A DNA stretch of 64,000 nt from the NCBI GenBank assembly GCA_913055905.1, contig CAJXLB010000009.1, positions 25,840 to 89,839 of the forward strand, read 5' to 3'. The translations under genes were made by a program, and so were the position numbers. Origin of the DNA: an uncultured Winogradskyella sp. (lineage in GTDB: Bacteria > Bacteroidota > Bacteroidia > Flavobacteriales > Flavobacteriaceae). Shown here piece by piece: positions 1 through 64,000 of this stretch (position 1 is its first letter; every line of letters begins with the position of its first letter). The notes beneath the pieces were generated by a model that was given only the letters and a program-made list of their open reading frames with translations, was not told the DNA's origin and did no database searches.

Positions 1-1080
1 AAAGCGCTTACGGATGACCTCAGTACAAATAAGGAAAAGGCGAAGGCAATTTACAAGTACATGCAAGAAAAAACACGTTATATCAGTGTGCAAGTAGGCA
101 TTGGTGGCTGGAAACCAACTGAAGCAAATGACGTAGATAGATTAGGTTACTCAGATTGCAAAGGGCTTACTAATTATACTAGAGCGTTACTTGATGCCAT
201 TGGAATTCCCTCTTATTATACCGTGGTTTGGGGTGGAGATGATATTAGGAATATAGACAAGAGTTTTTCTGTCACAGAGGGTAACCACGTTATCTTGTGC
301 TTGGCCGATGAAGAGGAGAATATATTTTTGGAGTGTACCAGCCAGACCAATCCTTTTGGATTCACCGCTGGTTTTACTGATGATAGGGATGTGCTTTTAA
401 TAACACCCAACGGTGGGCAAATAACGCATACCAATGTCTATAATGCTGATGACAGCCAGCAAATCACGACATCCGAGCTAATACTAGATGAGACAGGCTC
501 TTTAAAAGCAAACCTGACACGAAAGTATACAGGCTATCAATATGCACTACATTCAGATGCTGCGTCTAAGCTGGACAAAGAACACAAGATGCAACATCAT
601 TCAGATTGGGGTTATATCAATGCTTTTAAAATAAGTAACCTTGTGGTAGAGAATAATAAGGACGCTGTAAGTATTGCCGAGGAACTTGACATGACTGCCT
701 TAAGCTATGCATCAAAAAGTGGAGCTCGTTTAATTTTTCAACCAAACGTATTTAATCGTATAGAAACTATCCCTCCGCGCTATGCTAAAAGAACTTTAGA
801 TTTTAAGATACATCGTGCTTACAAGGATGTAGACACCTATGTCTTTTCCCTTCCTGAAGGTTATTCGCTGGAAGCAATGAACCCAAGTGCGACCATAGAA
901 ACCGTTTTTGGGTCTTACCACTATAGCCTCGAATTACTCGCCAACGATAAAATAAAGTATCACCGAAGACTTACAATAAATAAAGGCCTTTACACTAAAG
1001 AGGAATATTCAAAATATAGGGATTTCCTAAAGCAGGTCTCAAAACAAGATAAGACCAAAATAATTTTACTTAAAGAATAA
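1..1080 (+). CDS. DUF3857/transglutaminase-like protein, 5' end outside window
   Basis: The reading frame is open from the first base of the window, so the true start lies upstream and the internal ATG at 61 is not the start. The visible part begins inside a transglutaminase-like core: the GGWKP segment is followed by YSDCKGL, where the Cys codon at 157-159 is the expected nucleophile, and by GNHVILCL, which carries the candidate His. The rest is a beta-rich C-terminal region like that of DUF3857 proteins. It ends 10 nt before a second protein of the same family, so the two are probably co-transcribed. Substrate and role are unknown; such proteins are usually exported and are common in Bacteroidota. 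Confidence 0.85.
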   Translation, partial: KALTDDLSTNKEKAKAIYKYMQEKTRYISVQVGIGGWKPTEANDVDRLGYSDCKGLTNYTRALLDAIGIPSYYTVVWGGDDIRNIDKSFSVTEGNHVILCLADEEENIFLECTSQTNPFGFTAGFTDDRDVLLITPNGGQITHTNVYNADDSQQITTSELILDETGSLKANLTRKYTGYQYALHSDAASKLDKEHKMQHHSDWGYINAFKISNLVVENNKDAVSIAEELDMTALSYASKSGARLIFQPNVFNRIETIPPRYAKRTLDFKIHRAYKDVDTYVFSLPEGYSLEAMNPSATIETVFGSYHYSLELLANDKIKYHRRLTINKGLYTKEEYSKYRDFLKQVSKQDKTKIILLKE

Positions 1081-1090
1081 ACCACTAATC

Positions 1091-3121
1091 ATGAAATCAA
1101 TCACTTCACTTCTTATTATCTTCTTTCTCGGGTTTTCCCTGACATCATTCAGTCAAAACTATAAGTTTGGCAAGGTCTCTAAGGCAGAGGTTGAAGAAGC
1201 TTTATATCCTTTGGATTCAAACGCTAATGCAGCTATCCTTTATAAAAAGGAATATATAAACTTTGATTTTATTAAGGGTGAAGGTTGGCAACAAACCAGA
1301 ACAGTACACAAACGGATTAAGATTTACAATAAAGAAGGCTATAAATGGGCTACTCATGAGTTACTCTTATACACTGGCGGATCAGGGAATAGAGAGAAAA
1401 TTTCAAATATAAAAGGCTACACATTTACTTTGGACCAAGGTAAATTAGACAAGACGAAACTAAGGAACGAAAGTATTTTTGAAGAAGAATACAGCGAGTA
1501 CAGAAATAAAACGTCTATTACCATGCCAAACGTTGCTGAAGGCGCTGTAATTGAATTATCCTATAAAATCACATCACCGTTTTTAGAGATTGATGATATC
1601 GTTTTTCAATATGAGATTCCTGTTAAGGAATTGGAAGTCAATGTCGCCATTCCGCAATTTTTAGTCTACAATGAGTATTTTAATCCTAGAGCTTCGTTTT
1701 ATCCAAATGTGGTTAGGGAAAAAATGAAAAGGACATACATTTCCACCAATAGGAGTCGCAATATAGATGAGCTTAGCGCTAATACGTCATATTCAACCAA
1801 TAAGACCGATTACCTAGACAACATAATGCGCATTTCGGAACAAAACGTTCCAGCCATTAAGGACGAACCTTACATTGGTAACATAAACAACTATAAAGGT
1901 GTTTTAACTTTAGAGCTTTCTGCCTTTGTGGATGACATGGGTGTAATCGAAAAATCATTTTCATCTTCTTGGGATGCCGTTTCAAAAACCATCAATGAAA
2001 GCAGAGACTTTGGCGACCAACTGGGGAAAAATGGCTTTTTTAAAGACGATATCGAAACGTTGGTATCAGAGGTTGCAGATCCTTTTAAAAAGGCGGTAAT
2101 GTTGCATGCTTTTGTTAAGTCTAAGGTTAAGTGGAATAACTACAATGGCTATTCGGCTATGAGAGGAATAAGAAATGCCTACAAAGAGGGTTCTGGAAAT
2201 ATCGCAGATATTAATTTACTTTTAGTGGCAATGTTGAGGTCTCAAGGCGTAGAGGCCAATCCTGTACTCATAAGTACCAGAGATAATGGTATTCCTCTAT
2301 TTCCTACGCGTAAAGGCTTTAATTACGTAGTGTGTATGGTGCAGCACCAAAACCAATATATCCTTCTCGATGCCTCGGAGCCTTTTACCACGGTAAATGT
2401 CTTGCCACAACGTGCACTAAACTGGAAAGGGAGACTAATAAAAAGTGACGGGACCTCTGCTTGGGTGAACTTAAATGCAAATGAGCATTCGACCGAATCG
2501 ACAATGATAAATATTGAATTAACGGATAATTTTGAAGCAAAAGGAAGTGTGAGGCAGAGTTTTTCCAAGCATATAGGGCTAAAATCAAGAAACAACTATG
2601 CCAATATCAGTGAAGCGGATGTAATTAAAAGATTAGAGCGAGGTAAAGGCGCCTTAGAAGTTGGCAATGTAGAGTTTAAAAACTTAAAAGACATATCAAA
2701 ACCTTTGAGAATGTCTTATGACTATAATCTTTCGGATGCTGCTGATCAAGTTGGAGACAAGGTCTATTTTTCTCCTATGTTATTCCTGGCCATGACCGAA
2801 AACCCATTTAAACTAGAGGAGCGATTTTACCCTATTGATTTTATTTATCCCTATGAAGATAAATATATGGTAAACATTAAATTACCAGAAGGTTTTGAGG
2901 TAGAATATTTGCCTGAAAGTGAAGCCGCTGCTTTTAACCAAAAGGATATGGAGTTTAAATATATAATTAAAAATAATGGTGCCTTTTTACAGCTCATGGT
3001 AGATTTTAAAATTAATAAAACCATTGTCGGCCCTGAGGATTATGCCGTTTTTAAATCTTTTTTCAGTAAAATTGTAGACAAACAGGCAGAACAAATAGTG
3101 CTTACCAAAAAGGAAATATGA
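1091..3121 (+). CDS. DUF3857 domain protein with degenerate transglutaminase core
   Basis: This is a 676-residue exported protein. Residues 1-21 form a signal peptide ending near TSFSQ. A DUF3857-like N-terminal half is followed by a transglutaminase-fold segment around residues 330-400 (KAVMLHAFVKSKVKWNNYNG, then GSGNIADINLLLVAMLRSQG). At the place where the upstream paralogue has its catalytic Cys, this protein reads GNIADIN and has no Cys, so it is probably not a protease or transglutaminase. A beta-rich C-terminal domain follows. The pair probably arose by duplication. Its stop overlaps the next start as ATGA, which implies translational coupling. Function unknown. Confidence 0.85.
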   Translation: MKSITSLLIIFFLGFSLTSFSQNYKFGKVSKAEVEEALYPLDSNANAAILYKKEYINFDFIKGEGWQQTRTVHKRIKIYNKEGYKWATHELLLYTGGSGNREKISNIKGYTFTLDQGKLDKTKLRNESIFEEEYSEYRNKTSITMPNVAEGAVIELSYKITSPFLEIDDIVFQYEIPVKELEVNVAIPQFLVYNEYFNPRASFYPNVVREKMKRTYISTNRSRNIDELSANTSYSTNKTDYLDNIMRISEQNVPAIKDEPYIGNINNYKGVLTLELSAFVDDMGVIEKSFSSSWDAVSKTINESRDFGDQLGKNGFFKDDIETLVSEVADPFKKAVMLHAFVKSKVKWNNYNGYSAMRGIRNAYKEGSGNIADINLLLVAMLRSQGVEANPVLISTRDNGIPLFPTRKGFNYVVCMVQHQNQYILLDASEPFTTVNVLPQRALNWKGRLIKSDGTSAWVNLNANEHSTESTMINIELTDNFEAKGSVRQSFSKHIGLKSRNNYANISEADVIKRLERGKGALEVGNVEFKNLKDISKPLRMSYDYNLSDAADQVGDKVYFSPMLFLAMTENPFKLEERFYPIDFIYPYEDKYMVNIKLPEGFEVEYLPESEAAAFNQKDMEFKYIIKNNGAFLQLMVDFKINKTIVGPEDYAVFKSFFSKIVDKQAEQIVLTKKEI

Positions 3122-3444
3122 ATATAAAAAACGCACAACAAGACGTTGACAATTGGATAAAGGAACACGGTGTCCGTTATTTTAACGAGCTTACCAATAT
3201 GGCCCAATTGACCGAAGAGGTTGGTGAGGTGGCAAGAATCATTGCGCGTCGTTATGGTGAGCAGAGCGAAAAGGAAAGCGATAAAAATAAGGACTTAGGC
3301 GAAGAATTGGCCGATGTGGTTTTTGTTGTGCTTTGCCTCGCCAATCAAACGGGGATAGACCTTCAAGACGCCTTTGATAAAAAAATGCTAAAAAAAGCAA
3401 ATCGCGATCACGATAGGCACCACAACAATGAGAAATTAAAGTAG
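3118..3444 (+). CDS. MazG-like nucleotide pyrophosphohydrolase
   Basis: This 108-residue all-alpha protein has the MazG-type metal-binding pattern: LTEEVGEVARIIARRYGE near residues 29-46 and DLGEELADVVFVV near residues 60-72. Family members hydrolyse nucleoside triphosphates to the monophosphate and pyrophosphate, usually as house-cleaning enzymes. A single MazG domain fits the short length. It is coupled to the upstream DUF3857 gene by an ATGA overlap and lies 28 nt before aroA. The actual nucleotide substrate cannot be told from sequence. Confidence 0.85.
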   Translation: MNIKNAQQDVDNWIKEHGVRYFNELTNMAQLTEEVGEVARIIARRYGEQSEKESDKNKDLGEELADVVFVVLCLANQTGIDLQDAFDKKMLKKANRDHDRHHNNEKLK

Positions 3445-3472
3445 CTTTGTAGCTAAAGCCTAACTTAAGCTC

Positions 3473-4702
3473 ATGTTATTATCTCTTCAAAAATCGAAAC
3501 TCGTTTCAGGAAAAACCTTGCAAATAACAGGGTCTAAAAGCGAATCGAATAGGTTGTTGTTGCTTCAGGCCTTATTTCCTGAAATTAAGATTTTAAACCT
3601 ATCCAATTCAGATGATACGGTTTTAATGAAAGAAGCATTGTCTTCAGAAGCTGAGGTTGTAGATATTCATCATGCTGGTACGGCTATGCGGTTCCTCACC
3701 GCATTTTTTGCTGTAAAGCCCAAAAGGGAAGTAGTGCTTACAGGCTCGCAACGAATGAAAGAAAGACCCATAGGCATATTGGTCGAGGCCTTGCAAACCT
3801 TGGGTGCGGACATTTCCTATTTGGAAAAACAAGGCTATCCACCGCTAAAAATCAGAGGTAGAAATATTAACAAATCCCAAGTGCGATTAAAGGCTAATGT
3901 CAGTAGTCAGTACATATCGGCATTACTTCTTATTGCGCCAGTATTAAAGCGTGGTCTAACCATAGAATTGGAAGGTACTGTAACTTCTGTGCCTTACATA
4001 AATATGACACTTAGCCTCTTAAATCAATTAGGCATAGAAACCAGTTTTAATGGACAGTTTATAAAGGTGTATCCTTTTAATAAAACTTTGTCCGCTGAGA
4101 AAGTAATTGAGGTTGAATCAGATTGGTCATCCGCTTCCTACTTCTATAGTTTCATAGCGCTGAGTGACGTGGGTACGGAAATAATTTTAAAATCGTATAA
4201 ATCCAATTCACTTCAAGGTGATGCCATATTAGCAAAATTGTATCGCGAATTTGGTGTTGAAACGGTTTTTGAGGGTACAGCGATTAGGTTAAAAAAATCA
4301 GACACCGTTGAAGAGGAATCAAGTTTGGAAATAGATTTGAGCAATGCGCCAGATATAGCCCAAACTATTGCAGTCACCGCATTTGGATTACAAAAGCCAA
4401 TACATTTAACCGGACTTCATACCTTGAAGATTAAGGAGACGGATCGTCTTGTGGCCTTAAAAAATGAATTGACCAAATTAGGTGCCCAAATTGAAATTAC
4501 AGCTAATAGCCTAGAACTTAAGGCTACCCAATCCATAAAGCCAAATGTTGCTATTGCCACTTACAATGACCATAGGATGGCTATGGCCTTTGCACCCTTA
4601 GCATTAAGAACTTCAATTGTTATAGAAGATGCAGACGTGGTGAGTAAATCATACCCTTCATTTTGGGACGATTTACAATCTATTGGCATCATTTTAAAAT
4701 AA
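3473..4702 (+). CDS. aroA: 3-phosphoshikimate 1-carboxyvinyltransferase (EPSP synthase)
   Basis: This 409-residue enzyme catalyses the sixth shikimate-pathway step, joining phosphoenolpyruvate to shikimate 3-phosphate. Visible EPSP synthase marks are SESNRLLLLQAL near the N-terminus (the usual SKS reads SKSES), GTAMRFLTAFF, RMKERPIGILVEAL, SSQYISALLLIAP, and the C-terminal APDIAQTIAV and KIKETDRLVALKNEL segments. The N-terminal and middle motifs are intact, so an active enzyme is expected. Length is slightly below the usual 420-430. It follows the MazG gene and precedes queA, which has its own promoter. Confidence 0.95.
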   Translation: MLLSLQKSKLVSGKTLQITGSKSESNRLLLLQALFPEIKILNLSNSDDTVLMKEALSSEAEVVDIHHAGTAMRFLTAFFAVKPKREVVLTGSQRMKERPIGILVEALQTLGADISYLEKQGYPPLKIRGRNINKSQVRLKANVSSQYISALLLIAPVLKRGLTIELEGTVTSVPYINMTLSLLNQLGIETSFNGQFIKVYPFNKTLSAEKVIEVESDWSSASYFYSFIALSDVGTEIILKSYKSNSLQGDAILAKLYREFGVETVFEGTAIRLKKSDTVEEESSLEIDLSNAPDIAQTIAVTAFGLQKPIHLTGLHTLKIKETDRLVALKNELTKLGAQIEITANSLELKATQSIKPNVAIATYNDHRMAMAFAPLALRTSIVIEDADVVSKSYPSFWDDLQSIGIILK

Positions 4703-4715
4703 ACCGTTCAATTAC

Positions 4716-4747
4716 TTGACAAGCCCTCTGTTGAGATTGTATATTTG
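4716..4747 (+). promoter_or_regulatory. Flavobacterial promoter of queA
   Basis: A TTGAC element at 4716-4720 is followed after 21 bp by TATATTTG at 4740-4747. This matches the Bacteroidota -33/-7 pattern TTG...TAnnTTTG. The box lies 24 nt before the queA ATG, which gives a leader of about 18-20 nt. It also shows that the in-frame TTG inside the box is not the start codon. Confidence 0.7.
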
Positions 4748-4771
4748 CAACTTCAAAAAAAATACCAGTTT

Positions 4772-5821
4772 ATGAAATTATCACACTTCAATTTTGACCT
4801 TCCACAAGAATTATTAGCCGAGCATCCAGCAGAACACAGAGATGAATCACGATTAATGGTTTTAAATAGGGAGAAAGAAACCATTGAACACAAATTGTTT
4901 AAAGATGTTATCGACTATTTTGACGAAGGTGATGTGATGATCTTAAACAATACAAAAGTTTTTCCGGCGAGGCTTTATGGCAATAAGGAGAAAACAGGTG
5001 CGCGCATCGAAGTTTTCCTATTAAGGGAACTAAATAAAGATCAGCGCCTTTGGGACGTGCTTGTAGATCCTGCGAGAAAAATTAGAATTGGTAACAAGTT
5101 ATATTTTGGGGATGACGAAACCCTTGTTGCTGAGGTCATAGATAACACTACATCTCGTGGTAGAACCTTACGCTTCCTTTATGACGGATCTTACATGGAT
5201 TTCCGAAGAAAGCTTACCGAGTTGGGAGAGACACCGCTACCTAAATATATAAAGCGCGATGTTGAGCCAGAAGACGAAGATCGTTACCAAACTATTTTTG
5301 CTAAAAATGAAGGTGCTGTGGCAGCACCAACGGCTGGATTGCACTTTTCAAAACATCTACTAAAACGATTGGAGATAAAAGGAGTTGAAATGGCAGAAGT
5401 AACCCTTCATGTAGGTTTGGGTACTTTTAATCCGGTTGAGGTCGAGGATTTATCCAAACATAAAATGGATAGTGAAGAAATTAGGATAAGTCAGGCGGCT
5501 GCAGATATTGTAAATAAAGGGATTGAAAACAAAAAGCGAGTTTGTGCTGTCGGTACAACCTCGATGCGTACCATTGAAAGTTCAGTATCTTCTAGTGGAA
5601 GACTGAATCCGTACGAAGGGTGGACCAACAAGTTCATTTTTCCACCATATGAGTTTAGCATTGCAAACAGTATGATAACCAACTTCCATACGCCAAAGTC
5701 TACTTTGCTTATGATGATATCTGCCTTTGCTGGCCACGAATTTGTAAAACATGCCTACGAAGTAGCCGTTAAGGAGAAATATAGATTTTACTCTTATGGC
5801 GATGCTATGCTGATTATATAA
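4772..5821 (+). CDS. queA: tRNA preQ1(34) S-adenosylmethionine ribosyltransferase-isomerase
   Basis: QueA transfers and isomerises the ribosyl part of S-adenosylmethionine onto preQ1 at the tRNA wobble position, giving epoxyqueuosine. The 349-residue product begins [11 protein letters not shown], the usual N-terminus, so the ATG at 4772 is preferred over an earlier in-frame TTG that lies inside the promoter. Conserved segments include [50 protein letters not shown] and [13 protein letters not shown] rho-independent terminator follows, so it looks like a single-gene transcript. Confidence 0.96.
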
Positions 5822-5842
5822 ATTTGAATTCAAGAAAATACC

Positions 5843-5869
5843 AAAGCCTCCTAAACGGGAGGCTTTTTT
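5843..5869 (+). terminator. Rho-independent terminator after queA
   Basis: A GC-rich stem (GCCTCC pairing with GGAGGC, loop of about six bases) is followed by a run of T. It starts about 20 nt after the queA stop and separates queA from rlmN. Confidence 0.85.
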
Positions 5870-5892
5870 ATGAGGCAAAGATTTATAATCGT

Positions 5893-5900
5893 TAATTTTG
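5893..5900 (+). promoter_or_regulatory. -7 box directly before rlmN
   Basis: TAATTTTG matches the flavobacterial -7 consensus exactly. It ends only 6 nt before the preferred ATG at 5907, so transcription would begin at or within a base or two of the start codon, suggesting a leaderless mRNA. No clear -33 TTG is visible upstream. Confidence 0.5.
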
Positions 5901-5906
5901 CAATCT

Positions 5907-6947
5907 ATGACAAATGGCAAAAAAGATATAAGAGCACTGACTAAAGATCAATTACGAGCTTTTTTTATAGATCGAGGCGATAAAGCATTTCGTGGAAATC
6001 AGGTCTATGAATGGTTGTGGAAAAAATCGGCACACAGTTTTGAGGATATGACCAATATTTCCTTGGAAACAAGGGCTATGTTAGAAGAGCATTTTGTCAT
6101 TAATCATATTAAGGTAGATCAGATGCAAAGAAGTTCTGACGGTACTATTAAAAATGCCGTTCAGCTGCATGATGGACTTATAGTAGAATCTGTTTTAATA
6201 CCTACATCAACACGTACTACAGCCTGTGTGTCTTCGCAAGTGGGCTGCAGCTTAGATTGTAAATTCTGTGCTACGGCAAGATTGAAACGTATGCGAAATC
6301 TTAATCCTGACGAAATATATGATCAGGTCGTAGCGATAGATAATGAAAGTCGGCTGTATTATGATAAACCGTTAAGCAACATTGTGTTTATGGGAATGGG
6401 AGAGCCACTCATGAATTACAATAATGTGCTAAAAGCCATTGATAAAATAACCTCTCCTGAAGGTTTAGGGATGTCTCCCAAGCGAATCGTAGTTTCCACT
6501 TCTGGTGTGCCAAAAATGATAAAGAAATTGGCCGATGACGATGTTAAATTTAAACTGGCCGTGTCATTGCATTCTGCTATTGATGAGGTTAGAACCTCGA
6601 TTATGCCATTTAATGCTACATTTCCACTAAAAGATTTAAGGGAAGCTTTAGAGTATTGGTATGCTAAAACAAAAAAAAGAATCACTTATGAATATGTGGT
6701 TTGGGAAGGAATTAACGATAAACGAAAAGATGTTGATGCTCTAGTTCAATTCTGCAAGTTTGCACCGAGTAAGGTCAATCTCATTGAATATAATCCCATT
6801 GACGATGGTGAATTCCAGCAAGCTGATTCTAAAGCCATAGACATGTATCAAGAGGTATTGGAAGCTAACCATATCACCGTGACGGTGCGCCGAAGTAGGG
6901 GAAAAGACATTGATGCGGCTTGTGGGCAATTGGCAAATAAGTCATAA
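5907..6947 (+). CDS. rlmN: 23S rRNA (adenine-2503-C2)-methyltransferase, radical SAM
   Basis: RlmN methylates C2 of A2503 in 23S rRNA, and A37 of some tRNAs, using S-adenosylmethionine and a 4Fe-4S cluster. The 346-residue product has the cluster motif CSLDCKFC (C-x3-C-x2-C), the GMGEPLMNYNNV segment, the RITYEYVVWEG region and a C-terminal Cys in DAACGQL, which corresponds to the residue that resolves the protein-RNA adduct. The ATG at 5907 is chosen because the earlier in-frame TTG at 5898 falls inside the -7 box. Confidence 0.96.
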   Translation: MTNGKKDIRALTKDQLRAFFIDRGDKAFRGNQVYEWLWKKSAHSFEDMTNISLETRAMLEEHFVINHIKVDQMQRSSDGTIKNAVQLHDGLIVESVLIPTSTRTTACVSSQVGCSLDCKFCATARLKRMRNLNPDEIYDQVVAIDNESRLYYDKPLSNIVFMGMGEPLMNYNNVLKAIDKITSPEGLGMSPKRIVVSTSGVPKMIKKLADDDVKFKLAVSLHSAIDEVRTSIMPFNATFPLKDLREALEYWYAKTKKRITYEYVVWEGINDKRKDVDALVQFCKFAPSKVNLIEYNPIDDGEFQQADSKAIDMYQEVLEANHITVTVRRSRGKDIDAACGQLANKS

Positions 6948-6975
6948 AAAAAGCGGCCTATTGGCCGCTTTATTT
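6946..6975. terminator. Bidirectional terminator between rlmN and the T9SS gene
   Basis: The inverted repeat AAGCGGCC-TATT-GGCCGCTT is flanked by A-rich and T-rich tracts. It lies just after the rlmN stop and 24 nt from the stop of the convergent gene, so it can serve both. Confidence 0.85.
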
Positions 6976-6998
6976 GAAGAATATTTAAAAAGGGGATC

Positions 6999-7934
6999 TT
7001 AATTTTTTATAAACTTAAAAGTTTCAGTATCACCATTGATACTCACTTTTGCTAGGTACATGCCATCATTTAATGAGCTAACATTGATGGATTCTTCTGT
7101 CGCTCTTAATTCTTTCACCAAAACACTCCGTCCCAAAATTGAATAAATTTCAATATGGTTTAAGGGTAAACCAGAAGATTCTAAATTCAACTTCTCTTGA
7201 TTTTTATTGTAATGATAAGCGAATTTATTCTGTTCAAAGTCATTAACAGATAGAGGCTCATTATTTGTTCTAAAATTATCAATGTAACCGAATCCTGCAA
7301 AATTATCATGTGCAAATCGCACTTGTTCAATATCCGTGTCAATTGTGGCTACCGTACCTTGATAAATAGAAGTGTTATCAATAAAAAACTCAATTGAATT
7401 ATTAGTAAGTTCCATTTTAACATTAAACCAGGTAAGAGGCGTCCAATCAACGTTTGTGTCATCTAATATTACAGTTCCCATTCCATCATCAACAAGAACG
7501 ACTATGTTGCCTTCAAACGTAAATCTTATATAGCTTATAAAATTTCCGCTTGTAGTATTTACTAGCCCAAATAGGTAATCTGAGGTAGTTGAAGAATCAA
7601 ACGTGTCTAAATACATATCCGCAGAAAACACAGCGTCTGCAAATGGAACTGCCACCGAATAATTATAGAAAGCTCCAACAAAAGGTGATGATTGTCCAGG
7701 GAAAGCACTTTCGGTATCTATTTTAAGAGATAAGGTTCCATCACTAGCTTCCTCGTCTGTGACGACTTGATTTGTAATAAATGTTCCTGGTCCGGTACCA
7801 GTTGTTTCCCATCCGTTTTGCGTATTAATGTCACCTTGGGTATATCCCTCACTAGTTTCAAATGAAATTGTTTGTTGAGCGAACATATACATGCCTAAGG
7901 TACAACAGATCATTAATAAAGTAATTTTTTTCAT
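6999..7934 (-). CDS. Secreted LamG-like protein with T9SS type A sorting domain
   Basis: This 311-residue protein begins with a signal peptide (residues 1-19, ending MYMFAQ). The body (about 20-225) is beta-rich and resembles concanavalin/LamG-like jelly-roll domains: ETSEGYTQGD, an extended strand pattern and IDNFRTNN at its end. Residues 230-311 form a Por-type C-terminal sorting domain, with IYSILGRSVLV, SLNDGMYLAKV and a final FKFIKN. The protein should therefore leave the cell through the type IX secretion system and be anchored or released at the surface. No catalytic residues were recognised, and a ligand cannot be named. Confidence 0.8.
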   Translation of the reverse strand: MKKITLLMICCTLGMYMFAQQTISFETSEGYTQGDINTQNGWETTGTGPGTFITNQVVTDEEASDGTLSLKIDTESAFPGQSSPFVGAFYNYSVAVPFADAVFSADMYLDTFDSSTTSDYLFGLVNTTSGNFISYIRFTFEGNIVVLVDDGMGTVILDDTNVDWTPLTWFNVKMELTNNSIEFFIDNTSIYQGTVATIDTDIEQVRFAHDNFAGFGYIDNFRTNNEPLSVNDFEQNKFAYHYNKNQEKLNLESSGLPLNHIEIYSILGRSVLVKELRATEESINVSSLNDGMYLAKVSINGDTETFKFIKN

Positions 7935-7951
7935 AAGCTAAAAGTTTTATG

Positions 7952-7970
7952 ATTAATTAATTAATTAATT
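7952..7970. repeat. Short ATTA tandem repeat upstream of the T9SS gene
   Basis: About five copies of ATTA lie 18-36 nt upstream of the ATG of the minus-strand T9SS-sorted protein, in its presumed 5' leader or promoter. Such a tract could vary by slippage, but only one sequence is available here. Confidence 0.5.
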
Positions 7971-8049
7971 GAAAGTTACAAATAAATTTTGTGCTTTAGG
8001 CTTCACCTATAATTTTTATCAATTACGGAATTACGAAGGTCATAATTTG

Positions 8050-8057
8050 TAATTTTG
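8050..8057 (+). promoter_or_regulatory. -7 box for the polyprenyl synthetase gene
   Basis: TAATTTTG matches the TAnnTTTG consensus and lies about 60 nt before the TTG start of the downstream gene. A clear -33 TTG was not found, so confidence is moderate. Confidence 0.45.
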
Positions 8058-8116
8058 CAGTTTAGATTAAAAAATGGTATTTATTTTGTCAAAATCTCAG
8101 TTAGTACATTAGGCCG

Positions 8117-9094
8117 TTGAAAATCACCGAACAAATAAAACAACCCATTGCTTACGAAATGGAGCTTTTTGAGCAAAAGTTCCGACTTTCTATGGCGAGT
8201 AAGGTGGCCTTGCTCAACCGTATTACCTATTACATCGTAAATAGAAAAGGTAAGCAAATGCGGCCTATGTTTGTCTTTTTGGTGGCCAAAATGCTTAATA
8301 ATGGTGAGATTAGCGAACGCACTTACCGTGGTGCATCGGTAATTGAGCTCATACATACTGCTACGCTTGTCCATGATGATGTTGTTGATGACAGCAATCG
8401 CAGACGTGGATTCTTCTCGGTTAACGCGCTTTGGAAAAATAAAATTGCCGTCCTCATTGGTGATTATTTATTGTCAAAGGGCTTACTCTTGTCCATCGAT
8501 AATAACGACTTCGACCTCCTTAAGATTATTTCGGTTGCTGTACGGGAAATGAGTGAAGGCGAATTACTTCAAATTGAAAAAGCCCGTCAACTGGATATCA
8601 CGGAAGAGGTGTATTATGACATTATACGTCAAAAAACCGCTACCTTAATAGCTGCCTGTTGCAGTTTGGGTGCTGCTTCCGTAAAACCAAATTCTTCAGA
8701 AGTTGATACCATGAGAAAGTTTGGGGAGCTTATAGGCATGGCGTTTCAAATTAAAGATGATTTGTTTGACTATGGCGAACAAAAAATAGGCAAACCAACA
8801 GGAATCGATATTAAGGAACAAAAAATGACCTTACCTTTAATTTATACCATTAACAACGCTTCCAAAAAGGATAGAGCTTGGCTTATAAATTCAGTAAAGA
8901 ATCATAACAAGGATAAGAATAGGGTAAAAGAAGTCATTGCATTTGTAAAAGCCAATGGTGGTCTTGAGTATGCTGTTAAAAAAATGAAATCGTTCCAAAA
9001 CGAAGCTTTGGCCTTATTATCAAACTATCCAGATTCCCCTTACAAGGCCTCATTACAGTTAATGGTAGACTATGTTATAGATAGAAAAAAGTAA
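8117..9094 (+). CDS. Polyprenyl (isoprenyl) diphosphate synthase
   Basis: This trans-prenyltransferase condenses isopentenyl diphosphate onto an allylic diphosphate to make a long-chain precursor, probably for the menaquinone side chain. The 325-residue product has both aspartate-rich motifs: HDDVVDDSNRRRG (first DDxxD, near residue 84) and KDDLFDYGEQKIGK (second, near residue 213). GKQMRPMFVFL is the expected substrate-binding stretch. The start is TTG at 8117, because the encoded MKITEQIKQPIAYEM matches the usual flavobacterial N-terminus. Chain length cannot be fixed from sequence. Confidence 0.92.
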   Translation: MKITEQIKQPIAYEMELFEQKFRLSMASKVALLNRITYYIVNRKGKQMRPMFVFLVAKMLNNGEISERTYRGASVIELIHTATLVHDDVVDDSNRRRGFFSVNALWKNKIAVLIGDYLLSKGLLLSIDNNDFDLLKIISVAVREMSEGELLQIEKARQLDITEEVYYDIIRQKTATLIAACCSLGAASVKPNSSEVDTMRKFGELIGMAFQIKDDLFDYGEQKIGKPTGIDIKEQKMTLPLIYTINNASKKDRAWLINSVKNHNKDKNRVKEVIAFVKANGGLEYAVKKMKSFQNEALALLSNYPDSPYKASLQLMVDYVIDRKK

Positions 9095-9210
9095 TTTAAT
9101 AATCAATAAATCAATTGGTTATAAATTATTTTAAAAATTTTCACAATCTCATACAACCTTTTTAACCATATTAGCGTCTATACTAATAGAAAACCTTTTG
9201 TGTCAAAAAA

Positions 9211-9774
9211 GTGAAAGTTATTCAACTTCATAAAAACGAAACAAAACTCATTCAAAGAGCGGTTAAGCAGAATAGAGAAGCGCAACATCTCCTCTATGAA
9301 ATTTATGCTCCTAAAATGCTAAGCGTTTGTAGATATTACATCAATGATGTACACGTCGCAGAGGAGGTAATGCTCAATGGTTTTTTCAAGGTGTTCAAAC
9401 GCATAAAAAGTTTTAAGAATGAAGGGAGTTTTGAAGGTTGGATAAGGCGAATAATGGTAAGGGAAGCAATTTCCTATTTAAGAAAAAAGAAGACCATTGA
9501 GTTCAGTACTGATACAGAACACTTCGAAGAGAATTATTCCTATACCATTGAAAGTAATTTAGCGGTAGCCGAATTACAACAGGTCATAGATAGTCTTCCA
9601 GAAGGGTACAAAATGGTTTTTGTAATGTATGCCATCGAAGGCTACAAACATCATGAAATCGCAGAAATATTGCAGATTTCTGAAGGGACATCCAAATCGC
9701 AGTTGTTCAAGGCAAGGCAGATGCTCCAGAAAAAAATTAAACAGTTAAATAGCAGTAGTTATGGCACCAATTAA
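9211..9774 (+). CDS. RNA polymerase ECF-type sigma factor
   Basis: This 187-residue sigma factor has region 2 (LYEIYAPKMLSVCRYYINDV, then FKVFKRIKSFKNEGSFEGWI) and region 4 (EGYKMVFVMYAIEGYKHHEI followed by a helix-turn-helix, ISEGTSKSQLFKARQ). The start is GTG at 9211, giving the familiar MKVIQLHK N-terminus. Its last 14 bases overlap a small membrane protein that is probably its anti-sigma factor, and an outer-membrane-type protein follows. The three form one likely envelope-sensing unit. Confidence 0.92.
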   Translation: MKVIQLHKNETKLIQRAVKQNREAQHLLYEIYAPKMLSVCRYYINDVHVAEEVMLNGFFKVFKRIKSFKNEGSFEGWIRRIMVREAISYLRKKKTIEFSTDTEHFEENYSYTIESNLAVAELQQVIDSLPEGYKMVFVMYAIEGYKHHEIAEILQISEGTSKSQLFKARQMLQKKIKQLNSSSYGTN

Positions 9775-10549
9775 ATTTGAAGATAAAATTAAGGAAACAT
9801 TAGAGCAGCGCACCATAGAGCCATCTGCTAACAGTTGGTCTAAGTTATCCGAACGATTAGACAAGGATGCCTCATCAAAGAACCCAAGATTGTTTTGGTG
9901 GTTGGGAATTGCCGCAGGTACAATTATACTGCTGGCTATTGCGATTCAATTTTTTGGAAGCAATACTACAAAAGAGGTGATGCCTCAAATGGTAGAAGGA
10001 CAAAAAGTCAAGGAAAAGATAGACGAAACAAATACAATAACTCCTACTCCAATAGAACAACAAGAACTGGTTGAAGCATCAGCTGTTAGTGAATTGCCTG
10101 AAGAAAAGAAGCATGGTCAAAGTCGTGAAACAAGACCATTAAAAAAGAAGAACAAAACAACGTCTTTAGGCAATACAAAAGTAGCTTCCTTGGACCAACC
10201 TTTAAAAGGAAAGCAGCAGAATCCGAAAGAAGACACTAAGGAAAATAAAGGTCTTATTAAAGAGCAATCAATATTAGAAGAGACTGCAGTTGCTGAGGTT
10301 TTAAAGGATGTTAATGAAACAACTAAGGAAAACAATCTTGAGAAAGAAGTAGATTCACTTTTAAAATTAGCCAGTAAGGAGTTGTTTAAAAATAAACTAA
10401 AGGACGAAAGCACCAAAACAGTTGATGCCAAGGCTTTATTGGAAAGTGTGCAGGAAGACATGGGCCAATCCTTTAGAACAAGAGTTTTTGAAGCGCTCAA
10501 GGATAGTTATGTCACTGTACGAACAGCCGTGGCAGAACGCAATAATTAA
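9761..10549 (+). CDS. Single-pass membrane protein, probable anti-sigma factor
   Basis: This 262-residue protein overlaps the sigma-factor gene by 14 bp in another frame. Residues 1-45 are a short cytoplasmic region (EDKIKETLEQRTIEPSANSW), followed by one membrane helix at about residues 47-67 (WLGIAAGTIILLAIAIQFFG). The rest is a long, low-complexity, Lys/Glu-rich periplasmic region. That layout and the gene order fit an anti-sigma partner, but no classical anti-sigma domain is recognisable, so the role is inferred from context. Confidence 0.65.
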   Translation: MAPIKFEDKIKETLEQRTIEPSANSWSKLSERLDKDASSKNPRLFWWLGIAAGTIILLAIAIQFFGSNTTKEVMPQMVEGQKVKEKIDETNTITPTPIEQQELVEASAVSELPEEKKHGQSRETRPLKKKNKTTSLGNTKVASLDQPLKGKQQNPKEDTKENKGLIKEQSILEETAVAEVLKDVNETTKENNLEKEVDSLLKLASKELFKNKLKDESTKTVDAKALLESVQEDMGQSFRTRVFEALKDSYVTVRTAVAERNN

Positions 10550-10596
10550 TAATCAAAATCAAAGAAGTTTAATAAATCATCAAAAAACGAACAGTT

Positions 10597-11730
10597 ATGA
10601 CTACAATTACACGATTACTCATTCCACTTGCATTGACATTCATGTTTACTGTTGTTAATGGGCAGACTAAAGAAGTAGATTCTGTAAAAACTGACACTTC
10701 CGAAGTTGTTAAACAGCGCAATGCTTACAAAGAAGAGCAAATTGAAAGATTAAAAGCGCAGAAAAAGCAGGTTGAAGAACAAGAGCGTGAGTATCTTAAA
10801 CAAGATATAGAGCGCATCAACAAAAGATTGGATGCCGGTGTCATTTCTGCGGCCGAGGCTGAGAAGCTAAAAGGGGCTGCGGCTCAATTACGGGCAGAGA
10901 ACATTGCAGATAAGTTGTTGATAATAGACAAACAAATTGCACTATGGCAGCGAACAGATAAACCATATCAGGTGGATATGCCAGATTTAGATGATGGAGG
11001 TACTTATATTAGAATTGGAGGTGACGAGGAAACCAGCGAGGCATTTATCTATATTGGCGAGAGAAAATACGATAAGCCGAAAAAATACGATAGACGAACA
11101 ACCGAAGATGTGGTGTTTGCCTTTGGCTATAACAATGCTATTATAGATGGGCAGAGTTTAGGGGATTCTCCTTATGAGTCTAGTGTGTTTGGATTTGTGG
11201 AGCTAGGTTACGCATGGAAAACACGTATTTTTAATAACACCAATTTTTGGAGAGTTAAATACGGGTTTTCCTTTCAATGGAATAAGCTTAGAATGGAAGA
11301 CAACAACTATTTGGTCAATAACAATGATAATATTGAATTGCAACAATTTCCTATTGATGTAGATAAAGTGAAATTCAGAACAACGAATTTGGTCGTCCCA
11401 GTACATCTTGAGTTTGGGCCATCAAAGAAAATAGAGCGAGATACCTATTACAGATATTCAACACGAAATCAATTAAAGTTTGGTGTTGGTGGCTATGCAG
11501 GTTTAAATATTGGCAGTATGCAAAAATTGAAATATGAAGTAGACAACAACAGAATCGAAGAAAAACAGCGTGGTGGATTTGAGGTAAGTCCGTTTGTTTA
11601 TGGCCTTAGTGGCTATGTTGCTTGGGGCGGCATTGGTATCTACGCCAAGTATGATTTAAATCCCATATTTAAGAATCAGGCAGTAGACCAAAACAACTTT
11701 TCCGTTGGCTTGCGCTTCGATATGGATTAA
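10597..11730 (+). CDS. Secreted coiled-coil/outer-membrane beta-barrel protein
   Basis: This 377-residue protein has a signal peptide (ending VVNGQ at about residue 24), then a charged coiled-coil segment at about residues 40-115 (EEQIERLKAQKKQVEEQERE), then a region rich in alternating strands that ends in FSVGLRFDMD, a typical outer-membrane-barrel terminus. It follows the sigma/anti-sigma pair by 47 nt and may be a target or a sensor for that system. No specific family was recognised. A strong terminator follows. Confidence 0.7.
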   Translation: MTTITRLLIPLALTFMFTVVNGQTKEVDSVKTDTSEVVKQRNAYKEEQIERLKAQKKQVEEQEREYLKQDIERINKRLDAGVISAAEAEKLKGAAAQLRAENIADKLLIIDKQIALWQRTDKPYQVDMPDLDDGGTYIRIGGDEETSEAFIYIGERKYDKPKKYDRRTTEDVVFAFGYNNAIIDGQSLGDSPYESSVFGFVELGYAWKTRIFNNTNFWRVKYGFSFQWNKLRMEDNNYLVNNNDNIELQQFPIDVDKVKFRTTNLVVPVHLEFGPSKKIERDTYYRYSTRNQLKFGVGGYAGLNIGSMQKLKYEVDNNRIEEKQRGGFEVSPFVYGLSGYVAWGGIGIYAKYDLNPIFKNQAVDQNNFSVGLRFDMD

Positions 11731-11757
11731 ATGAAATTAATCTAAGAGTATAAGAAA

Positions 11758-11792
11758 AGGTCTAAAGGCATAAGTCTTTAGACCTATTTTTT
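11758..11792. terminator. Terminator between the barrel protein and the amidohydrolase
   Basis: The inverted repeat AGGTCTAAAG/CTTTAGACCT with an eight-base loop is followed by a T-rich tract on the plus strand. It ends inside the last codons of the convergent amidohydrolase gene. Confidence 0.85.
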
Positions 11793-13496
11793 ATATATAG
11801 ACTTTCCTTCCTTTATGGTTTCAACTACTGTGATCTCCTTTATGGCATCAGGCTCCACTTTGAGTGGATTGGCGTCTAAAATGACTAAATCTGCCAATTT
11901 ACCTTCCTCTAGAGTACCTTTTTTGTCCTCTTCAAAATGCTGGTATGCGCTCCAATCCGTTATGGCTTTTAGAGCTTCATAAGGTGTTAAACGCTCTTCG
12001 GCTCCGATAATTTCCCCGGAACGGGATGTACGTGTAACTGCCGTCCAAACCACGCGCATCAGATTAGGAAGTGCCACAGGAGCATCAGTATGAATGGTAA
12101 TATTCAAGCCTTTATTAAGTGCTGTTTTTACTGGGCTGATTTTGTTGCCTAACGAATCACCTATGATTTGTTTGTGCCAATCGCCCCAATAAAATGTGTG
12201 CAAGGGGAATAAAGAGGCAACCACATTAAGCTCCTTAAAACTGTCTAATTGATCTTCCCTTATATATTGCCCATGGATTAGTACATTGCGCCTATCGTTG
12301 TTGCCATATTTCTCGGCCATGATTTTCTGAGTTCTTATCATCTGGTCCATAGCGGCATCACCATTGGCATGGGTTAATATTTGCCAATTATTTTTAAACC
12401 CTTTTTTGTAGATAGCGAGAAGATCATCATCATTAGGGATAGCTGGGTAACCACTGTAATCAGCAGCTGCTCCGTCAGGTGGTAATAAATACGGTTGTGT
12501 TCGCCATGCTGTTCTTCCTTGAGGCGAGCCATCCAAGGTCACCTTCATGCCTCCAATGCGGTATCTATTGTTATAGTTTTTTGAATTCCACTTGGAATCC
12601 ATGTATTTGTCAAGGAACATATAATCGATATAACTAACCACATCGATTTCTATAAGACTGCTATCTGCCAATTTTGCCAAAAACTCATGGTTTTGCATGG
12701 TCCGGCCATCTTGGACAGTAGTGTATCCGTAAGATTTAGCCATGTCTTGTCCAGCCAAGAAAAATTTGAGATTAGCTTCTTCTGTTTTGGGCATAAGAGC
12801 ATCCATCATATATGGAATAGCTGCTAACTCTTCCAATACGCCGTTAGGTTCGTTAGAATTAGGTTCTCTTCGGATGATACCACCTTCTGGGTCTTTACTA
12901 TTGGCATCAAGACCTAGTTTCTCCAATCCCTTTGAGTTGACCACCGCAAAATGACCAGAAATATGAATAATCATTATGGGATGTTCCGTACTTACCTTAT
13001 CTAAATCGTGTTTCGTTGGAAATCGTTTTTCTTCAAGAACGGAATCATCAAATCCTGTTCCCCAAATCCAACCTGTGTAGGCCCTATTTTCAGGTGTGTT
13101 CCATTCCTTTAAAATTTCAATCAAGGAATCCATGTTGTTTGCCTTTCCGTCTGGTGAGGGCAAAAGTAGAGCTCCTATGGCCTGCGAGGAGAAATTGGAA
13201 AAATGGGCGTGACCATCAATAAAACCAGGGACCAAGGTTTTACCTTTTAAATCAATCATTTTATGTCCTGGGCCAGCAACGTTCATTGCTTTAGAGCTTT
13301 CGCCAACAAAACTTATTTTACCATCTTTAACCACGAGAGCTTCCACGTATTCTGGAGCATCTCCTTTCATGGTTAAAATATCGCCACCATAATAAACGGT
13401 AGCGTTGTTGTTTTTGTCTTGCGACGTTTCGCTGTTGTCGTTTTTACACGAGACGAAAAAGACCAATAGAAAACTTAACAGTATAATGCGTTTCAT
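11784..13496 (-). CDS. Amidohydrolase-family lipoprotein (YtcJ-like)
   Basis: This 570-residue protein starts with a lipoprotein signal (LLVFFVSC, acylated Cys near residue 17). The metal-dependent hydrolase fold is shown by VPGFIDGHAHFSN (HxH), the central THANGDAAMDQ, THANG/HGQYI and HTDAPV segments, and a C-terminal small domain (GTLEEGKLADLVILDANP). The arrangement fits the YtcJ-like group of amidohydrolases, which act on amide or ester bonds of unknown small substrates. The lipobox suggests it works outside the inner membrane. It is transcribed alone. Confidence 0.88.
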   Translation of the reverse strand: MKRIILLSFLLVFFVSCKNDNSETSQDKNNNATVYYGGDILTMKGDAPEYVEALVVKDGKISFVGESSKAMNVAGPGHKMIDLKGKTLVPGFIDGHAHFSNFSSQAIGALLLPSPDGKANNMDSLIEILKEWNTPENRAYTGWIWGTGFDDSVLEEKRFPTKHDLDKVSTEHPIMIIHISGHFAVVNSKGLEKLGLDANSKDPEGGIIRREPNSNEPNGVLEELAAIPYMMDALMPKTEEANLKFFLAGQDMAKSYGYTTVQDGRTMQNHEFLAKLADSSLIEIDVVSYIDYMFLDKYMDSKWNSKNYNNRYRIGGMKVTLDGSPQGRTAWRTQPYLLPPDGAAADYSGYPAIPNDDDLLAIYKKGFKNNWQILTHANGDAAMDQMIRTQKIMAEKYGNNDRRNVLIHGQYIREDQLDSFKELNVVASLFPLHTFYWGDWHKQIIGDSLGNKISPVKTALNKGLNITIHTDAPVALPNLMRVVWTAVTRTSRSGEIIGAEERLTPYEALKAITDWSAYQHFEEDKKGTLEEGKLADLVILDANPLKVEPDAIKEITVVETIKEGKSIYKK

Positions 13497-13668
13497 TGTG
13501 AAGGATTGTTAGTTGCATTAAAGATATTAATTATACTTAAATTAAACTAGTTTTGTTCACCGTTAAAATACTGATTGCTACACTTCTAAAATAAAGTATA
13601 AACGGACCTCGCAGCTTATTATATAGTTTTATAACTTTACACGGTTTATCGGAAAATGTAATTAGGAT

Positions 13669-15636
13669 TTGATTTCGCAAAATACCATATCGCAAGTATT
13701 TGAAACCGCTAGAGTAGAGGAGGTTATTGGCGATTTTGTGCAATTAAAACGGGCCGGAAGTAATTTTAAAGGTCTTAGTCCATTTAGCGATGAGCGCACA
13801 CCTAGTTTCATGGTCTCTCCAGCAAAACAGATCTGGAAAGACTTTTCCTCAGGGAAAGGTGGCAATGCGGTTACTTTTCTCATGGAGCATGAACATTTTA
13901 CCTATCCCGAAGCTATTCGCTATCTAGCAAAAAAATACAATATAGAGATTGAAGAAACTGAACGCACCGATGAGGAAAAGGCGCAGGCTGATGCACGCGA
14001 AAGTCTCTATTTGGTATCTGAATACGCCAATACATATTTCCAGAAAATCTTACATACAACAGACCAAGGTAAGGCTATTGGTTTAAGCTATTTTAAAGAA
14101 CGCGGTTTTACAGAGGAAACAATTAAGAAATTTCAATTAGGATATTCGCTAGATCAATGGCAGGCATTTTCAGATGAGGCCTTGGGTAAAGGCTATAAAA
14201 TTGAATTTTTGGAAAAGACAGGTCTTACCATTGTTAAGGACGATAAACATTTCGACCGATTTAAAGGTAGGGTCATGTTTCCTATTCATAGTATGAGCGG
14301 TCGGGTTCTAGGTTTTGGCGGACGTATTTTAACCAATGATAAAAAGGCGGCAAAATATCTTAATTCGCCCGAAAGTGATATTTACCATAAAAGTAAGGTG
14401 CTGTACGGCTTATATTTTGCCAAACAAAGCATAGCGAAAGAAAATAACTGTTATTTGGTTGAAGGCTACACGGATGTTATTCAATTGTATCAAAAAGGAG
14501 TTAAAAATGTGGTTTCTTCTTCGGGTACGGCCTTAACACCCGAGCAGATTAGGCTTATAAACAGATTGACCAATAACATTACGGTTTTGTTTGATGGCGA
14601 TGCAGCTGGTTTGCGTGCCTCTCTCCGAGGAATAGACTTGATTTTAGAACAAGGAATGAACGTTAGGGTATGTACTTTTCCAGAGGGAGAGGATCCAGAT
14701 AGCTTTGCGAGGTCTAACAGCCTTGCCGAACTTCAAGAGTATTTAAGCAGCCATTCTAAGGATTTTATTCAGTTTAAGGCTTCTGTTTTAGTTGAAGAAG
14801 CTAACAATGATCCCATTAAAAAGGCAGAAACCATTCGTGATATTGTTAATAGTATAGCCAAGATTCCAGATGCGATAAAACAAGAAGTTTACATCCAGGA
14901 GTGTGCCCAGATTATGGACATCAGTGAGAACGTTTTGTTTAGCACACTGGCACAAATCAATAAGAGGGAGTTTCAAGAAGCCAATAAAAAACACAAGCAA
15001 GAGCAAAAGGCTTTTGACGTTGTTAGGAATACCGAAACGACCAAGCCTAAGATTGATGTTCAATTTGAGCTTGAAAAGAAGATAATTGAAATTTTGATGC
15101 TCTATGGCGATCGCAAGGAAGTTTTCGAGGATTTAATTTTAAAGGAAGATGAGGTTTCCGGAGATCTAATTTTAGAACCCATAAAGCAAGAGGCAAAGGT
15201 GTACGAAAAAATTTACTTAGACTTACAGGAAGATGAAATGCAGTTTTCCAACGAATCTTTTAAAGCCTTGTACTATTCTATAATGGATCAACTTAATAGG
15301 GATGAAAATTTTTCTACAAAGGATTTCATTAACCAACTTGATCAAGACCTTGCCAATACAGTAACCAGTATCTTAATGGAAGATGAAAAGTACAATTTGC
15401 ACGATTGGCATCGTAACAACATTATTCCAAAAGAGAAAGGTGACACAATTGCACAATTGGTCAGCCAAACCATCCTCCACTTAAGAGGGCTATTAATCGA
15501 GAAAAAACTTAAAGACCTATCACAGGAAACCCTTAAAGAGGATTATGATTCAAAAGTCGTTTTGGAGGATAGCCAGTCCTACAATAATTTAAAAGTTCTA
15601 CTAGCCAGGAAGTTAGGCAGGGTCGTTAATTATTAA
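13669..15636 (+). CDS. dnaG: DNA primase lacking zinc-finger ligands
   Basis: This 655-residue primase synthesises RNA primers at the replication fork. The order is an N-terminal zinc-ribbon region (about 30-70), the catalytic TOPRIM core with NCYLVEGYTDVIQLYQKGV and VLFDGDAAGLRASL (about 260-330), and a C-terminal helicase-binding region. The CHC2 zinc-ribbon positions read S37, S40, D58 and S61 (GLSPFSDERTPSF, then KDFSSGKGG) instead of Cys/His, so zinc binding appears lost while the fold motif is otherwise conserved. The start is TTG at 13669, giving MISQNTISQVFETARVEEVI. It is preceded by a -7-like TAACTTTA at 13632-13639. Confidence 0.93.
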   Translation: MISQNTISQVFETARVEEVIGDFVQLKRAGSNFKGLSPFSDERTPSFMVSPAKQIWKDFSSGKGGNAVTFLMEHEHFTYPEAIRYLAKKYNIEIEETERTDEEKAQADARESLYLVSEYANTYFQKILHTTDQGKAIGLSYFKERGFTEETIKKFQLGYSLDQWQAFSDEALGKGYKIEFLEKTGLTIVKDDKHFDRFKGRVMFPIHSMSGRVLGFGGRILTNDKKAAKYLNSPESDIYHKSKVLYGLYFAKQSIAKENNCYLVEGYTDVIQLYQKGVKNVVSSSGTALTPEQIRLINRLTNNITVLFDGDAAGLRASLRGIDLILEQGMNVRVCTFPEGEDPDSFARSNSLAELQEYLSSHSKDFIQFKASVLVEEANNDPIKKAETIRDIVNSIAKIPDAIKQEVYIQECAQIMDISENVLFSTLAQINKREFQEANKKHKQEQKAFDVVRNTETTKPKIDVQFELEKKIIEILMLYGDRKEVFEDLILKEDEVSGDLILEPIKQEAKVYEKIYLDLQEDEMQFSNESFKALYYSIMDQLNRDENFSTKDFINQLDQDLANTVTSILMEDEKYNLHDWHRNNIIPKEKGDTIAQLVSQTILHLRGLLIEKKLKDLSQETLKEDYDSKVVLEDSQSYNNLKVLLARKLGRVVNY

Positions 15637-16262
15637 GTGAGATTGTGATGTTTGGCTTGATGAATTAAATCAACAATATTGGTTACGTTTAATTTTTTGA
15701 ATAAACGCGCTTTGTATGTGCTTACCGTCTTCTCGTTGATATCCAATTCTTCTGCAATTTCCTTGTTCTTTCGTCCTATGGAGAGCAATTTTAAGACTTC
15801 TACCTCTCTAGTGGACAACTTCTTAAACATGCGGCTTCTGCTTTTTCTGGTATCTTCGTAGCGCATGTGTTTATCCATTTTCTCACTGAGTGAAATCTCA
15901 CCTTTGCTAACGGTGCGCACTGCCTTTTCAATCGTATCCATACTTGCCGTCTTATTGAGATAACCTGATGCACCCGCTTTTAGAGTGCTAATTGCATATA
16001 TTTCTTCTGGTTGATGACTTAGTATTAAGACGTTAATATTTTTATTCTCCTTTTTAATAGCTCTTAGTGCTGTTATTCCGTTAAGTTCTGGAAGATCAAT
16101 TTCAGAAATAATAACATCAACAGGGTGGCGTCTTACAAATTCAAAAATTTCTATGCCACTTCTCAAACTGCCAACAACTTTAAAATCTGGTTTGTTATTA
16201 AAATAGAGTTCTAATCCTGTGCGGACCACGGGATGACTGTCAACGATTAAAATTTGTATCAT
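15633..16262 (-). CDS. NarL/FixJ-type response regulator with altered phospho-site
   Basis: This 209-residue protein has a receiver domain (about 1-120) and a LuxR-type helix-turn-helix (about 140-205, LSTREVEVLKLLSIGRKNKE). Where the phosphorylated Asp should be, residue 54, it has Glu (VIISEIDLPELNG), and the acidic pair near the N-terminus reads VDSHP with only one Asp. The conserved Lys (GYLNKTAS) remains. The receiver may therefore act without phosphorylation. No sensor kinase is adjacent. It converges on dnaG, with stops overlapping by 4 bp. Confidence 0.88.
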   Translation of the reverse strand: MIQILIVDSHPVVRTGLELYFNNKPDFKVVGSLRSGIEIFEFVRRHPVDVIISEIDLPELNGITALRAIKKENKNINVLILSHQPEEIYAISTLKAGASGYLNKTASMDTIEKAVRTVSKGEISLSEKMDKHMRYEDTRKSRSRMFKKLSTREVEVLKLLSIGRKNKEIAEELDINEKTVSTYKARLFKKLNVTNIVDLIHQAKHHNLT

Positions 16263-16416
16263 GATTTAGTGTGGTTAGGGTTAATACGTTAGTTAAATAA
16301 GGGTTAATATGTTAAATCAATAACAGTAGTAAAGCTAAGTGCCTACAGAAGATTCGTTAAACAAAAATAACGAAAAATCCAAAAGGATTAACGTAAAATT
16401 CAATAAAATGTAAGAA

Positions 16417-17205
16417 TTATTTTAAATTTTTGGGGATTTCGCAAATAGGGATAGGGATCATTTTGTGTTTGTTTGACGTGTTGTAGCGCATAAAGATTTC
16501 AAAAACTTCTTTTTCCCGACCTGTGAAGTCAGCACTGGTTTTTCCCTGTTCTTTCATGGCCATCGCCCATTCCAGTTCTGGGTAAGATGCACCTATTTGA
16601 TCTTCATCGGTGCGGTTATCGCCCCATAAACCATCTGTTGGTGGTGCCTCTAAAATATCCTTATTGATGTTAAGGAAAGCAGCTAATTCGTAAACTTCGG
16701 TTTTTAGTAAATCTGCAATAGGACTTAAATCAACACCGCCATCGCCGTATTTGGTGTAAAACCCTACACCAAAATCCTCTACTTTATTTCCGGTTCCGGC
16801 AACCAATAACTTTTCTAAGGCAGCGAAGTAATAAAGGGTTGTCATGCGAAGTCTGGCTCTTGTATTGGCCAAAGACATGTGTCGGCTTTCTTCGTCTTCA
16901 ACTGCAGGCAAAGCGTCTATTAGACTCGTAAAAACAGGCGTTAAATTTACCGAAGTCATTCTTACATTAGAATATTGATTCTTTAGCCAGTCTATGTGAT
17001 TGAGGGCTCTCGAAACTTGCTTTTCAGATTGGTGAATGGGCATTTCTAGACATAATACCTCTAAACCTGTTTTAGCGCAAAGCGTCGAGGTCAAAGCAGA
17101 ATCTATACCACCGGAAACTCCAACGACGAAACCATTAACCTTGGCATTCTCAGCATATTCCTTTAACCAATTAACAATGTGATTGACTACCTTTTCAGTC
17201 TGCAT
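16417..17205 (-). CDS. nadE: NH3-dependent NAD+ synthetase
   Basis: NadE amidates nicotinic acid adenine dinucleotide to NAD+, the last step of NAD synthesis. The 262-residue product has the P-loop-like VVGVSGGIDSALTS of N-type ATP pyrophosphatases, then LVAGTGNKVEDFGVGFYTKYGDGGVDLSPIADL, a hallmark of NadE, and PPTDGLWGDNRTDEDQIG. There is no N-terminal glutaminase domain, so free ammonia or a partner supplies nitrogen. The start at 17205 (MQTEKVV) is preferred to the in-frame ATG 54 nt upstream, which would add a non-conserved hydrophobic stretch. It is divergent from gldB. Confidence 0.94.
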   Translation of the reverse strand: MQTEKVVNHIVNWLKEYAENAKVNGFVVGVSGGIDSALTSTLCAKTGLEVLCLEMPIHQSEKQVSRALNHIDWLKNQYSNVRMTSVNLTPVFTSLIDALPAVEDEESRHMSLANTRARLRMTTLYYFAALEKLLVAGTGNKVEDFGVGFYTKYGDGGVDLSPIADLLKTEVYELAAFLNINKDILEAPPTDGLWGDNRTDEDQIGASYPELEWAMAMKEQGKTSADFTGREKEVFEIFMRYNTSNKHKMIPIPICEIPKNLK

Positions 17206-17232
17206 AATATGATATTTTAACACAAAGAAGTG

Positions 17233-17240
17233 TACCTTTG
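17233..17240 (+). promoter_or_regulatory. -7 box of the gldB-gldC operon
   Basis: TACCTTTG fits TAnnTTTG and lies 36 nt before the preferred gldB start. It makes an earlier in-frame TTG at 17238 unlikely as a start, since that codon is inside the box. Confidence 0.55.
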
Positions 17241-17276
17241 CACAACAAAAATAACGCAATACGGTTAGCTTTTAAA

Positions 17277-18251
17277 ATGTTTTGGAATATGCTTCGGGAA
17301 AACGGCTTGGTTTTTATTATAGTACTTCTTTTATGGTCCTGTAATACGGATAATAAACTTGAGGGAGATATCTCAAATGTGGCTATTGACCTTAAGGTTG
17401 AACGATTTGATATGGCTATGGAACAGGCCGAACCCAAGGATTTGCCACAGTTAAAATCGGCCTACCCATTTTTATTTTCCAAGAGCGTAAAGGATTCCGT
17501 TTGGATAAAAAAAATGGAAGATTCCCTTCAAGATGAGCTGTTGGGCGAAGTTGTAACAACTTTTAAGGAATTCAAAGCGGTTGAGCATGATATGAAGCGT
17601 TTGTTTCAGCATATAAAGTATTACGATAAAACATTTAAAGAGCCGCGCGTTATCACCTTAACAAATGATGTGGCCTACAGAGACAAAACAATTGTAACGG
17701 ACACCATTGTTTTGGTTGCCTTAGACAACTATTTAGGGCAGGATCATAAGTTTTATCAAAATATTCCCAGATATATTGCGGCCAATATGAAAGCGAGCAA
17801 TATTGTTCCCGATGTAGCTGAAGGTTTCGCAAGAAAATATGCCTACCAATCGCAGAGGCGAACTTTCCTTGATGAAATGATTTATCATGGTAAGCTTTTA
17901 TATTTTAAGGATGTCATGATTCCGTTTGTGCCAGACCACGAGAAAATAGGTTACTCAGAAGAACAGCTTAAATGGGCACAGGCTAATGAAAGTCCTATTT
18001 GGAGCTATTTTGTGGAGCGAGAATTGCTTTACAGCACAGATAGAAAATTGTCTAATAGATTCATCGCTGATGCACCATTCTCCAAATTTTATTTAGAACT
18101 TGATAATGAATCTCCTGGACGATTGGGGCAATACATAGGATGGCAAATTGTAAAAGCATATGCCTCAAAAACGGATGAGGATGTGCTATCTATACTTCAA
18201 AAAGATCCGGAAGAAATATTTAATAAATCAAAATTTAAACCAAGAAAATAA
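17277..18251 (+). CDS. gldB: Gliding motility lipoprotein GldB
   Basis: GldB is an envelope lipoprotein required for gliding in Flavobacterium. The product is about 324 residues from the ATG at 17277 (a second ATG at 17289 is also possible), with a lipobox LLLWSC. Family features are the AIDLKVERFDMAM start of the mature domain, the AYPFLF segment, and GRLGQYIGWQIVKAYASK near the C-terminus, which recalls the HExxH-like region of related DUF2268 proteins but without its metal ligands. It overlaps gldC by one base (TAATG), a conserved arrangement. Confidence 0.93.
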   Translation: MFWNMLRENGLVFIIVLLLWSCNTDNKLEGDISNVAIDLKVERFDMAMEQAEPKDLPQLKSAYPFLFSKSVKDSVWIKKMEDSLQDELLGEVVTTFKEFKAVEHDMKRLFQHIKYYDKTFKEPRVITLTNDVAYRDKTIVTDTIVLVALDNYLGQDHKFYQNIPRYIAANMKASNIVPDVAEGFARKYAYQSQRRTFLDEMIYHGKLLYFKDVMIPFVPDHEKIGYSEEQLKWAQANESPIWSYFVERELLYSTDRKLSNRFIADAPFSKFYLELDNESPGRLGQYIGWQIVKAYASKTDEDVLSILQKDPEEIFNKSKFKPRK

Positions 18252-18592
18252 TGTCTAAGACCATTACCTCTAAAATAGAATTAAACGTAGAATTGGATGA
18301 AAACAGAGTGCCGGAAAAATTGCACTGGTCAGCAGAAGATGGTGGTGTCACTAACGAAGAGGCCAAGGCTATAATGCTTTCTGTTTGGGATAGTAAGGCG
18401 CAGGAAACCTTGAAGATTGATTTATGGACCAAGGATATGCCTGTAGACGAGATGAAGCTATTTTTTCATCAAACTCTTGTTACCATGAGCGACACCTTTA
18501 TGAGAGCTACCCAAGATGAAAAAATGACCGCTACAATGAAGGACTTCTGCGACTATTTTGCTGAGAAACTCGAGCTTAAAAAAAACAATTAA
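18251..18592 (+). CDS. gldC: Gliding motility protein GldC
   Basis: This 113-residue soluble protein begins MSKTITSKIELNVELDENRV and contains WSAEDGG and KAIMLSVWDSKAQETLKIDL, as in known GldC proteins. GldC is dispensable for gliding in the model species but improves spreading, and it is nearly always next to gldB. The start overlaps the gldB stop. The 3' end overlaps the convergent downstream gene by 4 bp. Confidence 0.93.
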   Translation: MSKTITSKIELNVELDENRVPEKLHWSAEDGGVTNEEAKAIMLSVWDSKAQETLKIDLWTKDMPVDEMKLFFHQTLVTMSDTFMRATQDEKMTATMKDFCDYFAEKLELKKNN

Positions 18593-19311
18593 AGACTGGC
18601 TAGGAAAATCTCGGAGTCGTAATAAGGTGTTGTATTAAAAAATGGCGACTCTACTGCTGATGAAAAATTGGGATTTATTCTTTTAAACCTTAAAAATCTA
18701 GTGGTATCATAAACTTCCCAGATGGTAAGTTTATTTAATTTTCCTTTTACAGATTTTACTTCCAATTTGTTTTTAGCTACCATTTTGTCCACTAAGGTTT
18801 TACTGGCAAATCGCAGGGTTTTGTAAGAGGAATTACCATTACTGATAATATATTCTACCCAATACGACTTTACGCTTTTTTCGGGTTTTGGTGCCTCACG
18901 TTCCGAAAGATCAATAACATTTGAAGGTTCTGTTGTGTTCTCTGTGTCAATAAAAGATTCAGCTTCTGCGATTTCAGTGAGTTCATCTCCTTCCGATTGC
19001 CTTATGATGGTGAGAATAATGCGTTTGTCCTTGAGCACAACTTCTACAATGAGCTTTCCCAGTGGTAATTGGTTAAGTGGAACGTTAACCATTTTATTCT
19101 CCACTTCAATATGTTTTGAAAAGGAATGGTTATAAATTTCTAGCTTGTGTATGGTCCGAGATGCTTCCAGCACAAGTGTATCCTTGGAAGCGTTTAAATC
19201 GTGTTTGAGCTCCTTGGCCCTTAAATTCACATTTTTTATCAGTAGGTTGGTTTGCCCATAAGTGATTGTAGAGGTCAATATCAAAAAGGTGGTGATAAAA
19301 ATAATTTTCAT
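18589..19311 (-). CDS. Secreted protein of unknown function
   Basis: This 240-residue protein has a signal peptide ending TITYGQ (about residue 19). An N-terminal beta-sandwich-like region (about 25-110: VNLRAKELKHDLNASKDTLV, then LPLGKLIVEVVLKDKRI) resembles the short extracellular domains of other Bacteroidota proteins. An acidic linker follows, then a C-terminal region (KSYWVEYIISNGNSSYKTLR) that might be a small ligand-binding fold. No family was recognised. It converges on gldC with a 4-bp overlap. Confidence 0.65.
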   Translation of the reverse strand: MKIIFITTFLILTSTITYGQTNLLIKNVNLRAKELKHDLNASKDTLVLEASRTIHKLEIYNHSFSKHIEVENKMVNVPLNQLPLGKLIVEVVLKDKRIILTIIRQSEGDELTEIAEAESFIDTENTTEPSNVIDLSEREAPKPEKSVKSYWVEYIISNGNSSYKTLRFASKTLVDKMVAKNKLEVKSVKGKLNKLTIWEVYDTTRFLRFKRINPNFSSAVESPFFNTTPYYDSEIFLASL

Positions 19312-19505
19312 GTCAATACAATTTATAGGGCATTAAATCGACTGTATTTTTGATGATAATAAAGCTAAGGGAGTTTTTTAAACTTTTAATAAAAGCGGGT
19401 TAAGATGCCGTTAAATTAGACAAGTTGGCGATAAAAGACTGAAAATCATAAATGAAAATGTACTAAGTACCGTTTTAGGAAGAAGGTATTTTGTTAAATT
19501 AGCGC

Positions 19506-20126
19506 ATGAGGAATTTTTTATTAGGTGTTTTAATTACGGTTGTGATTGTGCTGGTGTTCCGGCAATGTAGCTCTAAACAAGATATCACTGTTAGGGAATC
19601 TTCAGAGCTCATTGAAAAGCAGTTGAATCAAGTTAGCAAATTGGTGGTGACCGAAGGTCATTTTACAGAGGTTTTTAATTACCAGGATTCCAAAGCCATT
19701 TTTGGAGCATATTACAAGGCCAATAAGAAAGCCTTAGTTGTGGTGAATGCTAAGGTTGATGTACGCTATGATTTAAGTGAGTTAAAGTACCAGGTCAATG
19801 AGGACGAAAAAACCATCGAAATTTTGGCCATACCAGAAGAGGAAATAACCATCTCGCCCGAGCTTGAGTACTATGACATTCAAGCCGATTATTTCAATCC
19901 TTTCGAAGCTGAGGATTACAATGCTATTGCTAAAGCTGTAAAAGCTAAAATAAAGGCAAAAATTGACAGCTCTTCATTAAAATCCAATGCAAAGAATAGG
20001 CTCATAAGCGAATTGGCCAAATTTTATATTTTAACCGAATCTTTTGGCTGGACACTCAAATACCAATCCCAGCCAGTTAGTAGCGAAGGTGATCTCAGTG
20101 ATATGGTGCTAAAGAGCCGCTTTTAA
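19506..20126 (+). CDS. DUF4230 membrane-anchored protein
   Basis: This 206-residue protein has one N-terminal membrane helix (FLLGVLITVVIVLVFRQC) followed by a DUF4230-type domain: SSELIEKQLNQVSKLVVTEG, NKKALVVVNAKVDVRYDLS, then EILAIPEEEITISPELEYYD and a helical C-terminal part. The family is widespread and has no assigned function. A Cys directly after the helix (RQCSS) could be a lipid-modified Cys but the context is not a good lipobox. Its end overlaps the convergent rhodanese gene by 18 bp. Confidence 0.82.
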   Translation: MRNFLLGVLITVVIVLVFRQCSSKQDITVRESSELIEKQLNQVSKLVVTEGHFTEVFNYQDSKAIFGAYYKANKKALVVVNAKVDVRYDLSELKYQVNEDEKTIEILAIPEEEITISPELEYYDIQADYFNPFEAEDYNAIAKAVKAKIKAKIDSSSLKSNAKNRLISELAKFYILTESFGWTLKYQSQPVSSEGDLSDMVLKSRF

Positions 20127-20414
20127 TTTTCCTATTCCGCCACCGTTGATGGCATCTATGCCATTCGATTTTAAAAAACTAGCCGCTTTTCCAGAACGCA
20201 TACCGCTTGCACAATAAGCAATAACAGGCTTCTTCAATACTTTAACCTCGTCAACACGATATTCCAGTTCATTCAATGGAATGTGAAGGGCGGATGCAAT
20301 ATGGTTTGATTGATATTCACTATCTGTGCGGACATCCAAAATGACCGCATTTTTCTGAAGATATTCTTGAATTTGATGGGTGGTATTCCCAGTTAAAAAA
20401 TCTAATAATCCCAT
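20109..20414 (-). CDS. Rhodanese-like sulfurtransferase domain protein
   Basis: This 101-residue single-domain rhodanese has the catalytic Cys loop AYCASGMRSG (Cys at about residue 68), ILDVRTDSEYQSNHIASALH before it, and a C-terminal GGIGKL. Such proteins move sulfane sulfur between donors and acceptors, but the partner is unknown. There is no signal peptide, so it is cytoplasmic. Confidence 0.88.
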   Translation of the reverse strand: MGLLDFLTGNTTHQIQEYLQKNAVILDVRTDSEYQSNHIASALHIPLNELEYRVDEVKVLKKPVIAYCASGMRSGKAASFLKSNGIDAINGGGIGKLKAAL

Positions 20415-20590
20415 AATCTAAATTTTGGGTAAAGATCAATAATTCTCACTTTAGTAATGGTATCAAATGTTACAAAACAAAAATAGATTTAGAAAGACTT
20501 AAAAATTGAAAAGAGGTTCGATACTTTATCACGTTTTAAAGTGCAGAAATAAGAGTGGATTTAAAGCATTTTTATATATTCATCCCGTCA

Positions 20591-21160
20591 ATGAAAAAAG
20601 AAACACGAAAAGAAGAAATTATTAGAGTTGCAGCTCAACTTTTCAAGCAGAAAGGCTATAGTGCTGTAACAATGCGCGATTTGGCCAAAGCCATGGACAT
20701 GCAGGCGGCGAGTTTGTACAATCATATAAATTCAAAACAAGCTATTTTACAAGACATCATATTGGAAATTGCCGAAGCGTTCACAGAGGGAATGAACGTT
20801 GTGATTTCAGAATCGAATTCTTCTGTGGAAAAGTTAAATGCTCTTATCGCACTCCACGTAAGAATAGCCATTAACAATCCAGAAGGCCTTGCTGCCCTCA
20901 ATACCGATTGGATGCATCTCGAAGAAAAGCTCGATTACTATTTGCAGTTGCGCAATGACTATGAAAATAATTTTAGAGCCATCATCGTAGAGGGAATTAA
21001 AAACGACGAACTAAAACCTGTGGATGTCGAGGTCATTTTGTTTTCCATGCTTTCCACGTTAAGGTCCTTATACCTCTGGATTCCAAAAAAAGATGCCATT
21101 AAGCGACAACAACTGCTAGAAGATTTAACAACGGTCCTCATCCAAGGAATTAACAAATAG
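20591..21160 (+). CDS. TetR-family regulator, PaaR-like
   Basis: This 189-residue regulator has an N-terminal helix-turn-helix (EEIIRVAAQLFKQKGYSAVT, then MRDLAKAMDMQAASLYNHI) and a helical ligand-binding C-terminal domain. The ATG at 20591 gives MKKETRKEEI, the normal TetR beginning; an earlier in-frame GTG would add 12 unrelated residues. It sits directly before the phenylacetate operon, and a perfect palindrome lies between them, so it is probably the operon repressor, released by an aryl-CoA. The ligand is inferred. Confidence 0.85.
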   Translation: MKKETRKEEIIRVAAQLFKQKGYSAVTMRDLAKAMDMQAASLYNHINSKQAILQDIILEIAEAFTEGMNVVISESNSSVEKLNALIALHVRIAINNPEGLAALNTDWMHLEEKLDYYLQLRNDYENNFRAIIVEGIKNDELKPVDVEVILFSMLSTLRSLYLWIPKKDAIKRQQLLEDLTTVLIQGINK

Positions 21161-21176
21161 TTTAGAATATATTTTT

Positions 21177-21208
21177 TAAATTTGTAACTAACTAACGATT
21201 GTTAGTTA
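21177..21208 (+). promoter_or_regulatory. paa operon promoter with TetR-type operator
   Basis: TAAATTTG at 21177-21184 matches the flavobacterial -7 box. It is followed by the perfect palindrome TAACTAAC-GATT-GTTAGTTA at 21189-21208, and one extra TAAC half-site precedes it. Placed over the expected transcription start, the palindrome would let the adjacent TetR protein block transcription of paaE onwards. Confidence 0.7.
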
Positions 21209-21270
21209 ATGGAACAAGTATTGTTTTAGGCACTTTAGTCAAATAAACAATCTGCAAGAAAAACTATAGA

Positions 21271-22344
21271 ATGGCCCAGTTTTATAACCTGAAAGTAAAG
21301 GACATTTATAAGGAAACTGACGATTGTTCGGTAATAACCTTTGATGTACCAGAGCATCTAGTAAAAGAATTTGATTTTAGTCAGGGGCAACACCTCACTT
21401 TAAAGGCCGAAATTGATGGTGAAGATGTTCGTAGGTCCTACTCTCTATGTTCTAGTCCTGTGGAAAACAAATGGCAAGTTGCTGTAAAGCAAATTCCTGG
21501 TGGTAAATTTTCAACCTTTGTAAATGAAGAGCTAAAAGCAGGGCAAGCGTTAGAAGTGATGGCACCGAGTGGTACTTTCGGTGTAGATGTTAATGCAGAA
21601 GCCTCAAAGAATTACTTGTTTTTTGCAGCCGGTAGCGGGATTACACCTGTCATTTCCATGATTAAAACCCATTTAAAACAAGAGCCTAATTCAACATGTA
21701 AGCTGTTTTATGTGAATAAAACGGCAAAATCCATTATCTTTAAAGAAGAGTTAGAGCAACTTAGAAATACATACTTTGGCCGTTTAGAGATTTATTATTT
21801 CCTAACTCAGGAAAAACGGGATATAGAATTGTTTAATGGTCGGTTTGATGACGATAAGATGAAAACGCTTACTAAGGTTTTTATCGACATTCCCGATACG
21901 AGTGAAGTCTTTCTATGCGGACCTGAAAAAATGGTAAACTACGTCAGCAATTATCTCGTTGAAGCTGGCCTGCCCAAGGAACTTGTGCATTTCGAGTTGT
22001 TTGTAACAGGTTTGTCCGAAGAGGATATAAAGCGACAAGAGCGCTTGGCCCAACAAAATGTAGAAGGTGTTGAAATTACCATAATTGACGGTGGTAAAGA
22101 ATTTAACTTTACAATGACCAAAGACTATGATAATATTTTAGATGCTGCCCTAAATGCTGGTGCCGACTTACCATTTGCCTGTAAGGGAGGCGTTTGTAGT
22201 ACCTGTAAATGTAAGGTTAAATCGGGCGAAGTAGAGATGAAAATCAATTACGCTTTAGAGAAAGAGGAAATTGACCAACATTTAGTATTGAGCTGCCAAG
22301 CCGTACCAACGACCGATAAAGTGGTTGTAGATTTTGATGTTTAA
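21271..22344 (+). CDS. paaE: 1,2-phenylacetyl-CoA epoxidase, reductase subunit PaaE
   Basis: PaaE passes electrons from NAD(P)H to the diiron centre of the PaaABC epoxidase. The 357-residue product has an FAD-binding domain (VRRSYSLCSSP, about residues 50-62), a nucleotide-binding domain (FFAAGSGITPVISMIKTHL, about 113-133; VFLCGPEKMV) and a C-terminal plant-type ferredoxin domain with CKGGVCSTCKCKV plus a fourth Cys in LSCQAV. It is the first paa gene here, 62 nt after the operator, whereas it is last of the epoxidase set in Escherichia coli. Confidence 0.94.
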   Translation: MAQFYNLKVKDIYKETDDCSVITFDVPEHLVKEFDFSQGQHLTLKAEIDGEDVRRSYSLCSSPVENKWQVAVKQIPGGKFSTFVNEELKAGQALEVMAPSGTFGVDVNAEASKNYLFFAAGSGITPVISMIKTHLKQEPNSTCKLFYVNKTAKSIIFKEELEQLRNTYFGRLEIYYFLTQEKRDIELFNGRFDDDKMKTLTKVFIDIPDTSEVFLCGPEKMVNYVSNYLVEAGLPKELVHFELFVTGLSEEDIKRQERLAQQNVEGVEITIIDGGKEFNFTMTKDYDNILDAALNAGADLPFACKGGVCSTCKCKVKSGEVEMKINYALEKEEIDQHLVLSCQAVPTTDKVVVDFDV

Positions 22345-22357
22345 TGAACAAAACAAT

Positions 22358-22379
22358 ATCCTGAGCGTAGCCTTGGGAT
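22358..22379 (+). repeat. Hairpin between paaE and paaA
   Basis: ATCCTGAG and CTTGGGAT pair with two G-U wobbles around a six-base loop. It resembles the dispersed palindromes built on CCTGAGCG that are common in bacterial genomes, here in an eroded form. It lies in the 101-nt intercistronic gap. Confidence 0.5.
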
Positions 22380-22445
22380 TTTGAGATATAGAAAAAGAAA
22401 AATAAAGGCAGTGGGTTTATAGCCAACTGTTAAAAGATTGAAATT

Positions 22446-23402
22446 ATGAGTGAAAATCAGATTAAGAATTTAGAAACGGAATTTGAAGCCCGCATAGCGC
22501 GCGATGAAAAGATTGAGCCTAAAGATTGGATGCCAGAGAAATACAGGCAAACACACATACGGCAAATTTCGCAACATGCGCATTCGGAAATCGTGGGAAT
22601 GTTGCCTGAGGGTAATTGGATTACCAGAGCACCGTCCCTAAGACGTAAGGTGGCTTTATTAGCAAAAGTTCAGGACGAAGCTGGGCACGGTTTGTATCTA
22701 TATAGCGCTTGCGAAACTTTGGGTATATCCAGAGAAGAGTTATATGAGCAGTTGCACACAGGTAAGGCTAAATATTCCAGTATTTTTAATTACCCAACAA
22801 TCACTTGGGCAGATATGGGTGCCATAGGCTGGTTGGTAGATGGTGCTGCCATTATTAATCAAGTGCCATTATGTAATACATCCTATGGTCCTTACGCACG
22901 TGCTATGATTCGTGTGTGTAAGGAGGAAAGTTTTCACCAAAGACAGGGTTATGAAATAATGATGACCTTGGCAAATGGAACACCAGAGCAAAAAGAAATG
23001 GCTCAGGATGCTTTAAATCGTTGGTGGTGGCCATCCTTAATGATGTTCGGGCCAACTGATGCAGAGTCTGTTCATACGGCACAATCCATGAAATGGAAAT
23101 TAAAGCGTAAAACTAATGATGAACTGCGCCAGCAGTTTGTAGATCAAACCGTTCCACAGGCGGAATTAATAGGTCTTACCATTCCTGATCCAGATTTAAA
23201 GTGGAACGAGGAACGCCAATCTTATGATTTTGGTCCTATCGATTGGGATGAATTCTGGCAAGTGGTTAAGGGTCATGGACCAATGAATAAGGAGCGTATG
23301 AAGGCGAGAGTTTCGGCATGGGAAAATGGAGCTTGGGTTAGAGATGCTGCCGTAGCTTATGCAGAAAAGAAAAAAGAATACAAATCTAAAGAAGCAGTAT
23401 AA
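22446..23402 (+). CDS. paaA: 1,2-phenylacetyl-CoA epoxidase catalytic subunit PaaA
   Basis: PaaA holds the diiron site that epoxidises the ring of phenylacetyl-CoA. The 318-residue ferritin-like protein shows the metal-ligand helices with [12 protein letters not shown] (ExxH, about residue 73) and [14 protein letters not shown] (ExxH, about residue 160), and the conserved [20 protein letters not shown]. It overlaps paaB by one base (TAATG). Confidence 0.96.
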
Positions 23403-23686
23403 TGAGTAAGAATTGGCCACTTTGGGAAGTTTTCGTAAGAAGTAAAAATGGATTGGAACATCGCCATTTCGGAAGTTTGCACGCTGCAGATGCGGAAATG
23501 GCACTGGAAAATGCAAGAGATGTCTACACCAGAAGAAACGAGGGCGTTAGCATTTGGGTGGTGGAATCCAAGTATATCACAGCTTCAAATCCCGTAGATA
23601 ATGGAGAGCTATTTGAACCTGCACAAGATAAGGTTTATCGTCACCCAACATTTTACGACATACCAGACGAAATAAAACACATGTAA
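23402..23686 (+). CDS. paaB: 1,2-phenylacetyl-CoA epoxidase subunit PaaB
   Basis: This 94-residue subunit bridges PaaAC units in the epoxidase complex. It shows the family pattern WPLWEVFVRSKNGLEHRHFG, ALENARDVYTRRNEGVSIWV and a final HPTFYDIPDEIKHM. It is translationally coupled to paaA. A 51-nt gap with a hairpin separates it from paaC. Confidence 0.95.
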   Translation: MSKNWPLWEVFVRSKNGLEHRHFGSLHAADAEMALENARDVYTRRNEGVSIWVVESKYITASNPVDNGELFEPAQDKVYRHPTFYDIPDEIKHM

Positions 23687-23705
23687 TTATATGGTGTTGT
23701 TGACT

Positions 23706-23722
23706 AGAATTGTTTCAATTCT
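23706..23722 (+). repeat. Hairpin between paaB and paaC
   Basis: AGAATTG-TTT-CAATTCT is a perfect seven-base stem with a three-base loop. It starts 20 nt after the paaB stop and 16 nt before the paaC ATG, and it has no T tract, so it is not a normal terminator. Confidence 0.6.
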
Positions 23723-23737
23723 GCAGAAATCATAACT

Positions 23738-24493
23738 ATGAAAAACAAAACTTTATATAACTATATCCTTGGCATAGCAGATAACACCCTAATTTTAGGA
23801 CAACGGCTCGGTGAATTATGCGGCCATGGCCCAAGTTTGGAAACAGACATTGCTTGTACAAATATTTCTTTGGATTTATTAGGACAAACAAGGAGTTACT
23901 TTCAGTATGCAGCTAAAATTAAGGGTGAAGATGCCACAGAAGATAGCATTGCGTTTTTAAGAACGGAGCGACAATATGTGAATGTACTTTTGGTAGAGCA
24001 GCCAAACACGGATTTTGCTTATACGATAGGGCGTCAATTTCTTTTTGACGTTTACCACCACTTGTTTTTACAAGGCCTCCAACAGAGCAAGGATGTCAAC
24101 CTTTCGGCTATTGCAAATAAAGCTATAAAGGAAGTAGGTTACCATCAGCGCTTTTCCTCCGACTGGGTAAAACGCTTAGGTGATGGCACTGAAGAAAGTA
24201 AGCAGCGCATGCAAAATGCCATAGATGACTTGTGGCGCTACACAGACGAATTGTTTCATACTACAGAATCAGATGACGAGATGATTTCTGAAGGTGTTGG
24301 CGTAAACGTAAGTGAGCTCAAGGAGCCTTACTACAACAAAGTAAAACAGGTATTGGAGGAAGCTAAATTGAACGTTCCTGAATCAAAATGGTTTCAAAAA
24401 GGTGGTAAAAGAGGCATTCATACAGAACATTTAGGATATATCTTAAGCGATATGCAATACATGCAGCGTACCTATCCAAATATGACGTGGTAA
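23738..24493 (+). CDS. paaC: 1,2-phenylacetyl-CoA epoxidase structural subunit PaaC
   Basis: PaaC is the non-catalytic ferritin-like partner of PaaA. The 251-residue product has GHGPSLETDIACTNISLDLL, GQTRSYFQYAAKI, and KEVGYHQRFSSDWVKRLGDG, as in characterised PaaC proteins, and a C-terminal GKRGIHTEHLGYILSDMQYM. One base separates its stop from the paaD start. Confidence 0.95.
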   Translation: MKNKTLYNYILGIADNTLILGQRLGELCGHGPSLETDIACTNISLDLLGQTRSYFQYAAKIKGEDATEDSIAFLRTERQYVNVLLVEQPNTDFAYTIGRQFLFDVYHHLFLQGLQQSKDVNLSAIANKAIKEVGYHQRFSSDWVKRLGDGTEESKQRMQNAIDDLWRYTDELFHTTESDDEMISEGVGVNVSELKEPYYNKVKQVLEEAKLNVPESKWFQKGGKRGIHTEHLGYILSDMQYMQRTYPNMTW

Positions 24494-24494
24494 T

Positions 24495-24998
24495 ATGACA
24501 GTAGTGCAAGGTGTAAACATAGATGATGTGTTATTTCCAATTTTGGAGCAAGTGTCAGATCCTGAGATTCCAGTCTTGTCTATTCTAGAAATGGGAGTCG
24601 TAAGGTCGGCGATTGTAAAAGGAAATCATGTAAAGGTCAAAATAACGCCTACCTACAGTGGTTGCCCTGCAATGGATGTCATTGGTGATGATATAAAAAA
24701 AGCACTTCAAGATCATGGCTACACTTCAGACGTTGAACTTGTGCTCTCACCAGCATGGACTACAGATTGGATTACACCTAAAGGACGAAAGGCATTGGAA
24801 GATTACGGCATTGCCGCTCCCTTAGAAGCCGAAGCTGATAAAGAAGTGCTCTTAAAAGGCAAGCGCTTGGTAAAATGTCCGCAGTGCGGTTCTACCAACA
24901 CGCGAATGGTGAGTCAATTCGGCTCAACGGCCTGCAAAGCACAGTTTCAGTGCGATGATTGTCAAGAACCCTTTGATTATTTTAAATGTCTAAAATGA
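24495..24998 (+). CDS. paaD: Phenylacetate degradation protein PaaD (epoxidase maturation)
   Basis: PaaD is needed for assembly of the epoxidase, most likely for iron or Fe-S delivery. The 167-residue protein has a DUF59/MIP18-type domain (DPEIPVLSILEMGVV, then TPTYSGCPAMDVIGDDI) and a C-terminal zinc-ribbon-like region with CPQCGS and CDDCQE pairs plus further Cys residues. This domain order is normal for PaaD. Confidence 0.93.
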   Translation: MTVVQGVNIDDVLFPILEQVSDPEIPVLSILEMGVVRSAIVKGNHVKVKITPTYSGCPAMDVIGDDIKKALQDHGYTSDVELVLSPAWTTDWITPKGRKALEDYGIAAPLEAEADKEVLLKGKRLVKCPQCGSTNTRMVSQFGSTACKAQFQCDDCQEPFDYFKCLK

Positions 24999-25056
24999 CA
25001 AAATAGTGTTGTCTCGTCCATGGTTTAGGGCTAACAATTGGTAAAAAGAAACATAA

Positions 25057-25839
25057 ATGAGCAATTTTATAGAGTCAAAAGTTGAAAATCTTGTCGCATA
25101 CATCAACCTTAACAGACCAGAGGTTTTCAACAGTTTTAATAGGGAAATGGCGCTAGCACTGCAAGGTGTTTTGGATGAATGTGAGTCCAACCCAGACGTT
25201 CGGGCCATAGTCTTAACAGGTAATGGTAAAGCATTCTGTGCTGGGCAAGACCTTAAGGAAGTCACTGACCCTGAATTAAATCCTGGATTCAAAAGAATAC
25301 TGGAAGAACACTATAATCCTATTATTCTCAAAATCCGAAATTTAAAAAAGCCGGTAATTGCAGCCGTGAATGGCGTGGCTGCTGGTGCAGGTGCCAATAT
25401 TGCTTTGGCTTGCGACATAGTAATTGCCCATGAAACGGTAAACTTTATTCAAGCGTTTAGTCTTATAGGGTTGATTCCAGATAGTGGCGGAACATACATT
25501 TTACCAAGATTAATTGGTTATCAAAAGGCAACGGCTCTAGCCATGTTGGGCGATAAAGTCAGTGCAAAGGAAGCTGAACAAATGGGTATGATTTACAAAT
25601 GTGTATCCCAAGAGGAGTTTGAAGCAACAGTCCATAAATTGGCTATCAAACTTGCCAAAATGCCAACAAAAGCGCTGGGCATGATTAAAACCTTATTCAA
25701 TGCCTCAATGACGAATTCCCTTGAAGAACAATTGGCCATGGAGTCTAAATACCAGATAGAAGCAGCTCAGTCAGAAGATTATAAGGAAGGCGTGGCCGCT
25801 TTCATTGAAAAGCGTAAACCAAATTTCAAAGGCAACTAA
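25057..25839 (+). CDS. paaG: Ring-1,2-epoxyphenylacetyl-CoA isomerase PaaG
   Basis: PaaG converts the epoxide to 2-oxepin-2(3H)-ylideneacetyl-CoA. The 260-residue crotonase-fold protein has the oxyanion-hole segments AFCAGQDLKEV (about residue 63) and NGVAAGAGANIALACDIVIA, and IGLIPDSGGTYILPRLIG, whose Asp is the catalytic residue typical of PaaG rather than of hydratases. The next gene starts at the base after the stop. Confidence 0.9.
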   Translation: MSNFIESKVENLVAYINLNRPEVFNSFNREMALALQGVLDECESNPDVRAIVLTGNGKAFCAGQDLKEVTDPELNPGFKRILEEHYNPIILKIRNLKKPVIAAVNGVAAGAGANIALACDIVIAHETVNFIQAFSLIGLIPDSGGTYILPRLIGYQKATALAMLGDKVSAKEAEQMGMIYKCVSQEEFEATVHKLAIKLAKMPTKALGMIKTLFNASMTNSLEEQLAMESKYQIEAAQSEDYKEGVAAFIEKRKPNFKGN

Positions 25840-26775
25840 TTGGATAAAACTACTTTAATAGAAGCTTATAAGCGAATAAAGCCTTTTATTCATAAAACAC
25901 CTGTTCTTACATCTCAACTTTTAGATCTATTAAGTGGTGCTAATCTTTATTTTAAATGCGAGAATTTCCAGAAAATGGGTGCGTTTAAAATGCGTGGTGC
26001 CGCAAATGCTATATTGTCATTATCAGATGAAGAAAGAAGCCGTGGTGTGGTAACACATTCTTCTGGTAATTTTGCACAAGCGGTTGCACTAGCAGCTAAA
26101 AATACTAACACCAAGGCATTTATTGTGATGCCAGAGAATGCGCCACAGGTAAAAAAGAATGCTGTGAGGGCTTATGGTGGTGAAATCATTGAGTGCGAAT
26201 CAACGCCTCAAGCTCGTGAAGATAAAGCTGAACAGATAAAGCAGGATAAGGGAGCTACGTTTTTACATCCCTCTAATCAGGATGAAGTTATTATAGGAAA
26301 TGCTACCGCGGCAATGGAACTGTTGGAAGACTATCCCAATTTGGATGTCATTCTAGCTCCTGTTGGCGGTGGAGGATTAATTGCTGGTACAGCCTTGGCG
26401 GCACACTATTTAGGGAATAACTGCAAGGTCATTGGCGGCGAGCCTATGGAAGTTGATGATGCTTACCGCTCCATGCAGTCTGGTAAAATCGAAACAAATA
26501 CCTCCTTTAATACTGTGGCAGACGGTTTGAGAACGCATTTGGGAGATAGAAACTTCCCGATAATTCAAAAGTATGTCGAAAAAATAATACGTGTAGAAGA
26601 AGACGAAATTATCCAAGCTATGCAATTGATTTGGGAACGCATGAAAATCATTATAGAGCCATCATGCGCTGTTCCTTTTGCGGCAGTGTTAAAAAACGCC
26701 GATGAATTCAAAACTAAACAAGTAGGTATTATATTATCGGGTGGAAATGTAGACGTGACAAAACTACCATTTTAA
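25840..26775 (+). CDS. PLP-dependent threonine dehydratase/serine racemase-like enzyme
   Basis: This 311-residue fold-type II PLP enzyme has the Schiff-base Lys in KMGAFKMRGAAN (about residue 50), SSGNFAQAVALAAK, the phosphate-binding VGGGGLIAGTALA, and a final LSGGNVDVT. There is no C-terminal ACT domain, so it resembles catabolic threonine dehydratase or serine racemase rather than biosynthetic IlvA. The start is TTG at 25840, directly after the paaG stop, so it belongs to the paa operon although no paa step needs such an enzyme. Substrate uncertain. Confidence 0.85.
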   Translation: MDKTTLIEAYKRIKPFIHKTPVLTSQLLDLLSGANLYFKCENFQKMGAFKMRGAANAILSLSDEERSRGVVTHSSGNFAQAVALAAKNTNTKAFIVMPENAPQVKKNAVRAYGGEIIECESTPQAREDKAEQIKQDKGATFLHPSNQDEVIIGNATAAMELLEDYPNLDVILAPVGGGGLIAGTALAAHYLGNNCKVIGGEPMEVDDAYRSMQSGKIETNTSFNTVADGLRTHLGDRNFPIIQKYVEKIIRVEEDEIIQAMQLIWERMKIIIEPSCAVPFAAVLKNADEFKTKQVGIILSGGNVDVTKLPF

Positions 26776-26783
26776 TATTTTAC

Positions 26784-26806
26784 CATCCTGAATATGTATC
26801 GGGATG
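26784..26806 (+). repeat. Hairpin after the PLP enzyme gene
   Basis: CATCCTGA pairs with TCGGGATG (one T-G wobble) around a seven-base loop, starting 8 nt after the stop at 26775. It is one of two hairpins in the 130-nt gap before paaH. Confidence 0.5.
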
Positions 26807-26881
26807 TTATAATAATTTTACTGTAAGTTCTAGTACCGTCGTAAAAAATGTAAAATTGAAATAGAAGTTTAATTAAAAAGA

Positions 26882-26899
26882 TTCCTGCTTTCGCAGGAA
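26882..26899 (+). repeat. TTTC-loop palindrome before paaH
   Basis: TTCCTGC-TTTC-GCAGGAA is a perfect seven-base stem with a four-base loop. It ends 6 nt before the paaH ATG, so the folded RNA would sit where a ribosome binds. The same design recurs before paaJ and around both GIY-YIG genes. Confidence 0.75.
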
Positions 26900-26905
26900 A
26901 TAATT

Positions 26906-28078
26906 ATGAAAATAGGAATCATAGGGTCAGGGACAATGGGAAGCGGTATTGCACAAGTGGCTGCTACTTCCGGTTGTAACGTAAAATTATATGACACAAA
27001 TCAGGATGCCTTGGATAAGGCGGAAAGGGCTTTAGAGAAAATATTAGCCCGTTTGATAGAAAAAGGCCGAATAGATAATGATGAGAAACATAGAATTCAA
27101 TCCAATATTACCTATGTAAATAGCTTAAAGGATTTAAAGGATTCAGACTTGACCATTGAAGCCATAGTAGAAAATCTTGACATTAAGAAAAAAGTGTTTT
27201 CAGAATTGGAAGGCTATGTTTCACAACAATGTATAATTGCCTCTAATACCTCAAGCTTATCAATAGCCTCCATTGCTGCGTCTTTACAACGACCAGAACG
27301 TTGCATCGGGATTCATTTCTTTAATCCCGCACCGTTAATGAAGTTAGTTGAGGTAATACCTGCAGTACAAACTTCCGATAGCGTTCTCGATGAAACCGTA
27401 AAGATTATCTCTGATTGGAAAAAAACAGTCGCCATTGCTAAAGATACACCAGGCTTTATCGTAAACAGGGTGGCAAGACCTTTCTATGGAGAATCATTGC
27501 GCATTTACGAAGAAGGAATTGCCGATTTCGCAACGATAGATTGGAGTTTGAAAACTGTAGGTGGTTTTAGGATGGGACCGTTTGAGTTAATGGATTTTAT
27601 CGGCAATGATGTCAATTATACCGTAACGGAAACCGTATTTGAAGCATTTTATTACGATGCAAGGTATAAACCGTCATTTACCCAAAAACGCCTTTCAGAA
27701 GCAGGATATTTGGGAAGAAAATCTGGTAAAGGATACTACCAATATGATGAAAGTGGCAAACCCATTGGTGTATTAAATGGCACTTCGAGCGCAGTAGAGA
27801 AGTCTCTAGCAGAGCAAATATTTGATCGTGTTTTGGTCATGCTCATTAATGAAGCCGCAGACGCACTGTTTTTAAACATTGCCTCAGCGGAAGATATTGA
27901 TAATGCCATGACAAAAGGCGTAAATTACCCTAAAGGGCTTTTGGCTTGGGCTGATGAAAAGGGAATTGATTGGTGTGTAGATGAAATGGATAAATTGTAT
28001 AATGAGTACCATGAAGACCGTTACCGGTGCAGTCCATTATTACGTCGAATGAAAAGGCAGAGCAAAACATTTTTTTAA
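26906..28078 (+). CDS. paaH: 3-hydroxyacyl-CoA dehydrogenase PaaH
   Basis: PaaH oxidises 3-hydroxyadipyl-CoA to 3-oxoadipyl-CoA with NAD+. The 390-residue product has the Rossmann GIIGSGTMGSGIAQVAATSG at the N-terminus, SNTSSLSIASIA, HFFNPAPLMKLVEVI and the C-terminal GPFELMDFIGNDVN. It is shorter than the roughly 475-residue Escherichia coli protein; one and a half C-terminal domains are visible. It overlaps paaI by one base. Confidence 0.92.
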   Translation: MKIGIIGSGTMGSGIAQVAATSGCNVKLYDTNQDALDKAERALEKILARLIEKGRIDNDEKHRIQSNITYVNSLKDLKDSDLTIEAIVENLDIKKKVFSELEGYVSQQCIIASNTSSLSIASIAASLQRPERCIGIHFFNPAPLMKLVEVIPAVQTSDSVLDETVKIISDWKKTVAIAKDTPGFIVNRVARPFYGESLRIYEEGIADFATIDWSLKTVGGFRMGPFELMDFIGNDVNYTVTETVFEAFYYDARYKPSFTQKRLSEAGYLGRKSGKGYYQYDESGKPIGVLNGTSSAVEKSLAEQIFDRVLVMLINEAADALFLNIASAEDIDNAMTKGVNYPKGLLAWADEKGIDWCVDEMDKLYNEYHEDRYRCSPLLRRMKRQSKTFF

Positions 28079-28482
28079 TGAAGGGAGAAGCCATTCCATA
28101 CAAAATGCTCTCGCAAGATGCTTTTAGTACTTGGCTGGGCATTGAGATTTTAGAATGTGAGATTGGGCGCTGTAAGGTTGGTATGCGAATACGACCCGAA
28201 ATGCTTAATAGCATGAACAAAGCTCATGGTGGTATAAGCTATGCTTTAGCCGATACGGCTTTTGGATTTGCTGCCAATACCCATGGAAAATATGCGGTTT
28301 CTATCGAAACCAGTATCAATCATATTGAAGCACTGGAAGAGGGAGATTATCTCATAGCAGAGTCGGTCATAGAAAAAGTTAAAAATAAATTAGGATTCAA
28401 TGTAGTAGAAGTGAAGCGTGGCGAAGAATTAGTAGCTTTGTTTAAAGGCATAGTTTATAGAACTCAAAAAGATTGGTATTAA
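28078..28482 (+). CDS. paaI: Hydroxyphenylacetyl-CoA thioesterase PaaI
   Basis: This 134-residue hotdog-fold thioesterase shows WLGIEILECEIGRCKVGM and NSMNKAHGGISYALADTAFG, where the HGG motif and following Asp are active-site features of the PaaI group. It rescues CoA from dead-end phenylacetyl-CoA derivatives. The ATG at 28078 overlaps the paaH stop (TAATG). An in-frame upstream start would lie within paaH. Its stop codon forms the first bases of a palindrome. Confidence 0.92.
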   Translation: MKGEAIPYKMLSQDAFSTWLGIEILECEIGRCKVGMRIRPEMLNSMNKAHGGISYALADTAFGFAANTHGKYAVSIETSINHIEALEEGDYLIAESVIEKVKNKLGFNVVEVKRGEELVALFKGIVYRTQKDWY

Positions 28483-28501
28483 TTCCTGCGTAGGCAGGAA
28501 T
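28482..28501 (+). repeat. Palindrome at the left end of GIY-YIG cassette 1
   Basis: ATTCCTGC-GTAG-GCAGGAAT is a perfect eight-base stem. Its first base is the last base of the paaI stop codon, and it ends 16 nt before the GIY-YIG ATG. The stem sequence TTCCTGC is the same as in the palindrome before paaH. Confidence 0.75.
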
Positions 28502-28517
28502 CTCAATATTGACAGGA

Positions 28518-28838
28518 ATGAAACATTGGTATGTCTACGTAATGGCAAATAAACCAAGAGGAGTGATTTATATTGGAGTTACTGATAATATTGATAAAAG
28601 AGTAAAAGAGCATAAACTTAAAGTTTATCCAAAATCTTTTACCTCCAAGTATAATTGTGATAAATTGGTATATTTTGAAGCGTTTGAGGATGGTGAAAAG
28701 GCTGCGGTTAGGGAAAAACAATTCAAAAAATGGAAAAGACAATGGAAAGTGAATTTGATTGAAGAAATGAACGCTAGTTGGATTGATTTGAGTTTGAATT
28801 GGAATTTAGGAAAGAAGATATTTAGGAATAACATTTAA
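28518..28838 (+). CDS. Small GIY-YIG nuclease-domain protein, copy 1
   Basis: This 106-residue protein is essentially one GIY-YIG domain: WYVYVMANKPRGVIYIGVT supplies the two strands, DKRVKEHK carries the conserved Arg and Lys, and EKQFKKWKRQWKVNLIEEMN holds the late conserved residues. Members of this short family are numerous in Bacteroidota, and their role is not established. It lies between paaI and paaJ, where no nuclease is expected, bracketed by palindromes at 28482-28501 and 28846-28859. A second, clearly related copy lies 3.8 kb downstream in the same operon. Confidence 0.88.
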   Translation: MKHWYVYVMANKPRGVIYIGVTDNIDKRVKEHKLKVYPKSFTSKYNCDKLVYFEAFEDGEKAAVREKQFKKWKRQWKVNLIEEMNASWIDLSLNWNLGKKIFRNNI

Positions 28839-28845
28839 TAAGATA

Positions 28846-28859
28846 CCTGCTTTCGCAGG
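28846..28859 (+). repeat. TTTC-loop palindrome at the right end of cassette 1
   Basis: CCTGC-TTTC-GCAGG has a five-base stem with the same loop as the palindrome before paaH, and flanking TA/CA show the eroded outer stem. It begins 8 nt after the GIY-YIG stop and ends 8 nt before the paaJ ATG. Confidence 0.7.
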
Positions 28860-28867
28860 CATTTATC

Positions 28868-30076
28868 ATGAAAGACGCATATATCATAGACGGAATAAGA
28901 ACACCAATAGGAAATTATAAAGGCACATTATCTGCTGTGAGAACAGATGATTTAGCAGCCCTAGTGATTAAGGAAGTTGTTAGTCGTAACCCAAATATTC
29001 CTAAAGAAGCATACGATGATGTTATCTTGGGTTGTGCCAATCAAGCTGGCGAGGATAACCGTAACGTCGCAAGAATGGCTTCGCTACTGGCAGGATTACC
29101 ATTCACCGTTCCAGGAGAAACGGTTAATAGATTGTGTAGCTCTGGGTTGTCAGCAATAATACATGCCAACAGAGCTATTAAAGCAGGCGATGGAGACGTT
29201 TTCATTTCTGGTGGTGTTGAGAACATGACACGTGGTCCTTATGTTATTGCAAAACCATCAAGTGCATTTGGTAACGACTCAAAAATGTACGATTCGAGTT
29301 TTGGATGGCGCTTCGTGAATCCTAAAATGCATGAGATGTATGGTACCGATGGCATGGGAGTCACTGCCGAAAATCTAGTTTCGACATATAAAATTTCACG
29401 TGAAGATCAAGATAAGTTCGCGTATTGGAGTCAAATGAAAGCCTCCAAAGCACAAGCTAATGGGCGTTTAGCCAAGGAAATCGTAACTGTAGAAATTCCA
29501 CAGCGCAAGAAAGACCCTATTCACTTTGATACGGACGAATTTGTAAAACCAAATACAACCCTTGAGGTTTTGGCTAAGCTTCGACCTGCCTTCAAAAAGG
29601 ATGGAGGCTCCGTAACGGCAGGTAATTCTTCAGGATTAAATGATGGTGCGGCAGCGACCATAATTGCTTCAGATGAGGCTATTCAAAAGTACGGTTTAAA
29701 ACCATTGGCAAGAATTGTAAGTTCTGCCGTAGTTGGCGTAGAACCGCGAATTATGGGTATTGGTCCTGTAGAGGCCTCCAATAGGGCCTTAAAGAAAGCA
29801 GGATTAACCATGAACGATATGGACATCATCGAATTAAATGAAGCCTTTGCGGCTCAAGCTTTGGCTTGTACTAGGGCTTGGGGATTAGCAGACGATGACC
29901 CAAGGTTAAATCCTAATGGCGGCTCCATAGCCATTGGTCACCCTTTGGGTGTAACAGGAACACGAATAGCGTATTCCGCAGCAATGGAATTACACGAACA
30001 ACAAAAACGCTATGCTTTGGTTACCATGTGTATTGGTGTGGGCCAAGGCTATGCAGCAATTTTAGAACGCGTTTAA
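28868..30076 (+). CDS. paaJ: 3-oxoadipyl-CoA/3-oxo-5,6-dehydrosuberyl-CoA thiolase PaaJ
   Basis: PaaJ cleaves two intermediates of the phenylacetate pathway to release acetyl-CoA and finally succinyl-CoA. The 402-residue thiolase has the nucleophilic Cys in NRLCSSGLSAI (about residue 90), the His in GGSIAIGHPLGVTGTR, and the second Cys in TMCIGVGQGYA. One base separates it from paaZ. Confidence 0.93.
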   Translation: MKDAYIIDGIRTPIGNYKGTLSAVRTDDLAALVIKEVVSRNPNIPKEAYDDVILGCANQAGEDNRNVARMASLLAGLPFTVPGETVNRLCSSGLSAIIHANRAIKAGDGDVFISGGVENMTRGPYVIAKPSSAFGNDSKMYDSSFGWRFVNPKMHEMYGTDGMGVTAENLVSTYKISREDQDKFAYWSQMKASKAQANGRLAKEIVTVEIPQRKKDPIHFDTDEFVKPNTTLEVLAKLRPAFKKDGGSVTAGNSSGLNDGAAATIIASDEAIQKYGLKPLARIVSSAVVGVEPRIMGIGPVEASNRALKKAGLTMNDMDIIELNEAFAAQALACTRAWGLADDDPRLNPNGGSIAIGHPLGVTGTRIAYSAAMELHEQQKRYALVTMCIGVGQGYAAILERV

Positions 30077-30077
30077 T

Positions 30078-32615
30078 ATGAAAAAAATACAACACTACGT
30101 TCAAGGTCAATGGACCACAGGAAAGGAAGATGGCTTACCTGTCTATGATGCCATAACTGGGGAAGCCTTTGCAAAAATTGCGATAGAAGGTTTAGATATA
30201 CCAGGCGTCCTAGAATATGGAAGGACAAAGGGAGGTGAAGTGTTACGCAAAATGACCTTTCAGCAACGAGGCAATATGCTCAAAAAATTGGCACTTTATC
30301 TCACCAAAAGAAAAGACGCCTTTTACGACTTAAGCTATAGAACGGGTGCAACCAAAGTAGATAGTTGGATTGATATTGAAGGCGGATTTGGGAATTTGTT
30401 TGCCAATGCTTCGTTACGAAAGCTTTTTCCAAATCAACCTTTCCACGTAGAAGGTGACCCTATCGATTTGTCACGAGGCGGCCGCTTTATGGCACATCAT
30501 ATTATGGTGCCAAAAAGAGGTGTAGCTATACACATTAACGCCTTTAATTTTCCCGTTTGGGGAATGTTGGAAAAGTGCGCCGTTAACTGGATGGCAGGTG
30601 TGCCTGCCGTTGTCTTGCCAGCGCCATCGTCATCGTATTTGGCCGAAGCGGTTGCTAGAACTATAATTGACTCAGGAATTCTGCCAGAAGGGGCTTTGCA
30701 AATCATAAATGGCACAATTACCAATATATTGGATACTGTAGAATCCCAGGATGTGGTAACCTTCACAGGGTCGGCATCCACAGGGCGTTTACTAAAAGCA
30801 CATCCAAGATTAATTGAAGAATCGGTACCCTTTACAACCGAAGCAGATTCGCTAAATGCTTCCATACTTGGAGAAGATGCCGTTCCTGGTACGCCGGAAT
30901 TCGATTTATTCATTAAGGAAGTTCGTAAGGAGATGACCGTAAAAGCAGGGCAGAAATGTACCGCTATAAGGCGAGTCATCGTGCCGGAGAATTTGGTAGA
31001 GGATGTTCAAATAGCCTTAGGCAAAGCGCTTGATAAAGTCACTATCGGTGACCCAAGACTTAAGGAGGTAAGAATGGGTTCTTTGATTAGTCAGCAGCAA
31101 GTAAAGGCGGTTCAGGATGCCGTTAACGATTTAGCGAAAGAGGCACAAATAGTCTATGGAAACCTTGATAAAATTGAGACAGTTGGTGCTGATGCTAAGA
31201 AAGGAGCATTTATTAGTCCAATTCTTCTTAGAACGGACCGTCCATTTGAAAATACTATCGTTCATGAACGTGAGGCCTTTGGTCCTGTAAGCACTATTAT
31301 GCCCTATAAGACCATGGAAGAAGCAGTTGCTTTAGCTAAAATGGGTAAAGGGTCATTAGTGTCCTCAATCGCAACGTTTGATGACAAAATCGCTACTGAT
31401 TATGTAGTCAACGCTGCTAGCCATCACGGAAGAATTTTAGTGCTAAATAGGGAAAGTGCCAAAGAGAGTACAGGACATGGTTCGCCACTGCCCTATCTGG
31501 TTCATGGTGGTCCAGGAAGAGCTGGAGGTGGTGAAGAAATGGGAGGTCTGCGTGGTATTAAGCACTATTTGCAACGAACTGCCATTCAAGGTACACCAAC
31601 GACCATTACAGCAATTACGGGAATCTATCAACAAAACGCTAAATACAAAGAGGCAGAAGAGCATCCATTTAAATATCATTGGGAAGACATACAACCAGGA
31701 ATGTCGCTTAAAACCCATAAGCGAACACTGACAGATTCGGATATTATCAACTTTGCCAATCTCACCTGGGATCATTTCTATGCACACACGGATATTACCT
31801 CATTGGATGGCAGTATTTTTAAAAAGCGCACGGCGCATGGGTATTTCATCATTTCTGCAGCAGCGGGACTGTTTGTATATCCAAATAAAGGACCTGTTGC
31901 AGCAAACTATGGTTTGGACAGTATCCGATTTTTGAGGCCTTTGTATCATAATGATACTATTTATGTGCGTTTGACCTGTAAAGAAAAAGTGGATCGTGAT
32001 GTCGCTTCGGCAGAACATCCAAGCGGTATTGTAAAATGGCATGTTGAGGTGTTCGATGCAAATTTTGAAAACAGACCAGATAGTCAGAAAACAGCTAAGG
32101 ACAGTCCGCTTGTGGCAGTTGCTACTATTTTAACCATGGTGCAAAAGAAACAAGAAACATTTGTAGAAATTAATAGAGAAACTATTGAGGGCTATTTAAA
32201 TAAGCTAACCGAAGACACCAAGCCACTCTGGGGAAGTATGACACCGCAGCACATGGTGGAGCATTTGGAGTACTCCACTAGAATCTCATCTGGAGAAATT
32301 CAGGATTTTGAGTTTTCTACGCCAGAGAAGATTATGGAAAAAGTACATGCGACGCTCTATAATTATGAAAAAATGCCAAGGGATTTTGCTGCTCCACCAC
32401 AATTGGAGGAAGAATTAAAGACCTTAAAGCACGAAAATCTGGAGACTGCCAAGCAAAAGCTGCTTGAGGCTTATGACGATCACATTGCCTATTTCAAGGA
32501 GTATCCAGAGGCTACTTTAAAGAATATCGTATTTGGACATCTCAATCGATATGAATGGAATTTGTTCCATAGAAAACATTACAATCATCACTTTGAACAA
32601 TTCAATCTGTTATGA
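30078..32615 (+). CDS. paaZ: PaaZ ring-opening enzyme fused to a DinB/DUF1569-like domain
   Basis: PaaZ opens the oxepin ring and oxidises the aldehyde product. Residues 1-520 are an aldehyde dehydrogenase, with the Glu in FTTEADSLNASI and the nucleophile in VKAGQKCTAIRR (about residue 296). Residues 535-685 are a MaoC-type hydratase with WDHFYAHTD and RTAHGYFI. At 845 residues it is about 160 longer than the Escherichia coli enzyme. The extra residues 687-845 look like a DUF1569/DinB four-helix domain, with His residues in QHMVEHL, GHLNRYEWN and HRKHYNHHFEQF that could bind a metal. The last six codons and the stop lie in a long inverted repeat. Confidence 0.93.
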   Translation: MKKIQHYVQGQWTTGKEDGLPVYDAITGEAFAKIAIEGLDIPGVLEYGRTKGGEVLRKMTFQQRGNMLKKLALYLTKRKDAFYDLSYRTGATKVDSWIDIEGGFGNLFANASLRKLFPNQPFHVEGDPIDLSRGGRFMAHHIMVPKRGVAIHINAFNFPVWGMLEKCAVNWMAGVPAVVLPAPSSSYLAEAVARTIIDSGILPEGALQIINGTITNILDTVESQDVVTFTGSASTGRLLKAHPRLIEESVPFTTEADSLNASILGEDAVPGTPEFDLFIKEVRKEMTVKAGQKCTAIRRVIVPENLVEDVQIALGKALDKVTIGDPRLKEVRMGSLISQQQVKAVQDAVNDLAKEAQIVYGNLDKIETVGADAKKGAFISPILLRTDRPFENTIVHEREAFGPVSTIMPYKTMEEAVALAKMGKGSLVSSIATFDDKIATDYVVNAASHHGRILVLNRESAKESTGHGSPLPYLVHGGPGRAGGGEEMGGLRGIKHYLQRTAIQGTPTTITAITGIYQQNAKYKEAEEHPFKYHWEDIQPGMSLKTHKRTLTDSDIINFANLTWDHFYAHTDITSLDGSIFKKRTAHGYFIISAAAGLFVYPNKGPVAANYGLDSIRFLRPLYHNDTIYVRLTCKEKVDRDVASAEHPSGIVKWHVEVFDANFENRPDSQKTAKDSPLVAVATILTMVQKKQETFVEINRETIEGYLNKLTEDTKPLWGSMTPQHMVEHLEYSTRISSGEIQDFEFSTPEKIMEKVHATLYNYEKMPRDFAAPPQLEEELKTLKHENLETAKQKLLEAYDDHIAYFKEYPEATLKNIVFGHLNRYEWNLFHRKHYNHHFEQFNLL

Positions 32616-32630
32616 GATTGAATTGTTCAA
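32593..32630 (+). repeat. 16-bp perfect inverted repeat across the paaZ stop
   Basis: TTGAACAATTCAATCT at 32593-32608 is repeated inverted and without mismatch at 32615-32630, with the six-base loop GTTATG. The left arm is paaZ coding sequence and the right arm begins at the last base of the stop codon. There is no T tract. It is followed after two bases by another palindrome. Confidence 0.85.
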
Positions 32631-32632
32631 AG

Positions 32633-32650
32633 CTTCCGAGAAATCGGAAG
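32633..32650 (+). repeat. Palindrome at the left end of GIY-YIG cassette 2
   Basis: CTTCCGA-GAAA-TCGGAAG is a perfect seven-base stem. Read on the other strand its loop is TTTC, the same as in three other palindromes of the operon. It lies 21 nt before the GIY-YIG start. Confidence 0.75.
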
Positions 32651-32671
32651 TCTCTAACAGGATAGATTAAT

Positions 32672-32956
32672 TTGAACTTCAATGTCTACATAATAACCAA
32701 TAGGAAAGATGGCGTTTTATACATCGGTAAAACTAAAAGATTAAAGCAAAGAATCTTTCAGCACAAGAACAAGGTTCATCCTAACGCTTTTTCTGCCAGA
32801 TATGGATTAGATAAATTAGTCTATTTTGAGAAGTTTAAATCAGAAGAGGAGGCAAGAATTAGAGAAAAAAGAATGAAGAAGTGGAATAGAAAGTGGAAAA
32901 TAGAATTAATTGAAAAAATGAATCCCTATTGGAGGGATTTATCTAAAGATTTATAA
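32672..32956 (+). CDS. Small GIY-YIG nuclease-domain protein, copy 2
   Basis: This 94-residue protein is a homologue of the copy at 28518, with close to half of its residues identical by eye (shared YIG, HK, DKLVYFE, REK, KKW and WK segments). The GIY-YIG core is NVYIITNRKDGVLYIGKT followed by QRIFQHKNKVHP. The start is TTG at 32672, since no ATG or GTG precedes the core in this frame. It sits between paaZ and the enoyl-CoA hydratase, bracketed by palindromes at 32633-32650 and 32976-32993, in the same direction as the operon. The two nucleotide sequences have diverged well beyond a recent duplication. Confidence 0.85.
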   Translation: MNFNVYIITNRKDGVLYIGKTKRLKQRIFQHKNKVHPNAFSARYGLDKLVYFEKFKSEEEARIREKRMKKWNRKWKIELIEKMNPYWRDLSKDL

Positions 32957-32975
32957 ATAACAATTAAATAAAAGT

Positions 32976-32993
32976 TTCCCGTTTTCACGGGAA
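32976..32993 (+). repeat. TTTC-loop palindrome at the right end of cassette 2
   Basis: TTCCCGT-TTTC-ACGGGAA is a perfect seven-base stem with the four-base loop TTTC. It begins 20 nt after the GIY-YIG stop and ends 12 nt before the next ATG. Confidence 0.75.
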
Positions 32994-33005
32994 CACATTA
33001 ATGTG

Positions 33006-33758
33006 ATGAATAAAGCATACGTAAAACAACATATTGAAAATGGCGTAGGATATATTGAATTTTTCCATCCTGCGCACAATTCATTGCCAGGGGATATCTT
33101 GGCAAAATTGGCAAATACCATTACTGAAGCCGGTAACAATGACAAGATAAAAGTTATTGTTCTAAAAAGTGGAGGAGATAGGACCTTCTGTGCAGGCGCT
33201 AGTTTCAATGAGCTCATAAACATTGATGATGAAGCTACCGGCAAGGTATTCTTTTCGGGTTTTGCCAATGTTATCAATGCCATGCGCAAGTGCCCCAAAT
33301 TTATAATAGGTAGGGTTCAAGGAAAAACCGTGGGAGGTGGTGTTGGTGTCGCATCGGCAACGGACTACTGCATGGCTACAAAATATGCCTCTATAAAATT
33401 AAGTGAACTTAATGTAGGCATTGGTCCTTTTGTGGTAGGTCCTGCAGTTGAGCGTAAATTGGGCTTAAGTGGCATGTCTCAAATCGCTATAGATGCTAAC
33501 AGTTTTTATTCTGCCGAGTGGGCTAAAAACAAAGGGCTTTACGCACAGGTATTTGACACCACGGAAGCATTGGACGAAGGTGTTAGAACCTTTGCAGAAC
33601 ATTTGTGCACCTATAATCCCGAAGCAATGCGAGAAATGAAAAAAATGTTCTGGACAGGTACAGAAGATTGGGATGATTTACTCGCAGAGCGTGCAGCCAT
33701 TAGTGGTCGCCTAGTCTTAAGCGAATTCACCAAAGAGACTTTAAAACGTTTTAAATAA
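33006..33758 (+). CDS. Enoyl-CoA hydratase/isomerase-family protein, PaaF-like
   Basis: This 250-residue crotonase-fold protein has oxyanion-hole segments RTFCAGASFNEL (about residue 60) and QGKTVGGGVGVASATDYCMA. LSELNVGIGPFVVG provides one Glu where hydratases have a catalytic residue. Its place in the operon and the absence of another candidate suggest it is PaaF, the hydratase of 2,3-dehydroadipyl-CoA, but the sequence alone does not prove this. The ATG at 33006 is preferred to the GTG just before it. Its stop abuts the paaY start. Confidence 0.82.
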   Translation: MNKAYVKQHIENGVGYIEFFHPAHNSLPGDILAKLANTITEAGNNDKIKVIVLKSGGDRTFCAGASFNELINIDDEATGKVFFSGFANVINAMRKCPKFIIGRVQGKTVGGGVGVASATDYCMATKYASIKLSELNVGIGPFVVGPAVERKLGLSGMSQIAIDANSFYSAEWAKNKGLYAQVFDTTEALDEGVRTFAEHLCTYNPEAMREMKKMFWTGTEDWDDLLAERAAISGRLVLSEFTKETLKRFK

Positions 33759-34355
33759 ATGATTTACGAATTTCAAGGGTTTAAACCAGTAGTGCACGAA
33801 AGTAGTTTTGTGCATCCACTTGCAGCTGTTACAGGAAACGTTATTATTGGTAAAAATTGCTATATAGGTCCAGGAGCTGCCATTCGAGGGGATTGGGGCC
33901 AGATTATCCTTGAAGATGGTGTAAATGTACAGGAGAATTGTACGGTTCATATGTTTCCAGGAAAATCTATTACGCTAAAGGAGAGTGCTCACGTAGGTCA
34001 TGGCGCTATCATTCACGGCGCGAATTTAGGTCGTAATTGTTTAATTGGTATGAATTCAGTAATTATGGATGATGCTGAAATAGGTGATGAGTCCATCGTA
34101 GGTGCGATGTCATTTGTTAAGGCGGAAACTATTATCCCAAAGCGCAGTTTGGTTGTTGGAAATCCCGCGAAGGTAGTCAAAGAGGTTTCCGATAAGATGA
34201 TTGCTTGGAAAACCAAGGGCACTCAATTGTATCAGCAATTACCTAAAGAATGTCATGAATCACTGAGACAAGTAGAGCCACTTCGTCAAGTTCCTGAAGA
34301 GAGAAAAGTTCAGAAAGACGTCTACAAAACATTAAGGGAAACGTTTAGGGACTAA
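33759..34355 (+). CDS. paaY: Phenylacetate pathway protein PaaY (hexapeptide-repeat thioesterase)
   Basis: This 198-residue left-handed beta-helix protein resembles gamma-carbonic anhydrases. Three metal-ligand His residues are visible in CTVHMFPGK and AHVGHGAIIHGANLG. The C-terminal tail (ECHESLRQVEPLRQV) is the PaaY signature. PaaY hydrolyses dead-end CoA thioesters such as 2-hydroxycyclohepta-1,4,6-triene-1-formyl-CoA. It is the last gene of the operon; no terminator is evident. Confidence 0.9.
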   Translation: MIYEFQGFKPVVHESSFVHPLAAVTGNVIIGKNCYIGPGAAIRGDWGQIILEDGVNVQENCTVHMFPGKSITLKESAHVGHGAIIHGANLGRNCLIGMNSVIMDDAEIGDESIVGAMSFVKAETIIPKRSLVVGNPAKVVKEVSDKMIAWKTKGTQLYQQLPKECHESLRQVEPLRQVPEERKVQKDVYKTLRETFRD

Positions 34356-34402
34356 AAGATTAAGACGAGGTTCAATCTATCGCAAAAAAACCTACTCTCA
34401 GT

Positions 34403-34876
34403 TTATAACCTGCTTAAATCAATTTCATTGGTCTCTTTTCCTGTAGATAAGGTGATAAGGCTTTGTACATTTCCTAGGTATGGGAGAAGGGTTAACTTGG
34501 ATATAATGAAGGTTTCGTAAGCTTCAATGTCCTCAACCACGAGTTTGAGAAGATAGTCGAAATTACCGCTAACGCGATGACATTCCACTATTTCCGGAAA
34601 ATTATTGATTTCTGCCACAAACTTTTCTAAGTAACTCCTTGTATGCCCCTGAAGGGTGATGCCAATAAAGACGGTAAGTTTAAGGCCTAGTTTTTTGTTA
34701 TCTAAAACAGCGACATATTTCTTGATATAACCTTCCTTCTCAAGTTTTTTAATACGTTCAAAAACAGGAGATGTAGACATGCCTAATTCATTGGCAATGC
34801 TTTTTGTGGTGCGATTGCTATTTTTTTGAAGTATCTTTAGTATATGAAGGTCTGTTTTGTCCAATTCGTATCCCAT
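34403..34876 (-). CDS. Lrp/AsnC-family transcriptional regulator
   Basis: This 157-residue protein has an N-terminal winged helix-turn-helix (LDKTDLHILKILQKNSNRTT, then LGMSTSPVFERIKKLEKEGYI) and a C-terminal RAM ligand-binding domain (VECHRVSGNFDYLLKLVVED). Such regulators respond to amino acids. It is divergent from the oxo-acid dehydrogenase E2 gene and an aminotransferase, so control of branched-chain or aromatic amino acid breakdown is a reasonable inference. Confidence 0.9.
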   Translation of the reverse strand: MGYELDKTDLHILKILQKNSNRTTKSIANELGMSTSPVFERIKKLEKEGYIKKYVAVLDNKKLGLKLTVFIGITLQGHTRSYLEKFVAEINNFPEIVECHRVSGNFDYLLKLVVEDIEAYETFIISKLTLLPYLGNVQSLITLSTGKETNEIDLSRL

Positions 34877-34911
34877 CAGAAAATAATTTGTTATAGATCT
34901 TTAAAAATTCA

Positions 34912-34962
34912 AAATAAAGAAAAAATTACTTCTAAAATGATTAAATAAAGAAAAATAATCTT
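34912..34962. promoter_or_regulatory. Direct repeats in the Lrp/E2 divergent promoter region
   Basis: Two copies of AAATAAAGAAAAA begin at 34912 and 34943, exactly 31 bp apart (about three helical turns), in a very AT-rich 170-bp divergent region. Spaced sites on one DNA face would suit an Lrp octamer. A -7-like TACCTTTA lies nearer the E2 start. Confidence 0.4.
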
Positions 34963-35046
34963 TATAAATTCTTTTTATAGGTTTTTAACACAAGTAAAAT
35001 GAGGTAATAACTACCTTTATTGCTTGAGAATAAACTCTGATTATCG

Positions 35047-36354
35047 GTGGCGAAAATTGAATTTAAAATGCCCAAATTGGGCGAAAGTATTACGGAAGCG
35101 GCAATCATCACTTGGTTTAAAAATGTCGGTGATACTATAGATAAGGACGAAATGTTGTTAGAGGTAGCGACAGACAAGGTGGATTCAGAGGTGCCTTCTA
35201 ACGTTTCTGGTGTGGTTGAGGAAATATTGTATCAGCCTAATGAAGTTATAAAAATAGGTGAGACCATAGCCATTATAAATAGTAATGGCGAGATGTCTAA
35301 ACCTTCTGAGAAAAAAGAGAAGGAGTCACCTAAAACACAGCCTCCAAGGGCGAAGCAGGTAACTAAAACCAAAAAAGTAGAGGTCCCTGCCCAAGAGCTA
35401 AATCAGGAGTTCAGGGTTTCAAATTCAAATACATTTTTTTCACCTTTGGTGGTCTCAATTGCAAAAGCACACCATATCAGTTTTGAGGAATTGGCACGGA
35501 TTCCGGCAACTGGAGCGGAAGGCCGATTGCGAAAAAGTGATGTATTTAAATATATCGAAGTTGGCCGACCCTACAAATTTGCTCAGCCAGCTGCACAATC
35601 TGATCCAACAGCGTATAGAATACCACAACTGACCTTTGATAAAGGCAAGGGTAAAATTATTGAGATGGACCGCATGCGTCAAATGATTGCAGACCATATG
35701 GTGTATTCTAAGCACACCTCCCCGCACGTCACGGCGTATGTTGAGGCAGACCTCACAACTATGGTAAACTGGAGGAATGCCAACAAAGGCGCATTTCAAG
35801 ACAAATATGGTGAAAAGCTCACTTTCACACCCTTGTTTATTGAAGCCGTTGCCAAGGCTATTCAAGATTTTCCAAATATCAATGCATCCGTAGACGGTAA
35901 GAACATTATTGTAAAGGAAGAAATAAACGTTGGCATGGCCACAGCACTTCCAAGCGGTAATCTCATTGTGCCTGTTGTTAAAAATGCCGATAAAAAGGGA
36001 TTACTGGATTTGGCGAAAGAAGTGAATGCATTGGTTATAAAAGCAAGGGAAAACAAACTCAATGCAGATGATATAAAGGGCAGTACATTCACTATCTCCA
36101 ACGTAGGAACTTTTGGTAGCGTGATGGGAACACCAATTATCAATCAACCCGAAGTGGCCATATTGGCCATGGGTATAATAAAAAAGCGTCCTGAAGTGAT
36201 TGAAACGGATAATGGCGATGAAATAGCTATTAGAAGTATGATGTACTTATCCTTATCATTTGATCATAGAGTGGTTGATGGTTACTTAGGTGGCAGTTTT
36301 GTGCGTCGAGTTGCTGATTATCTAGAACAATTTGATATAAATAGGAAAATATAA
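35047..36354 (+). CDS. 2-oxo acid dehydrogenase E2 (dihydrolipoyl acyltransferase)
   Basis: This 435-residue E2 subunit has an N-terminal lipoyl domain with the lipoyl-Lys in EVATDKVDSEV (residue 44), a peripheral-subunit-binding domain (VVSIAKAHHISFEELARI, then GRLRKSDVFKYIE) and a C-terminal catalytic domain ending in LSFDHRVVDGYLGGSF, whose His and Asp are catalytic. A GTG start gives MAKIEFKMPKLGESI. With the downstream E1 it most likely forms a branched-chain-type 2-oxo acid dehydrogenase. E3 is not in the window. Confidence 0.93.
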   Translation: MAKIEFKMPKLGESITEAAIITWFKNVGDTIDKDEMLLEVATDKVDSEVPSNVSGVVEEILYQPNEVIKIGETIAIINSNGEMSKPSEKKEKESPKTQPPRAKQVTKTKKVEVPAQELNQEFRVSNSNTFFSPLVVSIAKAHHISFEELARIPATGAEGRLRKSDVFKYIEVGRPYKFAQPAAQSDPTAYRIPQLTFDKGKGKIIEMDRMRQMIADHMVYSKHTSPHVTAYVEADLTTMVNWRNANKGAFQDKYGEKLTFTPLFIEAVAKAIQDFPNINASVDGKNIIVKEEINVGMATALPSGNLIVPVVKNADKKGLLDLAKEVNALVIKARENKLNADDIKGSTFTISNVGTFGSVMGTPIINQPEVAILAMGIIKKRPEVIETDNGDEIAIRSMMYLSLSFDHRVVDGYLGGSFVRRVADYLEQFDINRKI

Positions 36355-36361
36355 AAGTATT

Positions 36362-36385
36362 TCACCTAGAACCGGTTTCGGGTGA
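36362..36385 (+). repeat. Hairpin between E2 and the aminotransferase
   Basis: A 12-base imperfect inverted repeat (TCACCTAGAACC against GGTTTCGGGTGA, two wobbles and one mismatch) follows the E2 stop by 7 nt. It has no T tract and recalls the other intercistronic hairpins upstream. Confidence 0.45.
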
Positions 36386-36404
36386 TTATGAATAACAAAT
36401 AATT

Positions 36405-37472
36405 ATGAGCTACAACATTAGTATAACACCGATTGAAAAATCTAAAATTGACCAACTGGATTTTAATAATATTCCGTTAGGAATGTCTTTTACCGATCAC
36501 ATGTTTATATGCGATTATGAAAACGGTCAATGGGTCAATCCCAGAATAGAACCGCTTCAACCAATTCCTACCCACCCTGCGGCAATGGCATTGCATTATG
36601 GTCAGGCGATATTTGAAGGGATGAAAGCTTATAAAAGTCCAGAAGGTATTCCGTTGTTGTTCAGACCAGAGCTTAATGCTGAACGATTGAATAAGAGCGC
36701 AGAGCGAATGGGAATGCCAGAAGTTCCCAAAGAGCTCTTTTTAGAAGGGCTTAAAGAATTGGTAGCGCTGGATAAAGCATGGATTCCACCACAACAAGGA
36801 AGTGCTTTATACTTAAGGCCATTCATGTACGCTACGGAGGCATTCATTGGAATGCGCGCCGCCACGAGCTATAAGTTTGTGATTATGGCATCGCCAGCGG
36901 GTCCTTATTTTAGCAAACACATTAAACTTTGGGCAGAAAAACAGTACATAAGAGCTGCTGCAGGTGGGACTGGAGAGGCAAAAGCAGCAGGGAATTACGC
37001 TGCGGCCATTCGTCCTACAGAGTTGGCCAAGGCAAAAGGTTATGATCAAGTTTTATGGTTAGATGCGGCAGAGCACAAATACATTCAGGAGGTTGGGACC
37101 ATGAACATTTTCTTCAAGATAGGCGGTAATTTCATTACTCCAGAATTAGATGGCTCTGTGTTGCATGGTATTACGAGATTAAGTGTAATAGAATTGCTTA
37201 AATCCATGGGCTATAAAGTTACAGAGCGTAAAATTACAATTGATGAAATTCGGCAAGCATCGCAAGATGGTACCTTGGAAGAAGCCTTTGGAACGGGTAC
37301 TGCAGTTGGCATAGCTTATATCAAGGAAATAGGTCTGGAGAACGAAACCATACATGTTTCGGACGAAAGTCCAGTTGCGGTCAAAGTAAATGACACCTTA
37401 AACGCCATAAAAATTGGAAAACTTGAGGATAAGTTCTCTTGGATGACAAAAGTTGAAACAGAATTAGCGTAA
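36405..37472 (+). CDS. ilvE: Branched-chain amino acid aminotransferase
   Basis: This 355-residue fold-type IV PLP enzyme has the Schiff-base Lys in EAKAAGNYAA (K193), FEGMKAYKSPEG near the N-terminus, LWLDAAEHKYIQEVGTMNIF and GTAVGIAYIKEIG. It swaps amino groups between branched-chain amino acids and 2-oxoglutarate; some relatives also accept aromatic amino acids. Its place between E2 and E1 indicates a catabolic role here. Confidence 0.93.
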   Translation: MSYNISITPIEKSKIDQLDFNNIPLGMSFTDHMFICDYENGQWVNPRIEPLQPIPTHPAAMALHYGQAIFEGMKAYKSPEGIPLLFRPELNAERLNKSAERMGMPEVPKELFLEGLKELVALDKAWIPPQQGSALYLRPFMYATEAFIGMRAATSYKFVIMASPAGPYFSKHIKLWAEKQYIRAAAGGTGEAKAAGNYAAAIRPTELAKAKGYDQVLWLDAAEHKYIQEVGTMNIFFKIGGNFITPELDGSVLHGITRLSVIELLKSMGYKVTERKITIDEIRQASQDGTLEEAFGTGTAVGIAYIKEIGLENETIHVSDESPVAVKVNDTLNAIKIGKLEDKFSWMTKVETELA

Positions 37473-37477
37473 TTAAA

Positions 37478-39565
37478 ATGCAAACAGAACGTACACATTT
37501 TGAAACTAAAACGGTTGTAAATAGGGAAGTCCTAGCTGAGGGCTTCACCAAATTATGCCTTGCCAAGGCCATGGCAGAATTGTATGAGGCCAATTTCAAG
37601 CAGGTTTCAAAATATGTGCATGCCACTTCTCGCGGTCATGAAGCTATACAAGTGGCATTAGGCTTGCAGTTATTACCACAGGATTATGTCTTTCCTTATT
37701 ATCGCGATGATGCTATGTTGTTGGCTATTGGTATGCAGCCCTATGATTTGATGTTGCAATTATTGGCAAAAAAAGACGACCCTTTTTCAGCCGGCCGAAC
37801 CTATTATTCGCATCCGAGTTTAAAGGATGATGATAAACCTAAAATACCACATCAGTCTTCGGCAACAGGGATGCAGGCCATCCCTGCGACTGGCGTAGCC
37901 ATGGGCCTTCAGTACAAGGAGTTACAAGGATTAAATGATAACTCAATAGAAAACCCGATTTCAGTGTGCTCATTAGGAGACGCCTCGGTCACTGAAGGGG
38001 AAATAGCTGAAGCATTTCAAATGGCAGCGCTTAAGCAAATGCCAATGTTGTATTTGGTTCAAGATAACGGTTGGGACATTTCTGCTAATGCCGCCGAAAC
38101 TCGAGCGCAAAACGCCTTCGAATATGCCAAGGGATTTAAAGGGCTAGAAGCTGTTTCCATTGACGGCGCTAATTTTATTGAGAGTTATTCAACCCTTCAA
38201 AAAGTTATAGCAACCATCAGGGAGGAACGTAGACCATTTTTAGTACATGCAAAGGTTCCACTTTTAAACCATCATACCTCAGGTGTTCGTATGGAATGGT
38301 ATCGTGACGATTTGGACGAGGCGCGCTCTAGAGATCCTTATCCGATTTTAAGACAGCAATTATTGGATAATGGGTTCTCAGAAGATGAGATAAACACCAT
38401 AGAGCAGAAAACAAAAGAAAAAGTAGCCTCTGATTTTGAAAAGGCATTACAAGCTGATGACCCAAGTCCAGAAGATTTGTTCACAAACGATTTCGTGCCT
38501 ACACCAATAACTGAAGAGCGAGGTGTTCGTGAGCCGGAAGGTGCCGATAAAGTGGTGATGGTAGATTGTGCTCTGTTTGCCGTTGAGGAATTAATGCGAG
38601 AGCATAAAGAATGCTTGCTTTATGGCCAAGATGTTGGTGGTAGGCTTGGCGGTGTATTTAGAGAAGCAGCGACGTTGGCCCAGAAATTTGGTGACGATCG
38701 CGTTTTTAATACACCTATTCAGGAAGCATTTATCGTCGGTTCAACCGTTGGGATGAGTGCCGTGGGGTTAAAGCCTATAGTTGAGGTTCAATTTGCAGAC
38801 TATATTTGGCCAGGATTAAATCAATTATTTACAGAGGTAAGTCGTAGTTGTTATCTATCCAATGGCAAATGGCCAGTGAGCATGATTTTGCGTGTACCAA
38901 TTGGAGCTTATGGAAGTGGAGGGCCTTATCATTCATCTTCCGTAGAAAGTGTCCTGACTAACATAAGAGGTATTAAAATAGCTTACCCAAGCAACGGTGC
39001 CGACCTAAAGGGACTGATGAAAGCTGCCTTTCACGATCCAAATCCTGTTGTGATTTTGGAACATAAAGGCTTGTATTGGTCTAAAGTGCCAGGAACGTCA
39101 ACGGCAACTTCAGTAGAGCCTGGTGAAGACTATGTTTTACCTTTAGGAAAAGCCTGGTTGCCACAAGAAATCTGGCCTCAGGAAACCGAAGAAACCCTAA
39201 CGGTTGTTACATATGGAATGGGAGTGCATTGGGCTTATAACGCTTCGGGTGAATTGGGTATGCGCAATCAAATTGAAATCGTTGATTTAAGAACACTTTA
39301 TCCGCTCGATGAAGACACCATTATGAAGTCTGTAAAGAAAACAGGCAAATGTTTGGTAGTTACCGAAGAGCCTTCCAATAATAGTTTTGCCCGAGCCCTG
39401 GCTGGAAAGATTCAGGAAGAATGCTTTAAATTCCTAGATGCGCCAGTCATGGTCATTGGAAGCGAGAATATGCCAGCAATACCCTTAAATTCAACCTTGG
39501 AACAAACCATGATTCCTTCAACTGAGAAAGTTAAGGCCAAAATAGAAGAGTTGTTAGGCTATTAA
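37478..39565 (+). CDS. 2-oxo acid dehydrogenase E1, fused alpha and beta subunits
   Basis: This 695-residue thiamine-diphosphate enzyme joins both E1 subunits in one chain. Residues 1-340 are the alpha part, with SLGDASVTEGEIAEAFQMAA and QDNGWDIS as the diphosphate/Mg site. Residues about 365-695 are the beta part (CLLYGQDVGGRLGGVFREA, GGPYHSSSVES, EPSNNSFARALAG). It decarboxylates a 2-oxo acid and loads the acyl group on E2. The gene is 5 nt after the aminotransferase, and only 6 nt separate it from the convergent SulP gene. Confidence 0.93.
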   Translation: MQTERTHFETKTVVNREVLAEGFTKLCLAKAMAELYEANFKQVSKYVHATSRGHEAIQVALGLQLLPQDYVFPYYRDDAMLLAIGMQPYDLMLQLLAKKDDPFSAGRTYYSHPSLKDDDKPKIPHQSSATGMQAIPATGVAMGLQYKELQGLNDNSIENPISVCSLGDASVTEGEIAEAFQMAALKQMPMLYLVQDNGWDISANAAETRAQNAFEYAKGFKGLEAVSIDGANFIESYSTLQKVIATIREERRPFLVHAKVPLLNHHTSGVRMEWYRDDLDEARSRDPYPILRQQLLDNGFSEDEINTIEQKTKEKVASDFEKALQADDPSPEDLFTNDFVPTPITEERGVREPEGADKVVMVDCALFAVEELMREHKECLLYGQDVGGRLGGVFREAATLAQKFGDDRVFNTPIQEAFIVGSTVGMSAVGLKPIVEVQFADYIWPGLNQLFTEVSRSCYLSNGKWPVSMILRVPIGAYGSGGPYHSSSVESVLTNIRGIKIAYPSNGADLKGLMKAAFHDPNPVVILEHKGLYWSKVPGTSTATSVEPGEDYVLPLGKAWLPQEIWPQETEETLTVVTYGMGVHWAYNASGELGMRNQIEIVDLRTLYPLDEDTIMKSVKKTGKCLVVTEEPSNNSFARALAGKIQEECFKFLDAPVMVIGSENMPAIPLNSTLEQTMIPSTEKVKAKIEELLGY

Positions 39566-39571
39566 TATGGT

Positions 39572-41254
39572 TTAAATATCATAAGAGGAAAGCGGTTTAG
39601 TAAATTCTTCTGGATTCGCAGCTAGATGATATCTAGGGTCGTCAACATCTTCGATAATTACTTCTTCAAAAATTGGGCTTCCCTTTCGTAACAAAATCTT
39701 ACAGTCTTCACTGAGGTGTTTAAGCTTAATGGTTTTTCCTGCAGCTTGATATTTTTTAACAATATTGAAAATAGCTTCTAAGGCCGAATGGTCACTAACT
39801 CGAGATTCGATAAAATCAATTTCTACCGAAGGAGGGTCGTTCTTAACATCAAATTTAGAGTTAAAGGTTTGGACTGAGCCAAAAAACAGAGGACCCCAAA
39901 TTTCATAAGTTTTAGTGCCATCATCTTGGATGCGTTTGCGAGCTCTAATCATGGTGGCATTCTTCCAAGCGAATACCAAAGCCGAGATAATTACTCCAGC
40001 AATAACGGCAATGGCTAAGTCCTTCCATACAGTAATCGCAGAGACGGCTATAAGAACTATGGCATCAGAGACTGGAATTTTTCTGATTATTCTAAAACTA
40101 CTCCATGCAAAGGTGCCAATGACTACCATAAACATCACACCAACCAATGCAGCAATTGGAATTTGTTCTATTAAAGGCGCACCGAATAAAACAAAGCAGA
40201 GTAGGGCAATGGCGGCAATAGTTCCAGACAAGCGACCTCTTCCTCCAGAATCCACATTGATAATGGATTGGCCGATCATGGCGCAGCCTCCCATGCCACC
40301 AAAAAGACCGTTTAATATATTGGCGCTCCCTTGTGCGATGCACTCCCTGTTTCCGTTTCCGCGTGTTTCAGTTATTTCATCAACAAGATTGAGTGTCATG
40401 AGTGATTCAATAAGTCCTACGGCAGCCAATATCACTGCTGTTGAAAGAATAGTGTCCCAATGTCCTGCAAGAGTATAAAATAGGGTGAATATTTGATCTT
40501 GGAAGGTGGGCAGGCTTCCTTGTAACCCTTCGCCACCACCTTCTCTAATAAAAGAGCCCACAGTACTCATTTCAATATTTCCAAAAATTGTAATTGCAGC
40601 TACGACAATAATCGCAATTAAGGCTGCAGGAATTTTTTTGGTCAGCTTTGGCAAACCGTACATAATGGCCATAGTTAACCCGATGAATGCCATCATTTTC
40701 CAAAACGGAAGATTGGAGAATAGTGCTGTAAACCACTCTGAAGTATTATTCCAAATTGAAACGTCTTTTGGAACAACATTTGGGAATAAACTTAATTGTG
40801 ATAAGAATATTACAATGGCTAAACCGTTTACAAATCCCATCATAACGGGATGAGGAATAAGTCTCACAAATTTGCCCAGTTTAAAAATACCAGCTAAAAT
40901 CTGAATGCCACCAACAAACAATAAGGTTATGAACAGCCATTGCAGTCCTAAGTTTTCTACAGGTGTTTCTAGACCTTGACCAACCATATTACCTTTTTGA
41001 ATTAAGTGAACCATAACTACGGCCATTGCACCAGTTGCACCAGATATCATTCCTGGCCTGCCTCCAAAAAGCGCCGTAACCAATCCCATAATAAAAGCAC
41101 CATAGAGACCTACTAGCGGATCAACACCTGCAACAAAAGCAAAAGCAACAGCTTCAGGAACGAGCGCGAGAGCAACAGTTAGTCCAGATAGTATGTCGTT
41201 TTTTGGATTTTGGGTAAAATTTTTTCTAGTGGTCTGTCCAAGAATCATAATCAA
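39572..41254 (-). CDS. SulP-family anion transporter with STAS domain
   Basis: This 560-residue membrane protein has 10 or more hydrophobic helices and the SulP signature region DILSGLTVALALVPEAVAFA, then GLYGAFIMGLVTALFGG and GMISGATGAMAVV. The C-terminal cytoplasmic STAS domain covers about residues 430-540. Family members move sulfate, bicarbonate or dicarboxylates, often with Na+, and the ion cannot be told here. It is transcribed alone. Confidence 0.9.
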   Translation of the reverse strand: MIMILGQTTRKNFTQNPKNDILSGLTVALALVPEAVAFAFVAGVDPLVGLYGAFIMGLVTALFGGRPGMISGATGAMAVVMVHLIQKGNMVGQGLETPVENLGLQWLFITLLFVGGIQILAGIFKLGKFVRLIPHPVMMGFVNGLAIVIFLSQLSLFPNVVPKDVSIWNNTSEWFTALFSNLPFWKMMAFIGLTMAIMYGLPKLTKKIPAALIAIIVVAAITIFGNIEMSTVGSFIREGGGEGLQGSLPTFQDQIFTLFYTLAGHWDTILSTAVILAAVGLIESLMTLNLVDEITETRGNGNRECIAQGSANILNGLFGGMGGCAMIGQSIINVDSGGRGRLSGTIAAIALLCFVLFGAPLIEQIPIAALVGVMFMVVIGTFAWSSFRIIRKIPVSDAIVLIAVSAITVWKDLAIAVIAGVIISALVFAWKNATMIRARKRIQDDGTKTYEIWGPLFFGSVQTFNSKFDVKNDPPSVEIDFIESRVSDHSALEAIFNIVKKYQAAGKTIKLKHLSEDCKILLRKGSPIFEEVIIEDVDDPRYHLAANPEEFTKPLSSYDI

Positions 41255-41309
41255 TGTGCTTAAAAGTCGGCAAAGATAGAGGAATTAATTAAAAACATAG
41301 ATGAACAAA

Positions 41310-41337
41310 AAAAGCACTGAAATTATCCAGTGCTTTT
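41310..41337 (-). terminator. Terminator after the DUF4136 gene
   Basis: AAAAGCACTG and CAGTGCTTTT pair around an eight-base loop, with an A tract on the plus strand that gives the U tract for minus-strand transcripts. It ends 20 nt from the stop at 41357. Confidence 0.85.
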
Positions 41338-41356
41338 AAATAGATTGTTGATTTTA

Positions 41357-41986
41357 TCACTCTTGATTAGGCGGAAACTCAGCCATTGTTTGCGCCACGA
41401 ATTCTTTTATTCTTTCTTCTTTCTTATCAACACTTTTATTTACCAAATAGCCCGTACCTGAACCTTGCCAGACGAGGTCATTTTTCTTGGCATCGATTAA
41501 ATCAATAAACAATACACCTTCAACTGAGGTAGAGACTTGACTTCCGCCCCAACCAGGTCCCCAGCCCCAGCCAGGACCCCAACCGCCCCAGCCCCAACCG
41601 GGTCCCCAACCCCAGCCGCCCCAGCCCCATCCGGCCCAAGCGTTGTTGTAGACGTCCACACGTTGGTTAGACTTGGTGAAAATACTTACCAATAAATCTG
41701 GTTCTTCTGATTTGGTCAGTCCTTTGGCCAATAGCTCAGATTCTATAGCTCTTAAAATACGTCTTTTGTCAATGTCACTAATCTCTGCTTTATCAATACC
41801 AGGTTTGTAAAAAGCAAAGGTTTTATAACTGTTAAAATCCGTGTTTTTTTCATAATCTACCGCAACTCTTATAGAACTGCATGAAGATAGCATCAAAGCC
41901 AACAAGAGTAGTCCTGTGACGTTTCGAAGTCTTTTGGAAATAACCCTTCCGTTGAAGAGGTCATTGTAATTAATTAATGTTTTCAT
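41357..41986 (-). CDS. DUF4136 lipoprotein with a Gly/Trp-rich insert
   Basis: This 209-residue lipoprotein has a long N-terminus, then a hydrophobic segment and lipobox LMLSSC (Cys36). The DUF4136 domain is seen in VAVDYEKNTDFNSYKTFAFY at its start and LFIDLIDAKKNDLVWQG near its end. A 32-residue tract made almost only of Gly, Trp and Pro interrupts it at residues 117-148. Function of the family is unknown. The upstream neighbour is hutU, 9 nt away on the same strand, so they may be co-transcribed. Confidence 0.8.
   Translation of the reverse strand: MKTLINYNDLFNGRVISKRLRNVTGLLLLALMLSSCSSIRVAVDYEKNTDFNSYKTFAFYKPGIDKAEISDIDKRRILRAIESELLAKGLTKSEEPDLLVSIFTKSNQRVDVYNNAWAGWGWGGWGWGPGWGWGGWGPGWGWGPGWGGSQVSTSVEGVLFIDLIDAKKNDLVWQGSGTGYLVNKSVDKKEERIKEFVAQTMAEFPPNQE
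41543..41638 (-). repeat. In-frame Gly/Trp repeat tract in the DUF4136 gene
   Basis: The tract encodes residues 117-148 as imperfect repeats of GWGWG and GPGWG. It appears as C-rich sequence on the plus strand, against the AT-rich background. In-frame repeat length changes would be easy by slippage. Confidence 0.8.
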
Positions 41987-41995
41987 AGTACTTTT

Positions 41996-44005
41996 TTATA
42001 ATGATTCTAATAATGTATCGTCAACTTCATTTGGCAGGGTAACCTTGAGATTAGGCTCATTTTTCATGGCGCGTTTTATAGCGAAAATTGCGCCTTCGTT
42101 TCTTGCCCAACTTCGTCTTGAAATACCATTATTGACATCCCAAAACAGCATTTGTTTTAATCGCCTATCTGCTTCTTTAGAACCATCAAGAACCATGCCG
42201 AATCCGCCATTAATGACCTCGCCCCAACCAACACCACCGCCATTGTGTATACTTACCCAAGTAGCACCTCGAAAACTATCGCCTATAACGTTTTGTATGG
42301 CCATGTCTGCAGTAAAGCGAGAGCCATCATAAATATTACTTGTCTCTCTGTACGGAGAATCCGTGCCGCTTACATCATGATGGTCCCTGCCTAAAATTAC
42401 TTCACCAATCTCTCCCTTTGCAATCGCTTGGTTAAAAGCTTCTGCTATTTTCATTCGGCCTTCTGCATCTGCATATAAGATTCGTGCTTGAGAACCAACA
42501 ACTAACTTGTTTTGTTGAGCCCCTTTTATCCATTGGATATTATCTGCCATTTGCTGTTTAATTTCCTCGGGCGAATACTTCATAATTGCCTCTAAAACTT
42601 GGCAGGCAATTTCATCGGTCTTCAACAAATCTTCTTCTTTGCCTGAGGCACAAACCCATCTAAATGGGCCAAAGCCGTAATCAAAACACATAGGGCCCAT
42701 AATATCCTGAACGTAGCTTGGGTATTTAAATTCTCTTCCAATAGTTGGGTTTTCACTCATAACATCGGCTCCTGCTCTAGACGCTTCAAGCAAAAACGCA
42801 TTGCCATAGTCAAAGAAATAGGTGCCCTTGGCCGTGTGAGCATTTATAGCGGATGCATGTCGTCTTAGGCTTTCTTGAACGTGTAATTTAAATTCCTCTA
42901 CGTTATTCGCCATCATTTCATTGGCTTCTTCAAAACTTAGACTAACTGGATAATAACCGCCAGCCCATGGATTATGCAAGGAGGTTTGGTCGCTACCCAA
43001 GTCAATATGAAGTCCTGCTTCATCAAACTTTTCCCAGACATCCACGACATTGCCCAAGTAGGCAATGGATACGACTTCTTTAGATTTTTGAGCGTTGATA
43101 ACACGATGAACAAGTTCATCCAAATCCGTAATTTTTTCATCAATCCAGCCTTGGTCGAGTCGCACTTGCGTGATTTTAGGATTCACCTCGGCGCAGACAG
43201 TGATACAACCTGCAATGTTACCAGCTTTTGGTTGTGCTCCCGACATGCCTCCTAATCCGGAAGTAACAAAAAGACGACCCTTAGGAGCCTTACCTATCTT
43301 TCTAAAGCCATTTAAAACAGTGATTGTGGTACCATGGACAATCCCTTGTGGCCCAATGTACATGTAACTTCCAGCAGTCATTTGCCCATATTGGGTTACA
43401 CCGAGCGCATTATATTTTTCCCAGTCATCTGGTTTTGAATAATTGGGAATCATCATGCCATTGGTTACCACAACGCGCGGTGCCTCCTTGTGACTTGGAA
43501 ATAAGCCCATGGGATGGCCAGAATACATGACTAAGGTTTGCTGGTCCGTCATTTCGGCCAAATATTTCATGGTGAGCCTGTATTGCGCCCAATTTTGAAA
43601 TACTGCACCATTACCACCATACGTAATGAGCTCATGAGGATGTTGAGCTACGGCATAATCTAGATTATTTTGAATCATAAGCATAATGGCCGCCGCTTGC
43701 TTACTTTTTGCAGGATAGTCATCTATTGACCGCGCGTACATTTTGTAACTTGGTCTAAAGCGGTACATGTAAATGCGCCCATAGATCTCAAGTTCATTTT
43801 TAAAATCCTCTATCAATACGTTGTGGAACTTTTTATCAAAATAGCGCAAGGCATTTTTAAGTGCTAGCTTCTTTTCTTCATCTGATAAAATAGATTTGCG
43901 TTTAGGTGCATGATTTATGGAGGAATCATATGGTTTGGGTTGCGGAAGGTAGTCTGGAATTCCTTCTAGTATTTGTTCTTTAAACGACAAATCGGTTAGT
44001 TGCAT
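41996..44005 (-). CDS. hutU: Urocanate hydratase
   Basis: HutU converts urocanate to imidazolonepropionate in histidine breakdown, with tightly bound NAD+. The 669-residue product is longer than the roughly 560-residue Escherichia-type enzyme and matches the long Bacteroidota form. Conserved parts are LITYGGNGAVFQNWAQYRLT, MYSGHPMGLFPS, VTSGLGGMSGAQPKA and NGGGVGWGEVINGG. The ATG at 44005 overlaps the stop of a small upstream gene by one base (TGATG). No other hut gene is in the window. Confidence 0.95.
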   Translation of the reverse strand: MQLTDLSFKEQILEGIPDYLPQPKPYDSSINHAPKRKSILSDEEKKLALKNALRYFDKKFHNVLIEDFKNELEIYGRIYMYRFRPSYKMYARSIDDYPAKSKQAAAIMLMIQNNLDYAVAQHPHELITYGGNGAVFQNWAQYRLTMKYLAEMTDQQTLVMYSGHPMGLFPSHKEAPRVVVTNGMMIPNYSKPDDWEKYNALGVTQYGQMTAGSYMYIGPQGIVHGTTITVLNGFRKIGKAPKGRLFVTSGLGGMSGAQPKAGNIAGCITVCAEVNPKITQVRLDQGWIDEKITDLDELVHRVINAQKSKEVVSIAYLGNVVDVWEKFDEAGLHIDLGSDQTSLHNPWAGGYYPVSLSFEEANEMMANNVEEFKLHVQESLRRHASAINAHTAKGTYFFDYGNAFLLEASRAGADVMSENPTIGREFKYPSYVQDIMGPMCFDYGFGPFRWVCASGKEEDLLKTDEIACQVLEAIMKYSPEEIKQQMADNIQWIKGAQQNKLVVGSQARILYADAEGRMKIAEAFNQAIAKGEIGEVILGRDHHDVSGTDSPYRETSNIYDGSRFTADMAIQNVIGDSFRGATWVSIHNGGGVGWGEVINGGFGMVLDGSKEADRRLKQMLFWDVNNGISRRSWARNEGAIFAIKRAMKNEPNLKVTLPNEVDDTLLESL

Positions 44006-44166
44006 CACTTTTGTTTTAAATCAGTTTTTTTAAATCCATAAGGACAATGTCTACAGCCACTTTCGCAACAGTAGCCTCTTTTAAGGAGATATTGCTCCGT
44101 AAAACAGCGGTAGCCTTCTGGTGTAAGGTAATAATCACCTTCTTCTATGGGGACAAACTTTTTCAT
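44005..44166 (-). CDS. Small Cys-rich DUF5522-type protein
   Basis: This 53-codon gene encodes a short protein with the pattern EGDYYLTPEGYRCFTEQYLL, then YCCESGCRHCPYGF: five Cys and one His within 25 residues that may bind a metal or Fe-S cluster. The pattern agrees with DUF5522 proteins, which have no known role. Its stop overlaps the hutU ATG (TGATG), so hutU is probably translationally coupled to it. A -7 box ends 6 nt before its ATG. Confidence 0.8.
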   Translation of the reverse strand: MKKFVPIEEGDYYLTPEGYRCFTEQYLLKRGYCCESGCRHCPYGFKKTDLKQK

Positions 44167-44172
44167 CTAATA

Positions 44173-44180
44173 CAAAGATA
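44173..44180 (-). promoter_or_regulatory. -7 box of the DUF5522-hutU operon
   Basis: On the minus strand TATCTTTG fits TAnnTTTG and ends 6 nt before the ATG at 44166, again implying little or no 5' leader. No clear -33 element was found. Confidence 0.5.
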
Positions 44181-44215
44181 ACGCAAATTGGTTTGATTTT
44201 TGTTAGCTATGGACT

Positions 44216-44557
44216 GTGATAGTGATATCAAAATATATCGTCCCAAAAGGATATTGTGGTTTGACACTCTATCCATTGATCTTTCTTAATAACGAATCAT
44301 TAAGAGGAAATAGTGTTGTGGTAAATCATGAACGCATTCATCTAAGACAGCAACTAGAACTTCTTATAGTGCCTTTTTATATTATCTATGGGCTGGAATT
44401 TGTTTTTCGCCTAATTGCCTACAAAAATTGGAAGGAAGCATACCATAACATTTCCTTTGAGCGTGAAGCGTATAAAAATGAAAAAGACCTTGATTATTTA
44501 AAAAGACGACAAATGTGGACTTTTTTAAAATATCTTTGCTTAGGCCTTAAATTATAA
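44216..44557 (+). CDS. Small protein with HExxH motif and a hydrophobic segment
   Basis: This 113-residue protein has HERIH at residues 38-42, a zincin-type HExxH, then a hydrophobic helix (LELLIVPFYIIYGLEFVFRLI), then FEREAYKNEKD, whose Glu82 or Glu84 could be a third metal ligand. This order resembles minimal membrane-associated zincins, but no named family was recognised. The start is GTG at 44216 or 44222. The stop directly abuts the next gene's ATG, so it is the first gene of a four-gene run ending in hemL. Confidence 0.7.
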   Translation: MIVISKYIVPKGYCGLTLYPLIFLNNESLRGNSVVVNHERIHLRQQLELLIVPFYIIYGLEFVFRLIAYKNWKEAYHNISFEREAYKNEKDLDYLKRRQMWTFLKYLCLGLKL

Positions 44558-45454
44558 ATGAAAATTTTAACTGATAGGGTTTCGTTGAAAACTCATTATA
44601 CTATTGAACTTCACTTACGACGCGAAGATTTAATCCATCCGATTATTTCAGGAAATAAATTTCGCAAGCTTAAATATAATCTTGAAGAGGCTAAAAAACT
44701 GGGATTTTCTACACTCTTGACTTTTGGAGGCGCCTATTCCAACCACATAGCAGCTACGGCTTATGCTGGCGAACAATCTGGCTTCAAAACAATTGGCGTT
44801 ATTAGAGGAGAGGAGCTCATAGATAAGGTAGAGGGGAATCCTACTTTGAGATTTGCCAAAAAAAATGGTATGACATTCCATTTTGTAAGTAGGGAAGAAT
44901 ATAGAAGAAAAGGAGAGCGGGAGTTTTTGAATCTTTTGCAAAACCGTTTTGGCGAATTTTACATGTTACCAGAAGGCGGTACCAATGCTTTAGCCGTAAA
45001 GGGTTGCGAGGAAATACTTAAGAAAGAGGATTCTGTCTATGATTTTATCTGTTGCCCAGTAGGGACTGGAGGTACTATTTCAGGCATTATAAATAGTGCT
45101 CACCACCATCAACGAGTATTGGGTTTTCCAGCGTTAAAAGGTGATTTTATTCGCAACGATATTCGTAAATTTGCACAACAAAAAAATTGGGATATTATCA
45201 CAGATTATCATTTTGGCGGCTATGGAAAAATAAATGCTGACCTGATTTCGTTTATCAATAGGTTTAAAGCCAAGTATGGTATTCCATTAGACCCGATTTA
45301 TACTGGGAAAATGATGTATGGGATATTTGATTTAATGGCAAAGGATTTTTTCCCAAAGGAATCTAAAATTCTTGCTATCCATACAGGAGGTTTGCAGGGT
45401 ATAGAAGGGATGAACATAAGATTAAAACAAAAAAATCTACCATTAATAGATTGA
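44558..45454 (+). CDS. PLP-dependent D-cysteine desulfhydrase/ACC deaminase-like enzyme
   Basis: This 298-residue fold-type II PLP enzyme has the Lys in SGNKFRKLKYNL (about residue 33), the GGAYSNHIAATAYAG segment, and CCPVGTGGTISG for phosphate binding. The family includes D-cysteine desulfhydrase and 1-aminocyclopropane-1-carboxylate deaminase; the true substrate here is not clear. It abuts the small upstream gene and overlaps the downstream glucosaminidase start (TGATG). Confidence 0.85.
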   Translation: MKILTDRVSLKTHYTIELHLRREDLIHPIISGNKFRKLKYNLEEAKKLGFSTLLTFGGAYSNHIAATAYAGEQSGFKTIGVIRGEELIDKVEGNPTLRFAKKNGMTFHFVSREEYRRKGEREFLNLLQNRFGEFYMLPEGGTNALAVKGCEEILKKEDSVYDFICCPVGTGGTISGIINSAHHHQRVLGFPALKGDFIRNDIRKFAQQKNWDIITDYHFGGYGKINADLISFINRFKAKYGIPLDPIYTGKMMYGIFDLMAKDFFPKESKILAIHTGGLQGIEGMNIRLKQKNLPLID

Positions 45455-46248
45455 TGAAAGCATCTAGAATAATTCTGTGTGTCTGGGCGGTGTTGTTTGC
45501 TGTGAGTTGCGGTTCCAAAAAAAATGCTGTCAATAAAAAGAACAAGACCAAGGAAGTTATAGATAGAACTACCACAGAACCTGAAGCAAAGGAAACTGTA
45601 ACCACAACAAAACCACCATCATCTACGGAAATGTATATTGAAGAATTTGCTGAGATTGCTATGCGCCAAATGCGCACGGCTAAAATTCCTGCAAGTATTA
45701 CCCTTGCGCAGGGTATTTTAGAATCGGGTTCAGGCAGAGGACGTTTGGCAGTTGAGGCTAATAATCACTTCGGCATTAAGTGCCATGGTTGGAAGGGTGC
45801 CAAAATATACCATGATGACGATAGGTCACAAGAGTGCTTCAGAAAATATAACAGGGCAGAGTCCTCTTATAGAGACCATTCAGAATTTCTCACTGGCCGA
45901 AAGCGTTACGCGAATCTTTTTAGACTTAAACCTGGTGATTATAAGGCATGGGCAAAAGGTTTAAAAGCCGCTGGCTATGCTACCGATCGCAAGTATCCAC
46001 AGAAGTTAATTAGCTTAATAGAACGCTATGAGCTGTATAGGTATGATGCTGAGGTTTTGGGAAGTGATAGTGAAGACAAGGAATTAGTAAAGGTCAATAG
46101 TGGAGTTTTACGCTATATCGTAGAAAGGGGAGATACCTTGTATTCCTTGGCAAAACGCTATAAAACTACAGTAGAAGCTATTAAGGAACTCAATAATCTA
46201 ACAACAAATAACTTGGCTTTAGGCCAAGAATTAATGATACCAAATTAA
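45454..46248 (+). CDS. Glucosaminidase (GH73-type) lipoprotein with LysM domain
   Basis: This 264-residue protein has a lipobox (LFAVSC, Cys near residue 19) and a Lys/Thr-rich linker. An N-acetylglucosaminidase domain (about 60-205) follows, with [20 protein letters not shown] carrying the catalytic Glu and [12 protein letters not shown]-terminal LysM domain ([20 protein letters not shown], about 215-262) binds peptidoglycan. It probably cleaves cell-wall glycan from the outer-membrane side. It is 4 nt before hemL. Confidence 0.9.
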
Positions 46249-46252
46249 ACGT

Positions 46253-47539
46253 ATGTTATATCAAAGAAGTAGCGCATTATTTAAAGAAGCAGAGCAAGTC
46301 ATTCCAGGAGGTGTAAACTCACCTGTAAGAGCTTTTAAAGCTGTTGGTGGTACACCAATTTTTGCTAAGTCTGCCAAAGGCGCTTATGTGTATGATGAAG
46401 ATGGCAATAGGTTTATAGACTATATCAATTCTTGGGGCCCTATGATTCTAGGGCATGCGTTTCAGCCCGTTGTGGATGCCGTAAAAGAAAAAGCAGAATT
46501 AGGGACGTCTTATGGCATGCCTACCAAATTGGAAACCGAAATTGCCGAATTGGCCGTTTCCATGGTTCCGAATATTGATAAAATTCGTTTTGTCAATTCC
46601 GGGACCGAAGCTTGTATGAGCGCTATACGCTTGGCAAGGGGCTTTTCAAAAAAAGAGAAAATCATCAAGTTTGCTGGTTGTTATCATGGGCATAGTGATG
46701 CTTTTTTAATTCAGGCAGGAAGTGGTGCAATCACCTTTGGATCGCCAAATAGTCCTGGCGTTACCCAAGGAACGGCAAAGGATACCCTTTTGGCTCATTA
46801 TAATGATTTAGAGAGTGTGGAACGCTTGTTCAACGCTAATAAAAATGAAATCGCAGCTATAATCGTGGAACCGGTAGCTGGAAATATGGGCTGCATACCA
46901 CCAAAAGAAGGGTTTCTGGAAGGATTGAGACATTTATGCGACGCCAACGAGGCCTTGTTGATTTTTGATGAAGTTATGACTGGATTTAGGCTTGCCAAAG
47001 GAGGTGTTCAAGAACTTAAAGGTATAAATGCAGACATTGTTTGCTTTGGTAAGGTCATAGGAGGAGGTCTACCTGTGGGCGCTTTTGCTTCGAGAAATGA
47101 AATCATGGAAGTTTTGGCACCTACTGGTCCTGTATATCAAGCAGGAACCTTAAGCGGAAACCCTTTGGCTATGGCGGCAGGCTACGAAATGCTTAAAGCT
47201 ATTAAAAAGGATAAAGGACTAATGAACCGCCTCGAAGAAAAGACCAAATACCTTCATGAGGGTATAGCTGACGTGTTAAACCGACATAATGTGGACCATA
47301 CCATCAATAGAATTGGTTCAATGATTTCCGTGCACTTTTGCAAAGAAGAGGTTGTGGATTTTCAGTCGGCAGCATTGGGTAATAATGATTCTTTCAAAGT
47401 ATTCTTTCATGGCATGTTGAAAAGAGGTATTTACATTGCTCCAAGTGCCTTTGAATCGTGGTTTATTACAGATGCCTTAACCTATAAAGATTTAAACGAG
47501 ACTATTGCAGCAGTGGAAGAGGTGGCTAAGGAATTATAA
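46253..47539 (+). CDS. hemL: Glutamate-1-semialdehyde 2,1-aminomutase
   Basis: HemL makes 5-aminolevulinate, the first haem precursor of the C5 pathway. The 428-residue PLP enzyme begins with [20 protein letters not shown] and has [16 protein letters not shown], the Lys in [15 protein letters not shown] (about residue 267) and [12 protein letters not shown]. It is last in the run that starts at 44216 and ends at a strong terminator. Confidence 0.95.
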
Positions 47540-47571
47540 AAAAAGCTCCATTGAAAAATGGAGCTTTTTTT
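47538..47571. terminator. Bidirectional terminator between hemL and the small secreted protein
   Basis: AGCTCCATT and AATGGAGCT pair around GAAA with A and T tracts on both sides. It directly follows the hemL stop and precedes the convergent stop at 47577. Confidence 0.9.
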
Positions 47572-47576
47572 ATAAT

Positions 47577-47903
47577 TTATTCCTCTTTTATGGTGAGATA
47601 ACGCTTAAACTGCGCCTCAGTAAGAATACTTTTGAATCTTTTATCTCTGTAGGCATTAAGTTTTTCTAAGGACGGCGTGTTTTTTGAGGCATCTCTTAGA
47701 CTGGATTTTTTCTCTACATAAGCTTGGTACACTTTATAAATTTCATCACGTTGTTGGTCATCAAATTTAAGCTGTTGCCTCAACGCTTCTGTTTTTTCCG
47801 CAGCCAAAGCGTTTATGTCTATTTTGTTTTTTTGTGCTAGCATGGATTGGGTACCCACGACCATTAAAAGCGCAAAAGAAACGAGTGTAATTACCTTTTT
47901 CAT
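47577..47903 (-). CDS. Small secreted helical protein, Spy-like
   Basis: This 108-residue protein has a signal peptide (to SMLAQ, about residue 23) and a helical body with RQQLKFDDQQRDEIYKVYQ and ILTEAQFKRYLTI. The spacing of conserved Leu and Gln recalls Spy/CpxP-like periplasmic chaperones, though no LTxxQ repeat is fully matched. Function is inferred only. Confidence 0.7.
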   Translation of the reverse strand: MKKVITLVSFALLMVVGTQSMLAQKNKIDINALAAEKTEALRQQLKFDDQQRDEIYKVYQAYVEKKSSLRDASKNTPSLEKLNAYRDKRFKSILTEAQFKRYLTIKEE

Positions 47904-48211
47904 GTTTTGAATGTTTAGTTTATCGCTCTAAAATACTAATTTATTTAAAAGTACGAAGATAATCTTCTTCTACTAGAACCAAATTTAAGGTTTATACTAA
48001 TTATTTCTCGGCTGATATGACGGAGTATTACGGTCTTCTTAAATCGATAAACACTTGGAAAGCAAGTAACACTCTTTAATTTTTTATTTCGGCTTTATTG
48101 CCAAGATACCATTCTTGAAGATTTTATGGAATGAAAAACTATCGATGTTATAATCTTTTATTCAGCACTTAATCATTTTATATCCTCGAACTTTCTGAGC
48201 ATAGAAACAAA
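47904..48211. other. Non-coding gap without recognised features
   Basis: This AT-rich stretch separates two minus-strand small secreted-protein genes. It must hold the promoter of the gene at 47577-47903, but no confident -33/-7 pair or gene was found. A terminator for the upstream transcript begins at 48212. Confidence 0.6.
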
Positions 48212-48242
48212 AAAAAGGTTTCGTGCTAATCGAAACCTTTTT
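48212..48242. terminator. Terminator after the gene at 48265-48648
   Basis: AAAAAGGTTTCG and CGAAACCTTTTT pair perfectly over 12 bases around a seven-base loop. The A tract on the plus strand serves minus-strand transcripts. Confidence 0.88.
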
Positions 48243-48264
48243 GAAATCGTGAAACAAATCAGAA

Positions 48265-48648
48265 TTATAGTTTAATCTTTTTTTGCTCGTCGGTAAGAAT
48301 TTTATCCATACCAGATTCAAAGGCACTATTGCCCATAACTGTTTTGGCAATTTCATCTTTAGCTGCAGAACCCATCAATTGTTCTGGAGAAAAACTTGAG
48401 ATAAGCTTCTGTACTTTTTTTGATTTTAATTGCGAAACGACCAGGTCACTTACCTGTGTTTGCTGTTTCTCGGAGAGGTTTAATTTTTTTGTTAGTTTCT
48501 TCACTTGGTCTGCTGCAAATGATTCTACAAAAGAACTTTGGTCTACCGATTTAGTCATAGTTTCTGCAGAACTTTTAAGTGATTTTAAATCTTGGGCATT
48601 TACATTAAATGCCATTAAGGCGATACATAAAAGGAGTAATTTTTTCAT
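48265..48648 (-). CDS. Small secreted helical protein of unknown function
   Basis: This 127-residue protein has a signal peptide (LLLLCIALMAFNVNAQ) and an all-alpha mature part with KKLTKKLNLSEKQQTQVSDLV and KILTDEQKKIKL. The LSEKQ and LTDEQ elements resemble Spy/CpxP-like repeats, as in the neighbour at 47577, so the two may be distant relatives. No specific function is visible. Confidence 0.7.
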   Translation of the reverse strand: MKKLLLLCIALMAFNVNAQDLKSLKSSAETMTKSVDQSSFVESFAADQVKKLTKKLNLSEKQQTQVSDLVVSQLKSKKVQKLISSFSPEQLMGSAAKDEIAKTVMGNSAFESGMDKILTDEQKKIKL

Positions 48649-48710
48649 TTTTTTTAGTGTTTTTTATTGCTGTAAATATAATAGTTTCAATGATATAAAG
48701 GAAGAATAAT

Positions 48711-48741
48711 AAAAAAGGCTTCGATTTTTTATCGAAGCCTT
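48711..48741 (-). terminator. Terminator after the metalloprotease gene
   Basis: AAGGCTTCGAT and ATCGAAGCCTT form an 11-base stem with a short T-rich loop and an A tract on the plus strand. It lies 28 nt from the protease stop. Confidence 0.88.
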
Positions 48742-48768
48742 CATAAATACTAAGCGTTTTAGTTTCTC

Positions 48769-51264
48769 TTAGTTGTTTGGGTCTAAAATATCATCGACAC
48801 GCTCTAGAGCATCGGCAATATGAATTCTGCTCATTGCATCAGCACCTCTGGCATTTCTTAACTGAGAACGTAGGGATTTGAGCTCTGCTCGTACTACGGC
48901 CCTAATGTCAGACTGACTTACATTTACAGAAGTTGTACCAGCAAATCTTCTAAATCGCGCAGGTATTTCTGGTTGTTCATTTTTCATAATAAACTCCATA
49001 CGCTCTATATAAGCACGTTGTAAATTACGTCGGTAAATATCTATTTTCTTACCTGTACGTAGCTCACTGAACAAGCCTTTACGCAAGTCTTTCATCATGT
49101 CATAAAGCCCATAAGCCTCTTCGCCATTGATGGACTCGTTTTCTAAAAGTCGCTGCATTCTTCCAAAATCCATCAAATTGTTCAATGTACGTGTCTGTAT
49201 ACCTCTTATACGCTCAATTTGTCCTGCATTTTCAATCTTATTGAAAATATTCTGATCTAACATCCACTCTGGTGTTGTAAATAGTTGATCTTGGATAAAC
49301 TGCATGGCCTTTTTCTGGTGATCGGCAGGCACATGAGTGTAAACAGCTCCTTCTTGGTCGTAAGTTTTATAATATTCGTAAACACCACCAATATTGGATG
49401 CGACGTGGCCCATGTAACGATTAAATTGTCCTAGTACTTGTCCGTACATGGTTTCAAGATCGTCATAGTTTTTTCCGTCTTCTGCAGTCCACTCAATAAG
49501 GTTTGGAATAATACGCTTTAAGTTTTTTATTCCGTACTCAGATGCCAGAACAGCGTCGTCGCCTAGGTCTTCAGTTTGAGAGCTAGGGTCAATAACACCA
49601 AATTGTTGTCTTCCAAAACGGTACATTGGATCTCCGGCCTTTTCTAGTATCCAACTGTCTAATATTTCTTTCTCATCTTCAGCCGTTTCTGCTTCAAGAA
49701 TAGGTCTATAACCCCATTTAATGGCATATTTATCGTAAGGTCCTATGTTTGGCATTAACGCTACCCCTTCGTCGCCAGGCTGTGCAACATAATTGAAACG
49801 TGCATAATCCATAATGGAAGGTGCTGTACCGTATTTTTTGGTGAATTCGGCATCACGAAGTTTTTCAACAGGATAGGCGACGCTGCTTCCCATATTATGA
49901 GGTAATCCTAACGTGTGACCAACCTCATGGGCAGAAACAAAACGGATTAATCGTCCCATAACTTCATCTTTAAATGCTACACCTCTTGCATCTGGATTGA
50001 TGGCAGCAGTTTGGACGAAGAACCAATTGCGCAGCAATGTCATTACGTTATGGTACCAATTGATATCACTTTCCAATATCTCACCAGATCTAGGGTCACT
50101 AACGTGTGGACCGTTGGCATTAGGTATTGGAGATGCGAGGTAGCGCACTACAGAATAGCGGACATCTTCTGGAGACCACTCAGGGTCTTCTTCTGGGCTA
50201 GGTGGGTCTTTAGCAATGATTGCATTCTTAAAGCCAGCGGCCTCAAAAGCAACTTGCCAGTCTTCGATACCTTGCTTAATATATTTTCGCCATTTTTTAG
50301 GTGTGGCGCGATCAATGTAATAAACAATAGGTTTTTTAGGTTCTACCAACTCACCTCTTTTGAATTTCTCAATATCCTCGTCCTTAACTTCCAATCTCCA
50401 GCGGTCTAGGTATCGTACCGTTTTACTTTCCTGTGCATCTAATCCATAATCAACCTGACCTCTAGCAAACCAACCAACACGCTGGTCAAAATAGCGTCTT
50501 CTCATGGGCTCTTTCGGTAAAAGAATCATAGAGTTGTTAATTTCTAACGAGATACTTCCAGTGCTGGAATTTGAAGGTGGATTACCAGCAGCATAGGTTT
50601 TGACATGTCTAGCTTCAATATTTTCTGGATAGCTCTTTACAGATTCTATAAAAGATTTATCACTTTCAAGACGTGTAATTCTATATTGTTGACGCCTAGA
50701 CTGCGGAAAACCAAGAGCCTTAACATCCTTTTCAAATAAATCTGTCACCTCAATAACCGTACTCGTAGAATCCTTTCCTAGTGCTTTGATAGGAAAAGTT
50801 GCCAGTACTGGTTCAAAATTTGAATTTACGACAGCTTCATGTACTGGTAAAGAGTCAGCTGCCACGACTTCATGAGATACTACACGGAGTAATACTTTTT
50901 TATCGCGCTTCTGCCATCTAAGGACTTGCGTGTTTTGTTTGCCTCCACCAAAACCGATTCCACTGGCTGTTTTGGCAATACGCGTAACCATGAGCATTTC
51001 TCTCTCAAAAAGAGAATCTGGAATCTCATAGAAATACTTGTCATCTAGCATATGCACATGAAACAAGCCTTCATCGGTTTTTGCGTCTTTGGTTATAACT
51101 TTAGAGTAAGGTTGAATGTCATTTTTTCCAGGCTTTTTACCTGATGATTTTGACATAGCGGTTTGGTCCGATTTCTTCGATTTACTGGCTTTTTTCGTTG
51201 TTGAGCACGAAAAAACCATAAATGCGCAAACTAATAGGAGTAGTTTAGTTGAATAGTGTTTCAC
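48769..51264 (-). CDS. Zinc metalloprotease lipoprotein, DUF5117/DUF5118 type
   Basis: This 831-residue protein has a lipobox (MVFSC, Cys near residue 20) and a Lys/Ser-rich linker. DUF5117-like sequence (FYEIPDSLFEREMLMVTRIA) leads to the zinc site SAHEVGHTLGLPHNMGSSVA (HExxHxxGxxH, about residue 447). A C-terminal DUF4953-type region follows. Such proteins are common in Bacteroidota and are probably anchored in the envelope; the substrate is unknown. It is transcribed alone. Confidence 0.9.
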   Translation of the reverse strand: MKHYSTKLLLLVCAFMVFSCSTTKKASKSKKSDQTAMSKSSGKKPGKNDIQPYSKVITKDAKTDEGLFHVHMLDDKYFYEIPDSLFEREMLMVTRIAKTASGIGFGGGKQNTQVLRWQKRDKKVLLRVVSHEVVAADSLPVHEAVVNSNFEPVLATFPIKALGKDSTSTVIEVTDLFEKDVKALGFPQSRRQQYRITRLESDKSFIESVKSYPENIEARHVKTYAAGNPPSNSSTGSISLEINNSMILLPKEPMRRRYFDQRVGWFARGQVDYGLDAQESKTVRYLDRWRLEVKDEDIEKFKRGELVEPKKPIVYYIDRATPKKWRKYIKQGIEDWQVAFEAAGFKNAIIAKDPPSPEEDPEWSPEDVRYSVVRYLASPIPNANGPHVSDPRSGEILESDINWYHNVMTLLRNWFFVQTAAINPDARGVAFKDEVMGRLIRFVSAHEVGHTLGLPHNMGSSVAYPVEKLRDAEFTKKYGTAPSIMDYARFNYVAQPGDEGVALMPNIGPYDKYAIKWGYRPILEAETAEDEKEILDSWILEKAGDPMYRFGRQQFGVIDPSSQTEDLGDDAVLASEYGIKNLKRIIPNLIEWTAEDGKNYDDLETMYGQVLGQFNRYMGHVASNIGGVYEYYKTYDQEGAVYTHVPADHQKKAMQFIQDQLFTTPEWMLDQNIFNKIENAGQIERIRGIQTRTLNNLMDFGRMQRLLENESINGEEAYGLYDMMKDLRKGLFSELRTGKKIDIYRRNLQRAYIERMEFIMKNEQPEIPARFRRFAGTTSVNVSQSDIRAVVRAELKSLRSQLRNARGADAMSRIHIADALERVDDILDPNN

Positions 51265-51360
51265 AATAGTTAGTTTTTTAAAAAATTCGCATGAAAATAC
51301 GGATTAAGCAGGTAATCTTTCAAAACTACAGCTTACTTTAATATTTATTTAACGGACTTT

Positions 51361-52338
51361 TTAAAGGGTATCTAAATAGGCTTGAATTAAGTCGTAACCT
51401 TCGGTGTGAATAATGGAGGTTCCAATAAGCGGCATACTAAAATCCGGAATATTGGTGCTCATTCTAGCTGAAATATTAAAACGTCTTTCCACTATTTTTG
51501 AATCTGCCAAGCTAGTAGCATAATCTAAATCCAATATGGATAAATCTTCACAGAATCCTCCTGGGATATGACAATGCGCACAATTCACATCAAGGTAAGC
51601 TCTTGCTCTTTCCTCTAGAGGTAACGATGTGTCTTCCCAATCGACAATTGACCCAGCATCATTGGCGCTATCCAAACCTGTGATATAATTGCTATTTATG
51701 AGCACTTGAAGTTGATTGGAGCCGCTAATGTCAAAATTTAAGTTTCTCAATTTTGGACCAATTGGAGTAACGTTATCATAGGAGTTATGGCAAGTGAAAC
51801 AGTCAGTGTTTGAAGGAATTTCATAATCTATAGTTTGCATTGTTCCAGTAGCATCTGTCCAGTTCACTGCAACTGTACTACCATTTAAGTCAAGGACAGC
51901 TTCTGTTTGGTCCTCCGTCCATTTGTAGTCTCCTGTTTGCCAAACACCATTAATTTTTATTAAAAGGCGTGTTTCAATAATTCTACGGCCTAGAGTTAAA
52001 TCACGTTCGTCATTGTTATAATAAAACGTCTTAGCTATAACCGTATTATCTGGAAAAATAGGAAGGCCATCACCATCATATTGCATTTGGCTTCCTTCTG
52101 GTAAGGCGATAATGCGCTGTTTATGCGCATAATCTGTAAAGAGTTCTGTGTTCAATTTGTATTCAAAGGCAGCAGGAGAAATATTCAAGTCACTCAAGTC
52201 ACCTGTAAAAAGATTGAGTTCAGATAAGTTAGGTCTAAATTCAGCAATGACTTGGGGAATAGGATTTGGTGTAATGCTGTCATCATTGCTACAAGCAAGC
52301 GTAGCTAAGACCATAATCAATAAAAAAAAGCGTTTCAT
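51361..52338 (-). CDS. Diheme cytochrome c-like lipoprotein
   Basis: This 325-residue protein begins at the second Met (MKRFFLLIMVLATLAC), where a lipobox ends at Cys16. Two haem-binding CxxCH motifs are visible, CFTCH near residue 180 and CAHCH near residue 257, in the segments NTDCFTCHNSYDNVTPIGPK and YLDVNCAHCHIPGGF. The layout matches the SO_2930-type diheme proteins of unknown role. A haem-lyase system elsewhere would be needed. Confidence 0.82.
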   Translation of the reverse strand: MKRFFLLIMVLATLACSNDDSITPNPIPQVIAEFRPNLSELNLFTGDLSDLNISPAAFEYKLNTELFTDYAHKQRIIALPEGSQMQYDGDGLPIFPDNTVIAKTFYYNNDERDLTLGRRIIETRLLIKINGVWQTGDYKWTEDQTEAVLDLNGSTVAVNWTDATGTMQTIDYEIPSNTDCFTCHNSYDNVTPIGPKLRNLNFDISGSNQLQVLINSNYITGLDSANDAGSIVDWEDTSLPLEERARAYLDVNCAHCHIPGGFCEDLSILDLDYATSLADSKIVERRFNISARMSTNIPDFSMPLIGTSIIHTEGYDLIQAYLDTL

Positions 52339-52493
52339 GCTAAAGAACAATAAAATTTAGTTAGAAGCGTAAAGTACTAAAAATCCTTTTACTAACAACG
52401 AATCTTCAACAAATGACTAAATGAAATCGACAAAATTGCTATCCAGTTAGGTTTTTGTTGCTCTTAACAACTTTTAAATCAAGTTACTGATGG

Positions 52494-54185
52494 CTACATG
52501 GCCTCTACGAAAAGGCCTTCCTCAGTCTTTTCAACTTTAGCTACTTTATTCTTGGTGAGTTCCTTTATCGCTTTATCCCACTTTTTATTGGAAAGCCCAG
52601 CTTCAGCTTTTAGGCTTACCAGTTCTACACGTCCATGCTTTGTTAGAGATGCCAGAATACCTTTAGCATCATCGCTTATAGCCAATGGTTTCTGTTCGGG
52701 CTTCATTTGTGGGAAAAACAAAACTTCCTGGATACTTTGATTGTTGGTTAAGAACATGACCAAACGGTCCATGCCAATACCCATACCAGACGTTGGAGGC
52801 ATCCCATATTCTAAGGCTCTAAGAAAATCGAAATCAATAAATTCCGTGGCTTCATCGTCTCCTTTTTTGGCCAACTGAAGCTGATGCTCAAAACGTTCAC
52901 GTTGATCGATTGGATCATTTAATTCCGAGTAGGCATTAGCTATTTCTTTACCGCAAACCATCAGCTCAAAGCGTTCCGTTAATTCAGGGTTTTCTCGATG
53001 CTCTTTGCAAAGCGGACTCATTTCTTTGGGATAATCGGTGATAAAGGTTGGTTGTATGTAGTTGGGCTCGCATTTTTCGCCAAATATTTCATCAATGAGC
53101 TTGCCTTTGCCCATGGTGTCGTCTACTTCAATACCCATATTTTTGGCTGCTTGCCTAATCTCATCCTCTGACTTTCCTAAGATATCAAAACCGGTAAATT
53201 CCAAGATAGAATCACGCATTGTTATGCGTTTGTAAGGGGCTTTAAAATCTATTTCATGTGCTCCATAAGTAGCTTTTGTAGTGCCGTTAACAGCGATAGC
53301 ACAATGCTCTAAAAGCTTCTCACAAAAATCCATCATCCAGTTATAATCCTTGTAGGCCACATAGATTTCCATGGCTGTAAATTCTGGATTATGGGTGCGA
53401 TCCATACCTTCATTTCTGAAGTTTTTTGAAAATTCATAGACGCCTTCGAAGCCACCAACTATAAGTCGCTTTAGATACAACTCATTGGCAATTCTCATGT
53501 AAAGCGGAATATCTAATGTATTGTGATGCGTTACAAATGGTCTTGCTGCCGCACCACCTGGAATGGGCTGTAAGATTGGAGTTTCTACTTCGAAATATCC
53601 TGCATCATTGAAAAATTGACGCATGGCGTTAAATAGTTTTGTGCGCTTTACAAAAACCTCTTTGACGTGCGGATTAACCGCCAAATCTGCATAGCGTTGC
53701 CTATATCGTAACTCTGGGTCATTAAATTCGTCATAAACGTTACCCTCACTATCCGTTTTAGGCAATGGTAAAGGTCTTAAGGCTTTGCTCAATAATGTAA
53801 ATTCTTTGACCATAACGGTTTTTTCACCCACTTTGGTGGTGAAAAGCACACCTTTAATGCCTATAAAATCGCCAATGTCAAGTAGCTTTTTATAAATGGT
53901 GTTGTATTGGGTTTTGTCCTCACCTGGGCAAATTTCGTCTCTGTTAAAATAGACCTGTATACGTCCTTCACTGTCTTGAAGTTCAGCAAAACTGGCATTT
54001 CCTTGAATTCTTCTAGACATTAAGCGTCCAGCGATAACAACTTCCTTACCGTCTGCATATTCAGCCTTGATTTTTTTCGTGGTATGATCTACTGGAAATA
54101 AATCAGCTGGGTAGGGATTAATGCCTAGTTCCCTTAATTTTTCTAATTTCTCGCGTCTTACGATTTCTTGTTCTGACAGTTGCAT
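52494..54185 (-). CDS. lysS: Lysine-tRNA ligase (class II)
   Basis: This 563-residue class II synthetase has an OB-fold anticodon domain (VVIAGRLMSRRIQGNASFAE, about residues 50-150). The catalytic motifs follow: motif 2 FRNEGMDRTHNPEFT and motif 3 GMGIGMDRLVMFL. A C-terminal extension of about 70 residues (after PQMKPEQKPLAI) looks like a small winged-helix-type addition common in Flavobacteriia. A good promoter precedes it on the minus strand. Confidence 0.95.
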   Translation of the reverse strand: MQLSEQEIVRREKLEKLRELGINPYPADLFPVDHTTKKIKAEYADGKEVVIAGRLMSRRIQGNASFAELQDSEGRIQVYFNRDEICPGEDKTQYNTIYKKLLDIGDFIGIKGVLFTTKVGEKTVMVKEFTLLSKALRPLPLPKTDSEGNVYDEFNDPELRYRQRYADLAVNPHVKEVFVKRTKLFNAMRQFFNDAGYFEVETPILQPIPGGAAARPFVTHHNTLDIPLYMRIANELYLKRLIVGGFEGVYEFSKNFRNEGMDRTHNPEFTAMEIYVAYKDYNWMMDFCEKLLEHCAIAVNGTTKATYGAHEIDFKAPYKRITMRDSILEFTGFDILGKSEDEIRQAAKNMGIEVDDTMGKGKLIDEIFGEKCEPNYIQPTFITDYPKEMSPLCKEHRENPELTERFELMVCGKEIANAYSELNDPIDQRERFEHQLQLAKKGDDEATEFIDFDFLRALEYGMPPTSGMGIGMDRLVMFLTNNQSIQEVLFFPQMKPEQKPLAISDDAKGILASLTKHGRVELVSLKAEAGLSNKKWDKAIKELTKNKVAKVEKTEEGLFVEAM

Positions 54186-54205
54186 GCCCTTATTTTTTTG
54201 AATTG

Positions 54206-54232
54206 CAAAATTACATTATTTCAATAAAACAA
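54206..54232 (-). promoter_or_regulatory. Promoter of lysS
   Basis: On the minus strand TTG (54232-54230) and TAATTTTG (54213-54206) are separated by 16 bp, close to the flavobacterial -33/-7 pattern. The box is about 20 nt from the ATG. Confidence 0.6.
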
Positions 54233-54394
54233 TAAATCCTCTCAAAAAAGAAAGACGAGTTATTCGAAAGTTTTAATTTGAAATATTATGCCTTATGGAT
54301 GGAAGTCATAAAAGTTTGAGATATAAAGCTTGTAATTGTAACTTTTTTCGGGAAATAATGTCTTATAATTACATCACAATCGAAAAACAAGTTA

Positions 54395-54553
54395 ATGAGT
54401 ATTTGGCGCGTCTTAATATCAATAATTTGCCCACCTTTGGCTGTCTTTGACAAAGGTTGTGGCTCAATTTTAATTACATTTTTGCTGTGGCTCTGTGGTT
54501 GGGTGCCTGGTGTCATTGCTGCTTTGGTTATTTTAAATAATCCTGACCGATAA
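54395..54553 (+). CDS. Pmp3/YqaE-family small membrane protein
   Basis: This 52-residue protein starts MSIWRVLISIICPPLAVFDK and continues with GCGSILITFLLWLCGW and VPGVIAALVILNN. The two hydrophobic helices and the PPLAVF and GWVPGVIAAL motifs are those of the Pmp3 (UPF0057) proteolipid family, linked to membrane potential and stress tolerance. It was found by reading the plus strand; an overlapping minus-strand frame has no such pattern. The stop is 17 nt before lipB. Confidence 0.85.
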   Translation: MSIWRVLISIICPPLAVFDKGCGSILITFLLWLCGWVPGVIAALVILNNPDR

Positions 54554-54558
54554 ATCCG

Positions 54559-54566
54559 TAACTTTG
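54559..54566 (+). promoter_or_regulatory. -7 box directly before lipB
   Basis: TAACTTTG fits TAnnTTTG and ends only 4 nt before the lipB ATG at 54571, so a transcript from it would be leaderless. Read-through from the Pmp3 gene is an alternative. Confidence 0.45.
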
Positions 54567-54570
54567 CGGC

Positions 54571-55269
54571 ATGAATAAAAGTGTTCGAGTCGAGGATTTA
54601 GGGCGTAAAGATTTTAAGGCAACTTGGGACTATCAAGAGCAGCTCTTCAAGGCTATTTTAGATACTAAAATTAAGAACAGGAGAGAAGAAGCTGTTTTGG
54701 AGACCGATAACCATTTCCTATTTGTAGAGCATCCTCATGTATATACGCTAGGTAAAAGTGGCGACATCTCTAATTTACTATTATCGGAAGATGAATTAGC
54801 CAAAAAGGATGCTACATTCTATAAAATCAATAGAGGAGGCGATATAACCTACCACGGTCCAGGACAAATTGTTGGCTATCCCATTCTAGATTTAGATAAT
54901 TTCTTTACGGATATTCATAAATATTTAAGGTTACTTGAGGAAGTCATCATTCTAACCTTAGCAGAATACGGCCTAAAATCGGAGCGTAGTGCTGGTGAAA
55001 CAGGAGTTTGGTTGGATGTAGGCACACCATTTGCACGAAAAATATGCGCTATGGGCGTAAGAGCTAGTCGCTGGGTAACCATGCACGGTTTTGCCTTAAA
55101 TGCTAATGCCGATTTAGGTTATTTTGACAATATCATCCCTTGTGGAATTAGAGGGAAAGCCGTGACTTCTATGAATGTGGAGCTCGGTGTTGAGAAGGTC
55201 GATGAGAATGAAGTAAAAGCCAAGCTTTTAAAACATTTTTCTGCCTTGTTTGAAGCGCAGTTAATCTAA
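54571..55269 (+). CDS. lipB: Octanoyl-[acyl-carrier-protein]:protein N-octanoyltransferase
   Basis: LipB moves the octanoyl group from acyl carrier protein to lipoyl domains, the first step of lipoate assembly. The 232-residue protein has INRGGDITYHGPGQIVGYPI, KICAMGVRASRWVTMHGFAL with the catalytic Lys, and IIPCGIRGKAVTSM with the catalytic Cys. It would serve E2 proteins such as the one at 35047. Its 3' end overlaps the convergent gene by 4 bp. Confidence 0.95.
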   Translation: MNKSVRVEDLGRKDFKATWDYQEQLFKAILDTKIKNRREEAVLETDNHFLFVEHPHVYTLGKSGDISNLLLSEDELAKKDATFYKINRGGDITYHGPGQIVGYPILDLDNFFTDIHKYLRLLEEVIILTLAEYGLKSERSAGETGVWLDVGTPFARKICAMGVRASRWVTMHGFALNANADLGYFDNIIPCGIRGKAVTSMNVELGVEKVDENEVKAKLLKHFSALFEAQLI

Positions 55270-56315
55270 CTTTCGGCATTAAAATACACCTTGTAGAAGT
55301 GCATCTTCTTTTCTTCATCAAACCCTCTTTCCAGATATTCTGCGGAAGCGTCAGGAGCATCAACATCCAGTTTTATTTGAATGTTGGTGTCTAGTTTTAT
55401 TTCAGTTTTAATTTTTTGCTTTTGTTTTTTTAAGACGCGTTCTGAGACATCAAATTGATTTCTGATGAGGACCTTATTTTCGCTCTCATAAGCCTTTTTA
55501 TAATCCTCAAAAAGAGCTAGATGGTCTTCATCTTCAAAAACGTCTTCTTTGAAGTTTTCTAAATTTACAATCTCATTTTCCTTAAAATAGTCTACGGTTT
55601 TTGCTAAAAAATTACTTTGCTCCTGTCCTCCGAAGGTAGGTTTAAGGATTTCTTTTGAAAACTCCCTACACAATTCGATACAGTTTTTGGTGTGCTGGTT
55701 AGAGTCATCGGGATATTTTATGTTCAAAAACCGCTTAATCCAATACTGGGCGTCATAAGCATTATTATCTACACTCAGAACAATTTTTCCCTCAGCATCT
55801 CCAGTATTGAGGATTAGGCAGCCTTTGTCTACTTTCTTGGCTTGGATGCCTTTTTGAACCAGCATATCATAAGAATTGTTCTCTAGAAAGGTTTGAAAGA
55901 ATGGTGTTTTATTTTCAATTTTATAGATACCTATGGCATCCGTAAAAAAATCTTCATATTGAATGCCTTCGAAATAACATATTAGAACATCACCTGTTTT
56001 TATTTGTGCCGAATTGCTTTGCTCGTACAAGTGGGTTAGGATGTGTTTAGAGACTTCTATAAAATCACCCTCACCTTTAAAAAGTTGCTCACTGTAAGTA
56101 TTTATTTCGTTAAGTCCAACATCGCTGTGGTGATGAAAACGGTAGCTTTCAGCAACACTGAGAAACGGTTTTAGAAGATAGGGTAACAGAAGGTTGTAGG
56201 TTTCTTCGTCAAAATCTACTGTGGTATTGGAAAAGGCATTTTTGGTATCGTTAAACTTGTTGCCAACCTTGTGGATAATGCAACTTTTAATGGATGCTTT
56301 TTGTCGTTTTATCAT
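55266..56315 (-). CDS. Nucleoid-associated protein, NdpA-like
   Basis: This 349-residue protein matches the YejK/NdpA-type family: SIKSCIIHKVGNKFND at the start, LLPYLLKPFLSVAESYRFHH, the QIKTGDVLICYFEGIQYEDF region and a C-terminal acidic beta region. It has no helix-turn-helix or membrane segment. Relatives bind the nucleoid; their exact role is unclear. It is transcribed alone, convergent with lipB. Confidence 0.85.
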   Translation of the reverse strand: MIKRQKASIKSCIIHKVGNKFNDTKNAFSNTTVDFDEETYNLLLPYLLKPFLSVAESYRFHHHSDVGLNEINTYSEQLFKGEGDFIEVSKHILTHLYEQSNSAQIKTGDVLICYFEGIQYEDFFTDAIGIYKIENKTPFFQTFLENNSYDMLVQKGIQAKKVDKGCLILNTGDAEGKIVLSVDNNAYDAQYWIKRFLNIKYPDDSNQHTKNCIELCREFSKEILKPTFGGQEQSNFLAKTVDYFKENEIVNLENFKEDVFEDEDHLALFEDYKKAYESENKVLIRNQFDVSERVLKKQKQKIKTEIKLDTNIQIKLDVDAPDASAEYLERGFDEEKKMHFYKVYFNAES

Positions 56316-56410
56316 TGTGATATTAGTCTACTTTGAAGACGCTAAGAATGTTATAAACTTAAGGCGAATGTCATTTTGCAATACTACAAAACCATAGCTT
56401 TAAAACTAAA

Positions 56411-56437
56411 AAAACGCCAAATTTAATTTGGCGTTTT
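56411..56437. terminator. Hairpin terminator upstream of the NdpA-like gene
   Basis: AAAACGCCAAAT and ATTTGGCGTTTT form a 12-base stem around TTA. It lies 30 nt from the stop of the OmpA-family gene and serves that minus-strand transcript. Confidence 0.85.
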
Positions 56438-56467
56438 CAGACTCGGGGACTTGAGATTTGGTTATCG

Positions 56468-58009
56468 TTATAGTTTTACAAATTCTACACGTCGGTTTTG
56501 TGCTTTTCCATCTGGAGTATTATTGTCGCCAACAGGTTCTGTTTCTCCTTTACCGTCCGTGGTTAAGCGGTCTTCTGAAATTCCATACAGGTTTACCAAA
56601 GCATTTTTTACCGCTTCAGCTCTAGCTTTAGACAATTTAAGGTTGGCGTCCTCTGAACCATCCGAATCCGTGTGCCCGATAATATTGAGCTTCATGGAAG
56701 TATCCTGCATTAAAACCTGTGATATTTGACGGACGATGCCAAGCGATTGTGGTTGTATATTCGCTGAGCCAGATTTGAAGAGGATTCCGTTGGTGGAAAT
56801 TTTCCCTTCAGAAAGAAGTTTACGCCGCAGATCCTCGCCACCTTCAGCAATTTTTATATTGCTTATAAATACGCGTTCCTCCTGGTCTTTTAAGCCGTAG
56901 GCATGAAATTTTACATAATTGAGGACATCAAGTTCTTCTATAAATCTTGGGATATCAACGTATTTTGTTTCATTGACCCAAAGTCGAAACCTCTGCTTCG
57001 TAACGGAGATGGCTACGTGAGGCTGATTTTGAAGCGCATTTCTAATATCAGCTTTTAGACCCGAATTGATCATGCCCGATTTACCGTTAAAATAATTCTT
57101 TGCACGAATTTCGTAAGCTCTACTTTGCCCGAGTGGTAAGGCAACACTAGCGAAATGTGAAGACCCATCGTTAAATTCATTGTTGTCGCTAAGAATGACG
57201 ACAAGTCGAGTACCAGAGGAAGTGCCTCTGGATAAGCCTGAGGTGAGTACATCAAACTCTATGGAGTAATCTTGTGGTAAATTGCTAATATCTGGTATGA
57301 CATAAAGTCTATATCCAGCTTTTAGTTCGTACCAATTGCCATCAACTTTGTTGAGTCTCACGATGGCGCCAGAGCCATTGGTATTCCATCGGCTTGGCAG
57401 GTCACCGATAAAATCCTGGGAGAAATCGTCATAAAACAAGGTTTTGTCTCCAGGCACAAAATCGTACCTGCTGTAGACTTCCAAACCGTCCGAAACATTA
57501 GTGGGTACTTCTGTAATGTCATCACTAGACTCCACATCCTTGTCATTTGTTTCGTCATTCGCTTCTGCATCAGAAACTTCTTCAGTTTCACTATCTTCTT
57601 CGGTGTTCCGTTCGCGTTCGCCTAAGAGTAATTCCTTGGACGTTTTTATACTGTATTTCAAGGCATTCTTTGCGCGATTCACTTGTAACGTTGCTTTACC
57701 TTGTTTGAGTAGCCCAACGCCATCCAAATCATTGATAATATCTGGAGCGCTATCGCTTAGCGAAGACAATTCCTCTAGAGCCTCCTCTAAAACATCTATA
57801 TCATCATCGTCGAGAGGTGTGCCTGCTGCGGCATAACCATCGTATTTATAAACCTTGTCATATAGGTCGAAGGACTCTTGTACAAAATTATCTACACTAG
57901 TAATGCCAACGCGACTTCTAGGCCGTTTTATTTTTTTGGTTTGAGCTTCAATTGTTGGGTTAACAAAAAGTAAGGTACAAACGGTGAGGGAGATTTTAAT
58001 TAAATTCAT
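56468..58009 (-). CDS. OmpA-family outer-membrane/peptidoglycan-binding protein
   Basis: This 513-residue protein has a signal peptide (TLLFVNPTIEAQ), an acidic helical region at residues 60-170 (EALEELSSLSDSAP, then long Glu/Asp runs), a jelly-roll-like domain at about 180-400 (YDFVPGDKTLFYDDFSQD) and a C-terminal OmpA domain (about 405-513). The last contains LNIIGHTDSDGSEDANLKLS and SKARAEAVKNAL with the usual Asp and Arg for diaminopimelate binding. It probably links the outer membrane to peptidoglycan. Confidence 0.9.
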   Translation of the reverse strand: MNLIKISLTVCTLLFVNPTIEAQTKKIKRPRSRVGITSVDNFVQESFDLYDKVYKYDGYAAAGTPLDDDDIDVLEEALEELSSLSDSAPDIINDLDGVGLLKQGKATLQVNRAKNALKYSIKTSKELLLGERERNTEEDSETEEVSDAEANDETNDKDVESSDDITEVPTNVSDGLEVYSRYDFVPGDKTLFYDDFSQDFIGDLPSRWNTNGSGAIVRLNKVDGNWYELKAGYRLYVIPDISNLPQDYSIEFDVLTSGLSRGTSSGTRLVVILSDNNEFNDGSSHFASVALPLGQSRAYEIRAKNYFNGKSGMINSGLKADIRNALQNQPHVAISVTKQRFRLWVNETKYVDIPRFIEELDVLNYVKFHAYGLKDQEERVFISNIKIAEGGEDLRRKLLSEGKISTNGILFKSGSANIQPQSLGIVRQISQVLMQDTSMKLNIIGHTDSDGSEDANLKLSKARAEAVKNALVNLYGISEDRLTTDGKGETEPVGDNNTPDGKAQNRRVEFVKL

Positions 58010-58210
58010 TTTAAGTCATTGATTAATAGCTTTCTAAAATTAAGAATAACTATTGACACTAAAAAATGAAATTTAAATTTGGAACTTTTTCAGATTTAGA
58101 AGCTATGCTGCTATATCCTAGTTCTTCAATTGATAAACTTTTTTTCTTGGTATAAAAATTCCAAGAAATAAAAACCTTTCAGCCTTTGCTGTAAACAGAA
58201 ACTGACTTTA

Positions 58211-59443
58211 TTAAAGTATCCTGTAGGAGAGTATAAGAGAAACAATTGAATAATCGGTACTATAATCATTAAAGGAGGTCAGTATATCTTGCGCCGTTTG
58301 GTAATTTACTTCAAAACCAAATTTATTATACATCAATCCTAATCCAATATGAAGAGGTACGCTACTACTGAATTCATCGGAAAAGTCAGTACTTGTTATT
58401 CCGGTTATCTCAAGTTCTTGTTTAAGCCATAAATCAAATGAGAACCCACCAGAAAGAAATAAAGTAAAATCATCATTAAGATACATATAATAGCGAACAG
58501 CAGATAATAATTTAATACTACTAAAATCTGCTTCGGCTAAAATAATTCTTTCGATGGGAGATCCAGGAGATGCGTTTTGTTCTTGGGTAGCAGAGTAACT
58601 ATGAAATGTCGGTTCAACAGTAAAAGACCATTTGTTATTATTAAAAGGCAACATAAACTCTAATTGTGCACCAAATCTAAAATTTGTTGTAGGATCAATT
58701 GAAACACTGTTATTTAAAATAGAAGAAGGATTTAAATCGTTGATATCAAGATTATTAAAACTTAACCCAGGTCTTAAGTAAAGCCTAAACCAATCTTCAG
58801 ACTTAGCTTTGGTATAGACAATGGATTCGGGATTTAAAGAAGTAAAAAACTTTGTTAGGCTTCTACTATTATATTCGATTTTACGTAGTTCTTTTAAGGA
58901 TATTTTAGACGGATCAATGAGTTGATATAACTGAGTTCTAAAATCATTGTTGTATAGAATATCTCTACCGTTATTACTATAAATTTTACTTACTAGAGGA
59001 TTAATTGATGGTTCACCATTTTTACTATAGAAATATTTTCTTGTCTTGTCATCTTTATATTCAAAAAGATTGTAAGCTCCCTCTAATAAAGTTTTTAGAA
59101 AAACCGTTCTCTTCTCGTATTCTGGCTCACGACTAGGTGAAATATTATTAGCTGTTGTACTAGATACATCCAAATCAATATCAGCTCGCAAATATTTAAA
59201 TAGACCTAAAGCACCAAACTCCTTAGCCTCATTGATGCTAATGCTTTCAACTGTTCCATCTTCTGTTGCTTTAAAACTAAAGCTGGTAGGATTCCTGTTC
59301 CAATCTGTATTTTTTATTAGGCCTGTCCTTTTGCTGTTGGCATTGTTGATGTAATAGGCTTCGACGTAAGTTGTTTGTCCAAAACAAAATGTTGAAATTA
59401 ATAGCGACCAGACGATAGTATAAAAGCGGATGGATAAATTCAT
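58211..59443 (-). CDS. Outer-membrane beta-barrel protein of unknown function
   Basis: This 410-residue protein has a signal peptide (ISTFCFGQ, about residue 22). An N-terminal region of about 150 residues (YVEAYYINNANSKRTGLIKN) resembles domains found before porin-like barrels in Bacteroidota. The second half has alternating hydrophobic strands and ends LSLILSYRIL with a C-terminal hydrophobic residue, as expected of a small PorT/OmpW-size barrel. No ligand or system can be named. Confidence 0.7.
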   Translation of the reverse strand: MNLSIRFYTIVWSLLISTFCFGQTTYVEAYYINNANSKRTGLIKNTDWNRNPTSFSFKATEDGTVESISINEAKEFGALGLFKYLRADIDLDVSSTTANNISPSREPEYEKRTVFLKTLLEGAYNLFEYKDDKTRKYFYSKNGEPSINPLVSKIYSNNGRDILYNNDFRTQLYQLIDPSKISLKELRKIEYNSRSLTKFFTSLNPESIVYTKAKSEDWFRLYLRPGLSFNNLDINDLNPSSILNNSVSIDPTTNFRFGAQLEFMLPFNNNKWSFTVEPTFHSYSATQEQNASPGSPIERIILAEADFSSIKLLSAVRYYMYLNDDFTLFLSGGFSFDLWLKQELEITGITSTDFSDEFSSSVPLHIGLGLMYNKFGFEVNYQTAQDILTSFNDYSTDYSIVSLILSYRIL

Positions 59444-59698
59444 TTATAGAATAATTTAGTGTCGGGAAAAGTACAACAAAGTCTATAAAAATAAAAGTAT
59501 TTTCCTATATAATTGTTTTTCTACTAATATATCTATTATTTAATTACACTAAATAGTATTGTATACAAAATCAGTAGGTTGTAATTATATTGTGAAAGGA
59601 TATTGATTAAAAGTATCTATACAACTATAGTATTTTCTTTACAATTTTATGATAGAACTAGATATAAATAAAACAGGTGTTTTTAAGCAGTATTAGGT

Positions 59699-62065
59699 TT
59701 AATTTATCTCATAAACCAACACCTTGTCTGGGCCATCTTGTGTAACCAGCTCTAAAGGCCTATCATCGTCCATGTTTTCCAAGGTTGCGGCAGAAGTGCC
59801 ATATACAGGAAAGTTTGTTATGGCTTTTCCTTGGCTATCAAATAGGTAGACCTTTTTGGCTTCTTTATCCGTCGTGCTGATGTAAATCTTGTCATTGAGG
59901 TAGAAAATCCGTGGTGCCGTATAATCACCATAATCCAGGATCACCTTTCTGGATTTAATGCTCAATTGGTTTTCGGTCATAGTGACTAGGGTCTTACTGG
60001 TAGTGGTAAGATGATGCGCCTCGGGTACATTTAAATCAGTTGTTTTGGTCTTTCCTTTGGTGTTGATTTGAATGAGTTTGCCTAGTGTTGTAGACGTCGT
60101 AAACATCGTTTGATAGAGATAGAGTTCATTGTCGGAGAAATTAAACGTCTCAGCAATTCTGACCCTAGTTTTTCCGCGTCTATTTAAAATAACCAAGTTA
60201 TTTCCAGCCTTAAAGGCAATATAATCTTTGGACCCTATCCTAAAATGCTTGGGTTGAGAGGTGATTTTTCCCTTGTCTAGGTTGTAATCAAATCCACTTA
60301 CGCGTTCACCCCTGGCATTATACATTAAAAGGTTCTCATCTTGGGTAACCAAAAGCCTGTAGTTGCGGTTTTTGTCATAATCAAAAACAGAGAGTGGCTG
60401 GGTTATCTCGTCCTGAAATTTAAGCGGAAAAGGGCTAACGTCATTGCCATTTCTGTCCAAAACGTACAATCGATGTGCGGTGGCAAAAGCCAATTGGAGC
60501 CGTCCATTCTTATACATATCAATCTGTTCTATTGGGCCCAGAATTTTATCATCAAGAGTTTTGGTCCACAAAATTTTTCCAGAATCAGAAATGAGGCTCA
60601 GTTTGTTTTGGACGTCCTGAACGGCAATATCATAGCCTTGGGTAACATGGTTTCTCACCACCTGTGGAGGGCCAATTAAGCTCGACTTTAAAGTCGTGCT
60701 AAACCGTTCAGTAACTTCTGATGGTTTCGGACGCGCCTTATACTTTTTGATAATACCATTGACATGGGCAAAGCCATCGTCATTGATAAACTGAACTACA
60801 TTAGCATCATAGCCTTTTAAGTCTAAATCAAACGCCTTGGAAAGTTCTTTTGAATTGCGGAAAATAAAAATGGAGGCCTCATCGCTTAAGTCTTCTGAAA
60901 CATGATTGAACGCATCTAGCTGGTCTAAAGTAAAATTATTCAGTGCTCTTGAGACAAATGCCGTTAATTGGTCTTTAGAATTGGTCCAAACAACATAATT
61001 CTCAATAGCTGCAAAATGGGTGAGATTTGGAAAATTAAAAAAGGGGTTGAACCTACCGTCCAGTATTTGAGGATTTTCGATAGTATAAAGTTTAACTCCT
61101 CGAAAATCTTCTTCCATATTTTTTCCATTGATGGCTTCAACAATGAGGTCTGTATCCAAACTGTGCATCACTAGAACATTATCTGCTTTTGCAATTTCAT
61201 TGGTGTAATTCAAAAATGTAGGTGATGCCTCAAGGCTATCGATACTCATTAGGTTTCTTCTATTCGCTTCAAAACGCTCATAATCATTAAATGTAATTCC
61301 TATAACCTCACCAACATCTTTAGGGATAATCTTAGGGACGGTAATATTCTGAGGTATCGTTGTTCTAAAACAATCTACAAATGAAGAAATGCTATCATTA
61401 GCATTAAGGACACCATTAAACCCAATACTGTTATCTGAAAGGTTTAGGTCTAATGCTGTAGCCGTTAAGGAATCGTTGGTCCATGTATTAAACAACAATT
61501 TCCGGATAGGTATGTCTTCATTCATAAATAATAAGGAAGACACAATACCATCACCCGTGGTTGTTAATAATTCAAAATTAGGTTTAGGCTTTGGTTTCAA
61601 ACCCATATTTAGTAGCATCAACTTAGAGCTAGATCCTACAAAAAGGTCATCCACACGCTTATAATAATGTGTAGCATTGCCGGATGTTATACTATCTAGG
61701 GACAATTCCTTTTTTTGTGCCGCTTTATTGTTATTCAAGGAGTCTTCGGGAATGATTTGATCATGATACTTTGTAATCACTACATAAGACGATAGGCTAT
61801 CCTTACTTTGCAATCCAAGATATACAGTGGCGTTTGGCCTTATATGTTCCAGGAAGTCAAAAGAACCTTTAAGGCTTTCCGGTAATTGATATAGTAAAAT
61901 AGGTTTTCCTTGCATTTGATTAACAAAGTCATTGACCTCATTGATTTTGAATAAGGCAGAAGTTCCCTCTGGCATTAAATCATAAGGTTCATATGCGCCT
62001 TGCGTTTTGTTTTGGCATGCTGTTAGGGCCAAAAGAATAAATATGAAATAGGACAGTACTTTCAT
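59699..62065 (-). CDS. Lipoprotein with DUF3352-like N-terminus and beta-propeller C-terminus
   Basis: The ATG at 62065 gives MKVLSYFIFILLALTAC, a clear lipoprotein signal; longer in-frame starts would run into rnhB. The 788-residue protein begins with YDLMPEGTSALFKINEVNDF, which recalls DUF3352 proteins. From about residue 480 it has repeated strands of a PQQ/WD-like propeller (KILWTKTLDDKILGPIEQID, LYVLDRNGNDVSPFPLKF, VYLFDSQGKAITNFPVYG). No enzymatic residues were recognised. It starts 22 nt after the rnhB stop, on the same strand. Confidence 0.8.
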   Translation of the reverse strand: MKVLSYFIFILLALTACQNKTQGAYEPYDLMPEGTSALFKINEVNDFVNQMQGKPILLYQLPESLKGSFDFLEHIRPNATVYLGLQSKDSLSSYVVITKYHDQIIPEDSLNNNKAAQKKELSLDSITSGNATHYYKRVDDLFVGSSSKLMLLNMGLKPKPKPNFELLTTTGDGIVSSLLFMNEDIPIRKLLFNTWTNDSLTATALDLNLSDNSIGFNGVLNANDSISSFVDCFRTTIPQNITVPKIIPKDVGEVIGITFNDYERFEANRRNLMSIDSLEASPTFLNYTNEIAKADNVLVMHSLDTDLIVEAINGKNMEEDFRGVKLYTIENPQILDGRFNPFFNFPNLTHFAAIENYVVWTNSKDQLTAFVSRALNNFTLDQLDAFNHVSEDLSDEASIFIFRNSKELSKAFDLDLKGYDANVVQFINDDGFAHVNGIIKKYKARPKPSEVTERFSTTLKSSLIGPPQVVRNHVTQGYDIAVQDVQNKLSLISDSGKILWTKTLDDKILGPIEQIDMYKNGRLQLAFATAHRLYVLDRNGNDVSPFPLKFQDEITQPLSVFDYDKNRNYRLLVTQDENLLMYNARGERVSGFDYNLDKGKITSQPKHFRIGSKDYIAFKAGNNLVILNRRGKTRVRIAETFNFSDNELYLYQTMFTTSTTLGKLIQINTKGKTKTTDLNVPEAHHLTTTSKTLVTMTENQLSIKSRKVILDYGDYTAPRIFYLNDKIYISTTDKEAKKVYLFDSQGKAITNFPVYGTSAATLENMDDDRPLELVTQDGPDKVLVYEIN

Positions 62066-62087
62066 AAAATGTTGCATCGCTACAAAA

Positions 62088-62690
62088 TTAAAAATCCAAT
62101 TTGTATTGCTGTGGTAATAACCTAAAGGATTTTCTGTGATATTTTGATGGGCCAAAAGTTTTTATGGCATCTCTATGTTCCTTGGTTGGATAGCCCTTAT
62201 TCTTTTTCCAATTGTACATGGGGTATTCTTCATGCAATTTTTCCATATGTAGGTCACGATAGGTTTTGGCTAAGATTGAAGCTGCTGCAATATTCAAATA
62301 TTTGCCATCACCTTTAATGATTGTTTTGTGAGGAATGTTTTCCACAGGTTTAAACCTATTACCATCAACACTAATAAACTCTGGTTTGGGATTTAATTTT
62401 AAAACAGAACGCTGCATCGCGGCAATAGAGGCATTAAGAATGTTTAAGCTGTCAATTTCAGCTTCAAATACATGGGTAATACTATAACAAAGGGCGTTTT
62501 CCTCTATAAGGCATTTTAGTTCATAGCGCATTTTGGCACTGAGCTGCTTGGAGTCATTCAGTTCGGCACATTTAAAGTTAGCAGGAAGAATTACCGCTGC
62601 GGCGGTTACGGGTCCGGCCAAACATCCGCGACCTGCTTCGTCCGTGCCGCACTCCAAAACATAATCAGAATATGTAGCTTTTAATTTCAA
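62088..62690 (-). CDS. rnhB: Ribonuclease HII
   Basis: RNase HII cuts RNA-DNA hybrids and single ribonucleotides in DNA. The 200-residue enzyme has the metal site [20 protein letters not shown] (Asp and Glu) and SVDGNRFKP, and [12 protein letters not shown] with the later Asp. No ATG or GTG precedes the first motif in this frame, so the start is taken as TTG at 62690. It is upstream of the propeller lipoprotein and divergent from the SusC-like gene. Confidence 0.95.
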
Positions 62691-62704
62691 AAACGAAATT
62701 TTGA

Positions 62705-62731
62705 CAAATTTATGGTTTTAGACGCAACCAA
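62705..62731 (-). promoter_or_regulatory. Promoter of rnhB
   Basis: On the minus strand TTG (62731-62729) and TAAATTTG (62712-62705) are 16 bp apart, the same spacing as the lysS promoter. The box is about 14 nt from the TTG start. Confidence 0.55.
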
Positions 62732-62841
62732 TTTAACATCAACGCATCTATTAATTGAGTAGCTAGTTTTTAAAGTGTTTATAAGGCGCTACAAAGGTTG
62801 ACAGAATCGCAGATTCGTTAACATATTTTTGATAAAAACAC

Positions 62842-62872
62842 TTGTTTATTTAATATTTAATTAAGATGTTTG
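62842..62872 (+). promoter_or_regulatory. Possible promoter of the SusC-like gene
   Basis: TTG at 62842-62844 is followed after 20 bp by GATGTTTG (62865-62872), one mismatch from TAnnTTTG. The ATG lies 28 nt downstream. Confidence 0.4.
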
Positions 62873-62900
62873 CAACTAGACTAACTCAAATAATTGTTTT

Positions 62901-64000
62901 ATGAAATTAAAGTTAACATGGTTATTAACGCTATTTATGGCGTTTGTGATGCAATTTTCTTTTGCACAAGAAAAAACAGTCACAGGTACAGTTACTATAG
63001 CCGCTGATGGTTTGCCATTGCCGGGAGCAACTGTAATTGTTAAGGGTACCAGTAGAGGTACACAAACAGACTTTGATGGGAAATACTCCATTAATGTCGC
63101 CGTAGGAGATGTGCTTAAAGTTTCTTACGTAGGATATAAAACTACAGAGGTGCCAATCGGTAGTGCCGATGTGTACGATGTGGTTTTAGAAATGGATAAT
63201 GCTTTGGAAGAAGTTGTTGTCGTTGGTTACCAAGGTGCAGTCAATAGTGCCAAGACGGCATCATCTTTATCTACGGTAAAGAGTGAGGCCATCGAGCAGG
63301 TGCCAATTAACTCAATTGACCAGGTGTTACAGGGTAACGCTGCCGGTGTAAACGTAAACACGGGTTCTGGTCAGCCAGGTCAGAGTGCAACGATTATCAT
63401 TAGAGGTCGTTCGTCTCTTAATGGTGATATTGAGCCTTTATTCATTATAGATGGCGTTCCTGTAGATCAGGACAACTTCCGTAGTTTGAACCAGAATGAT
63501 ATCGAGTCTATGTCGGTATTAAAGGATGCTGCTGCAACGGCCATTTATGGTAACAGGGGTGCAGGTGGTGTAATCCTTATTACAACCAAAAAAGGAACAA
63601 GAGGCTCTGGTGTTAAAATCCAATACAGAACATTATATGGTGTGTCTGTTAATCCAGATGCCCAGTTTGATGTAATGAATACAAGCCAATTATTAACATG
63701 GCAAAGAGATTTATTGCCAGGAAACCAATTTGGTGATGGCTTAAGTGATGCGCAGATTGCAGCTATCGCACGTAATACAAATACGGATTGGTCGGACATC
63801 TTTTTCCAACAAGGGGTAAACCAGTCGCACGAACTTAATATTAGTACTGGTGGTGAGAGACATACATCCTATACCTCCTTAAACTACTTTGAGCAAGAGG
63901 GTACAACATTTGGTAGTAGTCTTCAGAGATTCTCTGCAAGAACCAACTTTAGTGGAAGTACCAGTGATAATAAGTTTAACTACAGCACAGCTTTAACGGT
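62901..64000 (+). CDS. SusC/RagA-family TonB-dependent receptor, 3' end outside window
   Basis: The first 366 codons are present and the frame is open to the window edge. Residues 1-23 form a signal peptide (MQFSFAQ). A carboxypeptidase-D-like regulatory domain follows (TVTGTVTIAADGLPLPGATV, then GTQTDFDGKYSI). A TonB-box region (EEVVVVGYQ) and the plug domain come next (QVLQGNAAGVNVNTG, IIIRGRSSLNGD, LFIIDGVPVD, AIYGNRGAGGVILITTKKG). The barrel starts near the end. Such receptors import glycans or peptides with a SusD partner, which should lie just downstream. Confidence 0.95.
   Translation, partial: MKLKLTWLLTLFMAFVMQFSFAQEKTVTGTVTIAADGLPLPGATVIVKGTSRGTQTDFDGKYSINVAVGDVLKVSYVGYKTTEVPIGSADVYDVVLEMDNALEEVVVVGYQGAVNSAKTASSLSTVKSEAIEQVPINSIDQVLQGNAAGVNVNTGSGQPGQSATIIIRGRSSLNGDIEPLFIIDGVPVDQDNFRSLNQNDIESMSVLKDAAATAIYGNRGAGGVILITTKKGTRGSGVKIQYRTLYGVSVNPDAQFDVMNTSQLLTWQRDLLPGNQFGDGLSDAQIAAIARNTNTDWSDIFFQQGVNQSHELNISTGGERHTSYTSLNYFEQEGTTFGSSLQRFSARTNFSGSTSDNKFNYSTALT

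Follow-up and report, generated by a model that had tools for sequence, protein, structure and literature searches.

GIY-YIG nuclease genes between outward-facing REP palindromes: a candidate enzyme for CGTC-tagged REPs and their tagless relatives

In the paa cluster analyzed here, a gene for a small GIY-YIG nuclease stands between paaI and paaJ with a palindrome on each side, which raises the question of what such a gene does at this place and how the palindromes belong to it. The window, that is, the whole stretch of 64,000 nucleotides under analysis, lies on contig C9 of a genome of 2.95 Mb in 13 contigs; the names of the paa cluster genes were assigned by reading of the sequence.

Two palindrome-bounded units in the window

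A sequence-only reading of the window had described a GIY-YIG gene of 106 residues between two palindromes, and both the sequence and an ORF check agree with its coordinates (Table 1). The reading frame begins at the ATG at 28518, and a possible upstream TTG start at 28509 would extend it to 109 codons. As that reading also had it, the left palindrome begins on the last base of the paaI stop codon (TAA, 28480-28482). The right palindrome is inverted with respect to the left one, judged by loop polarity, and paaJ starts at 28868, eight bases past it. The parallel unit (palindrome, GIY-YIG ORF, palindrome) is real as well, lying at 32633-32993 downstream of a paaZ-like gene, with palindrome sequences unlike those of unit 1. 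The gene that follows the solo palindrome of Table 1 is presumably a 3-hydroxyacyl-CoA dehydrogenase.

Table 1. Positions of the nuclease genes and palindromes in the window
Feature	Positions	Strand	Description	Basis
Left palindrome, unit 1	28482-28501	+	ATTCCTGC-GTAG-GCAGGAAT; 8-bp stem, GNAN loop	Sequence reading
Gene, unit 1	28518-28838	+	Single-domain GIY-YIG nuclease, 106 aa	ORF call, Pfam, AlphaFold
Right palindrome, unit 1	28846-28859	+	CCTGC-TTTC-GCAGG; 5-bp stem	
Left palindrome, unit 2	32633-32650	+	CTTCCGA-GAAA-TCGGAAG	Sequence reading, folding
Gene, unit 2	32672-32956	+	Single-domain GIY-YIG nuclease, 94 aa, TTG start	ORF call, Pfam
Right palindrome, unit 2	32976-32993	+	TTCCCGT-TTTC-ACGGGAA	Sequence reading, folding
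Solo palindrome	26882-26899	+	TTCCTGC-TTTC-GCAGGAA; no adjoining GIY-YIG gene; directly upstream of gene at 26906	

Both palindromes of unit 1 fold as single-stranded DNA hairpins better than shuffled sequences do (z of -6.6 and -3.7), and hairpin folding as DNA holds for the window palindromes in general. The GTAG of unit 1 is a loop, one among several GNAN loops, and is distinct from the GTAG foot of RAYT REPs. In the available part of the description of the CGTC-tagged REPs (Di Nocera et al. 2013, PMC3733652), these repeats have a stem of 8-9 bp starting with A-T, a loop of 4-5 nt, a CGTC or TGTC foot and a CCA tail, and form outward (HH) pairs. Stem and loop measure 8 bp and 4 nt in the left palindrome of unit 1, 5 and 4 in its right one, and 7 and 4 in unit 2. 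The palindromes of both units lack the CGTC/TGTC tag and the CCA tail, the left one of unit 1 having CTCA as its inner tail and no GTC tag; since the window units fail the tag test, they are not classed as CGTC REPs in the strict sense. They appear instead to form a tagless branch, which is like the tagged repeats in loop polarity and layout.

Separately, a perfect 18-bp inverted repeat lies at 32591-32632, its left arm formed by the last codons of the paaZ-like gene. Three relatives (L034, L036 and L044) carry similar arms with matching changes, as judged by eye, and the repeat may therefore be maintained.

A compact nuclease domain under purifying selection

Both window proteins match PF01541 well above its cut-off (62.2 and 59.4 bits, against 22.6), the Pfam GIY-YIG E value for unit 1 being 6e-17. 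In an alignment of 30 sequences, Y7, Y18, E66 and N85 are invariant and R28 is conserved in at least 90%; we take these to be the Tyr-Tyr-Arg-Glu-Asn type residues conserved in GIY-YIG enzymes, whose roles we assume to be the customary ones. AlphaFold predicts one compact domain for the unit 1 protein (mean pLDDT 89, pTM 0.81). The nearest solved folds are the UPF0213 entry 1zg2 and then Slx1, all with weak E values (best 5e-3), and the nearest solved proteins by sequence are 1zg2, 1ywl and UvrC; the stand-alone nuclease presumably belongs to the group of COG2827/UPF0213-like proteins.

Within the paa clade, dN/dS is 0.04-0.19 for the scorable non-identical pairs, where dS is often above 1 and near-identical and saturated pairs are uninformative. 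Judged by these ratios, the nuclease gene of the unit is under purifying selection. Such strong selection would suit a host function, in which a domesticated nuclease would trim hairpins or cruciforms formed by REPs, at the DNA or RNA level, and its gene would lie beside the repeats for regulation, as would the place of the structure-specific Slx1 nucleases as nearest folds after UPF0213. However, within one genus the gene is patchily present, with 0-9 copies per genome, its positions change, copies occur in tandem and one is broken (in genome G059), and no match at E ≤1e-15 is found in 171 of 240 Alphaproteobacteria. A host function is thus an improbable explanation.

Palindrome type follows protein subfamily within the genus

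In the genome of the window, CCTGCNNNNGCAGG occurs at eight places, three of them in the paa cluster, and its reversed control at none. There are also eight PF01541 matches: the two window units, four single-domain copies that adjoin tRNA genes, and two larger proteins with open frames of 603 and 457 aa, which by reading are UvrC and a DEDD-exonuclease fusion, respectively (L006 and L007). Relatives of the unit 1 protein are present in 54 of 60 genomes of the genus, and TTCCTGCNNNNGCAGGAA in 56 of 60, with 0-74 copies per genome (three in the genome of the window) and none for the reversed control throughout.

From the genus, 90 GIY-YIG loci were fetched and 89 used, one being too short. A GC-rich hairpin with a stem of at least 6 bp is observed in both 200-bp flanks of 31 of these, against 1 of 267 control window pairs, and tagged heads-out REPs stand on both sides in 16 of 89, against 0 of 267. 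In these counts the 89 loci are not independent cases, because many are inherited copies of one insertion; for example, 9 of the 16 represent a single one.

When the loci are ordered by the protein tree, palindrome type follows protein subfamily. The HQYYLY subfamily has (A)TTCCTGC stems in 12 of 12 loci, 6 of them with a tagged outward pair. In the THERNH subfamily, the stems are A[AC]TGCGCA with 5-nt loops and the tagged outward pair is present in 9 of 9; all nine have a common upstream flank (36 of 36 pairs), that is, they descend from one inherited insertion, so that subfamily counts are not counts of independent insertions. The QYYVYILSN subfamily has ATTCCGCA with 5-nt loops in 3 of 4 loci. 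In the clade of unit 2, CACCCGA-GAAA or a similar palindrome is paired with TTCCCGT-TTTC, and in much of the clade of unit 1, ATTCCTGC is found with (TA)CCTGC-TTTC. Hairpins on both sides are rare or absent in five further subfamilies, with 1 of 31 loci in total (NYWVYI 0/10, KPGYVYI 0/7, YRTTxY 1/8, NRTVLY 0/4 and NKTVLY 0/2).

Among the 33 paa-type loci, none has a tagged heads-out pair. In 20 of them, an upstream GNAN loop is combined with a downstream NTNC, its reverse complement; one has NTNC on both sides, and 12 have no hairpin, or another loop, on one side. This polarity suggests that paa-type hairpins face outward despite the missing GTC tag. The numbers of GIY-YIG genes and REPs per genome correlate weakly within the genus (rho 0.37; partial 0.33 on genome size, which itself gives 0.57), and this correlation, being partly one of genome size, was set aside as support.

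The four copies beside tRNA genes (L002 at C1:168364, the tandem L004/L005 at C1:922070 and 922371, 301 bp apart, and L008 at C2:253250) adjoin intact tRNA genes for Leu, Arg and Pro. Visual inspection shows, upstream of each, a partial tRNA copy broken up by at least one hairpin, which for Leu and Arg seems to sit in the D-loop. These copies may represent a second type of element that uses tRNA genes. As a general rule, tRNA targeting was rejected, since none of 20 weak-hit loci, nor any of the 60 REP-type loci from the genus, has a tRNA.

Occupied, gene-less and empty sites

The insertion site of unit 1 was surveyed in the genus for 50 of the 55 paaJ matches. A GIY-YIG unit lies between paaI and paaJ in five (G000, G001, G027, G045 and G059), the gene being broken in the last. 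Two carry a gene-less palindrome pair of 95-96 bp (G034 and G009), one a 214-bp remnant with both palindromes (G057), and two a solo REP of a different class (G036 and G041). Twelve junctions are clean: 5-26 bp separate the end of the paaI alignment from paaJ, and no palindrome is present. In the others, 87 bp without hairpin (two), foreign genes (eight), or another gene of about 1 kb or a paaI out of reach (18) are observed.

The foreign genes are six ORFs of 149-187 codons (L048, L060, L065, L071, L076 and L156), several of them alike near their starts, and a 23S_rRNA_IVP-family gene in two genomes (L072 in G054 and L075 in G030; PF05635, tested for L075). The latter is bordered, by eye, by ACCTCA/TGAGGT-like repeats and is perhaps another small mobile gene.

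A second case is found in Azospirillum lipoferum 4B, where a GIY-YIG gene lies between sufB and sufC with one whole REP pair on each side. The same junction is empty in six other Azospirillum records (A. ramasamyi, A. oryzae, A. sp. B510, A. argentinense, A. thermophilum and A. brasilense), although the intergenic flanks of these empty sites are so strongly divergent that a target duplication is unreadable. The Rhizobium CIAT894 and R. tumorigenes loci were not useful as empty-site cases. The comparison of paaI-paaJ junctions for empty sites that the sequence-only reading had proposed therefore comes out in favor of its interpretation, and alleles with and without the unit, as known for transposable elements, exist at both sites.

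These alleles bear on the main rival explanation, homing into existing REPs, where the repeats would be targets already spread by another agent, the nuclease would cut a REP and its gene would be copied into the break. GIY-YIG is a classic homing nuclease fold, the A. lipoferum gene between two REP pairs has the expected appearance, and a similarity to group I intron endonucleases exists, far below threshold (NCBIfam score 21.9, cut-off 56). On the other hand, the clean empty sites (12 of 50 at paaI-paaJ and the six Azospirillum records) have no REP into which homing could have occurred. Moreover, an Rfam scan of positions 26800-33200 gives no intron or RNA family above the cut-offs, and an intron or known RNA as host of the gene was accordingly rejected.

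Outward-facing CGTC REPs beside related genes in distant bacteria

A search of a plasmid collection with the flavobacterial protein returned 33 records, mainly from Rhizobium, Sphingobium, Sinorhizobium and Shinella, and also from Neisseria, Azospirillum and Novosphingobium. Hosts of CGTC REPs named in the part of PMC3733652 available include Azospirillum lipoferum, Sinorhizobium meliloti, Novosphingobium aromaticivorans and neisseriae. Outward CGTC REPs surround the GIY-YIG gene in 9 of 16 fetched loci of this collection. The REPs on either side of the gonococcal gene are of the dRS3 type, but the two closest to it point inward; variant hairpins are seen at two Sinorhizobium loci, and a clean REP pair is missing at the Planktothrix, R. 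tumorigenes, Photobacterium and Spirosoma loci.

A scoring rule was fixed after these 16 loci (stem of at least 7 bp, GTC or GAC foot, 250-bp flanks) and used on a fresh set of 80 loci among the matches listed of one genome scan, 75 of which remained after five were dropped at contig ends. Of the 75 loci among these listed matches, 41 have an outward tagged REP in each flank, whereas none of 246 distant control windows does; hairpins of any kind occur on both sides in 50 of 75, against 4 of 246. A heads-in pair on both sides is present in 12 of the 75, and 34 fail the strict outward-tag test. In a second set, 25 of 59 loci have outward tagged REPs on both sides, against 0 of 171 windows; 12 of the 59 overlap the first set, and a recount without them gives 19 of 47. 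Judging from record titles, the 41 loci include classes of Pseudomonadota, Bacteroidota, Planctomycetes, Desulfobacteraceae, Omnitrophota, a cyanobacterium, Chloroflexota, Campylobacterales, Atribacteria, Ignavibacteriaceae, Buchananbacteria and Rifleibacterium, and many of the genomes behind them are MAGs. Among adjacent tagged REPs at most 120 bp apart in the fetched loci, some of which overlap, 53 pairs are heads-out, 41 heads-in and 11 same-way, so the outward pair is not dominant in these loci.

A different reading is that REPs and small selfish genes both gather in tolerated intergenic places with no functional link between them. REPs are indeed intergenic, and the paaI-paaJ site has received other genes in eight genomes, as described above. 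Nonetheless, of the 119 other ORFs of 100 aa or longer from the 80 loci of the fresh set, none has outward REPs on both sides (0 of 46 for those of 100-200 aa). The expectation of the sequence-only reading that palindromes are commoner beside GIY-YIG genes than elsewhere thus holds, and a mere shared location, under which palindromes would not be expected to follow protein subfamilies, becomes very improbable.

Several further observations concern these collections. At positions ~3300-3560 of a Leptolyngbya MAG locus (L196), three near-identical outward REP pairs adjoin the GIY-YIG gene in tandem with an 89-bp period. On a Planktothrix plasmid (L141), the gene without clean REP pair has an MmeI-type restriction gene on one side and the DISARM gene drmA on the other. 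Four PLSDB records labelled as plasmids (CP090106.1, NZ_CP104135.1, NZ_CP119140.1 and NZ_AP026896.1) have chromosome-like sizes of 2.2-4.9 Mb and may be mislabelled chromosomes. Phage cargo was rejected as an identity for the gene, with no match in 50,697 phage records; a search of viral contigs gave 91 relatives, 80 of which were retained.

Matched ends and unit boundaries

Left and right stems were compared at 72 loci whose proteins are distinct and whose flanks both bear a tagged REP. In 54 of these loci, 7 or 8 of the 8 stem positions are identical, a level that 20% of stem pairs taken from different loci reach (permutation p 1e-4). Stem identity also follows from protein identity, though the relation is loose (Mantel r 0.25, p 6e-4). 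Neither the orientation of the repeats, nor the matched stems, nor this co-variation is expected if genes and REPs merely share tolerated places.

Gene-less REP pairs mostly have a spacing of 20-60 bp. The chromosome of Desulfosarcina widdelii (G085) has 179 CGTC-type sites, and among the sites listed many form hetero-pairs about 20 bp apart, one member with a 4-nt and the other with a 5-nt loop. Such dispersed hetero-pairs lead one to expect a GIY-YIG locus with the same two REP classes, an expectation unrecorded beforehand, and one of the three GIY-YIG matches of this genome (L259) has both, with ATTCCGGC upstream and ATTCCGGC plus ATGCCGGG downstream. Also, in Kordia two REP classes are common to the GIY-YIG loci and to the pairs listed.

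The extent of homology was examined in 52 pairs of copies in different contexts with at least 76% identity, of which 19 were scorable on the left and 15 on the right. On the left, homology ends between -1 and +10 bp from the outer REP edge in 19 of 19; on the right, it ends within 0-8 bp of that edge in 9 of 15 and is off by 31-85 bp in 6 of 15. This supports the first of the two roles, ends or targets, that the sequence-only reading had offered for the palindromes. For homing, the inclusion of the REPs in the homology between copies is an adverse observation.

REPs accompany the GIY-YIG gene and not the RAYT domain

In a sample of 240 alphaproteobacterial genomes, 69 have the gene at E ≤1e-15. 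REP sites were scored as GTCATNCC-N10-13-GGNATCC, a pattern that misses REPs with other stems. Of the 69 genomes with the gene, 42 have at least five such REPs and 27 have fewer; of the 171 lacking it, 12 have at least five (odds ratio 20.6, Fisher p 4e-18, a value that overstates the case because genomes are related).

The RAYT domain (Y1_Tnp, PF01797) occurs in 53 of the 240, and overall 18 of 53 genomes with it and 36 of 187 without it have at least five REPs (p 0.04). When the sample is stratified, the effect of the GIY-YIG gene is observed in Y1_Tnp-negative (25 of 46 vs 11 of 141) and Y1_Tnp-positive genomes (17 of 23 vs 1 of 30). The effect of Y1_Tnp is not significant either within genomes lacking the GIY-YIG gene (1 of 30 vs 11 of 141, p 0.69) or within those having it (17 of 23 vs 25 of 46, p 0.19). 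Moreover, Y1_Tnp has no match in the genome of the window and none in 34 of 60 genomes of the genus. REPs thus go with GIY-YIG presence and not with the RAYT domain, in both RAYT strata, and RAYT is disfavored as the spreading agent by all of these controls. The same result argues against homing, which needs another agent to spread the repeats; together with the empty sites and homology edges, it leaves that main rival doubtful, yet clearly less improbable than a host function.

A probable minimal mobile element

The REPs face outward, their stems match, protein and stem co-vary, the co-occurrence of gene and REPs does not depend on RAYT, and empty alleles exist. In view of all this, the best candidate for a cognate enzyme of CGTC-type REPs is the GIY-YIG nuclease. 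We consider it likely, on comparative grounds, that the arrangement REP, GIY-YIG gene, REP is a minimal mobile element whose nuclease serves both the CGTC-tagged REP superfamily and its tagless relatives as their cognate enzyme. In the proposed mechanism, two inverted, outward-facing REP-type palindromes would enclose one gene, that of a stand-alone GIY-YIG nuclease. A REP hairpin would form by extrusion, either on single-stranded DNA or in a cruciform; the nuclease would recognize its stem sequence and its fold and cut it close to the base. GIY-YIG enzymes hydrolyze DNA without a covalent intermediate, and host replication and repair would therefore have to complete the copying of the REP-bounded segment into a new site. 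Gene-less REP pairs would be non-autonomous derivatives mobilized in trans. Of the small mobile element first suggested for this locus, the palindrome-bounded unit, the empty alleles and the homology edges stand as observed, and mobility itself is what we infer from them.

A broader proposition, on which our judgment is evenly balanced, is that these units constitute a new class of mobile element, with a single GIY-YIG nuclease as sole enzyme and hairpin REPs as ends, each enzyme being matched to its own hairpin. Such elements would drive the CGTC REP families, including Neisseria dRS3, and gene-less pairs across at least 10 phyla by cut-and-repair copying, with no transposase.

The pairing would name a testable enzyme for a large REP superfamily of many bacteria whose spreader is left open in the available part of PMC3733652. 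It also suggests that systems of REPs plus enzyme arose with two unrelated enzymes, and it offers small nucleases that are each possibly matched to a particular DNA hairpin.

Comparison with known systems

Among the matches listed in a search of open-access PMC titles and abstract starts (subscription papers and preprints lie outside it), no link between GIY-YIG genes and REPs was found; in the accessible parts of PMC9465073 and PMC10928387, the sought terms stand in unrelated places.

The UPF0213/COG2827 proteins include the closest solved sequences (PDB codes: 1zg2 and 1ywl), the former also being the closest fold, but these entries are named only as hypothetical proteins and mention no repeat partner. 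Slx1 is a neighbor in GIY-YIG fold and acts on branched DNA, whereas it carries further domains and a partner and is not known to be mobile. Group I intron and free-standing GIY-YIG homing endonucleases carry this domain as part of a selfish gene; however, here no intron is found, the protein is a single domain, the ends are palindromic and the NCBIfam score is far under threshold (21.9 vs 56).

RAYT (TnpA-REP) with its GTAG REPs and REPINs shares with the present units one small gene between inverted REPs, and by analogy it works in a similar way, with dispersed REP pairs and co-evolution of gene and repeat. The comparison made in the sequence-only reading is thus apt as an analogy; nevertheless, the GIY-YIG nuclease is unrelated to the HUH tyrosine enzyme, the foot differs and the genome of the window has no Y1_Tnp.

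The closest correspondence is with the CGTC-tagged REP superfamily, which, in the available part of Di Nocera et al. (2013, PMC3733652), includes Neisseria dRS3 and Rickettsia RPE-4/RPE-6 and is said to 'apparently lack a dedicated transposase'. Many REPs beside relatives of the window nuclease match the stem, loop, foot, tail and HH pairing given there, and dRS3-type REPs flank the gonococcal gene left and right, with the nearest two inward. The window palindromes differ in having neither tag nor tail and, in one case, a 5-bp stem. The tagged REPs were described, as far as that part goes, with no dedicated enzyme, whereas here a GIY-YIG gene stands in that place.
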